From contig JACJGO010000010.1 of assembly GCA_014163555.1 (NCBI GenBank), positions 62,001 to 126,000 on the forward strand: a DNA stretch of 64,000 nt, read 5' to 3'. The position numbers and the translations under genes were made by a program. The notes beneath the pieces were generated by a model. The model worked only from the letters and a program-made list of their open reading frames with translations, searched no databases and was not told the origin of the DNA. Shown here piece by piece: positions 1 to 64,000 of this stretch (position 1 is its first letter; each line of letters begins with the position of its first letter). Source of the stretch: Flavisolibacter longurius. Its GTDB lineage: Bacteria > Bacteroidota > Bacteroidia > Chitinophagales > Chitinophagaceae.

Positions 1-224
1 CCACCATGCCCGCTTTCATAAAAGATATTTATGGCGCCGACCATTTAGGAGCGGTCTTTGGCTATGTACTTACCGCCTGGGCGGCTGCCGCCTTTGCCGG
101 TCCGTTGTTGATTGGTATAACAACCGATTATGCCTTTGTTTTTTACCTGTTTGCCGGGTTCCTGGGCTTTACGGCCCTGCTTAGTTTTCTTCTCAAAAAG
201 AAGCTGACACCTGTTGCCGCATAA
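1..224 (+). CDS. MFS transporter, OFA (oxalate/formate antiporter-like) family, C-terminal end
   Basis: Only the last 70 or so residues are in the window; the reading frame is open at the left edge. Two hydrophobic segments are visible, one with the small-residue pattern GYVLTAWAAAAFAGPLL and one ending before the basic tail LLKKKL. This matches the last two membrane helices of the major facilitator superfamily, and the LTAW...GP pattern is typical of the OFA subfamily that includes oxalate/formate exchangers. The substrate cannot be told from this end. It lies 186 bases upstream of a pyruvate formate-lyase gene on the same strand, so export of formate or another small organic acid is a reasonable guess. 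Confidence 0.7.
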   Translation, partial: TMPAFIKDIYGADHLGAVFGYVLTAWAAAAFAGPLLIGITTDYAFVFYLFAGFLGFTALLSFLLKKKLTPVAA

Positions 225-382
225 GCTTTGCTAAATACAATTTCAATATTTTTTCACTTGGAATAGGAATGGTAATAAGCAGTTCCCGGGTTTGAATTGT
301 ATTGTTCTATCCTATTGGCCAAAACGGCCCAAAATCAATTTTCCCTATGATAGTACTCACCTTTCGGCAGCAGGGGCAAATC

Positions 383-390
383 TAAGTTTG
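383..390 (+). promoter_or_regulatory. candidate -7 promoter element of pflB
   Basis: TAAGTTTG fits the Bacteroidota sigma-A -7 consensus TAnnTTTG exactly and lies 20 bases before the pflB start codon. No good TTTG -33 partner is present at 19-21 bases; the nearest is TTTC at 362-365, 17 bases away. The element sits inside a short imperfect hairpin (GGGGCAAA/TTTGCTCC). I see no FNR-type TTGAT-N4-ATCAA box in this leader. Confidence 0.4.
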
Positions 391-410
391 CTCCTCAAAT
401 TTCAACCATC

Positions 411-2648
411 ATGGAAACGATCAACAACGTTATTTCATTCAAACCCGGTGTATGGAACACATCTATCGACGTAGCCGATTTCGTCGTCAAGAACATACGT
501 CCTTACACTGGTGAAGCCGCGTTTTTAGCCGGCCCTTCCCAACGGACCATCCGGTTGTGGGAGGAAAGCAAAAAGGCGCTGCAACAGGAAAGAGAAAATA
601 ACGGTTGTCTTGCTATTGATACCGAAACCATTTCTACCATCACTGCTTTTCGTCCCGGCTATATTGACCCGGCAAATGAAGTCATTGTCGGTCTTCAAAC
701 AGATGTATTGCTGAAGCGGGCCATGAAACCGTTTGGCGGTATCAAGCTGGTAGAATCGGCTGTAAAAGAACGCGGACTGGAGGTTTCAGAAAAGGTTGTG
801 GAGATATTCAATTATGCCCGCAACCACAACGAAGCGGTGTTTAGCGCCTATGATGCGGAGATCCGCACCTTTCGCTCAAAACATGTGCTCACAGGTCTTC
901 CCGACAACTATGCCCGCGGCCGATTGATCGGCGACTTCCGACGGGTTCCGCTTTATGGCACTACCCTGCTGATTGCTGCCAAAAAAGAAGACTTCGCCAA
1001 AACATCCGGTGAAATGTCTGATCACCTGGTGCGCTTACGCGAAGAGATCAGTTACCAGATTGCAGCCTTAAAAGACATGACAGCCATGGCGGCAGAATAC
1101 GGTTTTGACATTTCACGACCGGCAGAAAATGCCCGTGAAGCTGTTCAGTGGCTTTACTTCGCTTACCTCGCTGCCGTGAAGCAACAGGACGGCGCAGCTA
1201 TGTCATTGGGCAATGTTTCTTCTTTCCTGGATATATTTATCGAAAGAGATCTGAAATCAGGTTTGCTTACCGAAGAAGAAGCACAGGAACTGGTGGACCA
1301 GTTTGTGATGAAGCTTCGCCTCGTACGCCATCTTCGTCCCGCATCGTATGACGGCATTTTTGGCGGCGATCCTACCTGGGTAACGGAAGCCATTGGTGGT
1401 ATGCTGCACGATGGCCGCACCAAGGTGACGAAAACCTCTTACCGATTTTTACAAACATTGTATAACCTTGGCCCTTCTCCCGAGCCGAATTTAACTGTAT
1501 TGTGGTCAGAAAACCTGCCGGAACCGTTTAAACAGTTTTGTGCGAAAGTGTCGATTGACACCTCCTCGATCCAGTATGAAAACGATGACCTGATGCGAAC
1601 CTCCCGTGGCTCGGATGATTACGGGATCGCCTGTTGTGTTTCTTACCAGGAGATTGGCAAAAGCATCCAACATTTTGGGGCACGGGCCAACCTGCCAAAA
1701 GTTTTACTGTTGTCGCTTAATGGCGGCCGCGAAGAAGCCGAAGGTGTGCAGGTCATTAAAGGTGTTCCCCAATTATCGGAAGGTCCGCTGCAGTATAGCG
1801 AGGTTTGGGACTTATTCAAACATACGTTGAGTGAACTGGCAAGGGTGTATGCCAAAGCCATGTACATCATTCACTACATGCACGACAAATATTATTACGA
1901 AAGTGCACAAATGGCATTGGTGGATACCGATCCGCGGATTGACATTGCGTATGGTGCAGCCGGAATCTCCATCATTGCCGATTCTTTATCGGCCATTAAA
2001 TATGCAAAGGTTACTCCCCTTCGCAATGAAAAAGGATTGACTGTTGATTTTACCATTGAAGGCGACTTCCCCAAATATGGCAATGATGATAACCGTGTAG
2101 ATGCCATTGCCCAGGAAGTAACCCGTTATTTTATTGGTGAATTGCGCAGGCACCGCACCTACAAAAATGCAACGCCAACCTTGTCGCTGCTCACCATAAC
2201 CTCAAACGTTATGTATGGTTCCAATACGGGTGCTACGCCTGACGGACGGAAAGCGAAAGAATCCTTTGCTCCCGGCGCCAACCCCATGCACGGACGCGAC
2301 AACAGCGGTGCCATCGCTTCGCTGAACTCTGTTGCCAAACTGAGTTACGAAAATGCGCAGGATGGTATCTCCAATACGTTCTCTATTATTCCCAAATCAC
2401 TTGGTGATACCAAAGAGGAAGAGATCGACAATCTTATCGCTATTATGGATGGGTATTTTAGCCAAAAAGCCCATCACCTGAATGTGAATGTGCTGAACCG
2501 GGAAACCCTGCTGGATGCGTACAACCATCCGGAGCGGTATCCGCAACTCACCATCCGCGTCTCGGGATATGCTGTAAATTTTGTCCGCCTTTCCCGCGAA
2601 CACCAGTTGGAAGTGATTGCCCGGACTTTCCACCAAAGCATGAATTAA
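411..2648 (+). CDS. pflB: formate C-acetyltransferase (pyruvate formate-lyase)
   Basis: A glycyl-radical enzyme that splits pyruvate plus CoA into acetyl-CoA and formate under anoxic conditions in the cytoplasm. At 745 residues it is close to the usual 750-760. The adjacent catalytic cysteines are Cys408-Cys409 in IACCVSYQ, and the glycyl radical site is Gly719 in RVSGYAV near the C-terminus, both complete. The ATG at 411 gives the family's usual N-terminus. The activating enzyme follows at 2754, separated by a hairpin terminator. The pair implies a fermentative or microaerobic mode of life. Identity is secure from the two active-site motifs and length. Confidence 0.97.
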
Positions 2649-2674
2649 TAAAGCAGTTTTCGCATGTGTTGTTC

Positions 2675-2707
2675 AAACCAGACCGGTGAAAGCCGGCCTG
2701 GTTTTTT
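2675..2707 (+). terminator. intrinsic terminator between pflB and pflA
   Basis: The arms AACCAG-A-CCGG and CCGG-C-CTGGTT form a GC-rich stem with one internal mismatch and a six-base loop, followed by a run of T. It lies 27 bases after the pflB stop and about 47 bases before the likely pflA start, so it should reduce read-through into pflA. Confidence 0.75.
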
Positions 2708-2753
2708 ATAGTAACAGGTGCAGGTTAACTTGCCTTTATCAAACAGAAAGCTG

Positions 2754-3536
2754 ATGTATTTTCCCTTACAAGACATAGAAGCCGCTCGGTTGAATGTGGA
2801 TGACCCGGACCACCTGCGTATTCATTCTCTTGAAACCTTGGGTACGCATGATGGCCCCGGTGTTCGCATGGTGGTATTTGTGCAGGGATGCCAGTTTCGC
2901 TGTGTGTATTGCCAAAACCCGGATACGTTGGATGTAAAAGGCGGCACGTTGGTGGAGATTAACGAATTGGTGGACCGGGCCATCCGGCAGAAAAATTATT
3001 TCCGAAAAGAGGGTGGCGTAACCGTCTCCGGCGGAGAGCCCCTGCTGCAACGCACCAAGCTTCTCTCCTTTTTTAAAAAGCTGCACCAAAACGGCATCAA
3101 TACTTGTCTCGACACCAATGGGCGATTAAACAATGATGAAGTGCATGCCTTGCTGGAGCACACCGATCTGCTGTTGCTGGATGTAAAACACATCAATGAC
3201 GAATGGCATCACAAACTCACGGGCCTTTCTAACCGCAATACACTGGCGATGGCTGCCCACCGTGAAGCAAGCGGAAGGCGCATGTGGCTGCGCTACGTCC
3301 TCGTGCCCGGATGGACCGACCAGGAAGAATACCTTGTAGAATGGGCGCAGCATTTTTCAGGCTATAAAACTGTGGACCGTGTTGAGATCATTCCCTTTCA
3401 CCAATTTGGCCGTCACAAATGGGAAGCGCTTGGAATGAACTATCCTTTGCAGAATGTTGATACGCCATCAATAGAAATAAAAAATAAAGCCCTGGCGATT
3501 TTTAGCCGGCATTTTGAAAATGTTGTGCTGAAATAG
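2754..3536 (+). CDS. pflA: pyruvate formate-lyase-activating enzyme (radical SAM)
   Basis: Uses S-adenosylmethionine and a [4Fe-4S] cluster to install the glycyl radical on PflB. The radical SAM motif CxxxCxxC is present as Cys46, Cys50 and Cys53 (GCQFRCVYCQNP), followed by the SGGEPLLQ segment typical of activases. I chose the ATG at 2754 (260 aa); a GTG at 2718 is in frame but sits only 10 bases from the terminator hairpin and adds nothing conserved. Length fits the short activases without extra ferredoxin domains. It directly follows pflB, as in many bacteria. Confidence 0.93.
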   Translation: MYFPLQDIEAARLNVDDPDHLRIHSLETLGTHDGPGVRMVVFVQGCQFRCVYCQNPDTLDVKGGTLVEINELVDRAIRQKNYFRKEGGVTVSGGEPLLQRTKLLSFFKKLHQNGINTCLDTNGRLNNDEVHALLEHTDLLLLDVKHINDEWHHKLTGLSNRNTLAMAAHREASGRRMWLRYVLVPGWTDQEEYLVEWAQHFSGYKTVDRVEIIPFHQFGRHKWEALGMNYPLQNVDTPSIEIKNKALAIFSRHFENVVLK

Positions 3537-3741
3537 TTGAATGGCGATATCGCTATAAGATTGAAAACAGCTTTACTTCTTCTGTCGTTGTTGTGTTCTT
3601 CACTGATTTTGTCAAAATCATCTTCTCTAAATGCTGGCTTTTCGTTTTCCTGAATCGGCTTGTTTATCAAAAACCAGTTCCTAACTTGCAGCCCGGCTGA
3701 TTCAGGAAATAAGTTTCAGTTATAAACAGATTAATTCATAT

Positions 3742-4674
3742 ATGCCTTCAGGATTTTTTGCTTTATTGGATGATATCTCGGCTTTGGTAAAAGCAAGTGC
3801 TGCCAGTTTGGACGATGTACCGGCACAGGTGGCCAAAACCACCGGAAAAGTATCGGGAATTGTGATTGATGATACGGCAGTAACTCCAAAATATGTGGTG
3901 GGTCTTGATCCGTCCCGCGAACTTTCTATCATCTTTCAGATTGCCAAAAAATCACTGATCAACAAGTTGCTTATTTTAAGTCCTGCTGCTTTGTTGCTGG
4001 GCTATTTTGCGCCGTGGGCCATAACGCCTATCCTGATGCTGGGTGGTGCATATTTATGTTTTGAGGGGTATGAAAAAGTGCATTCGATGTTTAGCAAACA
4101 CCATGATGTACCGGTTGAAGCAGAAGAAGTAAAAGTGATTACACCTGAAGAACTGGAAAAACAACGGGTAACCGGTGCCGTTCGTACGGATATTATTTTG
4201 TCGGCAGAAATCATTGCCATTGCTTACAGCCAGGTAGCCGGTAACCCGATCGTCAACCAGATTACCGTTTTGCTGGCCGTCGCCGTTTTTATTACGGTGG
4301 CCGTGTATGGTTTTGTCGGCCTGATTGTAAAAGCCGACGACATTGGCGTGCACCTGGCGCAGGAAAGGTTTCACCCGGCCACTCAAAAAATGGGTCGCGG
4401 CATCGTAAAATTCATGCCGCATTTTCTCTCGATATTGAGTTATATAGGGACGGCTGCCATGCTTTGGGTAGGCGCTGAAATCATTGCCCATGGCATCCCG
4501 TTTACCAGCCATCTTCTGCACGACCTTGAAATTGCTTTTGCCAATATGCCGGCGCTGGGTTGGATCCTGAAAGCACTGGCCTGCGCCATTGGTGGCTTGA
4601 TCATTGGTTTTATCGTTGAAAAAATAGTGATTCTCTTTAAAAAGATCTTCCGCAAGGACAACGCAAAGCACTAG
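3742..4674 (+). CDS. DUF808 family inner-membrane protein (YedI-like)
   Basis: A 310-residue protein starting with the family's typical SGFFALLDDISALVK segment and carrying GLDPSRELSII, both seen in Escherichia coli YedI and other DUF808 members. Several hydrophobic segments are visible (around residues 75-115, 150-195, 230-260 and 275-300), with a short acidic cytoplasmic loop EAEEVKVITPEELE between them. The molecular function of the family is not established. It has its own 205-base upstream gap after pflA and ends at a large hairpin shared with the convergent dehydrogenase operon, so it is probably a single-gene unit. Confidence 0.9.
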   Translation: MPSGFFALLDDISALVKASAASLDDVPAQVAKTTGKVSGIVIDDTAVTPKYVVGLDPSRELSIIFQIAKKSLINKLLILSPAALLLGYFAPWAITPILMLGGAYLCFEGYEKVHSMFSKHHDVPVEAEEVKVITPEELEKQRVTGAVRTDIILSAEIIAIAYSQVAGNPIVNQITVLLAVAVFITVAVYGFVGLIVKADDIGVHLAQERFHPATQKMGRGIVKFMPHFLSILSYIGTAAMLWVGAEIIAHGIPFTSHLLHDLEIAFANMPALGWILKALACAIGGLIIGFIVEKIVILFKKIFRKDNAKH

Positions 4675-4689
4675 TGGCTTATATTTCAG

Positions 4690-4746
4690 GATAACGGCCT
4701 TTTCATCTTGCATAAACAATAAAGCAAGAATGAAAAGGTCGTTATC
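4690..4746. terminator. bidirectional hairpin between convergent genes
   Basis: Arms at 4690-4711 and 4724-4746 pair over about 22 bases with one wobble and one bulged base around a 12-base A-rich loop. It lies 15 bases after the DUF808 stop and 41 bases beyond the stop of the convergent gene. The T tract after it is poor, but its length and place suggest it ends transcription from both sides. Confidence 0.6.
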
Positions 4747-4787
4747 ATTTCATAAAACTCCCTGAGGTTGATTCCCTACACGTTTTT

Positions 4788-7019
4788 TTATTCCATCAAT
4801 TTATCCGGCGTAATGGGCAATTCGCGTATGCGCTTGCCCGTGGCATTAAAGATGGCGTTGGCAACAGCTGGTGCCACACCAATAAGCGCAATCTCGCCCA
4901 GCCCTTTTGAGCCCATCGGGTTGATATAGGGATCTTTTTTATTCACAAACAATACATCTACGGGCGGAATATCGGCATTCACCGGAACATGGTAATCGGC
5001 CAGGTTGTTATTGGCAGGCCTGCCAAAGCGGTGATCAAACACAAGGTCCTCCATCAGGGCCATACCAATGCCACCAACGGCTCCACCAATCATTTGACCG
5101 GCTGCTGTTTTTGGGCTTATGATAGCACCGGCGTCCGCACAGGATACCACGTGGTCAATTTTCACCCGACCGGTGGCCGGATGCACACGCAGCTTTACAA
5201 AATGCACCGAAAAAGAATACAACGAATAAGGCTGTTGCTGTCCCCTCGATTCTTTGGTCGCCTCAAAAGAAGGCAAGCCAGCCTGCTGCAGCAGATCCTG
5301 GTACGTTGCTTTCACCGATCCGTCTTTTTTCAAGGCAATTCCTGATTGTGAAAACTCAAGATCGGCGGCCTTTACTTCACTCCCGTTGCCAGTGCGGAAA
5401 GCTGATCCTTCTTTGCTGACCAATGCAGCGATTTGCTCTTTCAATGCATTGCAGGCTTCCAGTACCGATGATCCCACCGAAGCCGTCACCGTTGATCCGC
5501 CTTGTGTAGGTCCTGGCGGCAAACCGGTGCTGCCCATCTGCACCCTGATCTTTTCTACAGGAATGCCAGTTTCTTTTACAGCAATGGCCGTCATCATGGT
5601 AGCGGTACCCGGCCCCATGTCGTTTACCGAACATTGCAAAAGCAGGTTACCATCGGGATGCAGGACAGCCTTTACGGTTGCTGAACTGCGAAAGGCACCA
5701 AAGGCACCCGTGCCCATGCCCCAGCCCACAAACCAATCACCTTCTTTTACAGAACGCGGTTGCAGTTTTCGGCCTTTCCATCCAATTTTTTCGGCACCCA
5801 TTTCGTAGCATTCCCGCAGGTGTTTACTGGACCAGGGCAGGTTGCGTTCAGGATCGGTATCTGAATGGTTGCGCAAGCGAAATTCCAAAGGATCCAGGTT
5901 TAATTGTAAGGCCAATTCGTCCATCGCCGATTCCAGCGCAAACGAACCGGTGGCTTCGCCAGGGCCACGCATCCAGATGGGTGTGCAATGGTTTAACGGC
6001 ACCAGACGGTAACGGGTGGTCACATTCGGGCAGGCATATAAAAACCGCGAAATATTGACAGTGGCTTCCGTGAATTCTTCATAGGGTGATGTGTTGCCGG
6101 TGGCTTCGTGTGTGATGCCGTTAAGTTTACCATCCGCCGTAGCACCCAAACCAATCTTTTGCACTGTTGCCGGTCGATAGCCAACGTTGGTAAACATCTG
6201 TTCGCGGTGCAAAACCAGTTTCAACGGTCTGCCCACTTTTTGTGCCCCCAGGATCGCTGCAATCTCATAAGGCCAGGTACGCAAAGCCATCCCAAAGGCA
6301 CCGCCAATAATTTCAGCGTTAACACTGATGTTTTCAGGCTTTAATTGAAAGGCATCGCGGATGGAGCGGCGGGTGGCTTCCACACCCTGCGTTTTGGTAT
6401 ATACAATGACTTTATCCGGGCCGTCCCACCGGGCAACGATATTTCCGAGCTCCATGGGATTGTGCACTTCGATGGGATGATAATATTCCTGCTCTACTTT
6501 CACAGCCGCATTTTTATATGCATCCGCTTCTCCCCGCTTGTAATCTTCAAACCGTGGTCCGGTTGGGATTTTCGCCTTATCCAGATTTGCTTTTAAATCC
6601 GTTTGGTGTGGTTCTTTTTCATATTGCGCTTTCACCAAACGGGCAGCATGCAATACCCGTTCATAGGTATCGGCAATGACCAACGCGATGGGCTGATCGT
6701 AATAAAAAATTTCGTTGTTATAAAATATGCGCAAGGGTTGCCCGGCTGTCGGCGGTTTCGAGGGGTCTTTACCGGTTTGATAGCCGGGAATTTTCGGTGC
6801 ATTCAAATGCGTGATAACCCCCAGCACACCGGGAGCCCTCTCAGCCGCTTTTGTATCAATGCTTTTGATGAAACCTTTGGCCACCGTGCTGCCCACCAGA
6901 AAGCCAAAAACTGTATTCTGCATTTTGATTTCAGCGGGATAAATGGCACTGCCGGTGACCTTGGCCCTACCATCCACACGGTCGATCGGATCAGCCATAT
7001 CGAAAAATGTCTTGTCCAT
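4788..7019 (-). CDS. xanthine dehydrogenase family, molybdopterin-binding subunit (PaoC-like)
   Basis: Large catalytic subunit of a molybdenum hydroxylase that oxidises aldehydes or N-heterocycles. At 743 residues it matches the PaoC/YagR type. It has the family motif GGAFG (in AEIIGGAFGMALRTWP) for cofactor binding and ends with GLGEIALIG, whose Glu (about residue 709) is the catalytic base. There is no export signal on this subunit. It is the last gene of a three-gene operon (FeS, FAD, Mo subunits) and starts 9 bases after the FAD-subunit stop. Substrate is not predictable from sequence; aromatic aldehyde oxidation, as in PaoABC, is the nearest precedent. Confidence 0.92.
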   Translation of the reverse strand: MDKTFFDMADPIDRVDGRAKVTGSAIYPAEIKMQNTVFGFLVGSTVAKGFIKSIDTKAAERAPGVLGVITHLNAPKIPGYQTGKDPSKPPTAGQPLRIFYNNEIFYYDQPIALVIADTYERVLHAARLVKAQYEKEPHQTDLKANLDKAKIPTGPRFEDYKRGEADAYKNAAVKVEQEYYHPIEVHNPMELGNIVARWDGPDKVIVYTKTQGVEATRRSIRDAFQLKPENISVNAEIIGGAFGMALRTWPYEIAAILGAQKVGRPLKLVLHREQMFTNVGYRPATVQKIGLGATADGKLNGITHEATGNTSPYEEFTEATVNISRFLYACPNVTTRYRLVPLNHCTPIWMRGPGEATGSFALESAMDELALQLNLDPLEFRLRNHSDTDPERNLPWSSKHLRECYEMGAEKIGWKGRKLQPRSVKEGDWFVGWGMGTGAFGAFRSSATVKAVLHPDGNLLLQCSVNDMGPGTATMMTAIAVKETGIPVEKIRVQMGSTGLPPGPTQGGSTVTASVGSSVLEACNALKEQIAALVSKEGSAFRTGNGSEVKAADLEFSQSGIALKKDGSVKATYQDLLQQAGLPSFEATKESRGQQQPYSLYSFSVHFVKLRVHPATGRVKIDHVVSCADAGAIISPKTAAGQMIGGAVGGIGMALMEDLVFDHRFGRPANNNLADYHVPVNADIPPVDVLFVNKKDPYINPMGSKGLGEIALIGVAPAVANAIFNATGKRIRELPITPDKLME

Positions 7020-7028
7020 AAAATGATT

Positions 7029-8012
7029 TTATGATTTTCCCGTAGCCATTTTCAAGGCCTCCACCACGGTGTTGGGAGCTAATTTTAGTTTGAAGTTGTT
7101 ATGTCCAAATCCTTTTGCCTTTTGCACGGCCAGCTCGGCGGCTTGCCGGAAATTGGCCTCTGTCGCCTGTTTGCCCCGGAGAAAAGCCTCTGCTTCCGTT
7201 AACCGCCAGGGCTTGTGCGCCACACCGCCCATTCCCAACCGTACATCTTTTATGGTTTTACCCTGCATATCCACAGCAGCAGCCACCGACACCAGGGCAA
7301 AAGCATAGGAACTCCGGTCGCGGACCTTTAGATAATGTACATGATCTTTGAAAGCATTATCCGGTATTTCCACCCTTACAATTAATTCACCTCTTTCCAA
7401 CGTATTGTCCTTTTGCGGCAGCTCGCCGGGCAAGCGGTGAAAATTTTGAAAAGGAATCCGTCGATCACCTTTGGGGCCTGTAACAACAACAGTTGCATCC
7501 AGGGTGACCAGCGCCACACACATATCGCTGGGATGAACCGCAATACATTTTTCTGAATCGGTAAAAATGGCATGCATGCGGTTATAACCTTTTAAAGCGC
7601 CGCAACCGGTTCCGGGCTGCCGTTTGTTGCAGGGCAAATCGGTGTTGTAGAAATACGGGCACCGTGTACGCTGCATCAGGTTTCCACCTACGGTGGCCAT
7701 GTTGCGGATTTGCTGCGAGGCACCGGCTTTAAGAGCGAGGGAAAGCAAGGGCTGCGTTTTTTGCACTACCTCATTTTCCGCCACCGCACTGTTTAGGGCT
7801 AGTGCACCAATGTGCAGTTTGGATCCTTCTTTTTTGATTTCTTTTAGGGGGATGGCCGTAATATCAATCAGCTTCTCCGGCGCCATCACACCTTTCTTCA
7901 TCAGATCAACCAGGTTGGTGCCACCGGCAATAAAGACGGCGCTGGTGTCCTTGCTCACAGCATTCACGGCTGCTTTTGCTGTGGAAACGCGGGTGTATTG
8001 AAAGTTGATCAT
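7029..8012 (-). CDS. xanthine dehydrogenase family, FAD-binding subunit (PaoB-like)
   Basis: Medium subunit (327 aa) that passes electrons from the iron-sulfur subunit to FAD. The N-terminus MINFQYTRVSTAKAAV and the FAD loop FIAGGTNLVDLMKKG are typical. It also carries the cysteine-rich insert CPYFYNTDLPCNKRQPGTGC that in PaoB/YagS binds an additional [4Fe-4S] cluster. The start at 8012 is fixed by a 4-base ATGA overlap with the upstream stop and by an AAGGAGGA Shine-Dalgarno just before it; frame extension further upstream has no conserved sequence. Middle gene of the operon. Confidence 0.92.
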   Translation of the reverse strand: MINFQYTRVSTAKAAVNAVSKDTSAVFIAGGTNLVDLMKKGVMAPEKLIDITAIPLKEIKKEGSKLHIGALALNSAVAENEVVQKTQPLLSLALKAGASQQIRNMATVGGNLMQRTRCPYFYNTDLPCNKRQPGTGCGALKGYNRMHAIFTDSEKCIAVHPSDMCVALVTLDATVVVTGPKGDRRIPFQNFHRLPGELPQKDNTLERGELIVRVEIPDNAFKDHVHYLKVRDRSSYAFALVSVAAAVDMQGKTIKDVRLGMGGVAHKPWRLTEAEAFLRGKQATEANFRQAAELAVQKAKGFGHNNFKLKLAPNTVVEALKMATGKS

Positions 8013-8650
8013 AATTTTTGTCCTCCTTTTTTGACATCCGCGATGGCTTTGACAATGTTGGGATATGCACCACAGCGACAAATATTTCCGCTCATATATT
8101 CACGAATCTCTTCATCGGAATTGGCATGCCCTTCCCGGATGCAGGCAATTCCCGACATGATCTGCCCGGGTGTGCAATAGCCACACTGAAAGCCATCGTG
8201 TTTGATAAATGCTTCCTGCAAGGGATGCAGTTTGTCACCGTCTGCCAGGCCTTCAATCGTCGTAATCTTTTTTCCTTCCAGCATCACGGCGAGTGTAAGA
8301 CAGGAAAGCACCCGCTGCCCGTCAACATGTACCGTACAGGCACCGCACTGGCCATGATCACAGCCTTTTTTTGTCCCCGAAAGCGCCAGTTGCTCCCGCA
8401 ACAAATCCAGAAGGGTTGTGCGGGGCTCGATGGATAATTTGCGGGTAGTGCCGTTAATGTCGAGCGAAACCGGTAACTGCTCAAAAAAACGGGAGGCTTT
8501 TTCATCTAGGCTAGTTTCCGCCGCTTTTACCAAAACAGGCGGTGTAACGGCAAGGGCTGTTAGCAAGGAGGAGTTTTTAAGAAAGTTGCGACGGCTTTCA
8601 CTGGAACAAGCGTCCGTTGATTGCTGTGTAGGAGATTTCTTTTTCGGCAT
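8009..8650 (-). CDS. xanthine dehydrogenase family, [2Fe-2S] subunit with Tat-like signal (PaoA-like)
   Basis: Small subunit (213 aa) with two [2Fe-2S] clusters. The plant-type cluster ligands lie in GCDHGQCGACTVHVDG plus a later VLSC; the second cluster uses CGYCTPGQ and NICRCGAYPN. Ahead of the domain is SRRNFLKNSSLLTALAV, a twin-arginine-like signal as in PaoA/YagT, which implies that the folded complex is exported to the periplasm with only this subunit carrying the signal. ATG at 8650 chosen; a GTG at 8695 is in frame but places the signal deeper. First gene of the operon. Confidence 0.92.
   Translation of the reverse strand: MPKKKSPTQQSTDACSSESRRNFLKNSSLLTALAVTPPVLVKAAETSLDEKASRFFEQLPVSLDINGTTRKLSIEPRTTLLDLLREQLALSGTKKGCDHGQCGACTVHVDGQRVLSCLTLAVMLEGKKITTIEGLADGDKLHPLQEAFIKHDGFQCGYCTPGQIMSGIACIREGHANSDEEIREYMSGNICRCGAYPNIVKAIADVKKGGQKL
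8017..8026 (-). promoter_or_regulatory. strong Shine-Dalgarno of the FAD subunit
   Basis: Read on the reverse strand this is an AAGGAGGA tract a few bases before the ATG at 8012, inside the 3' end of the upstream gene. Such consensus sites are rare in Bacteroidota and it decides the start codon here. Confidence 0.65.
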
Positions 8651-8985
8651 ACATGATTGTTTTTTGCAGCGACCTTGCTGCCTGCTTTTGCTCACAAAGG
8701 ATTTTACTTTTCTGAAAAAGGCTATCGCTTCCCAATAATGACTTTTTTCATAACCGCTATTATTGGTTAAGATTCTATTTCCAGGTAAAAATCTAATTAC
8801 TGCCTATGAAAGTTACTGAGATCCTTTCAAGAATGTTGTAGCCCAAATTAGGCTTTCTAAAGAAAAAGAAACCAATTCATTTCGGATGGGATCATTCCAA
8901 AATTTGAAAGTGACTGCTCAAGGAATCGTATTGAATTAGCAGAACACACTATGGTTATTGAAAAACAAGCTACAAACTTCCGTTC
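8651..8985. other. intergenic region upstream of the dehydrogenase operon
   Basis: This 335-base stretch separates the operon start from the end of the esterase gene. It must carry the promoter of the FeS-FAD-Mo operon on the reverse strand, but I see no convincing promoter pair, hairpin or short gene. Confidence 0.4.
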
Positions 8986-9816
8986 CTACGAACTTACTGC
9001 CGCTGCATTTTTAAAAAAGCTGTGCATGAACAGCAATTGGTAATTGATCGCATTGCTCCAATATTTCCAATTGTGGGCACCGGGACGGATGATAAAATCA
9101 TGGGGGATGTTTCGATACTGAAGCTGCTGATGCAGGTTCACATTCACCTCATAAAAAAAGTCTTCTTTGCCGCAATCGATCAATAGGGCAAGACTGTTTG
9201 GCGTAATCAGGTGAAGCATGTTGATCACCGTATTGGCTTCCCAGCGGGACGGCTGTGAGGCGTAGGTCCCCAGCCGTTTTGCCATGTCCCAGTTATTGGG
9301 AAAAGGCCGGATGTCCACACCACCGCTCATACTGCCGGCCGCACCAAACACGTCCTGATGTTTCATGGCAAGATACAGGGCGCCATGTCCGCCCATGCTC
9401 AGTCCCGTGATGCCTCTGCCCTTTCGGTCTTTGATGGTTTTGTAACGGGCATCTACCCAGGCCACCAGTTCTTTGGCTACGTAGGATTCGTACCGGAAAC
9501 TGCTATCAACCGGGCTATCCCAGTACCAGCTTCCATAACCGCCATCCGGACAAACAATGATCATCTGGTACGCATCAGCCGCTTTTTCAAATCCTTTGGC
9601 CTTCGTCACCCAGTCGGCATAGTTGCCGCTATAGCCATGTAACAGGTAAACAACCGGAAGCGCTTTTGCCTGTTGATACTGATCCGGCGTTACCACCACA
9701 GCTTTGATCTTTTTTTTCATCGCAGCACTATAGGTTTCTACCGTATCAACACTGGCAGAATGGGCAATCTGTTTACAGGCAAGCAAAAGGAGAAAAAAGA
9801 AAATACGTGTCATCAT
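8986..9816 (-). CDS. secreted esterase, alpha/beta hydrolase (esterase D / feruloyl esterase-like)
   Basis: A 276-residue protein with a signal peptide (MMTRIFFFLLLLACKQIAHS) and a complete alpha/beta hydrolase fold. The oxyanion region is VVYLLHGYSG, the nucleophile elbow GLSMGGHG has Ser139, an acid candidate lies in LIDCGKEDFF and the His in GAHNWKYW. This pattern matches the putative esterase family that includes feruloyl esterase domains and antigen 85-like acyltransferases. It is likely periplasmic or cell-surface and would remove ester groups from plant-derived or other carbohydrates. Monocistronic by spacing; the substrate is not determined by the sequence. Confidence 0.88.
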   Translation of the reverse strand: MMTRIFFFLLLLACKQIAHSASVDTVETYSAAMKKKIKAVVVTPDQYQQAKALPVVYLLHGYSGNYADWVTKAKGFEKAADAYQMIIVCPDGGYGSWYWDSPVDSSFRYESYVAKELVAWVDARYKTIKDRKGRGITGLSMGGHGALYLAMKHQDVFGAAGSMSGGVDIRPFPNNWDMAKRLGTYASQPSRWEANTVINMLHLITPNSLALLIDCGKEDFFYEVNVNLHQQLQYRNIPHDFIIRPGAHNWKYWSNAINYQLLFMHSFFKNAAAVSS

Positions 9817-9991
9817 AATAGTTAGAAGAACTAAACCAATGTGGTGAATTTATGTAATTATGACAAAAACAAATGGAAAACACAGAGATGTTTGCTATCA
9901 GCCAGTACAATAAGAATCTTTTTCAGAAATAGGCGAATCCTGGCAACCTATTAAATTTTCTGTGCATCATGATAGATTCAGTTCTGGTTTT

Positions 9992-10894
9992 TCACAAGGA
10001 TTGTACTGCATTTCTAAGTGATAGCAGGTCCTGCTTTTCATAGTGGGGACAAGCGCCGTCATGCGTGGCGACAAAACCCGACAACAGGCTTGCCTGTTCC
10101 AGCGATGCTCCTATTGTTTTGCCGCTGAACTTGCCCGCCAGAAAGGCGGCCAGAAAGGCATCGCCGCTGCCTACCGTATCTTTTACGTTTACTTTCAGCG
10201 CCTGCACTTTTTCATGCTTTCCCTGTGAATAACACTGAGCGCCTCTGGCGCCCTGGGTAAGCAGAATGGTGTCTATGGATTGAAAATGGCCCTGAAGTCT
10301 TTCCAGTTGTTCTTCAACAATGCTATCTTCCTGTTTTAGCCATTCCATGATGATTTGCAGCTCATCTTCATTCAGCTTTAGCAGGTTGGTTTTTTGAAGC
10401 AGTTGCTGAATAATCTCCCAACGGTAAAACGGTGCCCGCAGGTTTACATCAAATACCCGGTACCGGCTTTTTTCAAGAAGCGCCATCAACGTTTGGCGGG
10501 AAGTTTGGCTGCGGGTGACCAGGCTCCCAAAAACAAACGCATCCGCTTCTGAAACGGCTTGCTCCATCTCCGGTGTGGTTTGCATTTCATCCCAGGCCAC
10601 GTTTTCTACAATCTCATAATCAACCTGGTGGTTTTCTTTTAGGTGTACTTCCACGGTTGATGTCGGCAGCTCTTTTGAAACGGTACAAAAGGTTGTATCC
10701 ACCTGCAGCTTTTGTAATTCCGCAAGGATATCCCGGCCATTTCTATCGTCACCGATCCGGGTAATAATGGCACTTTTTATACCCATCTTTTGAAGATGGT
10801 AACAAACATTCAGCGGTGCTCCACCCAGACGACGGCCCTCTTTCAGGTTATCCCACAAAATCTCACCAAAACAAATAATTTTCGATTCTTTCAT
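9992..10894 (-). CDS. PfkB-family carbohydrate kinase, probably fructokinase
   Basis: A 300-residue cytoplasmic sugar kinase. The N-terminal ICFGEILWD and GGAPLNVCYHLQKMG segments are the substrate-binding part of fructokinase-type PfkB proteins, and the C-terminal signature DTVGSGDAFLAAFLAG carries the catalytic base Asp245 and the anion hole. It would phosphorylate fructose (or a related hexose) with ATP. It stands alone, with a small palindrome 10 bases before its start that may be an operator. Exact sugar specificity is inferred from the GGAPLNV pattern only. Confidence 0.88.
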   Translation of the reverse strand: MKESKIICFGEILWDNLKEGRRLGGAPLNVCYHLQKMGIKSAIITRIGDDRNGRDILAELQKLQVDTTFCTVSKELPTSTVEVHLKENHQVDYEIVENVAWDEMQTTPEMEQAVSEADAFVFGSLVTRSQTSRQTLMALLEKSRYRVFDVNLRAPFYRWEIIQQLLQKTNLLKLNEDELQIIMEWLKQEDSIVEEQLERLQGHFQSIDTILLTQGARGAQCYSQGKHEKVQALKVNVKDTVGSGDAFLAAFLAGKFSGKTIGASLEQASLLSGFVATHDGACPHYEKQDLLSLRNAVQSL

Positions 10895-10903
10895 GTTGTA
10901 AAA

Positions 10904-10917
10904 TATAGAGGTCTATA
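10904..10917 (-). promoter_or_regulatory. small palindrome upstream of the fructokinase gene
   Basis: TATAGA-GG-TCTATA is a perfect 6-bp inverted repeat ending 9 bases before the start codon. Its place fits an operator, but a palindrome this short and AT-rich could be chance. Confidence 0.3.
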
Positions 10918-11357
10918 GCCAGTCAAATGTTTTTGCCTTCGCACGACTTTCTCATTTTGTAAAATAGGAAAAAGTTATGTCTCCTATCCATCATTTGTGA
11001 TCGATAGGCTGAATTTGCTTGCATTGAAAACTATGGGATGAAATTTCCTGTTACTGGATTTCTTTCTGCTCTTATTTAAGATAAATGGCTTTCGTAACAT
11101 TCTGGTTTATCAAATCAAAAGGTGCAATTTTACACAGGCAGTTTTACTACCATCCATGTCTTCATGATTTTCTATACGTAAGGGCAGGTGATAAAATTTC
11201 AGAAACGATGTGCTGACAGAATAAGTTGGTAGAAAAGCATGGCTAAAGAAAGAAATTTCAGGTTTCAGTAAAATGAATTAATTGCAGACGCCAACTTAAC
11301 TGCCGAAACCACAACTAATATTTTGATTTTTTGCTTATATTCAAAAAACACATCACT
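10918..11357. other. divergent intergenic region with no recognised feature
   Basis: About 440 bases between the reverse-strand fructokinase gene and a forward-strand secreted protein gene. It is AT-rich and should hold both promoters; no repeat, RNA gene or reliable promoter pair was recognised. Confidence 0.4.
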
Positions 11358-12062
11358 ATGAATCACATCCTGAAAACCGTGCTGCTTTTGTCTTTCGTTT
11401 TGCATTTCTCGAATGGCATAATAGCCCAGGGCAAAAAATTTGTCTCTATCAAAGCAGGCAACAAAGTGGCAGATGTTCTTTCCCCGGCTGATATATATTA
11501 TTTTCCAAAGTTCACAACCGGCAGGGTTTATTTTAAAGACGGCTCAAAATCAGAAGCCAGACTGAATTACAACCACCTTGTTGATGAAATGCAGTTTATC
11601 GACCCCAAAGACGACACACTTGCCCTCGCCAACGAAAACACCATTCAGGCCATAGCTGTTGAAAAAGATACGTTTTACTACCACAACGGCTACCAGCGAC
11701 TCATCAGGCAAACCGGTGGGATCAAACTTACCCTTAAACAATTCTGGGCGATTGGTGATGTCAAAAAAATGGGGGCTTTTAACCAAGCCAACACCTCTGC
11801 CTCCATCGCCACTGTCAGCACATTCACAGGGAAAGGCGGCAATTATGAATTGATCCTGAACGAAGATGTGGACCTGCGAAAAGTAGAACAATTTTTCCTT
11901 GTTGACCCGTACAATCAATTTGTACTGGCGAGCAGAAAGAATTTGCTGGACCTTTTCCCCAAGCATCAGCAGGCCATCAAAAGCTATTTAAAAGAAAACA
12001 GCGTTGAATTTTCCAAGCAGGAAGATCTGGAAAAGCTGGTTCAATTCCTGGCTGCTTTATAG
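11358..12062 (+). CDS. secreted protein of unknown function
   Basis: A 234-residue protein with a clear signal peptide (MNHILKTVLLLSFVLHFSNGIIAQ). The start at 11358 puts the signal at the very N-terminus; an upstream in-frame codon does not. The mature part begins with a beta-rich stretch (DVLSPADIYYFPKFTTGRVYFKDGS) resembling small outer-surface proteins of Bacteroidota that end in a helical LVQFL segment. I do not recognise a family. It is convergent with the dnaE gene, 40 bases apart, and has no obvious partner. Confidence 0.75.
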   Translation: MNHILKTVLLLSFVLHFSNGIIAQGKKFVSIKAGNKVADVLSPADIYYFPKFTTGRVYFKDGSKSEARLNYNHLVDEMQFIDPKDDTLALANENTIQAIAVEKDTFYYHNGYQRLIRQTGGIKLTLKQFWAIGDVKKMGAFNQANTSASIATVSTFTGKGGNYELILNEDVDLRKVEQFFLVDPYNQFVLASRKNLLDLFPKHQQAIKSYLKENSVEFSKQEDLEKLVQFLAAL

Positions 12063-12102
12063 ACGAAAAGAAAATCCGTGATCAATTATTCCGACAGATA
12101 AC

Positions 12103-15030
12103 TTACGCTTGCTTCATTCCGATCTTTTTCATTGCGGTTACTTCCACACTGTACACGCCAAAATCATCCACCACCTTGCCGCGCAGGTGATAATACCCTT
12201 TTCCGGTCAAGGGGTGCCGGTCGGCCACCTGCGGAAAATGAACGCTGTCCAGCCAGTCGCCGGCAGGATCGATAAAGGTTCCGAAATACATCAACTCTCC
12301 TTTTATGGTACGCACCGGTTTTTGTGTAATGTAATACGCCATTACCTCTACTTCCTTGTCAACATGATGCGCCAGGCTTTTTGCCGGCACAAACCGGCTT
12401 TTGTCAAATTCGATCAGTGAAAACGGATCACATAGCGGAAAGCCAAGCAACTCCATTTCATCCAGCGCATCTTCCAACGCGGTTTGATGAAGTGCCGGCA
12501 GCGTGAATGTTTTTGGCGTTTCAGCAAAAGGAATGGTCGCCACCCCTTGTGTTTTCTTCACCCTTTTGTGCAGGAAGTTGGCCTCCCAAAGCAATTCTTT
12601 TTTGTTTTTGCCCGTAAAGCGGAACGCTCCTGCGCGGATCAGGATGTTGAGCTGCTCCGGACCCGTTCCGGAGCGTTCAATAAAATCGTACAGGTTCAGG
12701 AAAGCGCCGTGCTGCGATCGTTCGTGAAGGAAGTTTTCAATGGTGGCATTCTCCAGGCTTTTGACGTGTACAAATCCCATATACACATCCTGTCCCCGGA
12801 TGGTAGTGAGCACTTCACTGTTGTTGATACAGGGTGCCTGCACCTTGCCGCCTGCCCTGCGCAGTTCATGAAAATAAAGTTCCGTTGAATAAAATCCGCC
12901 AAAGTTGTTGATAACCGCTACCATAAACTCCAGCGGATAGTAAGTTTTCAAATAGAGACTTTGGTAGCTTTCCACGGCAAACGAGGCGGAATGCGCTTTT
13001 GAAAAAGAATAACCACCAAAGGATTCTATCTGCCGCCACACTTCTTTTGTAATCGTATCGGGATAACCAAAGGAAGTACAGTTGGCAAAGAATTTTTCCC
13101 TGATCCGATCGAATTCTTTTCGTCCCCGGTATTTACCGCTCATGGCCCGACGCAGCACATCGGCCTCTCCCATATCGAGACCTGCAAAATGGTGTGCAAT
13201 CTTGATCACATCTTCCTGGTACACCATTACCCCGTAGGTTTCTTCCAGCAGTTCTTTCATTTTGGGATGCAGGTATTCAAATTTGTCCGGATTATGAAAG
13301 CGGTAAATGTATTCCCGCATCATACCCGATTGTGCTACACCCGGACGGATGATGGAACTGGCCGCAACAAGGGTGATGTAATCATCGCAGCGAAGCTTTT
13401 GAAGGAGTTGCCGCATGGCGGGACTTTCAATATAAAAACAACCGATGGTGTCTGCCCGTCTGATTTGTTCGGCCACCTGTTTGTCGGTTTTGAATTTTTC
13501 CACCTCACGGATGTCAATCGTTTTGCTCCTGTTTTCCCGCACCAGTTGAATGGCGTCCTTTATATGACCAAGACCCCGCTGGGAAAGGATATCCAGTTTA
13601 TACAAACCCACTTTTTCCGCAACAAACATATCGATCTGGGTCGTTGCAAAACCTTTGGGCGGCATGATGAGTGCCGTGTACTGGCAAAGAGGTTCATCGG
13701 AGATCAGCAAACCACCGGGGTGGATACTGCTGTAGTTGGGAAAATCCTGCAGCAATGCGCCGTATTTTAGAATGTATTGCTGTATTTTATCTTCGCCCAG
13801 CTTTGCTTTCGGGTTGTTGGCGATGGCGTCCACTTCGTGTTTGGGCAATCCGAAAACCTTGGCCAACTCCCGCAGGATGGCATTGTACTGAAAGGTATTG
13901 AACATACCCAGCAGCGCCACATGTTCGCGGCCATAACGTTTGAACACATAATCGATTATCTCATCACGGTCCTTCCAGGAAAAATCAATGTCGAAATCCG
14001 GTGGTGAATTGCGATAAGGGTTTAAAAAACGCTCAAAATACAGGTCCAAATCTATAGGGTTAACATCGGTAATCTCCAGGCAGTAGGCCACAATGGAATT
14101 GGCACCGCTGCCGCGGCCCACATAATAAAATCCGCGGCTTTGTGCATAGCGGATCAGGTCCCAGGTAATGAGAAAGTAGGCATTAAAATGAAGCCGGTTG
14201 ATGATCGCCAGTTCTTTGCGCACTCTTTCAGTCGCCACCCGGTTGCTGGCGCCATAGCGTTTGTGAAGACCATCCATGGCAAGTTTTTCCAGCAGAATCC
14301 GATCGTCTTCTGCTGTTGCCGAAAACACCTTTTTGTTTTTGTCGGTGGTGAAGTCCAATGCACATTCGCAACGATCCAAAACATGGAGTGTATTGGTGAT
14401 GATGAACGGGTATTGTGCAAAGGCAGCCAGCACCTGCGCCGGCGACAGGAAAAATTCATCGGTTGCTGCAATCTCGCTGGCAGTCTGCTTGCTCAGGATA
14501 ATGTTTTTATCAATGGCACGCAGCAGGCGGTGAAGATTGTAGGTTACTTTGTCTTTATATGTCACTGGCTGCAACACCACCAGCTTATGACGCAGCGCCT
14601 TTACATCAACCGCAAACAATTTGTTTACCTGCGAAGGGCGAATACCGACCAGCTCATTTTCGACCAGTGATTGTGGCACCTGTTGCAGCGAGTAAATGAT
14701 CCACACATCTTCCGAAAAAAACGGTCGGTCGGGAAACGGTTTTTCCCCTTGCAGGTGCTGCGTCAAAAACGTGTTGATGGCCAGCAGGCCACTATTGTTC
14801 TTCGCCAACAGCACATAACAAAACTGGTCGCCATTTCGGATTTCAACACCCAGTACCGGTTTGATATTGCTTTCTTTACAAAACGCATAAAAATCCCACC
14901 AGTCAGAGGTATTGTTGATATTGGTGAGCGCCATGGCAGAGACGCCGTTATCAGAACCTGCTTTTACAAGTTGTTCGGTTGAGAACGTGCCGTAACGGAA
15001 CGAGAAATATGTTTTACAATTCAGGTACAT
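12103..15030 (-). CDS. DNA polymerase III alpha-subunit paralogue (DnaE-type, mutasome)
   Basis: A C-family DNA polymerase of 975 residues, shorter than replicative DnaE (about 1,160) and DnaE2 (about 1,050-1,100). The polymerase metal ligands are intact: Asp347 and Asp349 in PDFDIDF and Asp480 in LYKLDILSQRG. A C-terminal OB-fold-like segment follows but no long tau-binding tail. The N-terminal PHP domain is eroded: the usual His of the first motif is Tyr (TYFSFRYGT) and the second motif reads ALTNINNT instead of a D-H-D pattern. It lies 10 bases after the dinB stop, so the two form one operon. A translesion or mutagenic role is inferred by analogy with ImuB-DnaE2 cassettes. Confidence 0.9.
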   Translation of the reverse strand: MYLNCKTYFSFRYGTFSTEQLVKAGSDNGVSAMALTNINNTSDWWDFYAFCKESNIKPVLGVEIRNGDQFCYVLLAKNNSGLLAINTFLTQHLQGEKPFPDRPFFSEDVWIIYSLQQVPQSLVENELVGIRPSQVNKLFAVDVKALRHKLVVLQPVTYKDKVTYNLHRLLRAIDKNIILSKQTASEIAATDEFFLSPAQVLAAFAQYPFIITNTLHVLDRCECALDFTTDKNKKVFSATAEDDRILLEKLAMDGLHKRYGASNRVATERVRKELAIINRLHFNAYFLITWDLIRYAQSRGFYYVGRGSGANSIVAYCLEITDVNPIDLDLYFERFLNPYRNSPPDFDIDFSWKDRDEIIDYVFKRYGREHVALLGMFNTFQYNAILRELAKVFGLPKHEVDAIANNPKAKLGEDKIQQYILKYGALLQDFPNYSSIHPGGLLISDEPLCQYTALIMPPKGFATTQIDMFVAEKVGLYKLDILSQRGLGHIKDAIQLVRENRSKTIDIREVEKFKTDKQVAEQIRRADTIGCFYIESPAMRQLLQKLRCDDYITLVAASSIIRPGVAQSGMMREYIYRFHNPDKFEYLHPKMKELLEETYGVMVYQEDVIKIAHHFAGLDMGEADVLRRAMSGKYRGRKEFDRIREKFFANCTSFGYPDTITKEVWRQIESFGGYSFSKAHSASFAVESYQSLYLKTYYPLEFMVAVINNFGGFYSTELYFHELRRAGGKVQAPCINNSEVLTTIRGQDVYMGFVHVKSLENATIENFLHERSQHGAFLNLYDFIERSGTGPEQLNILIRAGAFRFTGKNKKELLWEANFLHKRVKKTQGVATIPFAETPKTFTLPALHQTALEDALDEMELLGFPLCDPFSLIEFDKSRFVPAKSLAHHVDKEVEVMAYYITQKPVRTIKGELMYFGTFIDPAGDWLDSVHFPQVADRHPLTGKGYYHLRGKVVDDFGVYSVEVTAMKKIGMKQA

Positions 15031-15040
15031 GGTAGTCCAT

Positions 15041-16195
15041 TTACAGTAGTCCGCTGGCCCGCATAATCAGGTAACGGCCAAAGCGACCGTTCAACTTGTC
15101 GATTGCCTGGTATAATTTGATCAGATCATCCGTATCGTCGAACATGGAGATCTGGTAATTGCCCGGTACAAGATGCGAGAACTTCACGCCAAGCAATCGA
15201 ACGAGCAGCCGCCTGTCGTAAAGTTTATCGAACAGCTCTTTTACTTTTTCCAGGAGCAGGTGATCAAGGGCCGTGTAGGGAATGATGCATTGCTTGCTAA
15301 CCGTATCGAAGTTGGCGAAGCGGACCTTTACCGTGATGCAGCCGGTAAGCTTGTTCTGCTGCCGGAGCTCGAAAGCGATCTTTTCGGTCATTTGTACAAG
15401 CTGGGCATGCATAAACCGGATGTCGATGGTATCACTTTCAAAAGTGTTTTCGGTGCTGATGCTTTTTCGCTCCTGGTACGGAACCACCGGTGTTTCATCG
15501 ATGCCATTGGAACGCCGCCAGAGCTCAATACCGTTCTTACCCAAAAGATTTTCCATCATCTCACATGGAATCTCGCTGAGAGTGCGGATGTCATGAACCC
15601 CCATTTGTTTGAGCAGTAAACCCGTCTTTTCACCAACCATCGGCAGCTTGGTCACCGGCAGTGGTGCCAGGAAAGATTTTTCTTCCCCAAAAGCTATCTC
15701 CATCTGGCCATTGGGTTTGGCCTCATCCGTGGCCACCTTGCTTACCAGTTTGTTGGCCGCCATTCCGTAGGATACGGGAAGGCCTGTTTCCCTGTGAATG
15801 GTTTGCTTTAATTCGGCGGTGTACCGGCTGCACCCAAAAAACTTATCCATTCCTGTTAGGTCCACGTAAAACTCGTCGATGCTCGCTTTTTCAAACCGGG
15901 GAACTTTTTCCTTTACAATCTCTGTGACCAGGCGTGAATATTTGCTGTAAGCATCCATATCACCAGAAAGCACAATCGCCTGCGGACAAAGCCTGCGGGC
16001 CAATTTCATAGGCATGGCCGAATGCACACCAAACCGGCGGGCTTCGTAGCTGCATGCGGCTACCACAGCACGGTCACTTTGTCCGCCAATCAGGAGCGGT
16101 TTACCTTTCAGTTTGCTGTTCTTGAGACACTCCACGCTTACAAAAAACGTGTCCATGTCGAGATGAGCAATGGTTCTGTGCGGGGTTAGAAGCAT
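15041..16195 (-). CDS. dinB: DNA polymerase IV (Y family)
   Basis: A 384-residue translesion polymerase. Catalytic acidic residues are Asp13 in HLDMDTFF and Asp107-Glu108 in ASIDEFYVDL; the aromatic pair Phe17-Phe18 includes the steric gate. The palm/finger pattern MAANKLVSKVATDEAKPNG and a complete little-finger domain follow, so unlike ImuB it should be active. ATG at 16195 chosen over an in-frame TTG at 16222. It is the first gene of a dinB-dnaE operon with a perfect palindrome 41 bases upstream of the start, suggesting damage-responsive control. Confidence 0.93.
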   Translation of the reverse strand: MLLTPHRTIAHLDMDTFFVSVECLKNSKLKGKPLLIGGQSDRAVVAACSYEARRFGVHSAMPMKLARRLCPQAIVLSGDMDAYSKYSRLVTEIVKEKVPRFEKASIDEFYVDLTGMDKFFGCSRYTAELKQTIHRETGLPVSYGMAANKLVSKVATDEAKPNGQMEIAFGEEKSFLAPLPVTKLPMVGEKTGLLLKQMGVHDIRTLSEIPCEMMENLLGKNGIELWRRSNGIDETPVVPYQERKSISTENTFESDTIDIRFMHAQLVQMTEKIAFELRQQNKLTGCITVKVRFANFDTVSKQCIIPYTALDHLLLEKVKELFDKLYDRRLLVRLLGVKFSHLVPGNYQISMFDDTDDLIKLYQAIDKLNGRFGRYLIMRASGLL

Positions 16196-16235
16196 AAGGA
16201 GTTGGTTCAAATACAGCGCCAAATTACTAATTATT

Positions 16236-16253
16236 TTAGCAGATGTTTGCTAA
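16236..16253 (-). promoter_or_regulatory. perfect palindrome upstream of dinB, candidate damage-response operator
   Basis: TTAGCA-N6-TGCTAA is an exact 6-bp inverted repeat with a 6-base spacer, centred about 50 bases before the dinB ATG. Length and symmetry fit the binding site of a dimeric repressor of the LexA/S24 type. No such repressor gene is in the window. Confidence 0.5.
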
Positions 16254-16591
16254 GTTTTTTCACATGGAACATTGGTAGCGATTTTTGTTTGCACTAAAAC
16301 ACAGATGGGGACGGGAAGGAAATGAGTTGTGGTCGTGTGGAAAACATCATCACAATGATGGCCAAAAATGATAGCTCGTTCTATGCAAATAAGAAAACCC
16401 AGGTGGCATGAACACTACGATTTTGCCAGTAATCAAAAAATGCATGCAGGAAAAATGGCAACATGGATGGCACGTTTTTCAACCGTTCGATCATAGTTAG
16501 GCAGAAGCCTATGTTTTTAAAACAGGGTTTGAAGTGGAGGATTGTTCTCCTCGCAGAAGAAATTCCTATCTTCAGGTTAGAACTTAGCTTT
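16254..16591. other. divergent intergenic region between dinB and the DUF1080 gene
   Basis: Roughly 340 bases carrying the upstream parts of both promoters. It contains the short inverted repeat CATCAT-CACA-ATGATG near 16350 and otherwise no recognisable gene or RNA. Confidence 0.35.
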
Positions 16592-17188
16592 ATGAAACAA
16601 CGCTTAACACTATTCTTTTTTTGCCTGCTTACCATGGCATCCTTTGCACAATCCAGCCAAAAATTATTCAACGGTAAAAACCTGGATGGCTGGACCATTC
16701 ACGGAACAGAAAAATGGTATGTAAAAGACGGCGAACTTGTTTGCGAAAGCGGTCCTGATAAAGGTTACGGGTATTTGTCGACCAACAAACCGTACAAGGA
16801 TTTTATTCTTACAGTAAAATTCAAGCAGGAAGCCAACGGCAACAGCGGCGTTTTTATCCGCTCAGGCATTGAAGGCACAAAAATCAGCGGCTGGCAGGTA
16901 GAAGTGGCCCCGAAGGGACACCATACAGGCGGCGTGTATGAATCCTATGGCCGCGGATGGCTGATTCAACCCAAACCGGAAGACGAGGCCCACCTGAAAG
17001 AAGGCCAGTGGAATGAAATGAAAATAAAAGTGGTTGGCGATGAGTTGACATCCTGGCTTAATGGACACCAGATGGTGCAATTGAAGGATGAAAAAATTGG
17101 AGCTGGCAAGGGCTTTATTGCCTTGCAAATCCATGATGGCGGCGGCATCAAGGTCCGCTGGAAAGACCTGGAGATACAGGAACTGTAA
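16592..17188 (+). CDS. secreted DUF1080 (3-keto-disaccharide hydrolase domain) protein
   Basis: A 198-residue exported protein: signal peptide MKQRLTLFFFCLLTMASFAQ, then a single DUF1080 lectin-like jelly-roll domain with the typical LFNGKNLDGW start, GNSGVFIR, and KGFIALQIHDGGGIKVRWKDLEI end. Members of this family cleave 3-keto-glycosides. The ATG at 16592 puts the signal at the N-terminus; the frame is open upstream without conserved sequence. The next gene, 77 bases on, is a Tat-exported oxidoreductase that could generate 3-keto substrates, so the two probably act together in the periplasm. Confidence 0.9.
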   Translation: MKQRLTLFFFCLLTMASFAQSSQKLFNGKNLDGWTIHGTEKWYVKDGELVCESGPDKGYGYLSTNKPYKDFILTVKFKQEANGNSGVFIRSGIEGTKISGWQVEVAPKGHHTGGVYESYGRGWLIQPKPEDEAHLKEGQWNEMKIKVVGDELTSWLNGHQMVQLKDEKIGAGKGFIALQIHDGGGIKVRWKDLEIQEL

Positions 17189-17265
17189 GCCTTTTTTCAT
17201 CTTTCAGCATCGTATAAATTTTCTTTTAGTTTTCTGCCTTCACCGACTCAAACCAATCAACAGTT

Positions 17266-18546
17266 ATGCAAAGAAGACAGTTTCTAAAGCAAGGTGGTAC
17301 CGCAGCCCTAGGACTTGCTTTGTTACCCGGATTTGCCCGCAAAGCCGTGGCTAGTGACCGCATTCGTCTCGCGATTATTGGTTTGGGCGGCATGGGTAAC
17401 CAGCACCTGAAATGGTTTGCAGCCTTGCCGGAAGTGGAAATTGTAGCTCTCTGCGATGTGGACAAAGACCATCTGGACAAATCCCTGAAGTCGCTTTCTT
17501 CTTTACAACCCCAATCAAAGGCGCAGGGTTACGGCGATTTTCGCCAGGTACTCGACCGGAAGGACATTGATGCCATCAGTTGTGCCACTCCCGATCATTG
17601 GCATGCACAGATTGCGACGCTTGCTTTTGAAGCCGGAAAAGATGTGTATGGCGAAAAACCGTTATCGTATGACATTGGCGAAGGGCAAACGATGCTGAAA
17701 GCATTGAATCGTCACAAACGGGTTTTTCAAATGGGTAACCAGATCCATGCCGGCGACAACTTTCACCGCGTGGTGGAGATCATCCAATCCGGTGCGCTGG
17801 GGAAAATTCATACGGTACGGCTTTGGAAAAAAGGCTTACCACCGGAACTGGGCCCGGCACAGATCCAGTCGCCTCCTCCCACACTCGATTGGGACATGTG
17901 GCTTGGTCCCGCCCCTTATACCGACTACACGCCACAACGTTGCCACTTCACCTATCGTTATTTCCTGGATTATTCCGGCGGTGTATTTGCCGATTTCTGG
18001 TGTCACATTGCCGATGTGGTATACTGGTCACTTGATCCAAAAGGTTTAAAGACCATCACGGCCCGTGGAGAGGCGCCTGAAGGCATCAACGATGCCCCGA
18101 AATGGCTGGATGTTGATTACGAATTTGATGACCTTAAATTGTACTGGACCCATGAACCCCCGGATGTTCCCGGCGCAGCAGAACGTGAGATCGGGGCCTA
18201 CTTTGAAGGGGAAAAGGGTACGCTTATTTGCGATTACAACTCGAGGCTTATTTCCATAAATGGTGAAACGGTGCAGGACCTGCAACAAGTTCCTGTTCAC
18301 CTGGAACGTTCGCCTGGCCACCAGCAAAACTTTTTAGATGCTATCAAAAGCCGCAAACAACCGGAGTCAAATCTGGAGTATGCCCGTCGCATGACCCTGC
18401 CCATGCATTTGGGTCTTATCTCGTATCGGCTTGGCGGACGAAAGCTGGTGTGGGACAGCAGCCAGGAAAAATTTGTGGGCGACCAGGAAGCAAATGAGTG
18501 GCTGCACAGAGAATACCGGCAAAAATGGAACCTGCTATCTTCCTGA
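17266..18546 (+). CDS. Tat-exported Gfo/Idh/MocA family oxidoreductase
   Basis: A 426-residue NAD(P)-dependent sugar oxidoreductase. It starts with a twin-arginine signal (MQRRQFLKQGGTAALGLALL), then a Rossmann motif AIIGLGGMGNQH and the family's EKP motif with Lys131 (GEKPLSYDIG). The C-terminal half is the usual alpha/beta substrate domain with an HIADVVYWSLDP segment. Related exported enzymes oxidise the 3-hydroxyl of glycosides. Coupled to the DUF1080 gene just upstream, it fits the 3-keto-glycoside degradation route described in Bacteroides. Actual substrate is unknown. Confidence 0.9.
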   Translation: MQRRQFLKQGGTAALGLALLPGFARKAVASDRIRLAIIGLGGMGNQHLKWFAALPEVEIVALCDVDKDHLDKSLKSLSSLQPQSKAQGYGDFRQVLDRKDIDAISCATPDHWHAQIATLAFEAGKDVYGEKPLSYDIGEGQTMLKALNRHKRVFQMGNQIHAGDNFHRVVEIIQSGALGKIHTVRLWKKGLPPELGPAQIQSPPPTLDWDMWLGPAPYTDYTPQRCHFTYRYFLDYSGGVFADFWCHIADVVYWSLDPKGLKTITARGEAPEGINDAPKWLDVDYEFDDLKLYWTHEPPDVPGAAEREIGAYFEGEKGTLICDYNSRLISINGETVQDLQQVPVHLERSPGHQQNFLDAIKSRKQPESNLEYARRMTLPMHLGLISYRLGGRKLVWDSSQEKFVGDQEANEWLHREYRQKWNLLSS

Positions 18547-18732
18547 TTTTTCGGAATGCATCTTCTCTGAGAAGAAAAGAACGTGACCTTTGTTATACGT
18601 TTCTTTACCTATTTCCAGACTTGTATCCAGCGAAACAAAACGCAATAGAACCAGGGTCAGATAAAGCTATTTTGTCAGATACAAAAGGAAGAGGATTTAC
18701 TGATTGCGCAAAAAAATTCTTCCAGCAATAAA

Positions 18733-19167
18733 CTAGGCGAACAATTTTTCAACTTCACGGTCTCGGATATCATTGAGTGTTCTTCTTTCCAGTACCCGTA
18801 AAATGGCATCCCTTGCTTCTTTCATAATGGGACTAATGCCGCAAATTTTTTCATCACAATTTTCACAGGGTTTGTAGAAATACAGACTGGCACAACTGAG
18901 AAGAGCGATCGGTCCATCAACAATACGGATAATACGGGCCAATGGAATCTTTTTAGGCGCCTCGGCCAACCGGTAGCCACCATTCCGGCCGCGAATGCTG
19001 ATCAGGATTTCATGATTCCGGAGTTCGCAAAGAATGGCTTCCAAAAACTTGATGGGAATGTTTTTTTCACGGGCGATGGTGCCAATAAGCACAGGCGTTT
19101 CGTCTTTGTAATGATTGGCCAGATAAGCCAGGGCCTGCAAGGCATATTTTGTTTTCTGATTTAACAT
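18733..19167 (-). CDS. Rrf2 family transcriptional regulator with a four-cysteine cluster
   Basis: A 144-residue winged-helix regulator beginning MLNQKTKYALQALAYLA, typical of Rrf2, with the wing motif SIRGRNGGYRLA. The effector loop has Cys92, Cys101, Cys104 and Cys109, resembling the cluster-binding loop of IscR/NsrR, so an iron-sulfur cluster or a thiol-based signal is plausible; CymR of the same family senses cysteine status through a partner. It is divergent from the poly-Cys leader ORF and the receptor/YeiH genes, which are its likely targets. ATG at 19167 chosen by family N-terminus. Confidence 0.9.
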   Translation of the reverse strand: MLNQKTKYALQALAYLANHYKDETPVLIGTIAREKNIPIKFLEAILCELRNHEILISIRGRNGGYRLAEAPKKIPLARIIRIVDGPIALLSCASLYFYKPCENCDEKICGISPIMKEARDAILRVLERRTLNDIRDREVEKLFA

Positions 19168-19185
19168 GGATTGTTTTTCCAGCCA

Positions 19186-19217
19186 CAAATATCAGGCATC
19201 GGCAATGGATTTACAAC
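19186..19217 (-). promoter_or_regulatory. candidate promoter of the Rrf2 gene
   Basis: On the reverse strand GTTG is followed after 20 bases by GATATTTG, one base off the TAnnTTTG -7 consensus. The -7 element ends 18 bases before the start codon, giving a very short leader. Confidence 0.45.
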
Positions 19218-19399
19218 GGCACCTCTACGGATTTTAACGAAGTCTGCTCACGCAAAGAACAGAATCTGTTTTTAAACGAAGGAAAAAACAACTTTTCTGC
19301 AATCAAGGCAAGTAGAATCAAAATTGATCAGGATACTTTTTCTATCGAATGTGAACAGGATTTTGAAGTGTAAGCACGCCAAATTTTAATATAAGTAGC

Positions 19400-19415
19400 A
19401 CAACAAAGTTGTTGT
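19400..19415. promoter_or_regulatory. inverted repeat ACAACAA-AG-TTGTTGT
   Basis: A perfect 7-bp inverted repeat with a 2-base spacer. Its core CAACAA/TTGTTG is shared with the repeat at 19568-19590, which suggests the same protein could bind both. It lies about 230 bases upstream of the Rrf2 start. Confidence 0.4.
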
Positions 19416-19522
19416 ACACGACCACACTCCCGCTTACCTGTATCTACAACAAAACAATTTTCATCATTTTTTTTACCGGATCAGCAACCACTAAATCGTT
19501 GAATGGGAATACAAACGGGTTG

Positions 19523-19536
19523 TTTATACGTATAAA
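19523..19536. promoter_or_regulatory. 14-bp perfect palindrome TTTATACGTATAAA
   Basis: A fully symmetric 14-base site with no spacer, 45 bases upstream of the -35-region inverted repeat of the leader promoter. It is AT-rich, so chance cannot be excluded, but its position suits an activator or repressor site. Confidence 0.35.
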
Positions 19537-19567
19537 ATTATAGAAGCAATCACTTCCTATTAGGAAC

Positions 19568-19590
19568 GCCAACAAAAAAATTTTGTTGGC
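19568..19590. promoter_or_regulatory. 10-bp perfect inverted repeat overlapping the leader promoter
   Basis: GCCAACAAAA and TTTTGTTGGC form a perfect 10-bp inverted repeat with a 3-base spacer. The right arm contains the TTTG -33 element of the leader promoter, so a bound protein would directly affect transcription. The divergent Rrf2 regulator is the obvious candidate ligand. Confidence 0.6.
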
Positions 19591-19614
19591 ATTCAAACCA
19601 GACAACTATATTTG
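19582..19614 (+). promoter_or_regulatory. promoter of the poly-Cys leader / receptor / YeiH operon
   Basis: TTTG at 19582-19585 and TATATTTG at 19607-19614 with a 21-base spacer match the Bacteroidota consensus TTTG-N19-21-TAnnTTTG exactly. Transcription would start near 19620, about 35 bases before the leader ATG. Confidence 0.65.
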
Positions 19615-19655
19615 CCTATATAATTAGTAGGGATTTATTTTTATAACATCTTCGC

Positions 19656-19760
19656 ATGAAAAAGACAACAGTAAAACCAACGATGACAACTGTATGCAAA
19701 GCCTTTGAATCTATGGCGTATACTTGTTGTTGTTGCTGTTGTATTACTACATGCTGTTGA
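19656..19760 (+). CDS. poly-cysteine leader peptide (34 aa), candidate cysteine-responsive attenuator
   Basis: A short ORF running MKKTTVKPTM...FESMAYT, then six consecutive Cys codons, ITT and a final Cys pair before TGA. It has 9 Cys in 34 residues, eight of them in the last 11. It starts about 35 bases after a consensus promoter and precedes a 316-base untranslated leader and a receptor/YeiH operon. Such a peptide is a poor candidate for a metal-binding protein but is what a ribosome-stalling sensor of cysteinyl-tRNA supply would look like. Poly-cysteine leader ORFs with this role are known in mycobacteria; their use in Bacteroidota is inference. Coding is supported by ATG, promoter and composition, not by homology. 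Confidence 0.7.
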   Translation: MKKTTVKPTMTTVCKAFESMAYTCCCCCCITTCC

Positions 19761-20076
19761 CGCGAACCCAATTTCAAAGAACAGCCCTTCCACACACGAT
19801 TGCTTCAGTTAGGTGATTGAATTTGATCAAAAGATTTATTGTGCCTGTACTTACCGGTGCACAGCAAATCCGCAAACAAAACAATTGAAGTAAACCATAG
19901 TATATGCCAACGCTCCTCTCTTATCCGAATAAGTGCAGATTAATCTCCTGTTCACTCACACCATCTGCGTTCCGATGTTGTTGATTTCAGCAGTTCAGCA
20001 AACGATGCGCTGAAAGAACTATCGAACAAAATTTCTCTTCTCCCATTCCAAATTTTTTCTACTCACAACAAAAATT
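19761..20076 (+). promoter_or_regulatory. long untranslated leader between the poly-Cys ORF and the receptor gene
   Basis: A 316-base gene-free stretch. It contains a hairpin with arms TGTGCC and GG(T)GCACA at 19840-19863, another with perfect arms TTCAGC/GCTGAA at 19994-20014, and a symmetric TTGAA-TTTG-ATCAA sequence at 19817-19830 that is one base off an FNR/CRP-type box. No hairpin is followed by a strong T run, so a classical terminator is not obvious; folding or Rho-dependent control could still apply. Confidence 0.5.
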
Positions 20077-22626
20077 ATGAGAAAGCTCCTGATTTTCACC
20101 CTTACAATTTTATCGACCGCCACCTACGCTCAAACGGTTATCACCGGTGTCATTAAAGACAGTTTGGGAAATGCTTTAAGCAGCACATCCGTAACGATAA
20201 AAGGATCCAATGCTTTTTCACTCGCAAATGATAAGGGCGAATTTGGCATTCGCACCAAAACGCCACCACCATTCACATTAATCATTACCGCTGTAGGTTT
20301 TAAACAACAGGAGGTGCCAGTACAGGAAATTACAACAGCACCAATCGCCATTACCCTGGCAGAAAATACCGAGTTGACAGAGATGGTGATCACCTCCCGC
20401 CGCCGGATTGAAACTGCCCAAACGGTTCCGATACCGATATCTGTGATTGGCGGCGCACAGGTCGCTGATGCCGGTGCATTTAATGTAAACCGGCTGAAAG
20501 AATTGGTTCCTACTGTTCAGCTGTATTCGTCCAATCCACGTAACACCACCCTGAATGTGCGTGGCTTGGGTTCTACATTCGGACTTACCAATGATGGCAT
20601 TGACCCGGGTGTTGGCTTCTATGTCGATGGCGTGTACTATGCACGGCCGGCTGCTACCGCACTGGATTTTATTGATGTAGAACGGGTTGAGGTGTTGCGC
20701 GGACCGCAGGGCACCCTGTTTGGCAAAAACACAACGGCCGGAGCGTTTAATGTGACCACCAAAAAACCAAGCTTCATTCCTGGGGCCAATTTTGAAGTGA
20801 GTTATGGAAACTATGGATATATACAGGCAAAAAGCTCGATCACCGGAGCGTTGGTTAAAAACAAACTGGCTGCACGCCTCTCCTTTTCCGGTACCCAACG
20901 CGATGGTGTGTTGTACAATGTGGCTACTCAGCAAAATGTGAATAACCTGAACAACATCGGCTTTCGCGGTCAGTTGTTATACACACCTTCCGATAAAGTA
21001 AGCATCACCCTGATAGGCGATGCCACCCAACAGCGGCCTAACGGGTATGCGCAGGTGTTTGCCGGCGTTGCACCAACCCAACGGGCTGCCTACAGGCAAT
21101 TTGAGCAAATTATTTCGGACCTGAACTACCAGCTTCCCAGCCGCAATCCTTTCGATCGGTTGATTGACCACAACACACCCTGGCGTTCAGGCAATGACCT
21201 GGGCGGTGTTTCGCTCAATTTCGATATTAAGCTGGGTGGTGGAACCCTCACTTCCACATCAGCATGGCGTTATTGGAACTGGGACCCTTCGAATGACAGG
21301 GATTTTACCGGGCTTTCAATCCTAAGCCTTTCCCAAGCCACTTCCAAACACCAGCAATGGACGCAGGAGATTCGATATGCGGGAAATTTATCTTCCCGAT
21401 TGAGTGGCGTGGTGGGCATATTTGCCATTGGCCAGGATTTGAAAACCGATCCTGAACACATTGAAGAATCCGGAAGTGATCAATGGCGTTTTTCGCAAAG
21501 CACCACCAGCGAAAAATGGAAAACACCGGGACTGTTTGAAGGCTTTGGCATCAAAACACGTTCACAGTTAAAAACCTTTGGCGGCGCTGTTTTCGGACAA
21601 TTGGACTGGGCCATCACACAACGCCTGCATGTGTTGCCCGGACTTCGTTATAATTACGACAAAAAAGATGTGGACTATCAACGCAGCACGTATGGTGGCC
21701 TGCAGACAACTGAGGCAGAGTTAATTGCCCTCAAAAATCTTGTGTACACAAATCAGGCGTTTGCCGCCAATGTGGATGAAAGCAATCTTTCCGGACAATT
21801 GACAATTTCGTATAAAGTTTCCTCACGTATCAACAGCTTTGCCACGGTTTCTACCAGTTACAAACCCATTGGAGTTAACCTGGGTGGATTGCCTACTTCC
21901 AGTGGCAAGGTGATGGTGGAACTGGCCCGCATTAAACCCGAATATGTCACTCATTACGAAGCAGGAATAAAAACCAATCCTGCAGAAAATGCAACGCTGA
22001 ATTTTGTGGTTCACAACACCCACATTAAAGACTATCAAACGCAGGTGCAGACGGCTGAAGTTGGTGTAAACCGTGGCTATCTGGCCAATGCAGAAAAAGT
22101 ACGGGTACGGGGTGCCGAACTGGATGCCACCATTCGTACCTCTCAGCACTTTTCCCTGTACGGTTCAGTGGCTTATACAGACGCTAAATATGTTTCCTTC
22201 ACCAACGCACCGGTACCGCTGGAAGAAACCGGTGGACCATCCGCATTCAAAGATGTTTCCGGTGGCGCTCTTCCGGGGGTCTCCAAGTGGGTGTCCTCCG
22301 TAGGCGGTGAATTTTCTTCGAAAGAAAGCAAGGCACTGGGCCAGGAAGGAAAATATTTTATCGCATTCGATACCTATTACCGTTCTTCTTTTTCCTCCAG
22401 CCCCTCTCCTTCCCTCTACCTGAATATTGATGGATATGCTTTGCTTAACGGTAGAGTGGGTTTCAAAGCAACCAAGGGACTATCGTTTTTTGCCTGGGGT
22501 CGTAATCTTTTAAATAAAGATTATTTTGAACAGTTGCTGCCCGCTGCCGGTAACGCCGGTCATTATGCCTGTGTATTGGGCGATCCGAGAACCTATGGGG
22601 TAACACTGCGTTATGCTGTACGATAG
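20077..22626 (+). CDS. TonB-dependent outer-membrane receptor with carboxypeptidase-regulatory-like domain
   Basis: An 849-residue receptor. It has a signal peptide (MRKLLIFTLTILSTATYAQ), a CarboxypepD_reg-like beta-sandwich at about residues 20-95, a plug domain with VLRGPQGTLFGKNTTAGAFNV at about 205-225, and a beta barrel ending in a typical aromatic-rich strand (YGVTLRYAVR). The plug wording is closer to proteobacterial-style receptors than to SusC, and no SusD partner follows. It is followed by a putative sulfate exporter, which suggests a sulfur-containing substrate such as a sulfonate or sulfate ester (inference). Confidence 0.92.
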   Translation: MRKLLIFTLTILSTATYAQTVITGVIKDSLGNALSSTSVTIKGSNAFSLANDKGEFGIRTKTPPPFTLIITAVGFKQQEVPVQEITTAPIAITLAENTELTEMVITSRRRIETAQTVPIPISVIGGAQVADAGAFNVNRLKELVPTVQLYSSNPRNTTLNVRGLGSTFGLTNDGIDPGVGFYVDGVYYARPAATALDFIDVERVEVLRGPQGTLFGKNTTAGAFNVTTKKPSFIPGANFEVSYGNYGYIQAKSSITGALVKNKLAARLSFSGTQRDGVLYNVATQQNVNNLNNIGFRGQLLYTPSDKVSITLIGDATQQRPNGYAQVFAGVAPTQRAAYRQFEQIISDLNYQLPSRNPFDRLIDHNTPWRSGNDLGGVSLNFDIKLGGGTLTSTSAWRYWNWDPSNDRDFTGLSILSLSQATSKHQQWTQEIRYAGNLSSRLSGVVGIFAIGQDLKTDPEHIEESGSDQWRFSQSTTSEKWKTPGLFEGFGIKTRSQLKTFGGAVFGQLDWAITQRLHVLPGLRYNYDKKDVDYQRSTYGGLQTTEAELIALKNLVYTNQAFAANVDESNLSGQLTISYKVSSRINSFATVSTSYKPIGVNLGGLPTSSGKVMVELARIKPEYVTHYEAGIKTNPAENATLNFVVHNTHIKDYQTQVQTAEVGVNRGYLANAEKVRVRGAELDATIRTSQHFSLYGSVAYTDAKYVSFTNAPVPLEETGGPSAFKDVSGGALPGVSKWVSSVGGEFSSKESKALGQEGKYFIAFDTYYRSSFSSSPSPSLYLNIDGYALLNGRVGFKATKGLSFFAWGRNLLNKDYFEQLLPAAGNAGHYACVLGDPRTYGVTLRYAVR

Positions 22627-22646
22627 ATAGCCTTCCTTTTGTTATT

Positions 22647-22689
22647 CATACAGCAATCCTGTGATCCCTCACCGTGGTATTGCTGTATG
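22647..22689 (+). promoter_or_regulatory. intercistronic hairpin between receptor and YeiH genes
   Basis: CATACAGCAAT and ATTGCTGTATG are a perfect 11-bp inverted repeat with a 21-base loop, 20 bases after the receptor stop and 62 bases before the next start. There is no T run, so an mRNA-processing or stability element is more likely than a terminator. Confidence 0.55.
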
Positions 22690-22751
22690 CCTAAAAGAAA
22701 CGAGCATTCACACAGGATCTTATTGATACATTGCCGTCAGAAACAAAATCA

Positions 22752-24065
22752 ATGGAAGCAAGTACACAAACAAACAAAGGCCAGTTTTCAGAAGATAGTT
22801 GGGCAGTTGCCATCGGCAGTACACTGATTGCGTTGACCCTTCTCCTTGCGTTGCTGAATCCGGCCTATAAATTCACGACACCAAACTACAAATGGCAAAA
22901 CAGTACTGAGCTGTTTAGCAAAGTCTTTTCACCTGGCAATCTGGTGATCATCGTCGGGACCGGGCTTTTGCTGGCGCTAGTGGCTTCTGTTGCCATCCTG
23001 TTTTCAAGGGGAAGTGTAAAAAGGTTCCTGCCCGGATTTGCGATCTTGTACAGTCTGGCTGTATTGTCGTTTGTAATGGCCGGCAATCAATCCCTGAATG
23101 CTTACGGCATCGAGTATGTGATATTTGCCCTGGTTGCGGGTCTTTTGCTCAACAACCTGTTCTCGCTGCCGCGATGGTTAAAAGATGCTGCACGATCAGA
23201 ATTTTTTATCAAAACCGGATTGGTGATACTGGGCAGCAGTGTATTGTTTACTGATATTTTAAAAGCCGGCTTTCCGGGTTTGATTCAGGCCATTTTAGTA
23301 GTTGCTGCGGTGTGGTTTTTTGCTATGTGGCTGAGCCGCCGTTTGAAAGTGGATGATGAATTTGCTGTGATCCTGGCTTCAGCCGTTTCCATTTGTGGTG
23401 TTTCGGCAGCCATTGTGGCCGCCGGGGCCATTGGTGGCGACAAAAAAAAGCTTTCCTATGTCACCACACTGGTTCTTTTGGTCGCGATCCCCATGTTGCT
23501 GTTGCAGCCCTGGGCGGTGAAATATTTTGGCATTCCGGAGATTGTTGGCGGTGCCTGGCTCGGCGGCACACTGGACACAACGGCTTCAGTCACTGCTGCC
23601 TCAGAAATCCTGGGACCACTGGCCGTGAAAGTGGGTGTTATCATCAAGTTCTCGCAAAACGTTCTGATTGGATTGGCAGCGTTTTTCATTGCGTGGTGGT
23701 GGCTTTGGAAAAAGAAAGAAGGCAATCTGCAAACGGGCGAAAAGCCTTCCCTGCAGCTGGTTTGGAGCCGCTTCCCAAAATTTGTGATTGGCTTTATCCT
23801 GGTTTCGCTGCTCTTTTCCTTTATTGTTCCTGCTGCCACCACAAAACAAGTTAGCGGCATGTTGAACAGCCTTCGGTCGGCCTGGTTTGCTTTAGCTTTT
23901 GTAGCAATAGGCATCGAAGCAAGGTTTGCCGATTTGGTAAGCGTTCAGGGAGGAAGACCCGCCATCAGTTTTATTACAGCTCAACTCTTCAATATAATCT
24001 GGACACTGATCGTTGCCTATGTTTTATTCAGTGGACGGTTTTTTTCCTTGCCGGATATCAGATGA
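22752..24065 (+). CDS. YeiH family putative sulfate exporter
   Basis: A 437-residue inner-membrane protein with about ten hydrophobic segments. The motifs VILASAVSICGVSAAIVAAGAIGG and the later GGTLDTTASVTAA are hallmarks of the YeiH/UPF0324 family, annotated as putative sulfate exporters; direct transport data for the family are limited. ATG at 22752 chosen; a TTG 21 bases earlier is in frame. Being behind a poly-Cys leader and a receptor, it probably belongs to a sulfur uptake and balance operon, for example disposing of sulfite or sulfate released from an imported substrate (inference). Confidence 0.88.
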   Translation: MEASTQTNKGQFSEDSWAVAIGSTLIALTLLLALLNPAYKFTTPNYKWQNSTELFSKVFSPGNLVIIVGTGLLLALVASVAILFSRGSVKRFLPGFAILYSLAVLSFVMAGNQSLNAYGIEYVIFALVAGLLLNNLFSLPRWLKDAARSEFFIKTGLVILGSSVLFTDILKAGFPGLIQAILVVAAVWFFAMWLSRRLKVDDEFAVILASAVSICGVSAAIVAAGAIGGDKKKLSYVTTLVLLVAIPMLLLQPWAVKYFGIPEIVGGAWLGGTLDTTASVTAASEILGPLAVKVGVIIKFSQNVLIGLAAFFIAWWWLWKKKEGNLQTGEKPSLQLVWSRFPKFVIGFILVSLLFSFIVPAATTKQVSGMLNSLRSAWFALAFVAIGIEARFADLVSVQGGRPAISFITAQLFNIIWTLIVAYVLFSGRFFSLPDIR

Positions 24066-24112
24066 TTATTAAAGATTAGTCCGTTCATTTCTTTCATTAA
24101 ATAAAAGATAGA

Positions 24113-24880
24113 ATGAAGCACAGAAAACTCATCCTGCAAGCCATTTTATTCCTGGCGCTTCCGATATACGGTCTGGCACAACGAAAAGAAATTACGGAAG
24201 AAGAACAAGTATGGCTAGGCTATTTTAATCAAACGCGGTTCTCAGAAAAATGGGGCGGCTGGACCGATGTTCATCTACGCACAAAAGAGAATTTTTTCAC
24301 CCAGTTTTCGCAAGGACTTGTAAGGGTGGGTCTCACCTACTACATAAATAACGACACGAAATTGACAGCCGGCTATTCCTACGTTCATCACTTTCCGGCG
24401 GATAATCATAAAAATATTTCGCAACCGGAGCACAGGCCCTGGCAGCAACTGCAATGGCATACCCGCTTTCAAAAATTACGGATTATGCAGTGGTTCCGCC
24501 TGGAGGAACGCTTTCGACGGAAAATTTTAAACGATAACGAACTGGCCGATGGTTATCACTTCAACTTCCGGGGACGACACAACATACTGGGACAATTTGC
24601 CCTGTGCAGCCAACCCTTCAAACCCGGCACATTTTCATTTGTTTTATCAGATGAAGTGTTCCTGAATTTCGGAAAACAGATTGTTTATAATACGTTTGAC
24701 CAGAACCGGTTGTTTGCAGGTTTCGCATATTATCTCAACGACCACGATAACCTGCAGTTTGGGTATATGAATTTGTTTCAGCAACAAGCTTCCGGCAACC
24801 GATACCGTTCCCTCCACGTAGCAAGAATCTTTTTCTTTCATAACCTTGACTGGCGGAAAAGAAAGGAACCTGCAAAATGA
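24113..24880 (+). CDS. DUF2490 family outer-membrane protein
   Basis: A 255-residue protein with a signal peptide (ending GLAQ) and the DUF2490 pattern EEEQVWLGYFNQTRFSEKWGGWTDVHLR followed by alternating hydrophobic strands and an FRLEERFRRK segment. The family is predicted to form a small outer-membrane beta barrel of unknown function. It starts 47 bases after the YeiH stop and is probably the last gene of that operon. It could be an extra porin for the same substrate, but nothing in the sequence shows this. Confidence 0.85.
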   Translation: MKHRKLILQAILFLALPIYGLAQRKEITEEEQVWLGYFNQTRFSEKWGGWTDVHLRTKENFFTQFSQGLVRVGLTYYINNDTKLTAGYSYVHHFPADNHKNISQPEHRPWQQLQWHTRFQKLRIMQWFRLEERFRRKILNDNELADGYHFNFRGRHNILGQFALCSQPFKPGTFSFVLSDEVFLNFGKQIVYNTFDQNRLFAGFAYYLNDHDNLQFGYMNLFQQQASGNRYRSLHVARIFFFHNLDWRKRKEPAK

Positions 24881-25079
24881 AAGATTTGAAGACAATAAAA
24901 GGACAATTCTAGTTTTCAAGAAACTCTAATCCGATTCGCGGTCCGCATTGTTGAATTTAGAATGTGCAGCGCTCTACCTATGCTGTAAAGGTTGGCGTTA
25001 CTTTCTATTGCAGTTAATGGTGCAATGCAGCTGCGTTAAGCAGCTTTAAATGTGCCAGTCTCGTTTCCACCAAAATGGA

Positions 25080-26600
25080 TTATGCCATAAAACCGGACAA
25101 GTCCAGCTGCCACTGTCGCAATAGCGCATTTGTAAAGGTGGTTTTGCAGGTTTCAGTTTCCAGGATGGCATTTCGCGCAGCCATCCAACTGTTCACAGCA
25201 TCATCGGAATACATTTTTCGTATCCGGGTACCATCGACATCAAACATTTTTCCCCAGTGAAATGTATGGGGAATCGCTTCCTTCATCAATATTTCCCAAA
25301 AGGCCTGGTAAAAACGCATTGTAAGATTGGAGTAAAATCCATCCAGTTCCAGCACACAGCCTGGATTGAAACGGGTGAAACCAAGTGTAGCCCTTGTACC
25401 CTTTACGAAGCGATACGCAAATACACCGGTGAACGGGCCTTCTATTTTATTCAGGCGCAAAAGAATTTCTGTTACCTTTTTTATTTCAGTGATCGGCAAA
25501 CCGACCGCAGTACTCATCACCTTGCCCTGAATATTGGTATTGTTAAAGAACTCAGCATGCGTACCCATTAATTTTTGAAAGGGCTTATAACTGCCTCCAA
25601 TCAGGTTATTGACAAGCGTTGGCACCAGGGCGGGAACGGTATCGGTCAGGCGTCCAATGAAGGCCGGGGCATCATCACCCGGCCCAATCCCAGTCGGAGA
25701 CGGAGGAAACGGTGCATACGGTCCGTATGCCCGCTTGTACATAACATTGAGAAATGCTTGTCGGGAAGCGTCGTAAGGATTCATGAGCATTTGAAAATAT
25801 GCGGGCCGCTCAGAACCACAAGGCAGATTTGCCTCCGTAAAATTCAGAGTTTGCAAGAGTTGGAAAAGGCTATTTTCAACCCCTACACGTATTCGGTAGG
25901 CTTCGTACAGAAACAGGGGTTCTGTTTCCATCATCACGCCATGGATAAATCCAAAGCTACCAAAGCTGATCAAAGCCGCATTAAAAAGTTCATCATCCCG
26001 GATAATTGTTGTTTGCAGTTTGGCCGCAAAATCTTCGGATACCACGGGATAGCTTTCCCGTTCTAACCAGATATGTTTGGAAGGACCGGCAATGATATGC
26101 AGACCAACAATAAAATCCTGCATGGCGCCTACATCAATGGCCGCACCGTGTGTACCCGTAGAAATGGCACCGGCAATGGTTTGCCCATTACTGGCACCCG
26201 TTGTTTTCAGGGATCGATTGTGTTGTCGCAGGCGGTTGTTCAATTCTTTTACAGAAACGCCACATTGGGCAAAATACAGGTCATCAGGCGTTTTGGCATA
26301 CTCGCCACAAACGTTGCCCTGATGAATGCGAAAACTAAGATTGAGCGGTTTGGTATTGAGCAGAATGCCGTTTGCCGCTGCAACTTTTGTCCACGACCAT
26401 TCACCCCCCAATGCCCGAAGTTCTGTATTGGAAGCAACACATTCATCAATCAGCTTTTGTATGCCCTTCGTCGCATCATTATAGTCTGCCAATGCGTTGC
26501 CTGTATTTTCATTGCCAAGGTCATACAGATCAACGATCGATTGCGTGAAGGTCTGGTGTCGATTGGTCCATGAACGTTGGCCCGTCCGGTGAATGATCAT
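25080..26600 (-). CDS. FAD-linked oxidase (VAO/PCMH family, D-arabinono-lactone oxidase-like)
   Basis: A 506-residue flavoprotein with an N-terminal PCMH-type FAD domain: the pyrophosphate loop is seen in RALGGEWSWTKVA and in LKTTGASNGQTIAGAISTGTHG, where a His in the STGTHG segment often carries the flavin covalently. The C-terminal half fits the substrate domain of sugar-lactone or alcohol oxidases. There is no signal peptide. The substrate is unknown. It is a single gene, tail to tail with the DUF2490 gene. Confidence 0.82.
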   Translation of the reverse strand: MIIHRTGQRSWTNRHQTFTQSIVDLYDLGNENTGNALADYNDATKGIQKLIDECVASNTELRALGGEWSWTKVAAANGILLNTKPLNLSFRIHQGNVCGEYAKTPDDLYFAQCGVSVKELNNRLRQHNRSLKTTGASNGQTIAGAISTGTHGAAIDVGAMQDFIVGLHIIAGPSKHIWLERESYPVVSEDFAAKLQTTIIRDDELFNAALISFGSFGFIHGVMMETEPLFLYEAYRIRVGVENSLFQLLQTLNFTEANLPCGSERPAYFQMLMNPYDASRQAFLNVMYKRAYGPYAPFPPSPTGIGPGDDAPAFIGRLTDTVPALVPTLVNNLIGGSYKPFQKLMGTHAEFFNNTNIQGKVMSTAVGLPITEIKKVTEILLRLNKIEGPFTGVFAYRFVKGTRATLGFTRFNPGCVLELDGFYSNLTMRFYQAFWEILMKEAIPHTFHWGKMFDVDGTRIRKMYSDDAVNSWMAARNAILETETCKTTFTNALLRQWQLDLSGFMA

Positions 26601-26630
26601 GGTTGAAAGCTTTTACATACTAAAAACAGG

Positions 26631-26981
26631 TTATCGTATCTCCCCTTCCCGCGGGCAGGGCTTTGGACATTTCCAGGAAAGGGTCATCGGACTCCAGATG
26701 CCAAGCGTTGCCACGGTAATTAAAGCATACCCAAGATTGGTGGATACCTTCACTTCGTCAATGCTATTCAATTGGAGCGAGTCGCAGTTGGCAGCAACGA
26801 CGTCAATGCCATTTTGCCGCTTTTGTACCAGGCCCCAGAAAAACGAATTGACAGTTTTTTTCTGGTACATGGTAGAGGGATCGGAATTTTTTGTGGAGAT
26901 GCGAAATTGATAACAGCCTGGCAGAATCATCAGGCAACAAACTGTCGACATAACCGGAAGTAAATTCAGCAGTTTTTTCAT
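26631..26981 (-). CDS. Bor/Iss-like lipoprotein
   Basis: A 116-residue lipoprotein with lipobox LPGC at about residues 25-28. The mature part follows the Bor pattern: NSFFWGLVQ near the start, a mid Cys (NCDSL), then LITVATLGIWSPMTLSWKCP with a conserved late Cys. Bor and its relative Iss are surface lipoproteins linked to serum resistance in enterobacteria; in Bacteroidota the role is not known. It lies 30 bases beyond the FAD oxidase start on the same strand and may be cotranscribed with it. Confidence 0.7.
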   Translation of the reverse strand: MKKLLNLLPVMSTVCCLMILPGCYQFRISTKNSDPSTMYQKKTVNSFFWGLVQKRQNGIDVVAANCDSLQLNSIDEVKVSTNLGYALITVATLGIWSPMTLSWKCPKPCPREGEIR

Positions 26982-27146
26982 GTCCTTTGGTTTAGGTGAT
27001 GGGCGTTCGGGAGCAAACTAAAATTACTCAAGTTTTTTGCTTTGCATGCAAAACGATTTTACTATATACACCAACGGACTGCAATGAAATTAAAGGCGCA
27101 ACGGGTATTCAAAATTTACCCATCTCTATGGGGAGCAGAACAATTG

Positions 27147-27191
27147 TAAAAACGGCCGCTTTAGTTTATTTGGCTTCGGGCCGTTTTTTTT
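27147..27191. terminator. bidirectional terminator at the end of the PepSY gene
   Basis: ACGGCC and GGCCGT pair across a 21-base loop that includes the PepSY stop codon. On the forward strand eight Ts follow; on the reverse strand five Ts follow. The stem is short, but U tracts on both sides support termination in both directions. Confidence 0.6.
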
Positions 27192-28290
27192 GTTTACGCT
27201 TTTTACCCCACCAAAAATAAAAACCGGTGATGGGCAAACTGGCAATAATCAGCGCAGCGAAAAACAGAAAAATTCTTCCCGGCAACCCAAACATGGCACC
27301 CGTGTGCAGGTCATAATTCATCCGCTTGATATTGTCAGCCAAGGTATGCGCATCTTCATAATGTCCCCATACATAGGAACCCGGCATCTCTTTGCCGGAG
27401 AATTGATCAAAGTACCGGAAATCGGACCTGTAAATTGTTTTGGCATTGGGGTTTGCCCGCAGGAGTATTGGACCGTTTTGGACGGTTGGAAAAACAAACA
27501 TCACAGAAGCGTAGCGCTGGTACAATTCAGGAGTAACGGACTTCCATATTTTATCAATTGGTGGTTCAACTGTTTGAAGAACTGCTGTTGTATCGGAAAG
27601 AGGCGGTTTTTTCTGAACGATGGAATGTTTGTACCCGGTTAGGGCATACGTAAAATCGGCAAAGCGCTCAAAGGCAAAGAGCAATCCTGTCAGGGCCATA
27701 AAAATGGCAATCCAACTTGTGTAGAACCCTAACACTTTATGCAAGTCGTAATTCAGCCGTTTTGGTGAATCCCGCCACATAATGCGAAAACCTTGTTTTG
27801 CCACCCGCTTGTTCTTAGGCCACCAAAGAACCAAACCACTGAAGATAATTAAAAGAAAGATGACCGTTGACCAGCGAATGATCTCATGCCCGAACGGAAT
27901 TTTCAGGGTTCGGTGAATCTGCAAAATCACACTTAAAAAATCACGATCGTTATTTCGCAGTTTCAGCACTTCCCCACTATACGGGTTAATAAATACCGAA
28001 TAACTGTAAACATCCTTTTTTCCGAACAAGACCATTACGGATTTATTCCGGGCATCGTAATAAATGCGTTGGATGGTTTTACCGGGCAAGCATTTTTCCG
28101 CAATTGTCTTTATTTGGGAGGGTGGTAACAATGGCCCTGCTTTTTCCTCTACATGGCGGTAGGATTGCAGGTTTTGAATTTCGGGAGCAAAACAATAAAT
28201 AGCACCTGTCAGTGCAATGATGAACACCACCAGCCCTGTTGCCAGCCCAAGCCAAAGGTGAAGCGTACCAAACAATTTTTTCCATTTCAT
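27166..28290 (-). CDS. PepSY-associated membrane protein (PiuB-type, iron uptake)
   Basis: A 374-residue inner-membrane protein beginning KWKKLFGTLHLWLGLATGLVVFII, the typical first helix of PepSY-associated TM proteins, with a His in the first helix and further His-bearing helices (IRWSTVIFLLIIFSGLVLWWP; HKVLGFYTSWIAIFMALTGLLFAFE). Members often lie next to siderophore receptors and some reduce ferric siderophores. ATG at 28290 preferred over a TTG at 28305. It is directly downstream of a TonB receptor gene (62 bases), so the two likely form an iron uptake operon. Confidence 0.9.
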   Translation of the reverse strand: MKWKKLFGTLHLWLGLATGLVVFIIALTGAIYCFAPEIQNLQSYRHVEEKAGPLLPPSQIKTIAEKCLPGKTIQRIYYDARNKSVMVLFGKKDVYSYSVFINPYSGEVLKLRNNDRDFLSVILQIHRTLKIPFGHEIIRWSTVIFLLIIFSGLVLWWPKNKRVAKQGFRIMWRDSPKRLNYDLHKVLGFYTSWIAIFMALTGLLFAFERFADFTYALTGYKHSIVQKKPPLSDTTAVLQTVEPPIDKIWKSVTPELYQRYASVMFVFPTVQNGPILLRANPNAKTIYRSDFRYFDQFSGKEMPGSYVWGHYEDAHTLADNIKRMNYDLHTGAMFGLPGRIFLFFAALIIASLPITGFYFWWGKKRKQKKRPEAK

Positions 28291-28352
28291 GCGCTGCCCT
28301 ACCAAATCAATAGTCCCGGCAAGCCGGGACTACTATCATAATTTTTTCAAAT

Positions 28353-30710
28353 TTAAAGCTTCACATTCAAGGTCAGTCGAAAGGAGGCGCCTTTTCCTTT
28401 AGTATAACTGTCATTAAAAGCACCCCACTGCGACCGCGCCGTGTAATAATCTTCATTCAGCAGGTTCTCCACGCCCAGGTTTAGCGAAGTGGACTCGTTG
28501 AACTGATATCCTACGGTGGTGTTGAATAAATTGTACGCAGTTACCGGTGCTTTGTAAGGATCATAAGAGCCGCTGCTGTTACGGGCAAAGCGGTCGCGTG
28601 CCTGAATACCGGTGTATTGCAACAGGAAGTTTAATTTTCCGGGAATCACGGCATAATCAACATAACCAGCGAGTTTAGGTGGCGCAATGCGTTGGCCGGG
28701 AAGGTATTCATCCTTTTCGCCATCGTATTTACCGTCGTTATCGGCGTCCAGTTTTCCTTCCACATACGAATACGAAAGGCCAGCCTGTAGATTTTTTGTC
28801 AGCTGCAGATCCGCTGCCAGTTCGTAACCATAAATCCGCTCCGGTGTTCTAACCACCACAAAAATGCCATTATCGTAAACGCTGTTAGCGCCCAGACTGG
28901 ATTTGCTGATATATCCGGTGGCTTCAAACCGAAGCTTTTTGTATTTGCTGACAAAACCCGCTTCATAGTTGTCGACAACCACTGCTTCTGTATTGATTTT
29001 GGCAATATCATTTACTCTTGCCGACCGCAGCACCAGCCCGATATCCGACACGCTGAAGCCTTGCGAAAAACTAACATAGGGAGAAAAATAATCCGACAGG
29101 TTATACCGAAGGCCAACGTTTGATACCACCGCATCGTATTTCAAGTCGCCACCGGTAACATTCATGGAGGGTGTAACAACGCCGGTTGCTGTGTTTCGTG
29201 TAGGCAGGGTTGTATAATCATCCACACCAATCGTTGCTGTTTCGTAACGAACACCCCCTTTCAAAACGAGCTTTTCAAACAGGGTTAATTTTGTCTGAAC
29301 AAACGGCGCCAGGTTCAGCATGTCCATTTCGGGTACCCAGGTTCTGCCATCCACAAGCGGTTGTGATGTTACATCCCGTTGTGCATCCAGCCCGTAGGTG
29401 AAATTAGCATCGATGTTCTTCAGCAAAACAGGCGTATTTAACACCAGGCGGGCACCGTTCTTTTTGGAAAGCACACGGGATATGCCGCCGCCCACAAAGG
29501 TTTCGGAATAGAAAAATACATTGTCCACGCTTTGATAATATATGTCGGCATCATAGCGTGTATTGGCTATACCGGTTTGCCCGGTAAATTGCAAGGCGAG
29601 GTTATGATTGCCTCTTACACCCTGGGGTATGCCTTTGTTTTGTCCCAAGGCTGCAGAAGTCTTAATGCCATTGCGGTAATCTCCATTTACCGTCAGGTAG
29701 TTTGTGGTTTGACGGCTGCTATAAAAATTGTACGTAGCCTGCACACTATGATTATCATTGAATGCATATCCCAGTTTGGCAAATGCGTTGTATGAATCGG
29801 TTTCGCCCAGTCCATAAACGGGCGGCAATACATCGCCATCAGCATCTTTTTGCTCGCCTGTTTGTTCGTACACACCGCTCAATACGTAACTGAATTTGCC
29901 TTTGTCACCATAAAACAATTGGCTGACGCGGCCGCCCATACTGTTGGATGCTTTTACCAGCGAACCTGTGGTAGCCACCGAAGTTTGGCTGTTAAAAGCC
30001 TTGTTGCTTCGCGGTGCCCGTGTAAAGTAGTTGATTAACCCGCCGGCAGCACCATTGCCATAAATCGCTGTAGCACCTTTCACCACTTCAATGCGTTCGA
30101 TCACAGCTGGATCAAGCGCTCGCAGGTCCATGGCGCCATTGCGCAGCGGTGTTGACTGCGGTATTCCATCCACCATAATGAGCAAGCTCCGGCCACGGAG
30201 GGTTTGCCCGAAATTGCTGCTCAGCCCTGTGCTGGGCGCCAAACCTGCTACGCGGTTTTCAAGAATATCACCGAGGTTGGGTGTGATGTTAATATTTTGT
30301 TGCAGGGTTCTGATTCCCACAACCGAAACCGATGAAGGCACTTCATCGATCGTTTCGCGGTTTCGACCTGCTGAAACAATCACCGAGGCAAGTTCGCTTT
30401 GCGATGAAGTAATTTGAATGGAAACTTCAGCCGTTCTGCCACCTGTTACTTCTACCATTCTATCCAGGGTTTGGAAGCCGATACTCGTAATTTCCAAATG
30501 ATAGGTTCCGGCCTGTATATTTTCCAGGGAGAACACGCCATCTTTATCGGTTAGGGTGGCTTTTTTTGTTTCCTTTATTCGTACCGTTGCAGAAACAACC
30601 GGCTTTGTGTCGGTGCCGGTAACAATGCCGCGAATGGAGCCAGATGTTTCCTGGGCAACTAAACCAAGTGAGAACAGTAGCAGACAAAATCCTAATAACA
30701 ATTTCTTCAT
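28353..30710 (-). CDS. TonB-dependent siderophore-type receptor
   Basis: A 785-residue outer-membrane receptor: signal peptide (MKKLLLGFCLLLFSLGLVAQ), CarboxypepD_reg-like domain (GSIRGIVTGTDTKPVVSATVRI), plug domain with RIEVVKGATAIYGNGAAGGLINY, and a barrel ending FRLTLNVKL. The plug sequence resembles ferric-siderophore receptors of the FhuE/FecA type. The downstream PepSY gene and the Fur-like palindromes upstream support a role in iron acquisition. The siderophore cannot be named. Confidence 0.92.
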   Translation of the reverse strand: MKKLLLGFCLLLFSLGLVAQETSGSIRGIVTGTDTKPVVSATVRIKETKKATLTDKDGVFSLENIQAGTYHLEITSIGFQTLDRMVEVTGGRTAEVSIQITSSQSELASVIVSAGRNRETIDEVPSSVSVVGIRTLQQNINITPNLGDILENRVAGLAPSTGLSSNFGQTLRGRSLLIMVDGIPQSTPLRNGAMDLRALDPAVIERIEVVKGATAIYGNGAAGGLINYFTRAPRSNKAFNSQTSVATTGSLVKASNSMGGRVSQLFYGDKGKFSYVLSGVYEQTGEQKDADGDVLPPVYGLGETDSYNAFAKLGYAFNDNHSVQATYNFYSSRQTTNYLTVNGDYRNGIKTSAALGQNKGIPQGVRGNHNLALQFTGQTGIANTRYDADIYYQSVDNVFFYSETFVGGGISRVLSKKNGARLVLNTPVLLKNIDANFTYGLDAQRDVTSQPLVDGRTWVPEMDMLNLAPFVQTKLTLFEKLVLKGGVRYETATIGVDDYTTLPTRNTATGVVTPSMNVTGGDLKYDAVVSNVGLRYNLSDYFSPYVSFSQGFSVSDIGLVLRSARVNDIAKINTEAVVVDNYEAGFVSKYKKLRFEATGYISKSSLGANSVYDNGIFVVVRTPERIYGYELAADLQLTKNLQAGLSYSYVEGKLDADNDGKYDGEKDEYLPGQRIAPPKLAGYVDYAVIPGKLNFLLQYTGIQARDRFARNSSGSYDPYKAPVTAYNLFNTTVGYQFNESTSLNLGVENLLNEDYYTARSQWGAFNDSYTKGKGASFRLTLNVKL

Positions 30711-30835
30711 CTTCCTTGCGTTGGTTATTTGGCCGCAAAATTGACGCTTTCAGCCTGCGTAAAGCACATTGTGCCGGTAAAAAAAGTTTACGAGATGCGG
30801 AATATTTTTTCGCAAACAATATAACAATAGTCCGA

Positions 30836-30852
30836 AATCAATGAAATTGATT
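30836..30852 (-). promoter_or_regulatory. inverted repeat AATCAAT-N3-ATTGATT
   Basis: Perfect 7-bp inverted repeat. On the reverse strand its right part supplies a TTG that stands 17 bases before TATTGTTTG, a near match to the Bacteroidota -7 element, so the repeat probably overlaps the receptor promoter. Confidence 0.4.
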
Positions 30853-30859
30853 ATAGCAG

Positions 30860-30877
30860 GGATAATCGAAATTATCC
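30860..30877 (-). promoter_or_regulatory. Fur-like palindrome GGATAAT-N4-ATTATCC
   Basis: A perfect 7-bp inverted repeat whose half-sites are the GATAAT/ATTATC hexamers of Fur boxes, though the spacing differs from the classical 19-bp box. It lies about 150 bases upstream of a siderophore-type receptor gene, where iron control is expected. Confidence 0.45.
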
Positions 30878-31342
30878 ATGGATTAGTGGAACGCTGGAAG
30901 TTTATAAAAAGGGATGATCGAATATATAAGTCCTTGCTTCATTTTTTTCAAAAGTTTCAAACCTCTTTATACATAATATCTAATGCTATAGGCTTTGATT
31001 CTTTACATACATTCTATATTCCAGATGTGATAAGCAAAGAAATTGATATTACCATTGACTAATGTCAATGGCATTTCTTGCCTTTACGCAATGCTTCGCC
31101 AATTTGTCATCAGTAACTTTGCTTACAATAAGGACCAGTAACGAAAGCATTGCCCATTACCTAATCACTGGCTGATTACTTCCATAAAGCCGTTCTAGTC
31201 TTTCATGGTTCTGGCTACAGGGCGTGCAAACAAATATTGTTTTTCACGGGTAAATAATCCCATTTAATAAAATAACCAACGGCTGTGATGGCGGAAATAC
31301 TGTCATCGCAACCGCATTTCATAACCTTTAAAAATTTAAGAC

Positions 31343-31492
31343 ATGACTACAAACTTTGCAATCGTATTCCTGATAGGAATTATACTATCAGCAGCACTAA
31401 TTGCGATATTGATTCAAAACCTCAAAAGACATGATTATACCGGCAAAAATGATTTCCGGAAATTCAAGCATCGCCATCAGGCACGTGCCTGA
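31343..31492 (+). CDS. small single-helix membrane protein (49 aa)
   Basis: MTTNFAIVFLIGIILSAALI opens one strong transmembrane helix to about residue 25, followed by a very basic cytoplasmic tail (KRH, KFKHRH). It starts after an A/T-rich stretch typical of Bacteroidota translation starts. No homologue is recognised. Support is a clean ATG, one well-formed helix obeying the positive-inside rule and codon use like neighbouring genes; a chance ORF remains possible. Confidence 0.5.
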   Translation: MTTNFAIVFLIGIILSAALIAILIQNLKRHDYTGKNDFRKFKHRHQARA

Positions 31493-31702
31493 TTATTCGT
31501 ACAGGAAAAATAAATGGTTATGTACTTTGTTTACATAACCATATTGGTGTGAAATTTCATGACTGGCTGGAAAGCAATCCATCCTTACAATATATATTAT
31601 AGCGGAAAGTTTCCTTCTTGACTATAACTACTAAGGTGGTTTTACCATTAATCCTGTCTCCAAAAAAAGCTTACCACATAAAATCCGCCTACACCACCCA
31701 CA

Positions 31703-32470
31703 CTACTTGCTTACTGCCTTCCGTTTGAAATCCAGGAAACCCAAAAGCAGAAAGAAGGCTGTATAGCCCAGGGAAATCAACTGCACTTCCTGGAGATGGG
31801 ATTTAAATACAGAAACAATGGGAAATGCCTGGTAGGAATAGGGAAAATAAACAGACAGGTCGGACTTGTATTCCATGGTTAAAAATGTACCCGTCAGCCA
31901 CATTACAAAACCAATTGCCACCGGAACAATAAAATTTTTCGACCGCATTCCGATCCAGAACTGGATGGCAGAAACCGCCAACAGGCACACATACAGGTCG
32001 AACGCATTTTGCAAAACAAGCAGTCCGTTAAAGGGTTGCTGCAAAAGCTGAAGATCCGGCATGGCAAAATGAATAATTATAATTACGACTCCCAGGTAAA
32101 GAAGCGATGTTGCCAGAAACAGGAGAATCAGCGCCTGTATATTGAGAAATTTTGCTCCGAAAACACTGGCTCTTGTCAGCGGTGAGGCCATCACCTGTTT
32201 CCATGTATGGTTGCGGTATTCAATCTGCGGCAACAGTGTACACACCAGTATCACAAACATCGGGAAGAAAATAAGTCCACTCCTTTCCAAACCCAGCTCA
32301 AAGATGGCATTCAGCGGGTCGTTACGGGTATCTTTCAGGTCGCCACCACCCGTGAGTACATTAAGCAGAAAAATGGCTGGCACAGGAGCAGCCCCCAAAA
32401 GTGTAAAATAGAAAGAAGCCGTCCGTTTTGTTTTGATGATTTCGGAGCGAAGTGCAATCAATAGGCTCAT
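31703..32470 (-). CDS. ABC-2 type transporter permease
   Basis: A 255-residue inner-membrane protein starting SLLIALRSEIIKTKRTASF, the standard N-terminus of ABC-2 permeases, with six hydrophobic segments. Its start overlaps the stop of the adjacent ATPase by 4 bases, so both are translated together. Such pairs export peptides, lipids or antibiotics; the substrate is unknown. It is the last gene of a six-gene reverse-strand block beginning at 37998. Confidence 0.88.
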   Translation of the reverse strand: MSLLIALRSEIIKTKRTASFYFTLLGAAPVPAIFLLNVLTGGGDLKDTRNDPLNAIFELGLERSGLIFFPMFVILVCTLLPQIEYRNHTWKQVMASPLTRASVFGAKFLNIQALILLFLATSLLYLGVVIIIIHFAMPDLQLLQQPFNGLLVLQNAFDLYVCLLAVSAIQFWIGMRSKNFIVPVAIGFVMWLTGTFLTMEYKSDLSVYFPYSYQAFPIVSVFKSHLQEVQLISLGYTAFFLLLGFLDFKRKAVSK

Positions 32471-33378
32471 GCTTGTACCGTTGTAAGGTCAATAAATAAT
32501 TGTTCAAGGTCGGTTTCTTTGGGGTGCAACAGGTATACATCCAGATTATGACCGGTGAGAGTGCGGTTGATAGCAGCTACCTGATCTTCGCTATTAAAAC
32601 CAACTGCCAGGGCTTCACCAACGATCTCCGGACTATGTGCTGAAAGAATTTGATGCGCCATCCGATTGTCGGAGGTTTTGATAAAAAGCTTTGAACCTTT
32701 TTGCTGAAATGTATAGAGATCGGCGAGGGGTCCCTGGAAAAGCATCCGGCCATTGAAGATAATGCCTACATGACTCACCATTTTTTCAACTTCGCTCAGC
32801 AGGTGACTCGAAATCAGGATCGTCATGCCATAGTCTTTGTTCAGCCTTTTGATCAGTTCCCGCAGTTCAATGATGCCGGCCGGATCCAGGCCATTAGAAG
32901 GCTCGTCCAGGATCAGCAGTTCCGGTGAAGGCAGAAGTGACAGTGCAATCGCCAGTCGCTGCTTCATCCCTAATGAAAATCGTTTGACAGATTTTTTACC
33001 CGTGTTGCGCAAGCCAACAATTTCCAGCACTTCGTCAATTCGTTTTGTGGACGCTCCGTAAACCGTACGATACACTTCCAGGTTTTCTTTCGCTGAAAGA
33101 TGACCATACAAAGACGGCGTTTCAATCAACGAACCCAGTTTTTGGAGGATGGCAACACGATTGGTAGCAAGAGGTTGCCCGAAAATTTCAATACGACCCT
33201 GCTGGTTTGGGAGCAACCCCAATAATAAACTCAGCGTGGTGGTCTTGCCCGATCCGTTAGGTCCCAGGAAGCCATAAATGCTTCCCTTTTCCACCTCCAG
33301 GTTAATGTCGAACAAGGTTTGTACGTCTTTGGCATAGTGATACGAAAGGCCGGTTGTTTTGATAATAGAAGAATTCAT
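32467..33378 (-). CDS. ABC transporter ATP-binding protein
   Basis: A 303-residue ATPase with Walker A GPNGSGKTT, signature FSLGMKQRLAIA and Walker B LLILDEPSNGLDP followed by the H-loop LISSHLL. A C-terminal extension of about 85 residues is typical for BcrA/YxlF-type exporters involved in peptide or antibiotic resistance. It overlaps the permease gene by 4 bases and follows the beta-barrel protein gene by 32 bases. Confidence 0.92.
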   Translation of the reverse strand: MNSSIIKTTGLSYHYAKDVQTLFDINLEVEKGSIYGFLGPNGSGKTTTLSLLLGLLPNQQGRIEIFGQPLATNRVAILQKLGSLIETPSLYGHLSAKENLEVYRTVYGASTKRIDEVLEIVGLRNTGKKSVKRFSLGMKQRLAIALSLLPSPELLILDEPSNGLDPAGIIELRELIKRLNKDYGMTILISSHLLSEVEKMVSHVGIIFNGRMLFQGPLADLYTFQQKGSKLFIKTSDNRMAHQILSAHSPEIVGEALAVGFNSEDQVAAINRTLTGHNLDVYLLHPKETDLEQLFIDLTTVQA

Positions 33379-33410
33379 ATTCTGTAATTCTTTCTTGATT
33401 TGTTATCTGT

Positions 33411-35843
33411 TTATTGTTCGATACGTCCCTGCTCTTCTGTAGCACTGCCGGCTGTTCTTTTTACAGGAGCGATCTTTTTTCCTTTGCTGAAATTGTAGGT
33501 AAACCCAAGGGATACAACCTGTGTTTCACCAACCTGCTCGATCCTGAAATCCACATTGCCATAGCGACTGTTGCCTTTGGGTTGTTGTGTACGGAAAATG
33601 TCGCGGGCCGAAAGGCGAATGGTTCCCCGGTTGTTTAAGATCTGCTTGCTCAGGCCTGCACCGATCATGCCGAAAGACTCCATTTGAATCACACCGTGGA
33701 TACCACCGTTCCGGTACATGCCATTCAATTCAGCTGTCAGGGTCTGGCTCAGCTTAAACTGCTGCGTGCCGTTCAGAGCAATCACCGTAGCAGAAAGATC
33801 CAACGGCGCATTGTTGATCACACCTTTTTGCTTTTCGTGGTACGCATTGATGAAAAGATTGCTTGTCCACCACTTGGTGATGGGTGTGTTGGCACTGATG
33901 GAAAGGCCAAACTGGCGCTGGGAAGCAACATTGCCCGGCATGTTGTAGGCTTCTTCTCCCCTTTGTTCGGTGATTTCGCTCAGGATATCTTTTACATATG
34001 TGTAATTCAGCGTTGTGGTGATCTTGTTTTTCCAACTGTGCGACAATTCAAAATTGTTGCTGGTTGAAGGCTTCAGGTACGGATTGCCTACCTGGTAAGT
34101 GTACCGGTCAATTAACCGTACAAAAGGATTCAGGCTTTGATAACCCGGACGACGAACCCGGCTTCCGAAGTTGGCACCGAAGCTATTTTTCTCGCTGGCT
34201 TTGTATTGAAAATACACCGTTGGAAAAAGCTGTGTGTATTTCCGGTCAAAGGTTTCACCAGTAGTTTTTTGGCTGCCGGTTGCTACCGTATTCTCTAGTC
34301 GCAAACCCAATTGTGCAGACAGCTTTTTGGATAGCGGCGTACTGAGGTTTACATACGCTGCATGAATGGCTTCTTCGTACACGAAATGATTGCTGCGGTT
34401 GCCATCCCGAACGATTCTTCCGTACTGGATACTGTCGTAAATAGCATTGTTGTCGGTTCGCACAAAACCGCTTTTGAAACCGGCTTCCCATCGTGCACCG
34501 TTTTTCAGGGGGTGCAGGTAATCGATCCGTGCACTGTACACCGCCAGGTCTTGTGGTAAATGTCCCAGCAGCGTATCCGATTTCCGGTAGGCATTGCCGG
34601 CTGCATCCCTGTACGAGTTCACCAAAAATTGATCGTTGGTGGAGCCATATGTAACATAGTCGATGTCTGCCGTTATCTCTTTTCCTTTTGCATCCAACAG
34701 GTGACGAAAATTCAGGTTGGTGTTTACGCTGTTCCAATCCACGTCGTTATAAAGGTCGGCAGACGTGATACTTTCCAATTGTTTAAAAGGACTGAATATC
34801 CGCGTGGTTGTCGGACTGTTGGACGTCATGGGCCGCGAGTTCAGGTTGACAACCGCACCGATCGTTGTTTTTTTCGTGGCAAAAAAATCAATGCCGGCTT
34901 TGGCGCTGTAGCCATGACCGACGCCAATACGACGGTTCTCCTGCCGGAAAATATGGGCGATGGAAGCCGTACTGCCTTCATAAATATTCCTGTCAATGTT
35001 GAGGTCTAAAAAGCGTTTTTGGTAGTTATGACTCAGATTGGTGAATAGGTTCACCTTTGCATTGCGGTAGTTAAAGTTGAAGGCTTCTGCCGTTTTAGGG
35101 TACCGTCCTTGGGAAAAGGTCACATTTGCAGAACCATTGTAGCCGGCAGTGGTGATCTTTTTGGTTTTGATGTTGATGATGCCCGATGTGCCTGCGGCAT
35201 CGTAACGGGCCGGCGGGTTGGTCATGATCTCCACCTGGTCCAGTTGATTGGCCGTCATGCCCCGCAGCAGGTTGGCCAGGTCAGCGCCACCCAATTGGGT
35301 AGGACGACCATCGATCATTACCAAAACACCTTCTTTTCCTTTGAGGCTGATATTGCCATCCCTGTCCACCGAAACACCCGGTGATTTTTCCAGCACTTCC
35401 AGCGCCGAGGCACCATTGTTGGTGATGGAAGCATCCACATTGAGGATGGTTCTATCGATGCGTTGCTCTATCAAAGCTCGTTTAGCCGTCACCGTTACAT
35501 CGGTTAGGGCTGAGGTTAGCGGTACCAAAGTTATTGTCGGCACCTGGTAATGGCGCTGCTGTGCATCTACCTGAAATGGCTTTGCATAAGACTTCTGGTG
35601 GCCTACAGCCGTTACCGAAACCAGGTAAGCGCCATCCGCTACGGTTTCAAAATTGAATTGCCCTTGTTTGTTGGCGACGGAAAGTTTTACCGTGGCCGAA
35701 TCCTTTGCCCGCAACAAGGCAACAGTGGCGCCTGCTGCCGGTTGTGCATTCTGAACAACAGAACCCGAAATGTTTCCAGTTTCCTGTGCAGTGGCCGTGG
35801 TGAGGAGTAAGACCAGTGCGGCGAGTAAAAATGTGATTTTCAT
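33411..35843 (-). CDS. outer-membrane beta-barrel family protein (TonB-receptor-like)
   Basis: An 810-residue protein with signal peptide (ending ATAQ), a CarboxypepD_reg-like domain, a plug-like domain (VLEKSPGVSVDRDGNISLKG, VMIDGRPTQL, IEMTNPPARYDAAG-type segment) and a long barrel of the outer-membrane beta-barrel (OMP_b-brl_3) family. These differ from classical receptors by having no standard TonB box; they may take up peptides or be regulated structurally. Here it sits between a GntR regulator and an ABC exporter pair on one strand, so it may belong to an envelope-stress or peptide response unit. Confidence 0.88.
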   Translation of the reverse strand: MKITFLLAALVLLLTTATAQETGNISGSVVQNAQPAAGATVALLRAKDSATVKLSVANKQGQFNFETVADGAYLVSVTAVGHQKSYAKPFQVDAQQRHYQVPTITLVPLTSALTDVTVTAKRALIEQRIDRTILNVDASITNNGASALEVLEKSPGVSVDRDGNISLKGKEGVLVMIDGRPTQLGGADLANLLRGMTANQLDQVEIMTNPPARYDAAGTSGIINIKTKKITTAGYNGSANVTFSQGRYPKTAEAFNFNYRNAKVNLFTNLSHNYQKRFLDLNIDRNIYEGSTASIAHIFRQENRRIGVGHGYSAKAGIDFFATKKTTIGAVVNLNSRPMTSNSPTTTRIFSPFKQLESITSADLYNDVDWNSVNTNLNFRHLLDAKGKEITADIDYVTYGSTNDQFLVNSYRDAAGNAYRKSDTLLGHLPQDLAVYSARIDYLHPLKNGARWEAGFKSGFVRTDNNAIYDSIQYGRIVRDGNRSNHFVYEEAIHAAYVNLSTPLSKKLSAQLGLRLENTVATGSQKTTGETFDRKYTQLFPTVYFQYKASEKNSFGANFGSRVRRPGYQSLNPFVRLIDRYTYQVGNPYLKPSTSNNFELSHSWKNKITTTLNYTYVKDILSEITEQRGEEAYNMPGNVASQRQFGLSISANTPITKWWTSNLFINAYHEKQKGVINNAPLDLSATVIALNGTQQFKLSQTLTAELNGMYRNGGIHGVIQMESFGMIGAGLSKQILNNRGTIRLSARDIFRTQQPKGNSRYGNVDFRIEQVGETQVVSLGFTYNFSKGKKIAPVKRTAGSATEEQGRIEQ

Positions 35844-36008
35844 ACTTTAAAATTTTAAGTGCGTAGGGGGCCAGTACGATTGCCGTAAGAGGCATCGCAC
35901 ATTGTTGGCAAGGTTTGGGCAAAGCGGTAGCTGGCGCGGTTGCGTAGAGGGCTATCCTGGCCTGGCCCCTGCCTGTTTTTATGATTTAATGATCTTCGCT
36001 AAAGACGA

Positions 36009-36380
36009 TTAATGGAAGTTTTGTTTTTTAAACGATTCGTACCGTGTCTGAAGTTCTCCGACATCCATTCCCAACAGGTACATGTTCCGGAATATGGTGG
36101 GCAGTTCTTTTTCGATGAATTCTGTTTTGCGATACTGGGTGGCGTTTTTAATGGCATCGGGACTAACAAAATAACCGATGCCCCGCTGGTTGTAGATGAT
36201 GTTCTGGCCCTGCAAAAATTCATAGGTACGCATCACCGTATTGGGATTGACTTCCAGTTGCACTGCAAGCTCCCGCACAGCCGGAATTCGTTCGCCGGAT
36301 TTCCACTGCTTCAGCAGGATGCGTTCGCAGATATAATCGGCAATTTGAAGATATATGGCTATTGATTCTCTGAATTGCAT
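36009..36380 (-). CDS. GntR family regulator, YtrA subfamily
   Basis: A 123-residue regulator: winged helix beginning FRESIAIYLQIADYICERILLKQWKSGERIPAVREL with recognition segment LEVNPNTVMRTYEFL, and a very short C-terminal part as in YtrA, which has no ligand-binding domain. YtrA regulators repress ABC transporter operons. It is third in the operon after an ATPase and a membrane protein; the operator TAGTGTACTA-N6-TAGTACACTA lies just upstream of the first gene, so autoregulation is expected. ATG at 36380 chosen from the family start. Confidence 0.92.
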   Translation of the reverse strand: MQFRESIAIYLQIADYICERILLKQWKSGERIPAVRELAVQLEVNPNTVMRTYEFLQGQNIIYNQRGIGYFVSPDAIKNATQYRKTEFIEKELPTIFRNMYLLGMDVGELQTRYESFKKQNFH

Positions 36381-36397
36381 GGTAAGATTTTTAAGGC

Positions 36398-37156
36398 CTA
36401 AACTTGTTTTGCTTTGAAGCGGCGGTAAGCCACGGTCCAGAAAAGGGGTGCAATACCATACATAAAAAGGGTGAATGCCCATTGCAAAACCATATTGGGT
36501 TTCATCGGCAATAGTTCATCCTGTGGATCCACTATTTTATTAAACAGAAAGACCAAACAAACAATTAGGAAGAAAACAGCAAAGCCACTGATGATGGTTT
36601 TAATGAAACTGTATTTCTTAAAATGCACAGATCCCAGCAGGAAAATCGACTGTATGGAAAAAAAGAACAGCAAAAAAGGAAGAGCAGACCCATCCTGAAA
36701 CTTGATCAGTTTCGGCAAGAATACATTGACCACGTTTGCTTTTGAAGCCGCTCCCGACATACTGTTGTACAACATCACCATTAAGCTATCTACAGCGTAA
36801 AAAACAGCGGTGAACGCAAGGAAAAACAGCACAACCGTGTACAGGAGACTGCACAGGAACTTTTCGAAAGAAGACGCCGGCACCAGCAGAAAGTTAATAG
36901 CCTTGGCCCGCCATCCCAGGTCTTTGAAATAAAGGCTGGCATAAAAACAACCGACAATAAAAAGAGAAACATAATAGGTACCGGTCTGTACGTCTTCCGC
37001 CATATCTTGTTCATCACCGATAAACATGGCCAACACAAACCAGCTTGCCAGCAACCCGGCAAAAGCCAATATTGACAGGCCATAACGTTTTTTATGATCT
37101 ACCCAGTGTTTGGCAACCAGGGAGCCAAAACGTTTGGCACTAAAAAATTGGTTCAT
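36398..37156 (-). CDS. ABC transporter membrane protein
   Basis: A 252-residue inner-membrane protein with six hydrophobic segments and a basic N-terminus (FSAKRFGSLVAKHWVDHKKRYG) as in permeases regulated by YtrA. Sequence conservation is low, so the assignment rests on topology and on lying 8 bases after an ATPase gene and 17 bases before the GntR gene. Substrate unknown. Confidence 0.8.
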   Translation of the reverse strand: MNQFFSAKRFGSLVAKHWVDHKKRYGLSILAFAGLLASWFVLAMFIGDEQDMAEDVQTGTYYVSLFIVGCFYASLYFKDLGWRAKAINFLLVPASSFEKFLCSLLYTVVLFFLAFTAVFYAVDSLMVMLYNSMSGAASKANVVNVFLPKLIKFQDGSALPFLLFFFSIQSIFLLGSVHFKKYSFIKTIISGFAVFFLIVCLVFLFNKIVDPQDELLPMKPNMVLQWAFTLFMYGIAPLFWTVAYRRFKAKQV

Positions 37157-37164
37157 AATTAAAA

Positions 37165-37998
37165 TTAGGATTGAAAGATTTTGGTGATTTCCGCTTTGTT
37201 GGTAACAATGGCCTTATAGAGCAGTTCCAGGTCGAGTTTACTTTCTTCACCGCTTTTGTTGGGCAGTACCACTACACTTCCTGCCAGGGAGGATTCGCTG
37301 TAAATGGCGCCTGAAAGGTCTTCATCACGATGCGCAAACCGGAAAGACAATTTTTTAGCTATGGTTTCTGTGTGCTCATCAAACAAAACTTTTCCCTCAT
37401 CAATCACCGTTATATGGTCAATAAGGTTCTCAAGGTCTTTTACCTGGTGTGTACTGATCAAAATACAACGTTCATCATCCATGGCTTCTGCCAGCACTTT
37501 GCGGAACTGGCTTTTGCTGATAATGTCCAATCCATTGGTAGGTTCATCCATCAATAAAACCCTGGCGTTGGTAGCCAGTGCAAACGAGATGAGCACTTTC
37601 TTTTTTTGTCCGTAGCTCATGTTTTGCAAGGTGCTGTCTTCAGGGATTGCAAACGAATGAATATATGTTTTGAACCTGTCGTTGTTAAAGCGGGGATACA
37701 GCGGGGCATAATACTCGATAAGCGCCGGCAGCGGAATATCAGGCAGGTAAAATTCTTCGGGCACCATAAATACATCCTGCAGGAAAGAAGGTTGCCGCTC
37801 AAACGGATTAAATCCATTCACCTCAATGCTGCCGCCTTTCGGACGGAGCAGCCCTGCAATATTGAGCAGGAGGCTTGATTTACCGGTACCGTTTCGGCCC
37901 AGCAGTCCGTACACATGCCCTGCATTGAACTGCAGATTCAGCCCGGTAAAGACAGGCTTTTTTTTGTAAGCGAAGGCCAGATTTTGAACACGAATCAT
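37165..37998 (-). CDS. ABC transporter ATP-binding protein (YtrB-like)
   Basis: A 277-residue ATPase with Walker A GRNGTGKSS, a signature-like MSYGQKKKVLI instead of LSGGQ, and Walker B VLLMDEPTNGLDI, plus H-loop LISTHQV. The divergent signature is usual for this ABC-2-linked group. First gene of the block; promoter and operator lie immediately upstream. Confidence 0.92.
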   Translation of the reverse strand: MIRVQNLAFAYKKKPVFTGLNLQFNAGHVYGLLGRNGTGKSSLLLNIAGLLRPKGGSIEVNGFNPFERQPSFLQDVFMVPEEFYLPDIPLPALIEYYAPLYPRFNNDRFKTYIHSFAIPEDSTLQNMSYGQKKKVLISFALATNARVLLMDEPTNGLDIISKSQFRKVLAEAMDDERCILISTHQVKDLENLIDHITVIDEGKVLFDEHTETIAKKLSFRFAHRDEDLSGAIYSESSLAGSVVVLPNKSGEESKLDLELLYKAIVTNKAEITKIFQS

Positions 37999-38009
37999 AC
38001 TGTCTGGTT

Positions 38010-38035
38010 TAGTGTACTACTTAACTAGTACACTA
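38010..38035 (-). promoter_or_regulatory. YtrA/GntR operator
   Basis: TAGTGTACTA and TAGTACACTA are a perfect 10-bp inverted repeat with a 6-base spacer, 12 bases before the first start codon and directly after the -7 promoter element. The GTGTACTA/TAGTACAC arms match the type of site bound by YtrA-like GntR regulators, one of which is encoded in the operon. Confidence 0.8.
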
Positions 38036-38066
38036 CGAAGATAGAAAGCTTTTTCATTTCACCAAA
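38036..38066 (-). promoter_or_regulatory. promoter of the ABC/GntR operon
   Basis: On the reverse strand TTTG is followed after exactly 19 bases by TATCTTCG, one base off TAnnTTTG. The operator begins right after it, so a bound repressor would cover the transcription start. Confidence 0.7.
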
Positions 38067-38340
38067 TCTTTTCTTCAAATAAGTTTTTTAAACAGGGAAA
38101 CGGTTCACTCCCTATACCTGACCGTAACTACACCAAATGACAATACTCATTTGATGTAAGCATTGCTTAGGTAGAAAATGGGAAGTGGTTTCAGAACGTC
38201 AACAAAAAAGTAGTAGTCTATCACCAAAAACAGGAACGTTAACCTGAAATGAGGAAAGGTTCTGTGGTCTTGTTTTTACAATCAATCCAGGAATTGTATA
38301 CCTCTTTTTGCAATTCAACTCTGATTTTTAATTGATCGAT
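38067..38340. other. intergenic region, no recognised feature
   Basis: About 275 bases upstream of the ABC operon promoter and downstream of the amidohydrolase end; with the control sites just before it the gene-free stretch is 342 bases. No gene, repeat or clear terminator is seen. Confidence 0.35.
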
Positions 38341-39501
38341 TTATTGCAAATAAGCCTCTGTCAATCCTACCCAATATGCAGCGCCAACGGGTAATATCTC
38401 CTGGTTAAAAGTATACTGTGGATGATGCACCATCGGCGTATCGCCATTGCCTAGCATGCAATATGTACCGTTTTTCTTTTGCAGCATAAATGCAAAATCT
38501 TCGCTGCCCATAAAAGGATGTAATGTATCATCCACGGCTTCTTCGCCGAAAATGTTGCGGGCAACCGCCGCCGCCCACCGGGTATTTTCAGGGGTGTTCA
38601 CCAATACAGCACCCGGAACACCCTCCCGGATCTCGTACCGGCAATTGAACGCTTCCGCTTGTGCCCTTGTGATCGAACGGATCTTGTTCAACACCAGTTC
38701 CCGCAGTTGTACATCCATGTTTCGAACGCTCAGCCGCAGGATGGCATTCTGCGGTACGGCATTGCCGGCATTCCCCGATAGAAAAGCGCCAACGGAAACA
38801 ACGGAATGCTGCCACGGCGAAACATTTCGGGAGACAATGGTTTGCAAGGCCATCACAAGAGAAGAGCCACAAACGATGGGATCAATTCCCAGTTCGGGCA
38901 TAGAGCCGTGACTGCCCTTGCCGGTTAGTTCAATTTCCCAGTTGTCAACAGCCGCCATCGTTTCGCCTTCCCGAAAATAGAGTTTGCCCCTTTTTAGCCC
39001 CGGCATGTTGTGCAAACCATACACGGCATCCACCGGAAATTTTTCAAACAACCCATCCTTTATCATGGCCGGGCCACCTTCCATGGTTTCCTCACCGGGT
39101 TGAAAAATAAGTCGTACCGTTCCGTTGAAGTTTTTTGTTTGCACCAGGTATTTGGCAGCACCCAGCAACATGGTGGTATGACCATCATGACCACAAAGGT
39201 GCGACCGGCCCTCGACCTTGCTTTTATATGGCAGGTTGTTTTCTTCCTGGATAGGCAAAGCATCAAAATCTGCACGCAGTCCGATTGCTTTATTGCCATC
39301 ACCAACGGTTAACGAAGCGACCATCCCGGTTTTACCAATGCCTTCAGCAACATCAAATCCGAAAGACCTCAGTTTCTCTGCAATGAATTTCGCAGTTTGC
39401 GTTTCTTCCATTGCCAGTTCCGGGTGTTGGTGCAGATGGTCCATCCACGCTTTCATTTCATTGTGGATGGCTTTTGTGCCTTGGATAAGGGTTGTGTTCA
39501 T
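38341..39501 (-). CDS. M20 family amidohydrolase (N-acyl amino acid / hippurate hydrolase type)
   Basis: A 386-residue cytoplasmic metal-dependent hydrolase. Metal-site motifs are LCGHDGHTTMLLGA, QPGEETMEGGPAMI and the C-terminal FMGSEDFAFM, all complete, with the dimerisation domain between (KGSHGSMPELGIDPI). The family removes acyl groups from amino acids or cleaves peptides such as indole-acetyl or hippuryl conjugates. ATG at 39501 preferred over an in-frame upstream codon at 39531. Stand-alone gene. Confidence 0.93.
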   Translation of the reverse strand: MNTTLIQGTKAIHNEMKAWMDHLHQHPELAMEETQTAKFIAEKLRSFGFDVAEGIGKTGMVASLTVGDGNKAIGLRADFDALPIQEENNLPYKSKVEGRSHLCGHDGHTTMLLGAAKYLVQTKNFNGTVRLIFQPGEETMEGGPAMIKDGLFEKFPVDAVYGLHNMPGLKRGKLYFREGETMAAVDNWEIELTGKGSHGSMPELGIDPIVCGSSLVMALQTIVSRNVSPWQHSVVSVGAFLSGNAGNAVPQNAILRLSVRNMDVQLRELVLNKIRSITRAQAEAFNCRYEIREGVPGAVLVNTPENTRWAAAVARNIFGEEAVDDTLHPFMGSEDFAFMLQKKNGTYCMLGNGDTPMVHHPQYTFNQEILPVGAAYWVGLTEAYLQ

Positions 39502-39672
39502 TTTCAATAGTTGAATAGGTAATATCGACAATACCTGACAAGTGGTTTATTCAGGTTTTATGTCACCATTGAAAGTACACAATGTTTCAGGATCGTTAGG
39601 GCTATTTGGTAGCAGCAAGCATTGCGCACGGAGCAGCGCAAGAAAGTGTAAATTCAATGTTCAAATGCTACG

Positions 39673-40155
39673 ATGAATCCTATTAACGTTTTGTTTCTGG
39701 CCTGCCTGTATTTTGCTTCCGCTTCTGTTTCTATAAAAAGTTGCAGCAACCGAGTTAGGGCAACGAACAACGCTACCACCCCCATCACCAAAATAACCTA
39801 CAGTACAACAGGTGGCAGATCGGGAAACTACGAAAGCCTGTCAGTTTCAGCCGACTCGCTGATTTATCTCCAGGCAAGGCGTGGCAATGAACAAGCCATA
39901 CAACAGAAAACAGAGGAGGCATTCTGGCACAAATTGACAGGTTCGATCAATCGGGAAGACTTTAAGCGAATTCAGAGTAACCCGGGCCGTTCGTTATACG
40001 ATGGCATCGATTCTACCGTATCGATTCATTATGGAGAAGAAATCCATACCGTTGTCAATGGAAGTGAAGATACCACAAACTACAAAAAAATAAAACCGCT
40101 TACCTCTTTATTAGAAGAGAAGTTGGCAGGCCTGAGAACGAAAATTGTTTGGTAA
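39673..40155 (+). CDS. exported protein of unknown function, possibly a lipoprotein
   Basis: A 160-residue protein with a hydrophobic N-terminus (MNPINVLFLACLYFASASVS) and a Cys shortly after (SIKSCSNR). The body has a TKITYSTTGGRSGNYESLSVSADSLIYLQ segment and a helical C-terminus; similar short secreted proteins occur in Bacteroidota. I do not recognise the family. It precedes the secreted protease gene by 190 bases on the same strand. Confidence 0.7.
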   Translation: MNPINVLFLACLYFASASVSIKSCSNRVRATNNATTPITKITYSTTGGRSGNYESLSVSADSLIYLQARRGNEQAIQQKTEEAFWHKLTGSINREDFKRIQSNPGRSLYDGIDSTVSIHYGEEIHTVVNGSEDTTNYKKIKPLTSLLEEKLAGLRTKIVW

Positions 40156-40344
40156 GAAAGGCCAGTTTCACCCAACCCATAAATAAAATTTTGGTTAGGA
40201 AAAATATTTTATATTTAGTTTCTATCGCGTCATGGGTCGGCAATAGCCAAACGCTTCCTGCTTATAAAGGCGGGCCTTTCCTAAATAAAATCAATTCATT
40301 CAGGCACCTCTTAAACATCCATTTATTCACGAGAAAAAAAAATT

Positions 40345-43311
40345 ATGAGAAAATTTTTACTCCTTACTTTTTTGTTGGCTGTCATCTCCACGTCTGCTTT
40401 TTCACAAGCCGACAGGTTCTGGTCACCAAACAACTCCAATCGTAGTCGCATTGTAACGGATAAAGCGGTGGCGCGGCTGAGTTATCCAAAAGACTTCAGA
40501 TTATTCAATTTGGATCTCCCCTCCTTACGGCAGGAATTGATGTCGGTTGTGGGAACAAGACGGGTGAAAACATCCACCATCATTACTATACCGAACGCTG
40601 ATGGCGGCATCGAACAATTTGAAATAATGGAAGCGTCGAATTTTGAACCCGACCTGCAAGCCAGGTTCCCGGAGATCAGGGCCTATACCGGCAAAGGCAT
40701 AACGGATAAGTATGCCACTCTGAAGCTGAGTATTTCTCCCGCAGGGGTTCAAACCATGGTGTTCCGAACCGAAAAGGAAAATGAATTCATTGAGCCTTAT
40801 TCGCAGGACCATACGGTTTATTCGGTGTACAAAGCACAAAGGGAGAAAGGAAACCTGCCCTGGACCTGCACAACGGATGACAAGCAGATGATGGAAGATG
40901 TAAACGCAAAAGTTTCGGCGAACGCCCTGGCAAGAGGATCGTCAACTGGACAATTGAAAACCCTACGCCTGGCACAATCCTGTAATGGGGAATATGCCAA
41001 CTATTTTGGTGCAACCAGTTCTGCGGATGTCAGTAAAGTATTGGCTGCTTTTAATGCAACGCTTACCCGTTGCAACGGCGTTTTTGAACGGGACCTGGCC
41101 TTGCACCTGAATCTTATTGCCAGCACAACGTCCGTTATTTATTACAATCCCTCCACGGACCCATACACAACGCTTTCAAGCTGGAACCTGCAACTGCAAA
41201 GAACCCTGACTAATGTCATCGGGAATGCCAATTATGATATTGGCCATATGTTTGGCGCTTCGGGCGGCGGAGGCAATGCCGGATGCATCGGCTGTGTTTG
41301 TGTTGATCCCGCTACCAGCAATTCACTGGGAAAAGGGTCCGGAATTACCTCTCCTGCTGATGGTGTTCCCAAGGGTGACAATTTTGATATTGATTACGTG
41401 GCACATGAAATCGGCCACCAGTTGGGCGCCAATCATACTTTCTCCATGTCGCTGGAGGGTACCGGGCAAAACAAGGAAGTAGGTTCCGGCATTACAGTTA
41501 TGGGATACGCAGGCATCACCAGCCAGGATGTAGCACCGCATTCCATTGACATTTTTCATGCCACCTCCATTGCACAGATACAGGCCAATCTTACCAACAA
41601 AACTTGTGCGGCTCCTTTAGACATCACAGCAAATAATGCAGCCCCTGTGATTGGTGCGGTAATCAATTACACCATCCCGATCAGTACGCCTTTTGCACTA
41701 ACCGCTTCCGCAACCGATGCAAACGGCGATGCGCTGACCTATTGCTGGGAACAAAATGACAATGCTACTACTTCCGGCACCAGCAGTGTGGCTTCACCGA
41801 CAAAAACAACAGGTCCGAACTGGCTATCCTTCCCTCCTTCACCTTCCCCGACGAGGAGTTTTCCCAGGCTGTCGACCATTCTTTCCGGTTTGATGGTGAC
41901 GCCTCCCCTATCGGGTGGTGATGCGGGAGCCAACATAGAAGCCCTGAGTTCTGTTTCGCGAACGCTGAACTTCCGGTTAACGGTCAGGGATAATCATCCC
42001 TACAGCTCAACGGCTCCAGTTGCTGTGGGTCAAACAGCGTATTTCGATATGGTGGTGAATGTGACTAACACGGCAGGCCCGTTCCGGGTAACAGCACCAA
42101 ATACAAATGTTAGCTGGCCTGCAGGCGGTTCCGCAACCGTGACATGGGACGTCAATAACACCAATACTGGTACAGTCAATTGTGCCGCAGTCAATATCTT
42201 ACTTTCAACCGACGGCGGAAACACATTTCCTACCGTTTTAGTCGCTTCTACACCGAATGATGGTTCGCAGGTTATTGCAGTTCCTTCCACACCGGGTGCA
42301 ACCAACCGGGTTAAAGTAGAGGCCGTTGGAAATATTTTCTTTGATATTTCCAATACAAACTTTACCATTGGCCAAGCGGCGGCATGCGGAGATCCTGTAG
42401 GATTAACGGCAACCTCAATCACGCAAACTTCTGCCACGGTAAGCTGGAACGCAGTCAACAGTGGCACGTATACGGTAGAATATAAATCCGCATCTGCTTC
42501 TTCGTGGACGACAGTTATCACAGGTTTAACAACGACGTCAATTAACTTAACGGGTTTAACACCCAATACCGAGTACGACTGTCGGGTTAGAGCAACCTGC
42601 ACATCCGGGACCGGAAATTATGTGGTGGCGAAATTTACCACAGCCAGCGCGGCATCGACCTGTCCTGGTTCACTTGATGGCATCAACAATGGAACAGTGT
42701 CAGATGCCGCCACAATACTCCTGAACACGGACGTTTATGGCCTTATCAACGTGAAGGGTGATAATGATTATTATAAGTTTGTGCCAACTACCAGTGGTCC
42801 CATCACCATTTCCCTGGCGTCATTGCCTGCAGATTACCAGTTGAGTTTATTGGGTAGCGATGGTAAAACTGTTATCCAATCATCAACGAATAGCGGAACG
42901 ACCAGCGAGAGCATTATTGAAGATGTTGCTGCCAACACCACGTACTATGCAAGGGTTTATCCGAGAAACAACGGGGCAATGAACGCAAGTAGTTGTTATA
43001 CATTACGGGTGCAGTCCGGAACAGCCGCCAGGATGTCAACTGAAAGTGTAGTAACCGGCAATGGGTTGAATGTATCGCCAAATCCTGCAGGCTCAAGAGC
43101 AAGACTTGCCTTTACAAGCCCAGCGAGTGGAACGGCTACCCTCTCCGTCTTCGATCAATCCGGTGCTGTTGTATTACGGAAAAAACTTGCAGTGAGTCCA
43201 GGAAACAATAACCATGATCTGGATCTGAGCAGCCTTGCAAACGGTTCCTATTTTATCAGACTGCAATCTGGTGCAACCGTGCAAATGACCAGACTTGTGG
43301 TTGCGAAATAA
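40345..43311 (+). CDS. secreted reprolysin-like zinc metalloprotease with T9SS sorting domain
   Basis: A 988-residue extracellular protease. In order: signal peptide (ending STSAFSQ), propeptide-like region to about 200, catalytic domain with zinc motif HEIGHQLGANH (His354, Glu355, His358, His364) and a Met-turn segment ITVMGYAGI, a region of beta-sandwich repeats, a fibronectin type III domain (about 690-770, SVTSATVSWN-like), a pre-peptidase C-terminal domain (about 790-890) and a Por-secretion/T9SS type A sorting domain (about 910-988) ending in VQMTRLVVAK. It should be secreted to the surface or medium. A strong terminator follows. A decayed copy of its 3' end lies at 60639. Confidence 0.93.
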   Translation: MRKFLLLTFLLAVISTSAFSQADRFWSPNNSNRSRIVTDKAVARLSYPKDFRLFNLDLPSLRQELMSVVGTRRVKTSTIITIPNADGGIEQFEIMEASNFEPDLQARFPEIRAYTGKGITDKYATLKLSISPAGVQTMVFRTEKENEFIEPYSQDHTVYSVYKAQREKGNLPWTCTTDDKQMMEDVNAKVSANALARGSSTGQLKTLRLAQSCNGEYANYFGATSSADVSKVLAAFNATLTRCNGVFERDLALHLNLIASTTSVIYYNPSTDPYTTLSSWNLQLQRTLTNVIGNANYDIGHMFGASGGGGNAGCIGCVCVDPATSNSLGKGSGITSPADGVPKGDNFDIDYVAHEIGHQLGANHTFSMSLEGTGQNKEVGSGITVMGYAGITSQDVAPHSIDIFHATSIAQIQANLTNKTCAAPLDITANNAAPVIGAVINYTIPISTPFALTASATDANGDALTYCWEQNDNATTSGTSSVASPTKTTGPNWLSFPPSPSPTRSFPRLSTILSGLMVTPPLSGGDAGANIEALSSVSRTLNFRLTVRDNHPYSSTAPVAVGQTAYFDMVVNVTNTAGPFRVTAPNTNVSWPAGGSATVTWDVNNTNTGTVNCAAVNILLSTDGGNTFPTVLVASTPNDGSQVIAVPSTPGATNRVKVEAVGNIFFDISNTNFTIGQAAACGDPVGLTATSITQTSATVSWNAVNSGTYTVEYKSASASSWTTVITGLTTTSINLTGLTPNTEYDCRVRATCTSGTGNYVVAKFTTASAASTCPGSLDGINNGTVSDAATILLNTDVYGLINVKGDNDYYKFVPTTSGPITISLASLPADYQLSLLGSDGKTVIQSSTNSGTTSESIIEDVAANTTYYARVYPRNNGAMNASSCYTLRVQSGTAARMSTESVVTGNGLNVSPNPAGSRARLAFTSPASGTATLSVFDQSGAVVLRKKLAVSPGNNNHDLDLSSLANGSYFIRLQSGATVQMTRLVVAK

Positions 43312-43369
43312 AGCAGACAGCAATAAAGCAAAAGAGGTTGCCCTGGCAACCTCTTTTGCTTTTATGTCT
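43301..43369 (+). repeat. 3' end and terminator of the protease gene, duplicated at 60639-60707
   Basis: These 69 bases (last codons, stop and hairpin) are about 80% identical by eye to 60639-60707, including an exact 17-base run over the stop codon. The second copy has lost the symmetry of the hairpin. Confidence 0.65.
43325..43362. terminator. strong terminator after the protease gene
   Basis: The arms AAAGCAAAAGAGGTTGCC and its exact complement form an 18-bp stem with almost no loop, giving A-rich and T-rich flanks on both strands. It should end transcription of the protease gene and probably of the convergent mgtC-like gene. Confidence 0.85.
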
Positions 43370-43639
43370 ATTTGCTTGGGTTAGCAACACCAGCGATGAT
43401 TGTTGAAAACTTAGTTTTCTTTCCCGTTTATCATTCGCTCAGCACCATTGGAATAATAGATCAATGAAACACAGCTTGTATAGCAGGTTATATACGTCAC
43501 CACTACGTTGTCTAGTAATTTTGAATTCTTATTAAATAAATAACCAGATTTCCAACGTTAGGTTGAGGCTATAAGTATCTGAAAGTTGTAGGAATTTTCG
43601 CCGGTTTTAGCAACACCAGTTCTTTACAGGTTGAGAGTT
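43370..43639. other. convergent intergenic region
   Basis: Together with the terminator this is 328 bases without a gene. It contains the 13-base direct repeat TTAGCAACACCAG at 43381-43393 and 43607-43619, of unknown meaning. Confidence 0.35.
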
Positions 43640-44287
43640 TTATTTGTTATGATAATAGAATTCTTCAATTGTTTCCATGGTGACCAGCCGTTCATCCAGT
43701 TTGTCAAATTGTTTTTGGTTACCACTTACCTGTAGAACAGCTAACAGTTTACCACCGCTTTTATTCATCATCACTCGTTTGTACTTGATGCCGTCACGTT
43801 TCAATCCTTCTTCCAATTGGTAAATCTGGTTGACTTCTTTACCTGTAAAAGTCAGGGTAATGATCTTGGTGTGTTTTAACTGCTCAATTACACCTTCTAT
43901 CCTGCTAAAAACAGTAAGGACCAATAAGGTAAGAAGAGTGAGACAAAACGCAAGCAGATGATAGCCTTTCCCAGTTGCCATTCCAATGCCTGCTGTGGTC
44001 CAGATGACGGCTGCTGTGGTTAAGCCCAAAACCGAAAGCCTATCCTTAAAAATAACACCGGCACCAATAAAGCCAATACCGGTAATGATATTGGCTGCTA
44101 TGCGATCATCGCTTCCTGTGCCATGCCGTGAAACAAGCGTAAAAATGGTTGAGCCAAGACAGATGAGAATTATGGTTCGAAAGCCTGCCGACTTGTTGCT
44201 ATACTCCCGTTCAAAGCCAATGATGCTTCCGCACAAAATGGACACCAGGATGCTGAACATATCTTCGGTTTCAAGCAAGATTTCCAT
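43640..44287 (-). CDS. MgtC/SapB family membrane protein
   Basis: A 215-residue inner-membrane protein. The N-terminal half has the MgtC signature GSIIGFEREYSNKSAGFRTIILICLGSTIF and GIGFIGAGVIFKDRLSVLGLTTAAVIWTTAGIGMATG, with about five helices; the C-terminal 85 residues form a soluble ACT-like domain. MgtC proteins affect magnesium homeostasis and ATP synthase in pathogens; many environmental copies have no known role. ATG at 44287 chosen as it places the first helix about 10 residues in. Confidence 0.9.
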   Translation of the reverse strand: MEILLETEDMFSILVSILCGSIIGFEREYSNKSAGFRTIILICLGSTIFTLVSRHGTGSDDRIAANIITGIGFIGAGVIFKDRLSVLGLTTAAVIWTTAGIGMATGKGYHLLAFCLTLLTLLVLTVFSRIEGVIEQLKHTKIITLTFTGKEVNQIYQLEEGLKRDGIKYKRVMMNKSGGKLLAVLQVSGNQKQFDKLDERLVTMETIEEFYYHNK

Positions 44288-44973
44288 AGATGCCAATGCT
44301 CCTTTGGTACAAAAAAATGCTTTTCCGGCAACAAAACGCAATCCTAAATTAACCGGGTTTATTGGTCGTCAATAATTTCCAGTTTTTCCTATACTATCCT
44401 TACCAGTTTTTCAAGTCATCTTTTCTTTACATGATTACATTCAAAAGTGAATCAATTCGATTTACCGTCAATGTCATACATGACCACAAACAGTAACGCT
44501 AAATCATTGAATATACATTCATTGGCCAGCACATAGAACACTACAAATCGATGATACGAAACAAACCCTCACCGAAATCAGCAACCTCCTCTTTCTGTTG
44601 AAAGAAATCGGCAGAGAAGGGCTTTCTTTTTATTGTCCTCAATTGGCATTTTGATTTCAGAAAAGCATTGACTATGTAAGAAGGGCATGTAGAATTTGGA
44701 TTTGTGCTTCTCAATTTACAAAGTGAACATTCAATTATTGCATCTGCAACCGTAAGGAGCTAGCACCAATACTTTCACAAGGAAGAAGGGGAAACTGGAA
44801 AATCATTCTTGCTTTCGAGCCGCCTGCCTGGATTTTGCAATACAATCAAAAACCCGTCTCTCTTAGCAGAGATAATGATTAACAGCGGGTTAAAGCAGGA
44901 AGGAAGTAATGATTCAACGTTAGAACAAAACAGTTCTTGGCATCAAGGCAGGAAATTTGCAAAGGCAATCAGT
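44288..44973. other. long intergenic region
   Basis: 686 bases between divergent genes, AT-rich and without a credible reading frame, hairpin terminator or promoter pair. An in-frame stretch upstream of the small lipoprotein start shows no conserved sequence and I treat it as untranslated. Confidence 0.4.
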
Positions 44974-45138
44974 ATGAAAAAGTTTACACATATACCAATC
45001 TTACTTTTTGTTTTTTCAGTAATGTTTTCTTCCTGTGAACTGATTGGAGATATTTTTCAGGCAGGCCTTGTGGTTGGGATCATCGTAGTGGTCGTTATAT
45101 TGGCCCTGATCATTTGGCTGTTGAGAAAGATTTTTTAA
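44974..45138 (+). CDS. small membrane lipoprotein (54 aa)
   Basis: MKKFTHIPILLFVFSVMFSSC gives a signal with lipobox ending at Cys21, followed by a second helix (LVVGIIVVVVILALIIWLL) and a short basic tail. Very similar tiny proteins are widespread in Bacteroidota and have no established function. The start at 44974 is chosen because it puts the lipoprotein signal at the N-terminus; the frame is open upstream for another 55 codons. Confidence 0.7.
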   Translation: MKKFTHIPILLFVFSVMFSSCELIGDIFQAGLVVGIIVVVVILALIIWLLRKIF

Positions 45139-45329
45139 CAGTCTCTACCATCTGGTTACAGCTAGTTATCAAACCACAGATGCCTGGTCTGATTGGAAAA
45201 ATTGATTCTTTCTAGGCTCTACATGATTTCAGGCAGCAAACCGCGTTGTATTTGGAGCAATGATTTTTAAAATCTGGTGGTGGGCAAGATCCATATAGGT
45301 CGTGCCTCATTATATTTGACCCAGCGATT

Positions 45330-45560
45330 ATGATAACAAATACCCTATCAGTTACGGCCTGCCTTGTCAATGGCACTGAATTTCCGATTCTTACCCAATC
45401 CCCTCCCGAGGTAGCTTTAGCAGAGTACTTTTGCCCGGATGTACACCCACGAGTGGAATACCTGGTGATTGAAGTGGCTACAGTAGAAGGAAAGCGGGTA
45501 AAACTGCAGATATCACCTGATAATATCCAGGCTTTTTTTGAAGGAAATGGGGCTATTTAG
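45330..45560 (+). CDS. hypothetical protein (76 aa)
   Basis: A short soluble protein with plausible composition (EVALAEYFCPDVHPRVEYLVI, KLQISPDNIQAFFEG). A TATATTTG -7-like element ends 11 bases before the ATG, which would give an almost leaderless transcript and supports the gene. No family recognised. Confidence 0.5.
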   Translation: MITNTLSVTACLVNGTEFPILTQSPPEVALAEYFCPDVHPRVEYLVIEVATVEGKRVKLQISPDNIQAFFEGNGAI

Positions 45561-45633
45561 CGTCGTATTGTGAAATTATAGCTTGATTGAGCTATATCAC
45601 TCCTCCTATCAATAAGAATCTCCATTAATACCC

Positions 45634-46095
45634 TCATTGAAAAGCTGTGTACCGTCCGTTTACGCAGTACTGCCCTTTGATGGCCTCAGGTTCTCGCCAG
45701 TCCAGTTGAAGCAGGATGCTATGCAGGGCTGCGGTGAATTCCGAATAGGAAGGCGATTTAAGCAAAAACAGGTGCGCCCCCATCTCATATGCAGTTTGAA
45801 TATTGGCAGGTCGGTTCGTGGAAGAAAAAGCCACTACTGGCAGGTCTTTCAAAATTTCATTTTCTCTTATTTCAACGAGGCATTCCAGACCGTTTTTGTA
45901 AGGCATCTCCAGGTCAAGAAATAAAATGTCGGGTATATAATGTTGAAGAAGGGCCATCAGTTCCTTGCCGTTGGAAACACATTCAACCTTGATCGCAGGT
46001 GCAATTTGCCTGACGACAGTGCAAAATACCTCACAATCATCACTATCGTCGTCTGCAAGTAAGAGGGTTTGTATCGGAATGATTTGTTCATTCAT
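45634..46095 (-). CDS. single-domain response regulator
   Basis: A 153-residue CheY-like receiver without an output domain. Acidic pocket Asp15-Asp17 (LLADDDSDD), phospho-acceptor Asp61 (DILFLDLEMPYKNG), the Ser/Thr site AFSST and Lys113 (LLKSPS) are all present. The DDDSDD start and length are typical of Bacteroidota stand-alone receivers that relay from hybrid or PAS kinases. No kinase is adjacent; a PAS kinase lies 2 kb away on the same strand. ATG at 46095 chosen by domain boundary. Confidence 0.92.
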   Translation of the reverse strand: MNEQIIPIQTLLLADDDSDDCEVFCTVVRQIAPAIKVECVSNGKELMALLQHYIPDILFLDLEMPYKNGLECLVEIRENEILKDLPVVAFSSTNRPANIQTAYEMGAHLFLLKSPSYSEFTAALHSILLQLDWREPEAIKGQYCVNGRYTAFQ

Positions 46096-46601
46096 GGTTA
46101 CAGGTATGGACAAATCGGTTTTAATTACGTTTAATAATGAACCCTGCAAATGTAGACAAAATTCAAAATGTGCAGACGCCAAAATCGGATGAGGAGAAAT
46201 CTGGCCAAAACTAAAGTTTGCAATAGAAAAAGGGTGGCCTTAGCGTTTGCAAAAGATTGTTTCAGCATTTGTTTGATGGAAAATGGGTTTCCATACGATA
46301 TTAAATTTTACACAAGGCTGCATCTGCATGCGGCTTTTTTGTTTTGATATCCCATAAGCTTGATCGTAGATTTCCGATTGACAATGCACGGAGCTTTTTC
46401 TATTTTCACCCCGAAGTTGACTGTACACAGATCCAATTCCTTTGAAAAGTAGTTCCGACTACCCTAGTACTGTTAGAGGTTCCGTCCAAGAACCTTCTTT
46501 GCTGTGCAGGACCACCCCTAGCGGTCAACTTTCTTTTCAATCTTAGTCTTGTAAATATTATTTGAACCCAGATTTTATTTTAAACCAATCCGTACTCAAA
46601 C
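46096..46601. other. intergenic region with a structured segment before a small gene
   Basis: 506 bases. Around 46460-46540 there are two short hairpins (AGGTTC/GAACCT and GACC/GGTC) in a GC-richer stretch just upstream of the 44-aa membrane protein, possibly a folded 5' leader. The rest shows nothing I can name. Confidence 0.35.
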
Positions 46602-46736
46602 ATGAAACACGTTCAATCCCTGCTAACCGGTAACACGCCACTGAAAACGGCTCTTGTGCTGTTGAGCTTTTTTGCTGCTTCCCTTTTGATGGCAGTCCTT
46701 ACGGTGGCAGCTGTTGTAAAGTGGCTGGTAGCCTAA
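46602..46736 (+). CDS. small membrane protein (44 aa)
   Basis: MKHVQSLLTGNTPLKTALV leads into one long transmembrane helix (ALVLLSFFAASLLMAVLTVAAVV) and a KWLVA end. It is followed after 22 bases by a good intrinsic terminator, which supports it as a real, separately transcribed gene. No family recognised. Confidence 0.6.
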   Translation: MKHVQSLLTGNTPLKTALVLLSFFAASLLMAVLTVAAVVKWLVA

Positions 46737-46758
46737 AACCCCTACCCTTTATGCACGG

Positions 46759-46790
46759 AGCATGGTCTGGTAAGCTGGCCATGCTTTTTT
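46759..46790 (+). terminator. terminator of the 44-aa membrane protein gene
   Basis: AGCATGG and CCATGCT form a perfect 7-bp stem followed by five Ts. It lies 22 bases after the small gene's stop. Confidence 0.75.
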
Positions 46791-46872
46791 ATTTCCAAAA
46801 TAAAAATAGAGCTCTGTTTAACCAGAGAGTTGTAGGTGAAATGCGTACCATTGTTACAGGTGAATTTGCGGA

Positions 46873-47121
46873 TTATTCTTCCTCATCAATATACCAACCT
46901 TTGTTGCGGTAAAAGTCTTTCAGATAATGCACAGGGTCTGCGGGTTGGTGCAGCATCAACCGGGTATGCCCGATGGTTTGCAGCGAATCAGAAATCGTGT
47001 TATTTACATTGTTATAGGTTGGACTTCGCAAGGGTTTTACTTCTACTTCGTATCCCTGTACCGTCACATGATAAGATGTAAAGTTCTTACTGATAATAAA
47101 CTGGTTCTCTCCCTTTGTCAC
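46873..47121 (-). CDS. hypothetical protein (82 aa)
   Basis: A short soluble protein with an acidic C-terminus (GWYIDEEE) and a body of beta-type sequence (FIISKNFTSYHVTVQGYEVEVKPL). Composition looks coding, but no family is recognised and no promoter was identified. Confidence 0.5.
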   Translation of the reverse strand: MTKGENQFIISKNFTSYHVTVQGYEVEVKPLRSPTYNNVNNTISDSLQTIGHTRLMLHQPADPVHYLKDFYRNKGWYIDEEE

Positions 47122-47547
47122 TGTGCACGATTTTAGTAAAGATAACCTTTCATTGATGATGGAGAAGTTCTTATAAAATTCGAACCTGGTGTAATCAGCA
47201 GCATGTTTATAACCTCAGCTATTGTATATACTGGAATTCTTCACAATGCGTTTAATATGCAGGAAGAAATCGAACAAGAAAGACAGCACCACTAAATCCT
47301 CATGCATACAAATACATCTTCAAATACTTTTTCCTTGGATGAGAAGGCGCCAGCATTCGTAAAATTATCAGTTGGGAAATAATATTGCTGTCGTTTCGTG
47401 AGATGAATGAGCAGTTGTTACACAGATACTTTCTGAGTGTTACGAATAAGAAACAATCAGTACTGCAGCCAGATTGGTTATTCTTGGCGTTATAATATCA
47501 GCTGGTTTGCCAGGCTAATCCAAAGCGCTTTCCAGGATGTATTTAAA
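47122..47547. other. intergenic region, nothing recognised
   Basis: About 425 AT-rich bases between divergent small genes. No repeat, RNA or promoter pair could be identified. Confidence 0.35.
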
Positions 47548-47865
47548 ATGGAAATTGATTTAAGCACTCTTTGTAGAAGTCCTCACGGTTTGCTTAGCTT
47601 TACCAATAAATCTTTTATGACCTTCCCTGTACATGTATTCTACTTAAATCAGGACAACACCTATGATTGTGAAACCACTGACGGTCTGCATTTCATTTGC
47701 CGGCTCCGTTCCGCACAGCACAATGAACCATCTGGTGCACCACCGGAAGAAGTTAGGTTGACAAAAGGAGCTGAAGGCCATCATGGTGAACCTGGGCATT
47801 ATAAAGTGCAACTGCATGCGGATTTAATGGCAGGCATTGAAGACTTTCTTCGTAAAGATGTATAA
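47548..47865 (+). CDS. hypothetical protein (105 aa)
   Basis: The ATG at 47548 (MEIDLSTLCRSPHGLLSF) fits a small soluble protein with a beta-rich first half (VFYLNQDNTYDCETTDGLHFICRL) and a charged, Pro/Gly-rich middle (PSGAPPEEVRL). The frame is open upstream for 37 codons with no sign of coding. Two hairpin terminators follow within 180 bases. Family not recognised. Confidence 0.5.
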   Translation: MEIDLSTLCRSPHGLLSFTNKSFMTFPVHVFYLNQDNTYDCETTDGLHFICRLRSAQHNEPSGAPPEEVRLTKGAEGHHGEPGHYKVQLHADLMAGIEDFLRKDV

Positions 47866-47969
47866 GGGGGCAGAAACCGGGATGGCTCCATATGTACTAC
47901 CATAAGAGGGAGGTTAAAAAATTCAAAATCAGGTACACTGGAATGGCCGTCAAAATGACCCTGTAAATT

Positions 47970-48000
47970 GGCAAAGGGTAGTCTTTGCCGTATTATTTTT
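47970..48000 (+). terminator. hairpin downstream of the 105-aa gene
   Basis: GGCAAAG and CTTTGCC pair with a six-base loop and are followed by a T-rich tract. Candidate terminator of the forward-strand gene ending at 47865. Confidence 0.55.
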
Positions 48001-48010
48001 CGCTACTGAC

Positions 48011-48037
48011 TGCAGGCGATTTCTTGCCTGCATTTTT
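48011..48037 (+). terminator. second hairpin terminator
   Basis: TGCAGGC and GCCTGCA form a perfect 7-bp stem with an 8-base loop followed by five Ts. It lies 11 bases after the previous hairpin, making a tandem terminator. Confidence 0.7.
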
Positions 48038-48084
48038 ATGAAAGATTCGGTAAGAATATTTTATTCGTGCTTTGCTTTCTGATC

Positions 48085-48115
48085 AAAAAAGACCGGTGAA
48101 ACTTTCCAGACCGGC
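48085..48115 (-). terminator. terminator of the histidine kinase gene
   Basis: On the reverse strand CCGGT and ACCGG pair and are followed by TCTTTTTT, 16 bases after the kinase stop. Confidence 0.55.
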
Positions 48116-48129
48116 ATGTGCAGATAGCA

Positions 48130-50031
48130 TTAATCGACAGGCAACAGCACTTTAAAACTAGATCCCTTTTCCAGTTCGCTTTCGGCCCAGATGGAGCCGT
48201 GGTGGTTTTCCACAACCTTTCTTGCGATGGCAAGACCAATCCCTGTTCCGTCATAGGCTGTTCTTCCATGTAACCGTTGAAACATCTGGAAGATGCGCTC
48301 TGCATACACCTGCTCAAAACCAATTCCGTTGTCTTTCACTTCAATCAGGTAATACACTTTCTCTGATGGAACGTTTCCTGGTGCATCTTTTCCTTTAACC
48401 GTGGTTGCTGTAATGGCGATTTGTGGAGCGACATCAGGTTTGCTGTACTTCAGGGCATTGCTCACCAGGTTTTGAAAAAGCTGCTGGAGTTGCCGGCGAT
48501 ATCCTCTTACAACCGGAAGGTGTCCAACATCGATTCTTGCATTTTTTTCCTGAATTGCCACTTCCAAATCAGTAAGCACCACGGAAAGTTTTTCGTTCAA
48601 ATCCACCTGCTCCATCTCCACGCCTGTCATACTCACATAGGAATACGTCAACAGATCATCAACCAAAAGCATCATGCGTTCCGTCGCATTTTGCATGCGC
48701 TCGAACATTACCCCTTCTCCCTCGTTCATCCGATCGGCCAAACTGGCCTTCAACCGCTCAGCAAACACCCGCACCTTTCGAATGGGTTCTTTCAGATCAT
48801 GGGAAGCTGCGTGGGCAAACTCCTCCAGCTTGCTATTGGACTGTTGCAATTCGGTGACAAGTTTTTCCAGTTCAAATTGCGCTTTTTTGACGTGGGTAAG
48901 ATCGGTGAACGTAACCAGGACTTCGTCCTGAACTTTGGAGCTCATTAGATCAAGATACAGATCGTGTTGGTCAACGTTGTAGTGAACTTCCTTTCGAAGG
49001 GTATTGCCGGTCAGATAGGTTTCCTTGTACATGGCAAAGACTCCGTTGTGCAGGTAACCAGGAAAGAAAGTACTTCCCAACTCCCCACGCAGAACGTCCG
49101 GCGTCTGGCCAACATAAGCCGCAAAGGTTGGATTGGTGATCACAAAACGAAAGTCCGTCACCTCCCCCTGCTCATTTGTTACAGGTGAAAAAATGAACAT
49201 CCCGGATTGTGCAGCATTAAAGACAGCTTCGAGTCGCTCGGCCGCCTGTTCGACCCTGATTTGTGCCTGCTTAATTTTTGTTACGTCGGTAAAAATATAA
49301 ATCTGGTGTTCCTGATCCATCCGGGAAACCGAAACTTCCATCCACCTGTCGGCCCCCTCCAGATAGTATTGGGTAACGACCGGTTCACCGGTTTCCATAC
49401 ATTGAACGCAAAGAGCAAAGTAGGGCGAGCCTACAAAGTTAGGATCCAGTTCTGAAGCGGTCTTTGACAGGTACACTTCTTTGGGAATGCCGGTGTTTCG
49501 CACGGCAGCCTCATTCACCAGCAGGGTTTTCATGTCAATGATCGCTCCACTTTCGTCACGTATCATTTCGCTTACGGTGATGGCATTGGACGATTGCGCC
49601 ATAATGTTATCCATCAGTCGCTTTTGTTCTTCCAGTTGCCGGGTCATTTCGAATTCTTCGGTTCGATCCTGAAGAACCGTAAGCACACCGCCTTCCACGC
49701 GGTTGCGGGTATAGCTGTGATATTTGTTCAGGAACGTATTATGAATCCATGCTTTTGTCTGGTAACCGTTTTGGTAACCATCCAGCAGTTCATGAAACAG
49801 TCTTTTCCTGGCAGCCGGGTCGGAAATTACAGGACTGGTGGATACGAAGTTGCCAATCACGCTGTCAGCAGATATTCCTGTGTAGCGATAAAACTCTTGG
49901 TTACAATACCGGTATTCAAAATCAATGACATCGTTTTTGTGGTCAAAAACCGGCGTCATCCAAAAGGCAGGCTGTGGTTGTTGGTCAAAAAAAGATACAA
50001 CAAGATGTGGTTCCGTAAGCACCAGGTTCAT
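48130..50031 (-). CDS. PAS-domain sensor histidine kinase
   Basis: A 633-residue kinase with no membrane segment. Three or four PAS domains span about residues 1-390 (for example NQEFYRYTGI near the start and FAAYVGQTPDVLRG later), then a coiled coil, a HisKA domain with the phospho-acceptor His in FAHAASHDLKEPIRKVR, and an HATPase domain with NALKYSKP, DNGIGF and GTGIGLAI. It is a cytoplasmic sensor, probably of redox or small ligands. No response regulator is adjacent; the single-domain receiver at 45634 is a possible partner. ATG at 50031 chosen; upstream frame lacks conserved sequence. Confidence 0.92.
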   Translation of the reverse strand: MNLVLTEPHLVVSFFDQQPQPAFWMTPVFDHKNDVIDFEYRYCNQEFYRYTGISADSVIGNFVSTSPVISDPAARKRLFHELLDGYQNGYQTKAWIHNTFLNKYHSYTRNRVEGGVLTVLQDRTEEFEMTRQLEEQKRLMDNIMAQSSNAITVSEMIRDESGAIIDMKTLLVNEAAVRNTGIPKEVYLSKTASELDPNFVGSPYFALCVQCMETGEPVVTQYYLEGADRWMEVSVSRMDQEHQIYIFTDVTKIKQAQIRVEQAAERLEAVFNAAQSGMFIFSPVTNEQGEVTDFRFVITNPTFAAYVGQTPDVLRGELGSTFFPGYLHNGVFAMYKETYLTGNTLRKEVHYNVDQHDLYLDLMSSKVQDEVLVTFTDLTHVKKAQFELEKLVTELQQSNSKLEEFAHAASHDLKEPIRKVRVFAERLKASLADRMNEGEGVMFERMQNATERMMLLVDDLLTYSYVSMTGVEMEQVDLNEKLSVVLTDLEVAIQEKNARIDVGHLPVVRGYRRQLQQLFQNLVSNALKYSKPDVAPQIAITATTVKGKDAPGNVPSEKVYYLIEVKDNGIGFEQVYAERIFQMFQRLHGRTAYDGTGIGLAIARKVVENHHGSIWAESELEKGSSFKVLLPVD

Positions 50032-50272
50032 ACGCAAAAGGGTGAAAGGCATCGAAGATACTACACTTACCAAAGCCGGGGAACAATTGCTGAGGATCCT
50101 GGCTTTTGTGGATGCAAATTTTTCAGGGCGCACTTACACATTAGAAAAGATATTTAATGTAAATGGGACAAATCGTTTGTCTGCTACAACCTGGGAGGCA
50201 AATTATTGGCTTCCTGAAATTTAAGTAGCCATCTTGATAGATAGCATTGCTACTCCAATTAATCGTGCTTTT

Positions 50273-50746
50273 CTAATGAAGAAAGACTCCAAGCACGCTG
50301 CCATACAACATATGTGCGGCCAGCGTAACCAGCGGAGTGCCTTTTCCATAGTTTAGCGCAAAAAATCCGGGTGGCTGCAATTGCTTCGTGGGAGTTGGCC
50401 CCTGGAAAGGCTGCGCCATTCGCGGATGAACAGATGTAAGAATCTGAAGGCCTGCTGAAAGCACATAAGCACCGTGGACGAACCCCATTGCAAGACCAAA
50501 CCACCAGCGGTGCAAATCTGCCAGTTGAAATGCGGCCGCATAAATTAAGGTAAATAACCAACCAATGAGTACATGAACCGCAAATCCAATAATGGGGGCC
50601 TTGTTGCGGTTAGCTGTAAAAAGTGTTCCCAGCAGGAAGGGCAGATCCATCCGTGAAAGACCCAGCGGCTTGGAAGCGGACATGATCAAAGTGAGAAGTA
50701 CCGTAGCCCCAAAGCCCCAAAGTAATAGCCCACCAATCGTTATCAT
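50273..50746 (-). CDS. membrane protein of unknown function (157 aa)
   Basis: Four to five hydrophobic segments, with GFAVHVLIGWLFTLIYAAAF and WWFGLAMGFVHGAYVLSAG as the clearest. Its start overlaps the GH15 stop by 4 bases, so it is translationally coupled to that gene. It resembles small Bacteroidota membrane proteins without assigned function. Confidence 0.75.
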   Translation of the reverse strand: MITIGGLLLWGFGATVLLTLIMSASKPLGLSRMDLPFLLGTLFTANRNKAPIIGFAVHVLIGWLFTLIYAAAFQLADLHRWWFGLAMGFVHGAYVLSAGLQILTSVHPRMAQPFQGPTPTKQLQPPGFFALNYGKGTPLVTLAAHMLYGSVLGVFLH

Positions 50747-52557
50747 ACACCTTCGTTTTCAATCGTTTCGTTGATGGATAGAGCTGCGTTGATTAATCCG
50801 ATGTGAGAAAACCCCTGAGGATAATTTCCCAATGGCTCAAACGTCTTGGGGTGAATTTCTTCTGCCAATAACCCAGTGGGGCTTGTATGAGAAACGATGT
50901 TTTCAAAAAGCCGGACGGCGTCAGTCAATTTACCTGACCTCGCCAGGTTTTCTACCAGCCAAAAATTGCAAATGCCGAAATAACCTTCTTCACCTTTGAG
51001 GCCATCATTGTTTTTGCGGTACCGGTACAGAAATCCTTTTTCTGATAGCGAACCACGAATGCATTTAACTGTGGAGCACATCCTTTCGGATGCAGCCTCA
51101 CAATACCCAACCAAAGAAAAAACAAGTGAACTGGCATCCAAGGAGTCTTCATTAAAAGTTCGGGTGTAGGCATGCAACCTTTGACTGAAACCCTTTTGCT
51201 CAACCAACTGCCGAATGGCCACTTTATATTTTGCATATTTGTCGGGAGATCCATCACGCCATTGGTATCTTCTGCAAAGTTTTTCCAATCTATCCAACCC
51301 TACCCAAGCCATCACTTTGGAATGTGTGTGGTGTGCCGGTGCTGAGCGAATCTCCCAAATGCCATTATCGGGTTCTTGCCATCTTTGGCAAATCACCTCA
51401 CCCAATCCTAACATGAACTTGTGGGTAGTCTTGTCAAACCCATCTACCAAACTGGCATAACTAAAATAAGCATCCAAAACTTCACCATACACATCCAGTT
51501 GAAACTGATTGTCTGCACCATTACCAATGCGAACAGGTCTGGAATTTTCAAATCCTTTCAACCAGCTAAGCGCCTGTTCGGGTAGTTGCTGCTGGCCATA
51601 TACGGAATAAACAACCTGCAACTCCGGACGGGTAAGCTGTGTGGCATGTAGTATCCAGTTCATATAAGCGTGTACCTCATCTTCAAAACCTAGCTTTGCC
51701 AATGCTCTGACGGTGAAAGAGGCATCACGCAGCCAGCAATAGCGATAATCCCAATTTCTTTCCCCGCCAATTTCTTCAGGCAACGAGGTGGTCGGAGCCG
51801 CTATAATGGCGCCCGAGGGAGCATGTGCCAGCAGTTTTAATACCAATGCACTTCGACGCACCTGCTCTTTGTAAACACCTTCGTAGCTGCAGGGCTGCAA
51901 CCATGTTCTCCAAAACGATTTCGTTTGCTCCAACCGGTGCAATCCGGTTTTATACAATTCGGGAAGAATGGCTGGTGATTGGCAGGAACAACTAAACGAA
52001 AAGATCACCTTCTCCCCTGCTGTCAAACGAAAGTTTACGGCAGCTTTGTTTTTAATAACAGCCACTTCTTCTTCGCGAAGTGTGCTTTGCAGAAAAAAGG
52101 TGTTTTCCTTATAAAAAAACTGGATGCCCAGCTTTTTGGCATCCAGCAGTGTGGCTGCCGATCTCCCATAATAGCGTGTGGGTTCAAATTCCATCTTCAT
52201 AGGAACCGCACCGCGACTGCAATGCACTATACGAAGTATTTCATGATCCGGAAACAAGCTATACGCCTTTTCAGTTTCAGTTAGGGCAACAAAGCAGTCT
52301 GTCAAGACAACCACACCGCCAGTAGTTGCAAAAACGGTTTCCACCACATTGGTATCAGCAATATAGCGTTGAAACGAGCTGTAGTTTTCCACGGGACAAA
52401 GACGAAAGTACCCGCCCTTGTTTTTGTCCAGCAAAGCCGAAAAAATAGCAGGCGAATGAAACTCCGGAAGGCAGCACCAATCAATGGAACCATGTTTGCT
52501 GACTAGGGCTGCCGAACGGGAGTTTCCTATCAAACTGTATGCTGAAAGGCTGGGCAT
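50743..52557 (-). CDS. glycoside hydrolase family 15 protein (glucoamylase/trehalase type)
   Basis: A 604-residue cytoplasmic enzyme. The N-terminal beta domain starts SLSAYSLIGNSRSAALVSKHGSIDW, the usual start of bacterial GH15, and the (alpha/alpha)6 barrel has GGERNWDYRYCWLRDASFTV and a late LLAEEIHP segment that bears the catalytic base. Such proteins hydrolyse trehalose, glucosylglycerol or maltooligosaccharides. ATG at 52557 chosen by family N-terminus. It lies 58 bases after a DoxX-like gene and overlaps the next gene by 4 bases. Confidence 0.9.
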   Translation of the reverse strand: MPSLSAYSLIGNSRSAALVSKHGSIDWCCLPEFHSPAIFSALLDKNKGGYFRLCPVENYSSFQRYIADTNVVETVFATTGGVVVLTDCFVALTETEKAYSLFPDHEILRIVHCSRGAVPMKMEFEPTRYYGRSAATLLDAKKLGIQFFYKENTFFLQSTLREEEVAVIKNKAAVNFRLTAGEKVIFSFSCSCQSPAILPELYKTGLHRLEQTKSFWRTWLQPCSYEGVYKEQVRRSALVLKLLAHAPSGAIIAAPTTSLPEEIGGERNWDYRYCWLRDASFTVRALAKLGFEDEVHAYMNWILHATQLTRPELQVVYSVYGQQQLPEQALSWLKGFENSRPVRIGNGADNQFQLDVYGEVLDAYFSYASLVDGFDKTTHKFMLGLGEVICQRWQEPDNGIWEIRSAPAHHTHSKVMAWVGLDRLEKLCRRYQWRDGSPDKYAKYKVAIRQLVEQKGFSQRLHAYTRTFNEDSLDASSLVFSLVGYCEAASERMCSTVKCIRGSLSEKGFLYRYRKNNDGLKGEEGYFGICNFWLVENLARSGKLTDAVRLFENIVSHTSPTGLLAEEIHPKTFEPLGNYPQGFSHIGLINAALSINETIENEGV

Positions 52558-52615
52558 GATTGCGGGTCCAATTTCCAACAAGTGGATTCAAAAATCTACT
52601 ATAGAATTGTTGCTG

Positions 52616-53035
52616 TTAAGCATCCTTTTTCTCTCTGCACAAAAGGAACAAACAAAATGCGCCGATAGCCATAACCGTATCTCTTACGGCAATATCAAAG
52701 TACTGACCAGTCATAAGAAGATTAAGTGCTATGCCCAAGAGCCAAAGCGCTACCACCAGGCTTCCGATTTTTGGCTTAGCAAGCACCAGAACACCAGCCG
52801 CAATCTCGATCAAGCCGACAATAGACATAAAACTCTGTGGAGACAAAGGCAAGAGGTTAGCCAGGGAAGGCGCCAGGTATTTGTCCCAGTCGGCTAGCAG
52901 GTGCAAGAACTTATCAGCGCCTGCAACAATGGGAACCACCCCGTAGGTCCAACGCAGGATCGTACTTACTTTTTCTGTCTGGCTGAGTGTGCCTGCCTGC
53001 GTATGTGATTTTGCATAATCTGTTGTGATGTCCAT
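52616..53035 (-). CDS. DoxX-like membrane protein
   Basis: A 139-residue protein with four helices; the sequence TILRWTYGVVPIVAGADKFLHLLADW and a helix with GLIEIAAGVLVLAKPKIGSLVVALWLL is typical of DoxX-like proteins. Function of this type is not settled. It precedes the GH15 gene on the same strand. ATG at 53035 chosen over an in-frame TTG two codons earlier. Confidence 0.82.
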   Translation of the reverse strand: MDITTDYAKSHTQAGTLSQTEKVSTILRWTYGVVPIVAGADKFLHLLADWDKYLAPSLANLLPLSPQSFMSIVGLIEIAAGVLVLAKPKIGSLVVALWLLGIALNLLMTGQYFDIAVRDTVMAIGAFCLFLLCREKKDA

Positions 53036-53153
53036 AACCAATGTTTATACTCGTAGAGTCACAACTTCAATTAAGGTTACAAAAAAGCAAGGATTTTAAT
53101 TCGTATAAAATGAAGATCGGGATATAGAAACAGCAAAATCTTGAATAGACAAT

Positions 53154-53861
53154 TTAAACCGCAGATGGGAAAGCGGCTCCATCACTACCTGGCTTGTTGT
53201 TTTCGATGGCGTTGATCGTTGCAAACACACGGTGAACGATCGCATCACAATAAATAAGGTTAAACGCATAGAGTTCTGTATGCGAATAAAATTGTTCGAT
53301 CTTTTTTTGGAGAAGTGCTTTTGCCCGATTCAGCCGCACCTTAACATTTACAGGAGTTATCTGCAGGAGTTCTGCTGTTTCCGCCACAGAAAAACCTTCG
53401 AGTTCCCGCAATACAAATACGGTTCGATAGTGCTGGGGAATCGTTTGCAAACTCCGCTCCAGGATCAGGGTGAGCTCCCGGTTCAGCAGGTTTTCTTCGG
53501 GCTGGTTTTCTTTTGCATACATAGGCTGGTGCGTGGTTTGGGAAAACTCATGTAATATTTCCTTTTTGAAATACCCGTATTTAAGCTTGTAGATACATTT
53601 ATTGACCATGATCCGCGAGAGCCAGGTTTTATACGAAGACCGGCCTTCGAACCCGTTGATGGCCAGGTAGGCTGCCACATGTGTATCCTGCATCAGGTCT
53701 TCGGCATCCTGGTGATTGAAGTCATAGCTTTTTGCAATTTTGTAAAGAACCGGATTGTATCGCCGGATCAACACTTCAAACAAGGCAATATCACCTTTTC
53801 GTATTTTTTCTATGACAGCAATGTCCGGATTCACGGCTATATCGTCAGTCGGGTTGTGCAT
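53154..53861 (-). CDS. ECF-type RNA polymerase sigma factor
   Basis: A 235-residue sigma factor with region 2 (NPVLYKIAKSYDFNHQDAEDLMQDTHVAAYLAI) and region 4 (LQTIPQHYRTVFVLRELEGFSVAETAELLQITPVNVKVRLNRAK). A C-terminal extension of about 45 residues with FNLIYCDAIVHRVFATI is common in a Bacteroidota subgroup; no anti-sigma gene is adjacent. It is 118 bases upstream of the DoxX and GH15 genes on the same strand and may control them. ATG at 53861 chosen. Confidence 0.92.
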   Translation of the reverse strand: MHNPTDDIAVNPDIAVIEKIRKGDIALFEVLIRRYNPVLYKIAKSYDFNHQDAEDLMQDTHVAAYLAINGFEGRSSYKTWLSRIMVNKCIYKLKYGYFKKEILHEFSQTTHQPMYAKENQPEENLLNRELTLILERSLQTIPQHYRTVFVLRELEGFSVAETAELLQITPVNVKVRLNRAKALLQKKIEQFYSHTELYAFNLIYCDAIVHRVFATINAIENNKPGSDGAAFPSAV

Positions 53862-54319
53862 CTTACTCAATTTACACTATTTTAAACGGGTGCTGATATC
53901 CTCAACTTCTATGGAGTTGTTATTCCCTGAAAAGGTTACAAATCAAGAAAATAAAATTGTATCGATTTATTTTATCCTTTGCAATTAAAGTGGCAAGCCG
54001 GCCCATCTTTATTCCATAGTATTTTGTTTCCATGTTCCCATAAAACTTATTTCTGGCCCATTGTTATTTAAACCTTTGGGCTTCTGTAAGCCAAAAAAAA
54101 CACAATGCCTTCCACACGAAAATCGAATATCAGAAGTATGGAAAAAGCATAAACAATTTCCAGTTTACCAACATAGGTTTTGAGTTCATACTACAACATC
54201 CATTTTGGCTTGCTTTTTTCTGGAGTAGTCGGGAGTCAATTTTAAAAATGCAAATGATAGATAGGTGAATAATGTAGTCAAGCAATAGCCGCTGTTATTT
54301 ACAAGCATGAAAACACTGT
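53862..54319. other. divergent intergenic region, nothing recognised
   Basis: 458 AT-rich bases between the sigma factor and DUF488 genes. It should carry both promoters; no clear element or RNA was found. Confidence 0.35.
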
Positions 54320-54844
54320 ATGGAAACAGAACGCATTATCTATACAATTGGCCAATCCAGCAGGGCTTTTGAATCGTTTGTTGAAATGTTACTGTCCTTC
54401 CAAATTGGAATGGTGGTGGACGTAAGGCGATTTCCCGGATCCCGCAAATACCCTCAATACAATCAACAGGAATTGAAATGGCGACTGGCTGAACACACCA
54501 TTGACTACTTGCACTTGGAAAACCTGGGCGGAAGAAGAAAATCGGTTCCGGAAAGCAAACACACTGCCTGGAGGCACCCGGCATTTCGTGGGTATGCTGA
54601 TTACATGGAAACCACTCCATTCAAAGAAGGGATCAAATCACTTGAAGAAGCAGGGATGAAGTTTCGAATTGCTTACATGTGTTCAGAAGCGGTTTGGTGG
54701 CGATGCCATCGATCAATGGTTTCAGACTATTTGAAATCCCTTGACTGGCAGGTATGGCATATAGTGGATGTTGGAAAAGCAAAAGAACATCCTTATACTG
54801 CACCAGCTAAAATCGTAAATGGAAAATTATGCTACACATTGTGA
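54320..54844 (+). CDS. DUF488 family protein
   Basis: A 174-residue soluble protein with the DUF488 pattern IYTIGQSSRAFESFVEML, VVDVRRFPGSRKYPQYN, and LENLGGRRKS, ending in an MCSEAVWWRCHRSMVSDYL segment with conserved Cys-His residues. The function of the family is not known. It stands alone between two gene-poor stretches. Confidence 0.88.
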   Translation: METERIIYTIGQSSRAFESFVEMLLSFQIGMVVDVRRFPGSRKYPQYNQQELKWRLAEHTIDYLHLENLGGRRKSVPESKHTAWRHPAFRGYADYMETTPFKEGIKSLEEAGMKFRIAYMCSEAVWWRCHRSMVSDYLKSLDWQVWHIVDVGKAKEHPYTAPAKIVNGKLCYTL

Positions 54845-55219
54845 CTTACCATTTACGATGAACAGTAGCTTTTCTCCAACCTCAGTGAAGGCTGATATAA
54901 TTTCATAATCCTATTTCGCCTTAATCGTATGGCATCTACTGCTTTGATAAAATAGAAATTTATGTATAAGATTGAGACTTGCCTCTACTACCTTGCATTT
55001 TTCACTACACTTCTCACTGCTGATCTCAACTAGCCCATCCTAATAACTCATTAACTCAATAACTACTAAACCATAAGGAATGCCCCATTTTGTTTTTTGT
55101 TGCGGGTATGCGGTACGGCACCCGTGATAAAAAAAATAAAGACCACGGTTGGTTTCAATATAGGCATCAACACAGATTACAAAATCATCACCTTCACCAG
55201 CTGTTGGTATCTCTTCCAT
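54845..55219. other. gene-poor region next to receptor debris
   Basis: About 375 bases. A 59-codon reverse-strand frame lies at 55040-55219 directly behind the receptor remnant but looks like decayed DNA rather than a gene. AT-rich simple sequence (TAACTCATTAACTCAATAAC) occurs near 55045. Confidence 0.35.
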
Positions 55220-55429
55220 CTATGACATGCCCAAATCACTTGCAGTGCTATCCGACAATGCGGTTTTAATTGGAACACCGTTTTCACTGGTGACAAGAAG
55301 GATGGTTGCACCTTCCAGCGGACGCTGAAGAGAATCAATAACCTTTCCTGAAACAGATCCTGTTGATTGTGAAAAGGCAAACAGGCAACTAAACAGCAGT
55401 AACAGTGTACCAAGCGCAGAACGTAACAT
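55220..55429 (-). pseudogene. truncated outer-membrane receptor N-terminus
   Basis: A 69-codon frame with a perfect signal peptide (MLRSALGTLLLLFSCLFAFS) followed by the opening strands of a CarboxypepD_reg-like domain (GSVSGKVIDSLQRPLEGATI), exactly as in the 800-residue beta-barrel receptors of this genome. It stops after DSTASDLGMS, and no plug or barrel follows downstream. It is most likely the remnant of a receptor gene lost by deletion. Confidence 0.7.
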
Positions 55430-55991
55430 TCGATCGTATGGTTTGAAGAGGATCGAAACTAAAAAAATACAGTTATCGTTCGCGATCGAATTGGTGAGCG
55501 GCGTAAAAACGGCATTATCGTTTGTGAATCTATCCTGGGGGTTAGCACTTGCTTGCTGTCTGTTTTTTACACAAAGACAAAACAAATCCTGTCAAAACCG
55601 TAAGGGCCTAGAATCAATCCTTGCACGAAAAGTGCTTCCATTTCAGGAAATGTGTAAACTTAATTTTTGGAACTGTTTCAACTAATGGAAAGAAGAACGG
55701 TAGCAGGAAATTGAGCCCTTTTTATATTTAAAAAATCACGCTATTAATTGTAAGGATCCAGCAAATCCAAACCTGAAACCCTGTAAATAAATTGCTTTAG
55801 GCTGTTCAGGCGTATATTAAAATTTTGATGGATTGAAAGTACAGGTTATCATTACGTGATTCTTCGATTTAAAACGAAATGTATTCGGGATCTGTGAACG
55901 TAAAAACCTGCTATTGTTTCAGGCTGGATGCAATTCTGAAACCACCTTTTCCTCTAACGATTTATACGAAACATCTGGCCTTTAACAGATG
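55430..55991. other. intergenic region, no recognised feature
   Basis: 562 bases between the receptor remnant and the end of the esterase gene. AT-rich, without gene, hairpin with T run, or repeat that I could identify. Confidence 0.35.
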
Positions 55992-56873
55992 TCATTTTTT
56001 CTTTCGAGAGAATTCGCGTTTGAAAAAAGCCCAGGATTCTATAAAAACATCAATATCCTGCGGGAATGCATGTCCACCGCCGTTTACTTCTAAAAGCGTG
56101 ACTTCCGGCTTTCCACTCTGCTGAAATGTGTAGCGGGTGATGGTTTGCTTATTGGTCGTGTCCTTGTCAGGCAACAATTTAACCACCGGCTGGCCCTTGT
56201 ATCCAGCTATCCCTGCCCAATACTGAAAAGAACGTTGCGTGGAGCGAACCTCGCCCCAGGATGCGCCACCCAAGATCATTTTACCGCCACCGTGCGGATT
56301 GAGCTGATCCTCTGTACCATTGGTGATTATCACGGCTACAGGTTTTTTCGATTCCATGCAGTCCAAGTTTGTTGTATCGGGCACATTCGCCACAATGGCA
56401 CTGATAGCCCTGCACGTTTCAGGCATGGTCATGGCAAGTTTGTAAGCCATATGTCCCCCACCGGACAGACCAATCCCAGAAAAGCCTTCCTCATTTACCC
56501 CGTAGTTTTTGGCAAAATAGCGGAGCATGGCCGCAAAAAAAGCCTGTTCATTGACGTCTTCTTTGTTTGCTTCTGATGTGGCGTGTTTGCGGCATTCGTT
56601 CCAATAACGCTTGTAGCCATCAGGATACACCAATAAGATGTTTTCCTGCCCTGCAATGGCTTGCAGGTTGGCTGCAGGTTTCATCATGCCTTCGCCGTTG
56701 CCGCCGGACCCGTGAAGAATGAAAACAAGGTTACTCTTTTTTGCTTTCTGCAAAGGTTGATGAAACCGAAAGGTTCGGTAATTCCCTTCTATTAACACTG
56801 AATCTACCACAACCTGGCTATACGCCTGAAAAAATGAAACTGCGGCAAGAAAAAGGCAAAGACAACTCTTCAT
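55992..56873 (-). CDS. secreted polyhydroxybutyrate-depolymerase-like esterase (LpqC type)
   Basis: A 293-residue exported alpha/beta hydrolase: signal peptide (ending QAYSQ), oxyanion segment LVFILHGSGGNGEG, nucleophile elbow GIGLSGGGHMAYKLA (Ser in GLSGG), acid region ITNGTEDQLNPHGGG and a late His in VNGGGHAFPQ. This fits the LpqC/feruloyl-esterase group of secreted esterases. It follows the GH92 gene by 36 bases on the same strand, so both probably act on the same glycan, the esterase removing acyl groups. Confidence 0.9.
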   Translation of the reverse strand: MKSCLCLFLAAVSFFQAYSQVVVDSVLIEGNYRTFRFHQPLQKAKKSNLVFILHGSGGNGEGMMKPAANLQAIAGQENILLVYPDGYKRYWNECRKHATSEANKEDVNEQAFFAAMLRYFAKNYGVNEEGFSGIGLSGGGHMAYKLAMTMPETCRAISAIVANVPDTTNLDCMESKKPVAVIITNGTEDQLNPHGGGKMILGGASWGEVRSTQRSFQYWAGIAGYKGQPVVKLLPDKDTTNKQTITRYTFQQSGKPEVTLLEVNGGGHAFPQDIDVFIESWAFFKREFSRKKK

Positions 56874-56909
56874 TTATTTCGGTTTACGTGTTATACAGAT
56901 GAAAGAATT

Positions 56910-59291
56910 TTATTTTGAAGTCAAAGGATTGCCTGCCGTTGATTCATCCGCAGGAGTAGCTCCCATTTGCAGGATCAACTTACCACCTTTTATTATTTTC
57001 TCCCAGGGGATAAATGGCTGTTGAAGAGATTTGCCATCCAGGTTTATCGTTTGAACATATTGATTGGCTGCAGTGTTGTTTTTTGTTTCAATAACGAACG
57101 TTTTGCCCGAATAGTAGCGAGGGCTCAATTTGATTGTTATTTTATTAAATAAAGGACTGCCAATACCCATCTGCGGCTTTGGTTCGGTCAAGCCCTTTAC
57201 ATCAAACAAACCGATGGCCGACAGTACGTACCAGGCGCCCAACTGTCCCTGGTCTTCATCCTGTCCAAAGCCATAACCGTGTACGCCTTCGGTACCGTAA
57301 AACTTATTGCAAATGGCCCGCACCCATTTCTGCGTGAGCGATGGTTTACCGGAAAAATTAAACAGCCAGGACACATGCAGATTGGGTTGGTTGCCATGAT
57401 TGTAGATGCCAGCAATGCCTGCAAACGCATCGATATTTGCGCCGCCACCAAACATAGCTTTTTCGGCAATGGTAAAAACGCTGTCCAAACGCCGGTTGAA
57501 TGTTTCCGCACCCATTTTTTTCACCAGTTCCTGTGGTTCGTGTGGTACAAAATACGTGTACTGCCAGGCGTTACCTTCCTGGAACCCACGCCAGGGTTGC
57601 GAAGGATCAAAGGGTTCAATAAACTCGCCGTTGGCCAGTTTGGGACGCACCAGATCCAGCTTCGGATCATATACTTTTTCCCAGGCTTTGGAGAGCCGTA
57701 ACAACTCTTTATAATCTTCCTCTTTTCCCAACAGCCTGGCCCACTGGGCCACTGCATAGCTGCTGAATGCATATTCCAGCGTGTGCGAAACCGAAAACTG
57801 CCAGCGTTCGCCGCCACCGCTTCCCGAATCCAGGTGGTTCACATAACCATATTTACGAAAGCGATCAACATCCATTTTACCTGCCCCCGCCGGACGGTCT
57901 TTCCATTCCAACTCATTTTTGCGGGAAGCTTCGTAGGCCAGCGGCACGTTAAAGTCGCGGATGCCGGCCATGTAAGCACCTGCAATGGCTATGCTGACCA
58001 TATTGGTACCAACACCCGATACATATTTGCTGTTGGCAATTCCATCCCCCAGCCAACCGGCATCTTTATACACCAGTAATTGGCTTTTGATAAAATCAGA
58101 ATAGTATTCAGGATAAGCCAGGGCCCACAACTGGGTCAGGTTCCAATAGCCGCCCCAGATGGCGTCTGTATTGTAATGATGGTGCAAAGGCTTACCATTT
58201 TTTCCAAATGGAATTTGCCCAACAGCGCCGTTATTTTTTGGATAGGCGCCATTCACGTCGCTGGCCAGGCCACGTCCCAACACCGCATGGTAAAGTCCTG
58301 TATAAAATTTTACCAGGTCGTCCCTTTTTTTCCCTTCCACAGCAATGCGGCCCAGGTAGTCGTTCCATACTTTTTTTGACTGTTCTCTTGCTTCATCAAA
58401 CGAAAGCGTCGGTGCTTCCGCCTGGAGGTTTTGGCGGGCATTGGCAATGGAGGTATAGGAAAGTCCTGCCTTGATCGTGATAGCTTCTTTTTCTTTTGTC
58501 GAAAAGGTAAGGTAAACCCCGGCACCATTTCCGGTGGCCGCTGGTTGACCCGCTATAACATTAGCACCGTTAAATATACCGAAACCACTCGGCTTCTTGC
58601 TGATGACAGCTGAAAAATACATTGTCACTGATGCCCCCGGTTGGTATTTCTGGATGTATTCCGGAAGTGTTGTTACCCAGCCTTCCACCCGCCCGTTGGA
58701 CAAAAGTTTCACCTCAGCATCTTTCACCTGGCCGCTTTCGCCCTGCCGGTTACCAATGTCAAAAAGGATATGAGCTTCGGTGCTGGCAGGAAAGGTGTAG
58801 CGATGAAAAGCAACGCGTTTGGTTGCTGTCAATTCCGCTCTGATGCCATAATCCTTAAGCAGCACCGAATAATAACCGGCCGTGCTCACTTCATCCTTGC
58901 GGTCGAACCGGGAACGGTAACCTTCATCCGGTGTTTCCAGCTTTCCTGGCGTTGTTTGCAGTTTGCCTACCAGCGGGGCAAACACCACACCGCCCACCTG
59001 AAACTCATGAAAATTGGGAAAGCCTTCAAGAGAGGTATGACGGAAATCATAACCCGTGGCCTCCCAGCCCTGCGCATTTCCATAGCTGCCATTGGTAGAT
59101 GGTGCCGGCTTGGCCATGCCAAACGGCTGTGCTCCCGGTGTGTAGTGAAACCACCGGCAATGTGCCGTGCCGATATTGGGGTCAACATACTGTGTAAAAT
59201 CTTTTTGCGCCGTTGCTGAATCACAAACAAACAAAAAGTAAAAAACGGCCGCAAGCATATATCGCATTGGCACCATCCTCAAAGCGTTCAT
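56910..59291 (-). CDS. GH92 family alpha-mannosidase, secreted
   Basis: A 793-residue exo-alpha-mannosidase. Signal peptide MRYMLAAVFYFLFVCDSATAQ lies 8 residues after the chosen start (59291); an ATG at 59369 is in frame but would bury the signal. The N-terminal beta-sandwich opens with YVDPNIGTAHCRWFHYTPGAQPFGM, and the catalytic (alpha/alpha)6 domain has GGYWNLTQLWAL and the acidic segment GYGFGQDEDQGQLGAWYVLSA typical of the calcium-dependent GH92 active site. It would trim alpha-1,2- or other alpha-mannosides in the periplasm. Confidence 0.93.
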   Translation of the reverse strand: MNALRMVPMRYMLAAVFYFLFVCDSATAQKDFTQYVDPNIGTAHCRWFHYTPGAQPFGMAKPAPSTNGSYGNAQGWEATGYDFRHTSLEGFPNFHEFQVGGVVFAPLVGKLQTTPGKLETPDEGYRSRFDRKDEVSTAGYYSVLLKDYGIRAELTATKRVAFHRYTFPASTEAHILFDIGNRQGESGQVKDAEVKLLSNGRVEGWVTTLPEYIQKYQPGASVTMYFSAVISKKPSGFGIFNGANVIAGQPAATGNGAGVYLTFSTKEKEAITIKAGLSYTSIANARQNLQAEAPTLSFDEAREQSKKVWNDYLGRIAVEGKKRDDLVKFYTGLYHAVLGRGLASDVNGAYPKNNGAVGQIPFGKNGKPLHHHYNTDAIWGGYWNLTQLWALAYPEYYSDFIKSQLLVYKDAGWLGDGIANSKYVSGVGTNMVSIAIAGAYMAGIRDFNVPLAYEASRKNELEWKDRPAGAGKMDVDRFRKYGYVNHLDSGSGGGERWQFSVSHTLEYAFSSYAVAQWARLLGKEEDYKELLRLSKAWEKVYDPKLDLVRPKLANGEFIEPFDPSQPWRGFQEGNAWQYTYFVPHEPQELVKKMGAETFNRRLDSVFTIAEKAMFGGGANIDAFAGIAGIYNHGNQPNLHVSWLFNFSGKPSLTQKWVRAICNKFYGTEGVHGYGFGQDEDQGQLGAWYVLSAIGLFDVKGLTEPKPQMGIGSPLFNKITIKLSPRYYSGKTFVIETKNNTAANQYVQTINLDGKSLQQPFIPWEKIIKGGKLILQMGATPADESTAGNPLTSK

Positions 59292-59595
59292 ATTTTGTCG
59301 GCTATTTGGAAAATCCCATTGGGAAACAGTAATTCCGGATTTTTTAAAAAATGACATTGCATCATACATGGTAATCTCTATGTCACGGAAATATGAATGA
59401 TCCTCTATTCAGGAAAAATTAAATTCTTGTAAGTACCAGAGCTGGCATTATAAATGAAAATAGGATACCTGAAAGATCATGATACAGGCTATTAGGATAG
59501 CAGCCAAATGCATTTGCACTAAACTTCCAACGATAATTAATGATTACAGTTTAAGAGGCTGTCTAAAATCATGTGATTAGTTTATTTGGTTATAT
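59292..59595. other. intergenic region ending in an IS-like end
   Basis: About 300 bases upstream of the GH92 gene; it must contain that gene's promoter. At its right end is GAGGCTGTCTAAAA (listed separately), next to the truncated gene. Confidence 0.4.
59555..59568. mobile_element. possible solo terminal inverted repeat of an insertion sequence
   Basis: GAGGCTGTCTAAAA is the kind of terminal sequence carried by many Bacteroidota insertion sequences (IS1182/IS5-like groups). No second end or transposase is present in the window. It lies 28 bases before a 5'-truncated gene, as expected for a deletion scar. Confidence 0.45.
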
Positions 59596-60516
59596 GTGAA
59601 TAACGGTCATTACGAGCACGGTGCCGATTTAAGGGGAACGGCTCCTGAATTGTTGTCGCTGGTGTACCAGGCCAGCGCCACCACGGTGAATCAAAACACC
59701 CAAACGCTGTCGGTGCAAACCACGCATTTCAGCGACTGGACCTGGTGCGAGATGATGAACATTTATACCGACAAGACGGCCCTGAAGCCGGGTGAATCCA
59801 CCGAGTTGATCCTGAAGTACTACAACGGCTATTCGGGCAATACAAAACTGGCCGATCCCCGGCTGGGTACGCTGCAGGAGTACAATGTAACCCGGTCGGT
59901 TGATGGCCTGAAGTGGCGCCTGGCTGCCGGTGGCGGGTCTATTCAACCCGCTGCGGCCCGCTGCACCTACCAGGCACCCGCTTCCGTGCCGGCTGAGAAC
60001 CCGGCACTTATCAGCGTTATTGTACCCACCTTAAGCCCCGTCACCGGTGATTTCAGCATCGAAACCATTTTGACCATCCCCATTGCCGTGCTGGAAGATG
60101 AATACGTTACCTATACCGTTGATGGCGTGACGCATGTCAACGAACCGGACGAGGAATTCGGGATCTCAATGCGCCCAAGCAAGAGTTTTTCCATCTGGGC
60201 CAATATGACCAGCGGCGATGGCATCACCCTGCTGGTACACGGCGACCTGTCCGCAGGTGCTTACCCCTTTGGCCATGGCGACTACAAAGCCTATATCGAT
60301 GTGCGCATTGGCGAAGGCGATCCTTTCTTTTCGCTTACCCATGCCTGTGACATGTGCGACGAAACCCAATCACCGGGTGCCATCACCATCACCAAAGTGG
60401 GGGCTGTGGGCGACTATGTGGAGGGGGCGTTTTCCGGCACGGTCTGGCGTCAGGGAATATCCGGTGCACCGGGCCATCCCATTAAGGGCAAGTTTCGGGT
60501 AAAGCGGGAACCCTAG
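59596..60516 (+). pseudogene. 5'-truncated surface protein (C-terminal part)
   Basis: A 306-codon frame whose only start is a GTG in the middle of what reads as a mid-protein segment (LVYQASATTVNQNTQTLSVQTTHFSDWTW); there is no signal peptide although the beta-rich repeats (SDWTWCEMMNIYTDKTALKPGES, Ig-like) look extracellular. The DNA is noticeably more GC-rich than its surroundings. A solo IS-like end lies just upstream. I interpret it as the 3' part of a longer surface-protein gene whose 5' part was removed. It may or may not still be expressed. Confidence 0.65.
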
Positions 60517-60638
60517 TAACCGGAGGCTTTGAGCAAAACTATGATAGAATAAATGCAATAGTGTTCGATCTATTATTAGAGAAAGAATAGCGAACTGTGT
60601 TCTGTCTTAATATGCCAGGTTGTAATCTGTTATTTGCT

Positions 60639-60707
60639 TTGCGAAATAAAGCAGATAGGAATAAAACAAATGAGGTGACCGGGGCAGCCTCTTTTGCTTA
60701 TACATCC
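60639..60707 (+). repeat. decayed copy of the protease gene's 3' end
   Basis: About 80% identical by eye to 43301-43369, with an identical TTGCGAAATAAAGCAGA over the stop codon. The terminator hairpin is eroded (GAGG...CCTC remains). It suggests a second T9SS-sorted protein gene once ended here. Confidence 0.65.
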
Positions 60708-60793
60708 TTTTAAATGCAAAGGGCACATAATCGTGTCCATTTTTGATTAACATTCACTGATTGCAAAAATCCTAAATACCAAACAGGAAAGCG

Positions 60794-60821
60794 AAAAAAA
60801 GCCCGCATGGAAAATGCAGGC
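60794..60821 (-). terminator. orphan intrinsic terminator
   Basis: On the reverse strand GCCTGCAT and ATGCGGGC pair (one mismatch) with a five-base loop and are followed by seven Ts. There is no reverse-strand gene to the right for it to serve, so it may end a small RNA or belong to a lost gene. Confidence 0.65.
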
Positions 60822-61301
60822 CGTAGCTAACCTATGAAAAACACCAATCTCAAATATAAATCCTTATACTCCTCAGAAAATCGCATAAATATGCTATTTA
60901 ATTATGCCAGGTGGTAGTTATACCCTCAAAACTGACATGCAGGTAATACCCCGGCTAGTTATTCAATGCCCGTTGTTTTCTTCACCCTCGCCTGAACCCC
61001 CCTGGTTAAATCAAACGCCAGGAACTTCAATACACCGAAGGCGGTATCCCTTACTTCTGCGTCGTGATACAGAAGGGAGAGAAACATTATTTCGCAATAA
61101 GCCGCGTTTTAAATTGAAGGCAACATTCTACTCTAAAAGGTAGTGTTCTAAATTTCGCCTGCACTATACCAGCTACTTCTCAGGATAGCAAAGTCGGGTT
61201 CTCTACCCTATTTCACCCTCCTAAAAAGCACGTTCCCGTAATGTTTTTCCTCCTCTCTACCCGCTGCGATAGGTTTGTGTGCACAAGGAAAAACACCACG
61301 T

Positions 61302-63719
61302 ATGCATACAAAATTCATTATCCTGCTCCAAATCTTTTTCAGCCTTAGCATAGGCGCTCAAACCATAAAAGGTACCGTTAAAACCAACAAAGGCACAGTC
61401 ATTAGTGGTGCCACTGTTTCCCTGATGCAGGCAACCGATTCCTCTCTTGTCAAGCTTCGGGTGTCGGCAGAAGACGGCTCCTTCCATTTTGCAGCGACTG
61501 ATACAGGCGGCTATCTTTTGTCAGTTTCGTCTGTGGGTTATGTTACGACCTATTCACCCATTTTGCAAGGAAGAAACGGCGAGCAGGTGATTGAACTTAT
61601 TTTACCGGAAACGCAGGCTCAAATGGGTGCGGTTGTAATCACAGCCAAAAAACCACTCATCCAGGTAAAAGCCGATAGAACAGTGCTGAACGTCGAAGGC
61701 ACCATCGCTGCAACCGGAAGCACGGTGCTGGAACTCCTGCGCAAATCACCAACTGTCACTGTCAACAGCGAAGACCGAATCAGCATGGCTGGCAAAAACG
61801 ACGTACAGGTGTATATTGATGGCCGACCCCTGCCACTGTCGAGCCCTGATTTGGCAGCCTATTTAAAGTCCATGCAATCGTCGGAAGTGGAAGCCATTGA
61901 GCTCATCACGCATCCCTCGGCCAAATTTGAAGCAGCAGGTAATGCCGGCATTATCAATATTCGCATGAAGAAGGCCAAATCCTATGGCACCAACGGATCG
62001 GCTACTGCCGGCTATAACCAGGGTATCTATGGCAAAAGCAATGGAACCATTTCACTTAACCACCGTACGGCCAAGCTGAATGTATTTGGAAACCTGGGAT
62101 ATAACAGCGGCATCACGCACAGGGCGCTCAAGGTAGACCGCTTCCTGCAGGATAGCCTTTTTGCACAGCACGGCACCCAAAAGGAGAATAGCCAAACCCT
62201 GAACGGGAAAGCCGGTGCAGACTTTTTTATCAATGCAGAGCAAACCATCGGTGTGCTGATAAACGGGAACCTTGGCACCACTTGGTTGACCAACAACAGT
62301 TACACCGAAATCAGTGCCCTCCGCTCACCCCCTTCCCGCATACTGAAAGCCGATAACCGGTTTTCCTCGGAAAGAGATCACCTGGGACTGAACCTGAATT
62401 ACCAGTATACAGCCAAAGCGGGCCGCAGCCTTAGCCTGAATGCCGACTATGGTTATTACCATCTGAAGGGGCAACAGTTCCAACCCAACTTCTATTACGA
62501 TGGCAGCGGCCGCAACCTGCTCAAGACCGTGACTTATGAAATGAACACACCCACGATGATCAACATTTATTCGGCAAAAGCCGACTACGAGAAGCCCTTT
62601 GCGAAAGGTAGGCTGGCAGTGGGTGGCAAATCATCGTATGTAACCACTGACAATGACTTCCAGCGCTACAATGTAAACCCTACAGGCAATGCCCTGGACT
62701 ATGATCGCAGCAACCGTTTTGTTTACCGGGAAAGCATTCATGCGGCTTATCTCAACTATAACAGGCAATGGAAAAACCTGCAGTTGCAGGCAGGGGTCCG
62801 GGCCGAAAACACGAGCCTGGACGGAACCTCTACCGGTCAGAAATGGATAAACGGCGGTTACCAGCCCTATGATTCCACCATCAACAGTCGTTATCTTAAC
62901 CTGTTTCCCAGTGTAGCGTTCACCTATAGCCACCATGAAGTTCACCAATTCAGCCTGACACTGAGTCGTCGTATTGACCGCCCGGTGTACCAGGACCTGA
63001 ACCCATTTGAACTGAAAGTGGATGATTACCTGGTGCAAAGAGGCAACGCCTGGCTGCGTCCGCAATACACCACCGGGGCCGGCGTGGGGTATGTGTACAA
63101 ACAAAAGCTGAATGCTTCACTCCATTACAGCCTGGTGAAGGACCTCTCCGCCTGGCTGCTGGATACGACCGAAGGTTCCCGTTCCGTAGCGTCGAAACAA
63201 AACCTGGCTTCGCAAAAGCTCTGGACACTAAATCTTAGCTATCCATTCCAGCACAAGGCATACGCATTCTTTGCCAACATGACTGGAACCTATGCGGCTT
63301 ACCAGGGTGATTTTGGCCCGGGCCGCCGCATTGACCAAAAAGCATTTGGCATCAACCTATTTATGCAGCATAGCCTGAAATTTGCAAAGGCATGGACTGC
63401 GGAACTGACAGGGTTTTACTATTCACCGTCGCTGCAGGAAAGCAACATCCGGGTACAGGGCTTTTGGTCGGCAGATGCTGGTGTGCAAACCAAGTTGCTG
63501 CACGACAAGGCTACCGTGAAGCTGGCGCTGAGTGATGTGTTCAACACCCTGCAGTTCCGCAGCAAAAGCTCGTTTGGGGGACAGGTGGTGCACTATAACA
63601 CAAAGAACGAAACAAGACAGGTGAAGCTGAGTGTGAGTTTCCGTTTAGGAAGCAATGATGTGAAAAGTGCGAGACAAAGGAAGTCCGGTGCGGAAGAAGA
63701 AATGAAACGGGTAAATTAA
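61302..63719 (+). CDS. outer-membrane beta-barrel family protein (TonB-receptor-like)
   Basis: An 805-residue protein with signal peptide (HTKFIILLQIFFSLSIGAQ), a CarboxypepD_reg-like domain (IKGTVKTNKGTVISGATVSL), a plug-like domain (LELLRKSPTVTVNSEDRISM, VQVYIDGRPLPL) and a long barrel of the OMP_b-brl_3 family ending in VKLSVSFRLGSND. It is of the same type as the protein at 33411-35843, with which it shares many residues. ATG at 61302 chosen as it sets the signal at the N-terminus. A membrane protein gene follows and may be linked. Confidence 0.9.
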   Translation: MHTKFIILLQIFFSLSIGAQTIKGTVKTNKGTVISGATVSLMQATDSSLVKLRVSAEDGSFHFAATDTGGYLLSVSSVGYVTTYSPILQGRNGEQVIELILPETQAQMGAVVITAKKPLIQVKADRTVLNVEGTIAATGSTVLELLRKSPTVTVNSEDRISMAGKNDVQVYIDGRPLPLSSPDLAAYLKSMQSSEVEAIELITHPSAKFEAAGNAGIINIRMKKAKSYGTNGSATAGYNQGIYGKSNGTISLNHRTAKLNVFGNLGYNSGITHRALKVDRFLQDSLFAQHGTQKENSQTLNGKAGADFFINAEQTIGVLINGNLGTTWLTNNSYTEISALRSPPSRILKADNRFSSERDHLGLNLNYQYTAKAGRSLSLNADYGYYHLKGQQFQPNFYYDGSGRNLLKTVTYEMNTPTMINIYSAKADYEKPFAKGRLAVGGKSSYVTTDNDFQRYNVNPTGNALDYDRSNRFVYRESIHAAYLNYNRQWKNLQLQAGVRAENTSLDGTSTGQKWINGGYQPYDSTINSRYLNLFPSVAFTYSHHEVHQFSLTLSRRIDRPVYQDLNPFELKVDDYLVQRGNAWLRPQYTTGAGVGYVYKQKLNASLHYSLVKDLSAWLLDTTEGSRSVASKQNLASQKLWTLNLSYPFQHKAYAFFANMTGTYAAYQGDFGPGRRIDQKAFGINLFMQHSLKFAKAWTAELTGFYYSPSLQESNIRVQGFWSADAGVQTKLLHDKATVKLALSDVFNTLQFRSKSSFGGQVVHYNTKNETRQVKLSVSFRLGSNDVKSARQRKSGAEEEMKRVN

Positions 63720-63728
63720 TGAGTGAAA

Positions 63729-63830
63729 AATGATGAGTGATGAGTGGGTGGCTGATTGTTTGTTACTCATTACTAAAAATTCAAAACTTATTATTCATAA
63801 ATGATAACTCATTACTGATCATTCATCATT
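63729..63830. repeat. inverted repeat between two genes
   Basis: AATGATGAGTGAT (63729-63741) and ATCATTCATCATT (63818-63830) pair over 13 bases with one wobble around a 76-base AT-rich loop full of CATTACT-like simple sequence. Such stretches are frequent between Bacteroidota genes; it could slow transcription between the receptor and the next gene. Confidence 0.4.
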
Positions 63831-63837
63831 GTATAAC

Positions 63838-64000
63838 ATGAAAAGCATATTGAAAACAAGCGGTAACCGGTTCAAATTGGGAAGCGTGGCCCTGGCGGTT
63901 TTTGGCGGTGCTTTTTCCCTGGTCGTTTTCAATTATGCCATCAAGTATATCAGCAATGAACCATTCAACTGGGAACGTTTCTGGGAATACTTTCCCAACC
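63838..64000 (+). CDS. membrane protein, N-terminal part, cut by window end
   Basis: The frame starts MKSILKTSGNRFKLGSVALA and continues through a hydrophobic helix (VALAVFGGAFSLVVFNYAIKYI) into a soluble stretch with Trp/Phe residues (NWERFWEYFPN). 54 residues are visible. This could be the first helix of a LytS-type sensor kinase or another membrane protein; the visible part does not decide. Confidence 0.6.
   Translation, partial: MKSILKTSGNRFKLGSVALAVFGGAFSLVVFNYAIKYISNEPFNWERFWEYFPN

Follow-up and report, generated by a model that had tools for sequence, protein, structure and literature searches.

A putative cysteine-responsive poly-Cys leader peptide upstream of a TonB receptor operon in Flavisolibacter longurius, with similar leaders at cysteine and sulfur genes of Chitinophagaceae

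Introduction

Poly-Cys leader ORFs have been described for the cys operons of Mycobacterium and Propionibacterium and for Bifidobacterium cbs (Seliverstov 2005, PMC1262725). In the part of that paper cited here, the Actinobacterial leaders carry the Cys run near the stop codon, no conserved terminator was reported, the spacer is pyrimidine-rich, Rho was proposed to act on it, and tnaC is given as the model for Rho-type attenuation (PMC1262725). In Rhodobacterales, uORFC-8-2 is located upstream of cysS and contains tandem Cys codons, for which the cited portion of the source proposes ribosome-mediated attenuation (PMC8632094). The poly-Cys leader type is known from Actinobacteria; Bacteroidota is a phylum for which we found no report of such leaders among the top-ranked matches of the open-licence literature, and among the same matches leader-peptide control in Bacteroidota appeared little documented. 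The mycobacterial case has been explained by a stalled ribosome that exposes a hidden start region, and a 2020 mycobacterial study by Canestrari has cysteine-responsive attenuation in its title. The tnaC leader of the E. coli tryptophanase operon senses free tryptophan via an arrest peptide.

Here we describe a poly-Cys ORF in a 64,000-nt stretch of the Flavisolibacter longurius genome (the window) and its counterparts in related genomes. These ORFs are like the Actinobacterial leaders in being short, in having the Cys run near the stop, in preceding cys genes and in having a C-rich or pyrimidine-rich spacer. They come from another phylum, and the likeness is one of description. Unlike the Actinobacterial leaders, they also precede TonB receptor, cysS and metY genes, and five of those at cysH follow a SAM-I riboswitch. 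The cysS leaders share with uORFC-8-2 the tandem Cys codons in an upstream ORF; according to the cited portion of its description, uORFC-8-2 has two Cys codons and a structured element with an intrinsic terminator (PMC8632094), whereas the cysS leaders found here have Cys runs of up to five at their end and little consistent structure (z below -2 in 1/8).

The leader ORF and its promoter

The leader region of the window contains the following elements.

19656..19760, + strand: leader ORF of 34 codons with stop TGA at 19758-19760; peptide MKKTTVKPTMTTVCKAFESMAYTCCCCCCITTCC
19725..19742, + strand: six consecutive Cys codons (TGT TGT TGT TGC TGT TGT), the presumed stall site
19761..20076, + strand: untranslated spacer of 316 nt from the leader stop to the TonB receptor
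19581..19614, + strand: presumed Bacteroidota-type promoter, TTTTG at 19581-19585 and TATATTTG at 19607-19614, found by eye
19564..19594, no strand assigned: inverted repeat GAACGCCAACAAAA / TTTTGTTGGCATTC, a candidate operator (arms of 14 nt, 3 nt apart, 93% complementary)

The preliminary description had reported a 34-codon ORF with six Cys codons in a row and a last Cys pair, and the coordinates were as it gave them (the closing pair occupies 19752-19757); the gap that it described as a 316-base untranslated stretch before a TonB receptor was measured at 316 nt. Searches with the leader ORF gave nothing in Pfam at E 0.001 or in NCBIfam at E 1. An Rfam scan of the window gave no family at gathering score, SAM-I (RF00162) included.

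A consensus promoter had been placed about 35 bases upstream of the ORF. A sigma-70 scan of both strands of 18800-20600, with a model of the E. coli type, detected no promoter. By eye, TATATTTG together with TTTTG forms what we take to be a Bacteroidota-type promoter box, 41 nt before the leader ATG. The inverted repeat at 19564-19594 spans the presumed -33 region of this promoter and is a candidate operator.

A second leader ahead of cysH in the same genome

With the leader peptide as query, tblastn detected another such ORF in the same genome, MKKTTTHLFKTTVSKLSYTAASCCCCCTLSCCFTA, and one, MKKTTTFPSKTTVANAFKFAAACCCCQKFAACCCKC, in a genome of the same genus; they stand 72 and 74 nt before cysH, respectively. 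The own-genome cysH leader peptide is 53% identical to the window peptide over 34 aa. Its operon reads cysH, cysD, cysN, cysE, cysK, uroporphyrinogen methyltransferase and sulfite reductase flavoprotein, with gene names assigned from translations; the cysH homologs in L065, L131 and L143 match PF01507. DNA blocks common to the window leader and both cysH leaders extend from the ATG to the CGATTGCTT spacer element, and among them is CGATTGCTTC at 19797-19806 in the window spacer. These shared blocks make it probable that the receptor and cysH leaders have a common origin.

TGY repeats are common and, where inspected, mostly intragenic, which would fit a chance ORF in an intergenic repeat. A search for five in-frame TGY codons listed 12 matches in the 5.66-Mb genome. 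Three lie in the two leaders (the window ORF twice, the cysH leader once), one (L147) is in a short ATG ORF on the strand opposite to a long open frame, and no short ATG ORF was found at the remaining listed places. Against a chance origin, the two leaders of this genome are alike, one preceding a transport operon and the other a sulfur operon; the survey counts against reverse strand and resampling, given below, also contradict it, and we consider such an origin hardly credible. The own-genome cysS and metY (L452, L453) have no poly-Cys leader.

Poly-Cys leaders in related genomes

We surveyed the upstream stretches of 110 cysH, 46 receptor, 31 cysS and 31 metY genes in Chitinophagaceae genomes. 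For cysH the sample took in 110 of the places that had been listed for 148 genomes, made up of the 30 closest and 80 others, and for the receptor 46 of 49; the cysS sample consisted of the 30 closest of 144 genomes and one chosen, and the metY sample of the 30 closest of 66 genomes and the own-genome metY, so that cysS and metY figures lean to near relatives of the query.

Conserved poly-Cys ORFs, whose absence upstream of homologous operons had been named in advance as refuting the leader reading, were found at all four gene types. Short ATG ORFs encoding CCC were present upstream of cysH in 53/110 loci, receptor in 10/46, cysS in 8/31 and metY in 12/31, counts that take in the window leader and the own-genome cysH leader (nine receptor loci besides the window); the reverse strand gave 0, 1, 0 and 2, respectively, and in each of ten first-order Markov resamplings 0-3 loci of a set had a CCC short ORF. 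No CCC short ORF was seen at 57/110 cysH, 36/46 receptor, 23/31 cysS and 19/31 metY loci. With a relaxed Cys-rich rule there were 63 cysH, 17 receptor, 9 cysS and 17 metY leaders vs 3, 1, 1 and 4 on the reverse strand. The second-commonest triple run was Leu at cysH (19/110 forward, 10 reverse); the rarer Leu, Val and Gln runs probably come from the same repeats read in other frames or on the opposite strand. CCC cysH leaders occurred in 29 of the 53 genera sampled.

The feature was also met in other searches. A gapless pattern search for four Cys codons plus stop, blind to gene identity, gave one intergenic ATG ORF among 28 inspected loci, and that ORF stands 69 nt before a gene that we named cysS (cysteinyl-tRNA synthetase) from sequence and not by a family search. 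In the best 80 CysH loci of named relatives, a relaxed Cys-rich ORF was found upstream of cysH in 13/80 vs 2/80 on the reverse strand, including Sediminibacterium (L065), Rufibacter ruber (L066) and a Saprospiraceae MAG (L143). Fifteen intergenic Cys-rich ORFs were listed in these 80 loci: eight ahead of cysH, two ahead of a Cys/Met-metabolism PLP enzyme gene that is metY-like (L081, L082), one ahead of a porin gene and four elsewhere. A class-wide scan for CCCCC-stop found no intergenic ATG ORF in 30 inspected places of a longer list, and outside Chitinophagaceae the feature looks sparse.

The ORF ahead of the porin gene is in a Mucilaginibacter MAG (L113:9140-9238); it ends in seven Cys codons, 62 nt before a Porin_O_P gene.

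Anatomy of the leaders

The 83 CCC leaders are 12-42 codons long, with a median gap of 65 nt to the gene. Cys is the last residue in 52/83, and in 74/83 the last Cys is followed by no more than two residues. Compared by eye, the N-termini of different genera look mostly unrelated, and the Cys run beside the stop is kept. A comparison of synonymous and non-synonymous change at Cys codons was uninformative, since most of the pairs lacked real homology; in the six closest pairs, 32 Cys codons were the same, one differed synonymously and one non-synonymously. A recurring, Cys-rich coding ORF could instead encode a working small peptide that binds metal or takes part in redox binding and acts away from its own mRNA. 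The seemingly unrelated N-termini beside a constant Cys run argue against this, as do the lack of Pfam (E 0.001) and NCBIfam (E 1) matches and the location of the ORFs directly before cysteine genes, including cysS. We regard it as very improbable, although less so than a chance ORF.

The promoter-like motif TANNTTTG occurs within 150 nt upstream of 53/63 cysH, 14/17 receptor, 7/9 cysS and 8/17 metY leaders vs 46/657 reverse-strand stretches; in the table behind these and the composition and structure figures, the own-genome cysS was entered twice (L323, L453) and receptor locus L231 had a wrong stretch, and none of these three belongs to the receptor leaders or the CCC leaders. The box-to-ATG distance has a median of ~28 nt for cysH leaders and is 4-7 nt for 7/9 cysS leaders. 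The mycobacterial ORFs are termed leaderless, and the motif-based distance of 41 nt in the window would speak against that type.

A second TANNTTTG box is present between leader and cysS in 6/9 loci (e.g. L296, L310, L312), which could reflect a basal promoter that acts past the leader.

In five cysH leaders, among 32 loci scanned, a SAM-I riboswitch (Rfam RF00162) lies 5' of the poly-Cys ORF.

L061:5532-5894: SAM-I, poly-Cys ORF, cysH
L062:9958-10324, - strand: the same order
L065:5609-5916: the same order, from 10 loci scanned
L238 and L400: the same order, from 20 loci scanned

Two further SAM-I matches were set aside, one on the other strand (L250) and one 1.7 kb from cysH (L064). SAM-I followed by a poly-Cys leader makes a serial two-signal control by SAM and cysteine possible at these cysH genes, and of all these findings the tandem is the one most likely to be new.

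A cysteine-responsive leader as the probable explanation

By sequence comparison, a short ORF with its Cys run usually beside the stop recurs past a likely promoter and ahead of cysteine and sulfur genes. We concluded that the window ORF is very probably a cysteine-responsive, cis-acting leader peptide that would gauge charged Cys-tRNA; the preliminary description had read it in this way, and both the homologous operons and the own-genome cysH operon support that reading. The loci that lack a CCC short ORF, the three receptor-YeiH pairs of relatives that have no leader and a window spacer far longer than the medians of relatives weigh against it. With charged Cys-tRNA, the ribosome would pass the Cys codons and leave at the stop, and the bare spacer would then permit an early end of transcription, most likely with Rho. 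When cysteine is short, the ribosome would stall on the Cys run beside the stop and cover the start of the spacer, and with this start shielded RNA polymerase would get to the TonB receptor and YeiH-like genes. The window leader would probably switch sulfur uptake on at low cysteine. This proposal is like tnaC in that a ribosome at or near the leader stop keeps Rho off the adjacent RNA; tnaC senses free tryptophan, whereas the signal here would be uncharged Cys-tRNA at the Cys codons.

A wider picture can be offered tentatively, at somewhat less than even odds: a Chitinophagaceae cysteine regulon with poly-Cys leaders at sulfate assimilation, cysS, metY and receptor genes, a Rho-type output that does without Shine-Dalgarno sites, some cysH mRNAs that read both SAM and cysteine through SAM-I plus a poly-Cys leader, and a window leader that is a recruited copy of the cysH leader. 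The bacterial group of the host makes little use of Shine-Dalgarno sites. The 83 poly-Cys leaders before four gene families, including cysS, provide a testable system for how ribosome stalling is converted into gene control.

The spacer and the possible output step

The first 60 nt past the leader stop at cysH and cysS had a C minus G value of 0.124 vs 0.029 in 311 control intergenic stretches (p 1.7e-15), and among cysH loci the value was 0.083 with a leader vs 0.006 without (p 4e-6), in tests that ignore shared ancestry. Near the gene, the C over G excess of loci with a leader over those without was not clear for receptor (p 0.07), cysS (p 0.15) or metY (p 0.63). The cysH leader regions lacked a consistent fold (mean z -0.67, 7/58 below -2). 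The Cys run paired weakly with the middle of the spacer (mean z -0.56 for cysH and -0.69 for cysS), which leaves some room for structure. A short motif, CGATTGC, was weak and occurred in three cysH spacers. A rho gene is present in the own genome. Since the spacers at cysH are rich in C, poor in G and show no consistent structure, and Rho is present, we favour Rho-type termination as the output step of the window and cysH leaders, tentatively and at a little under an even chance, over translational attenuation. The 316-nt window spacer is long enough to have room for more than one step.

Translational attenuation, in which the Cys run hides the downstream start and a stalled ribosome exposes it, or in which reinitiation feeds the gene, is the next candidate and in our judgement somewhat unlikely. 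A paper that cites the mycobacterial study describes the cysteine genes of M. smegmatis as being under translation attenuation, and in two loci (L389, L409) the Cys codons pair just before cysH. In the four gene sets, no general excess of pairing between Cys run and downstream start region was found: mean z-scores, from mononucleotide shuffles, were -0.23 for cysH, +0.27 for receptor, -0.35 for cysS and +0.67 for metY, and this speaks against the hiding of the start. As to reinitiation, the median gaps of 56-91 nt in the sets of relatives vs 316 nt in the window are long; reinitiation peaks at ~10-16 nt in the cited part of one study (PMC4833913).

In classical attenuation an intrinsic terminator (hairpin plus U-run) would form once the leader is fully translated. 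One structure of the window leader was noted.

Arms 19662-19681 (early codons) and 19726-19745 (Cys codons), + strand: possible hairpin, a candidate pause hairpin, from an inverted-repeat search (20 nt, 80% complementary)

Folding of the window leader gave a similar pairing of early codons and Cys codons, with an overall z of only -1.14. No terminator-like site was found on the + strand of the window spacer, and the sole + strand site was at 20463. In the metY leaders, by comparison, the Cys run paired weakly with early codons (mean z -1.15), and 9/17 share a hairpin, (G)UAUGCC-loop-GGCAUA(C), at the end of the Cys run (L326, L334, L339, L340, L342, L344, L345, L354, L355; also, by eye, L082:2003-2172). 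The hairpin is kept though the peptides end variously in CCMP, CCMPQGIL or CCMPCGIQ. This shared hairpin and a hairpin with T-run between leader and cysH in L143 (by eye) would suit an intrinsic terminator. The absence of a + strand site in the window spacer, the cysH leader regions without consistent structure and the metY hairpins, most of which have no clear U-run after them (L344 is T-rich), make it improbable, more so than translational attenuation. Rho-type termination is retained as the preferred output for the window and cysH leaders.

The receptor operon and neighbouring regulators

The genes around the leader are as follows.

20077..22626, + strand: TonB-dependent receptor (PF00593, PF07715, PF13715)
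22731..24065, + strand: YeiH-like (PF03601) membrane protein gene, 157.8 bits with a cut-off of 24.5
24113..24880, + strand: DUF2490 protein gene (PF10677, 166.2 bits), likely in the same operon
18733..19179, - strand: divergent gene of an Rrf2-family regulator (CymR/IscR superfamily; PF02082, 114.4 bits)

The domain matches (CarboxypepD_reg-like, Plug and TonB barrel) agree with the TonB receptor expected downstream of the leader ORF. The next gene had been called a YeiH-type sulfate exporter; its PF03601 membership held, and 'putative sulfate exporter' is a distant label, with only 80.3 bits to TIGR00698 and a cut-off of 232.6. Receptor orthologs at E <= 1e-120 were present in 49/244 family genomes, and by comparison of the listed places 11 of these 49 carry the ortholog and cysH on one contig, within ~15 kb of each other (G083, G160, G213, G241, G091, G087, G023, G103, G022, G119 and G021); this proximity supports a role of the receptor in sulfur supply. 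The leaders point this TonB receptor family to sulfur or cysteine supply, which the receptor sequence alone does not reveal. The receptor is rarely beside YeiH: of 20 fetched loci with YeiH homologs, three had the receptor ortholog adjacent, and none of these three receptor-YeiH pairs of relatives had a poly-Cys leader. DUF2490-like ORFs were seen by eye 3' of the receptor in L215, L225, L226, L227 and L232.

The best general match of the Rrf2 regulator was TIGR00738, above its cut-off, and the CymR and IscR equivalogs were below theirs. Rrf2 homologs were found upstream of cysH in seven of the 110 survey loci, none of which had a Cys-rich leader (Fisher p 0.002; upstream length fetched 1500 nt for 30 loci and 700 nt for 80). 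Control by a protein and control by a leader may thus be able to stand in for one another. One named locus is an exception, L068, where a divergent Rrf2 gene occurs together with a relaxed Cys-rich ORF; in the window, too, an Rrf2 gene and a poly-Cys leader are both at one operon.

Rrf2 homologs stand just 5' of cysH in Algoriphagus, Cyclobacterium, Cecembia and relatives (L118, L120, L121, L122, L096, L115 and others), where they are a candidate cysteine regulator. A dyad, AGTCTA-N-TAGAC/T, was present in 17/46 receptor upstreams (e.g. L440, L445, L447, L448) and in no cysH, cysS or metY upstream; it is probably an operator, perhaps that of the Rrf2 regulator. Elsewhere in the window, adjacent genes on the - strand at 12103-16222, named from their translations, appear to encode a DnaE-like (DNA polymerase III alpha-type) and a DinB-like (Y-family) polymerase and possibly form a mutagenesis cassette.
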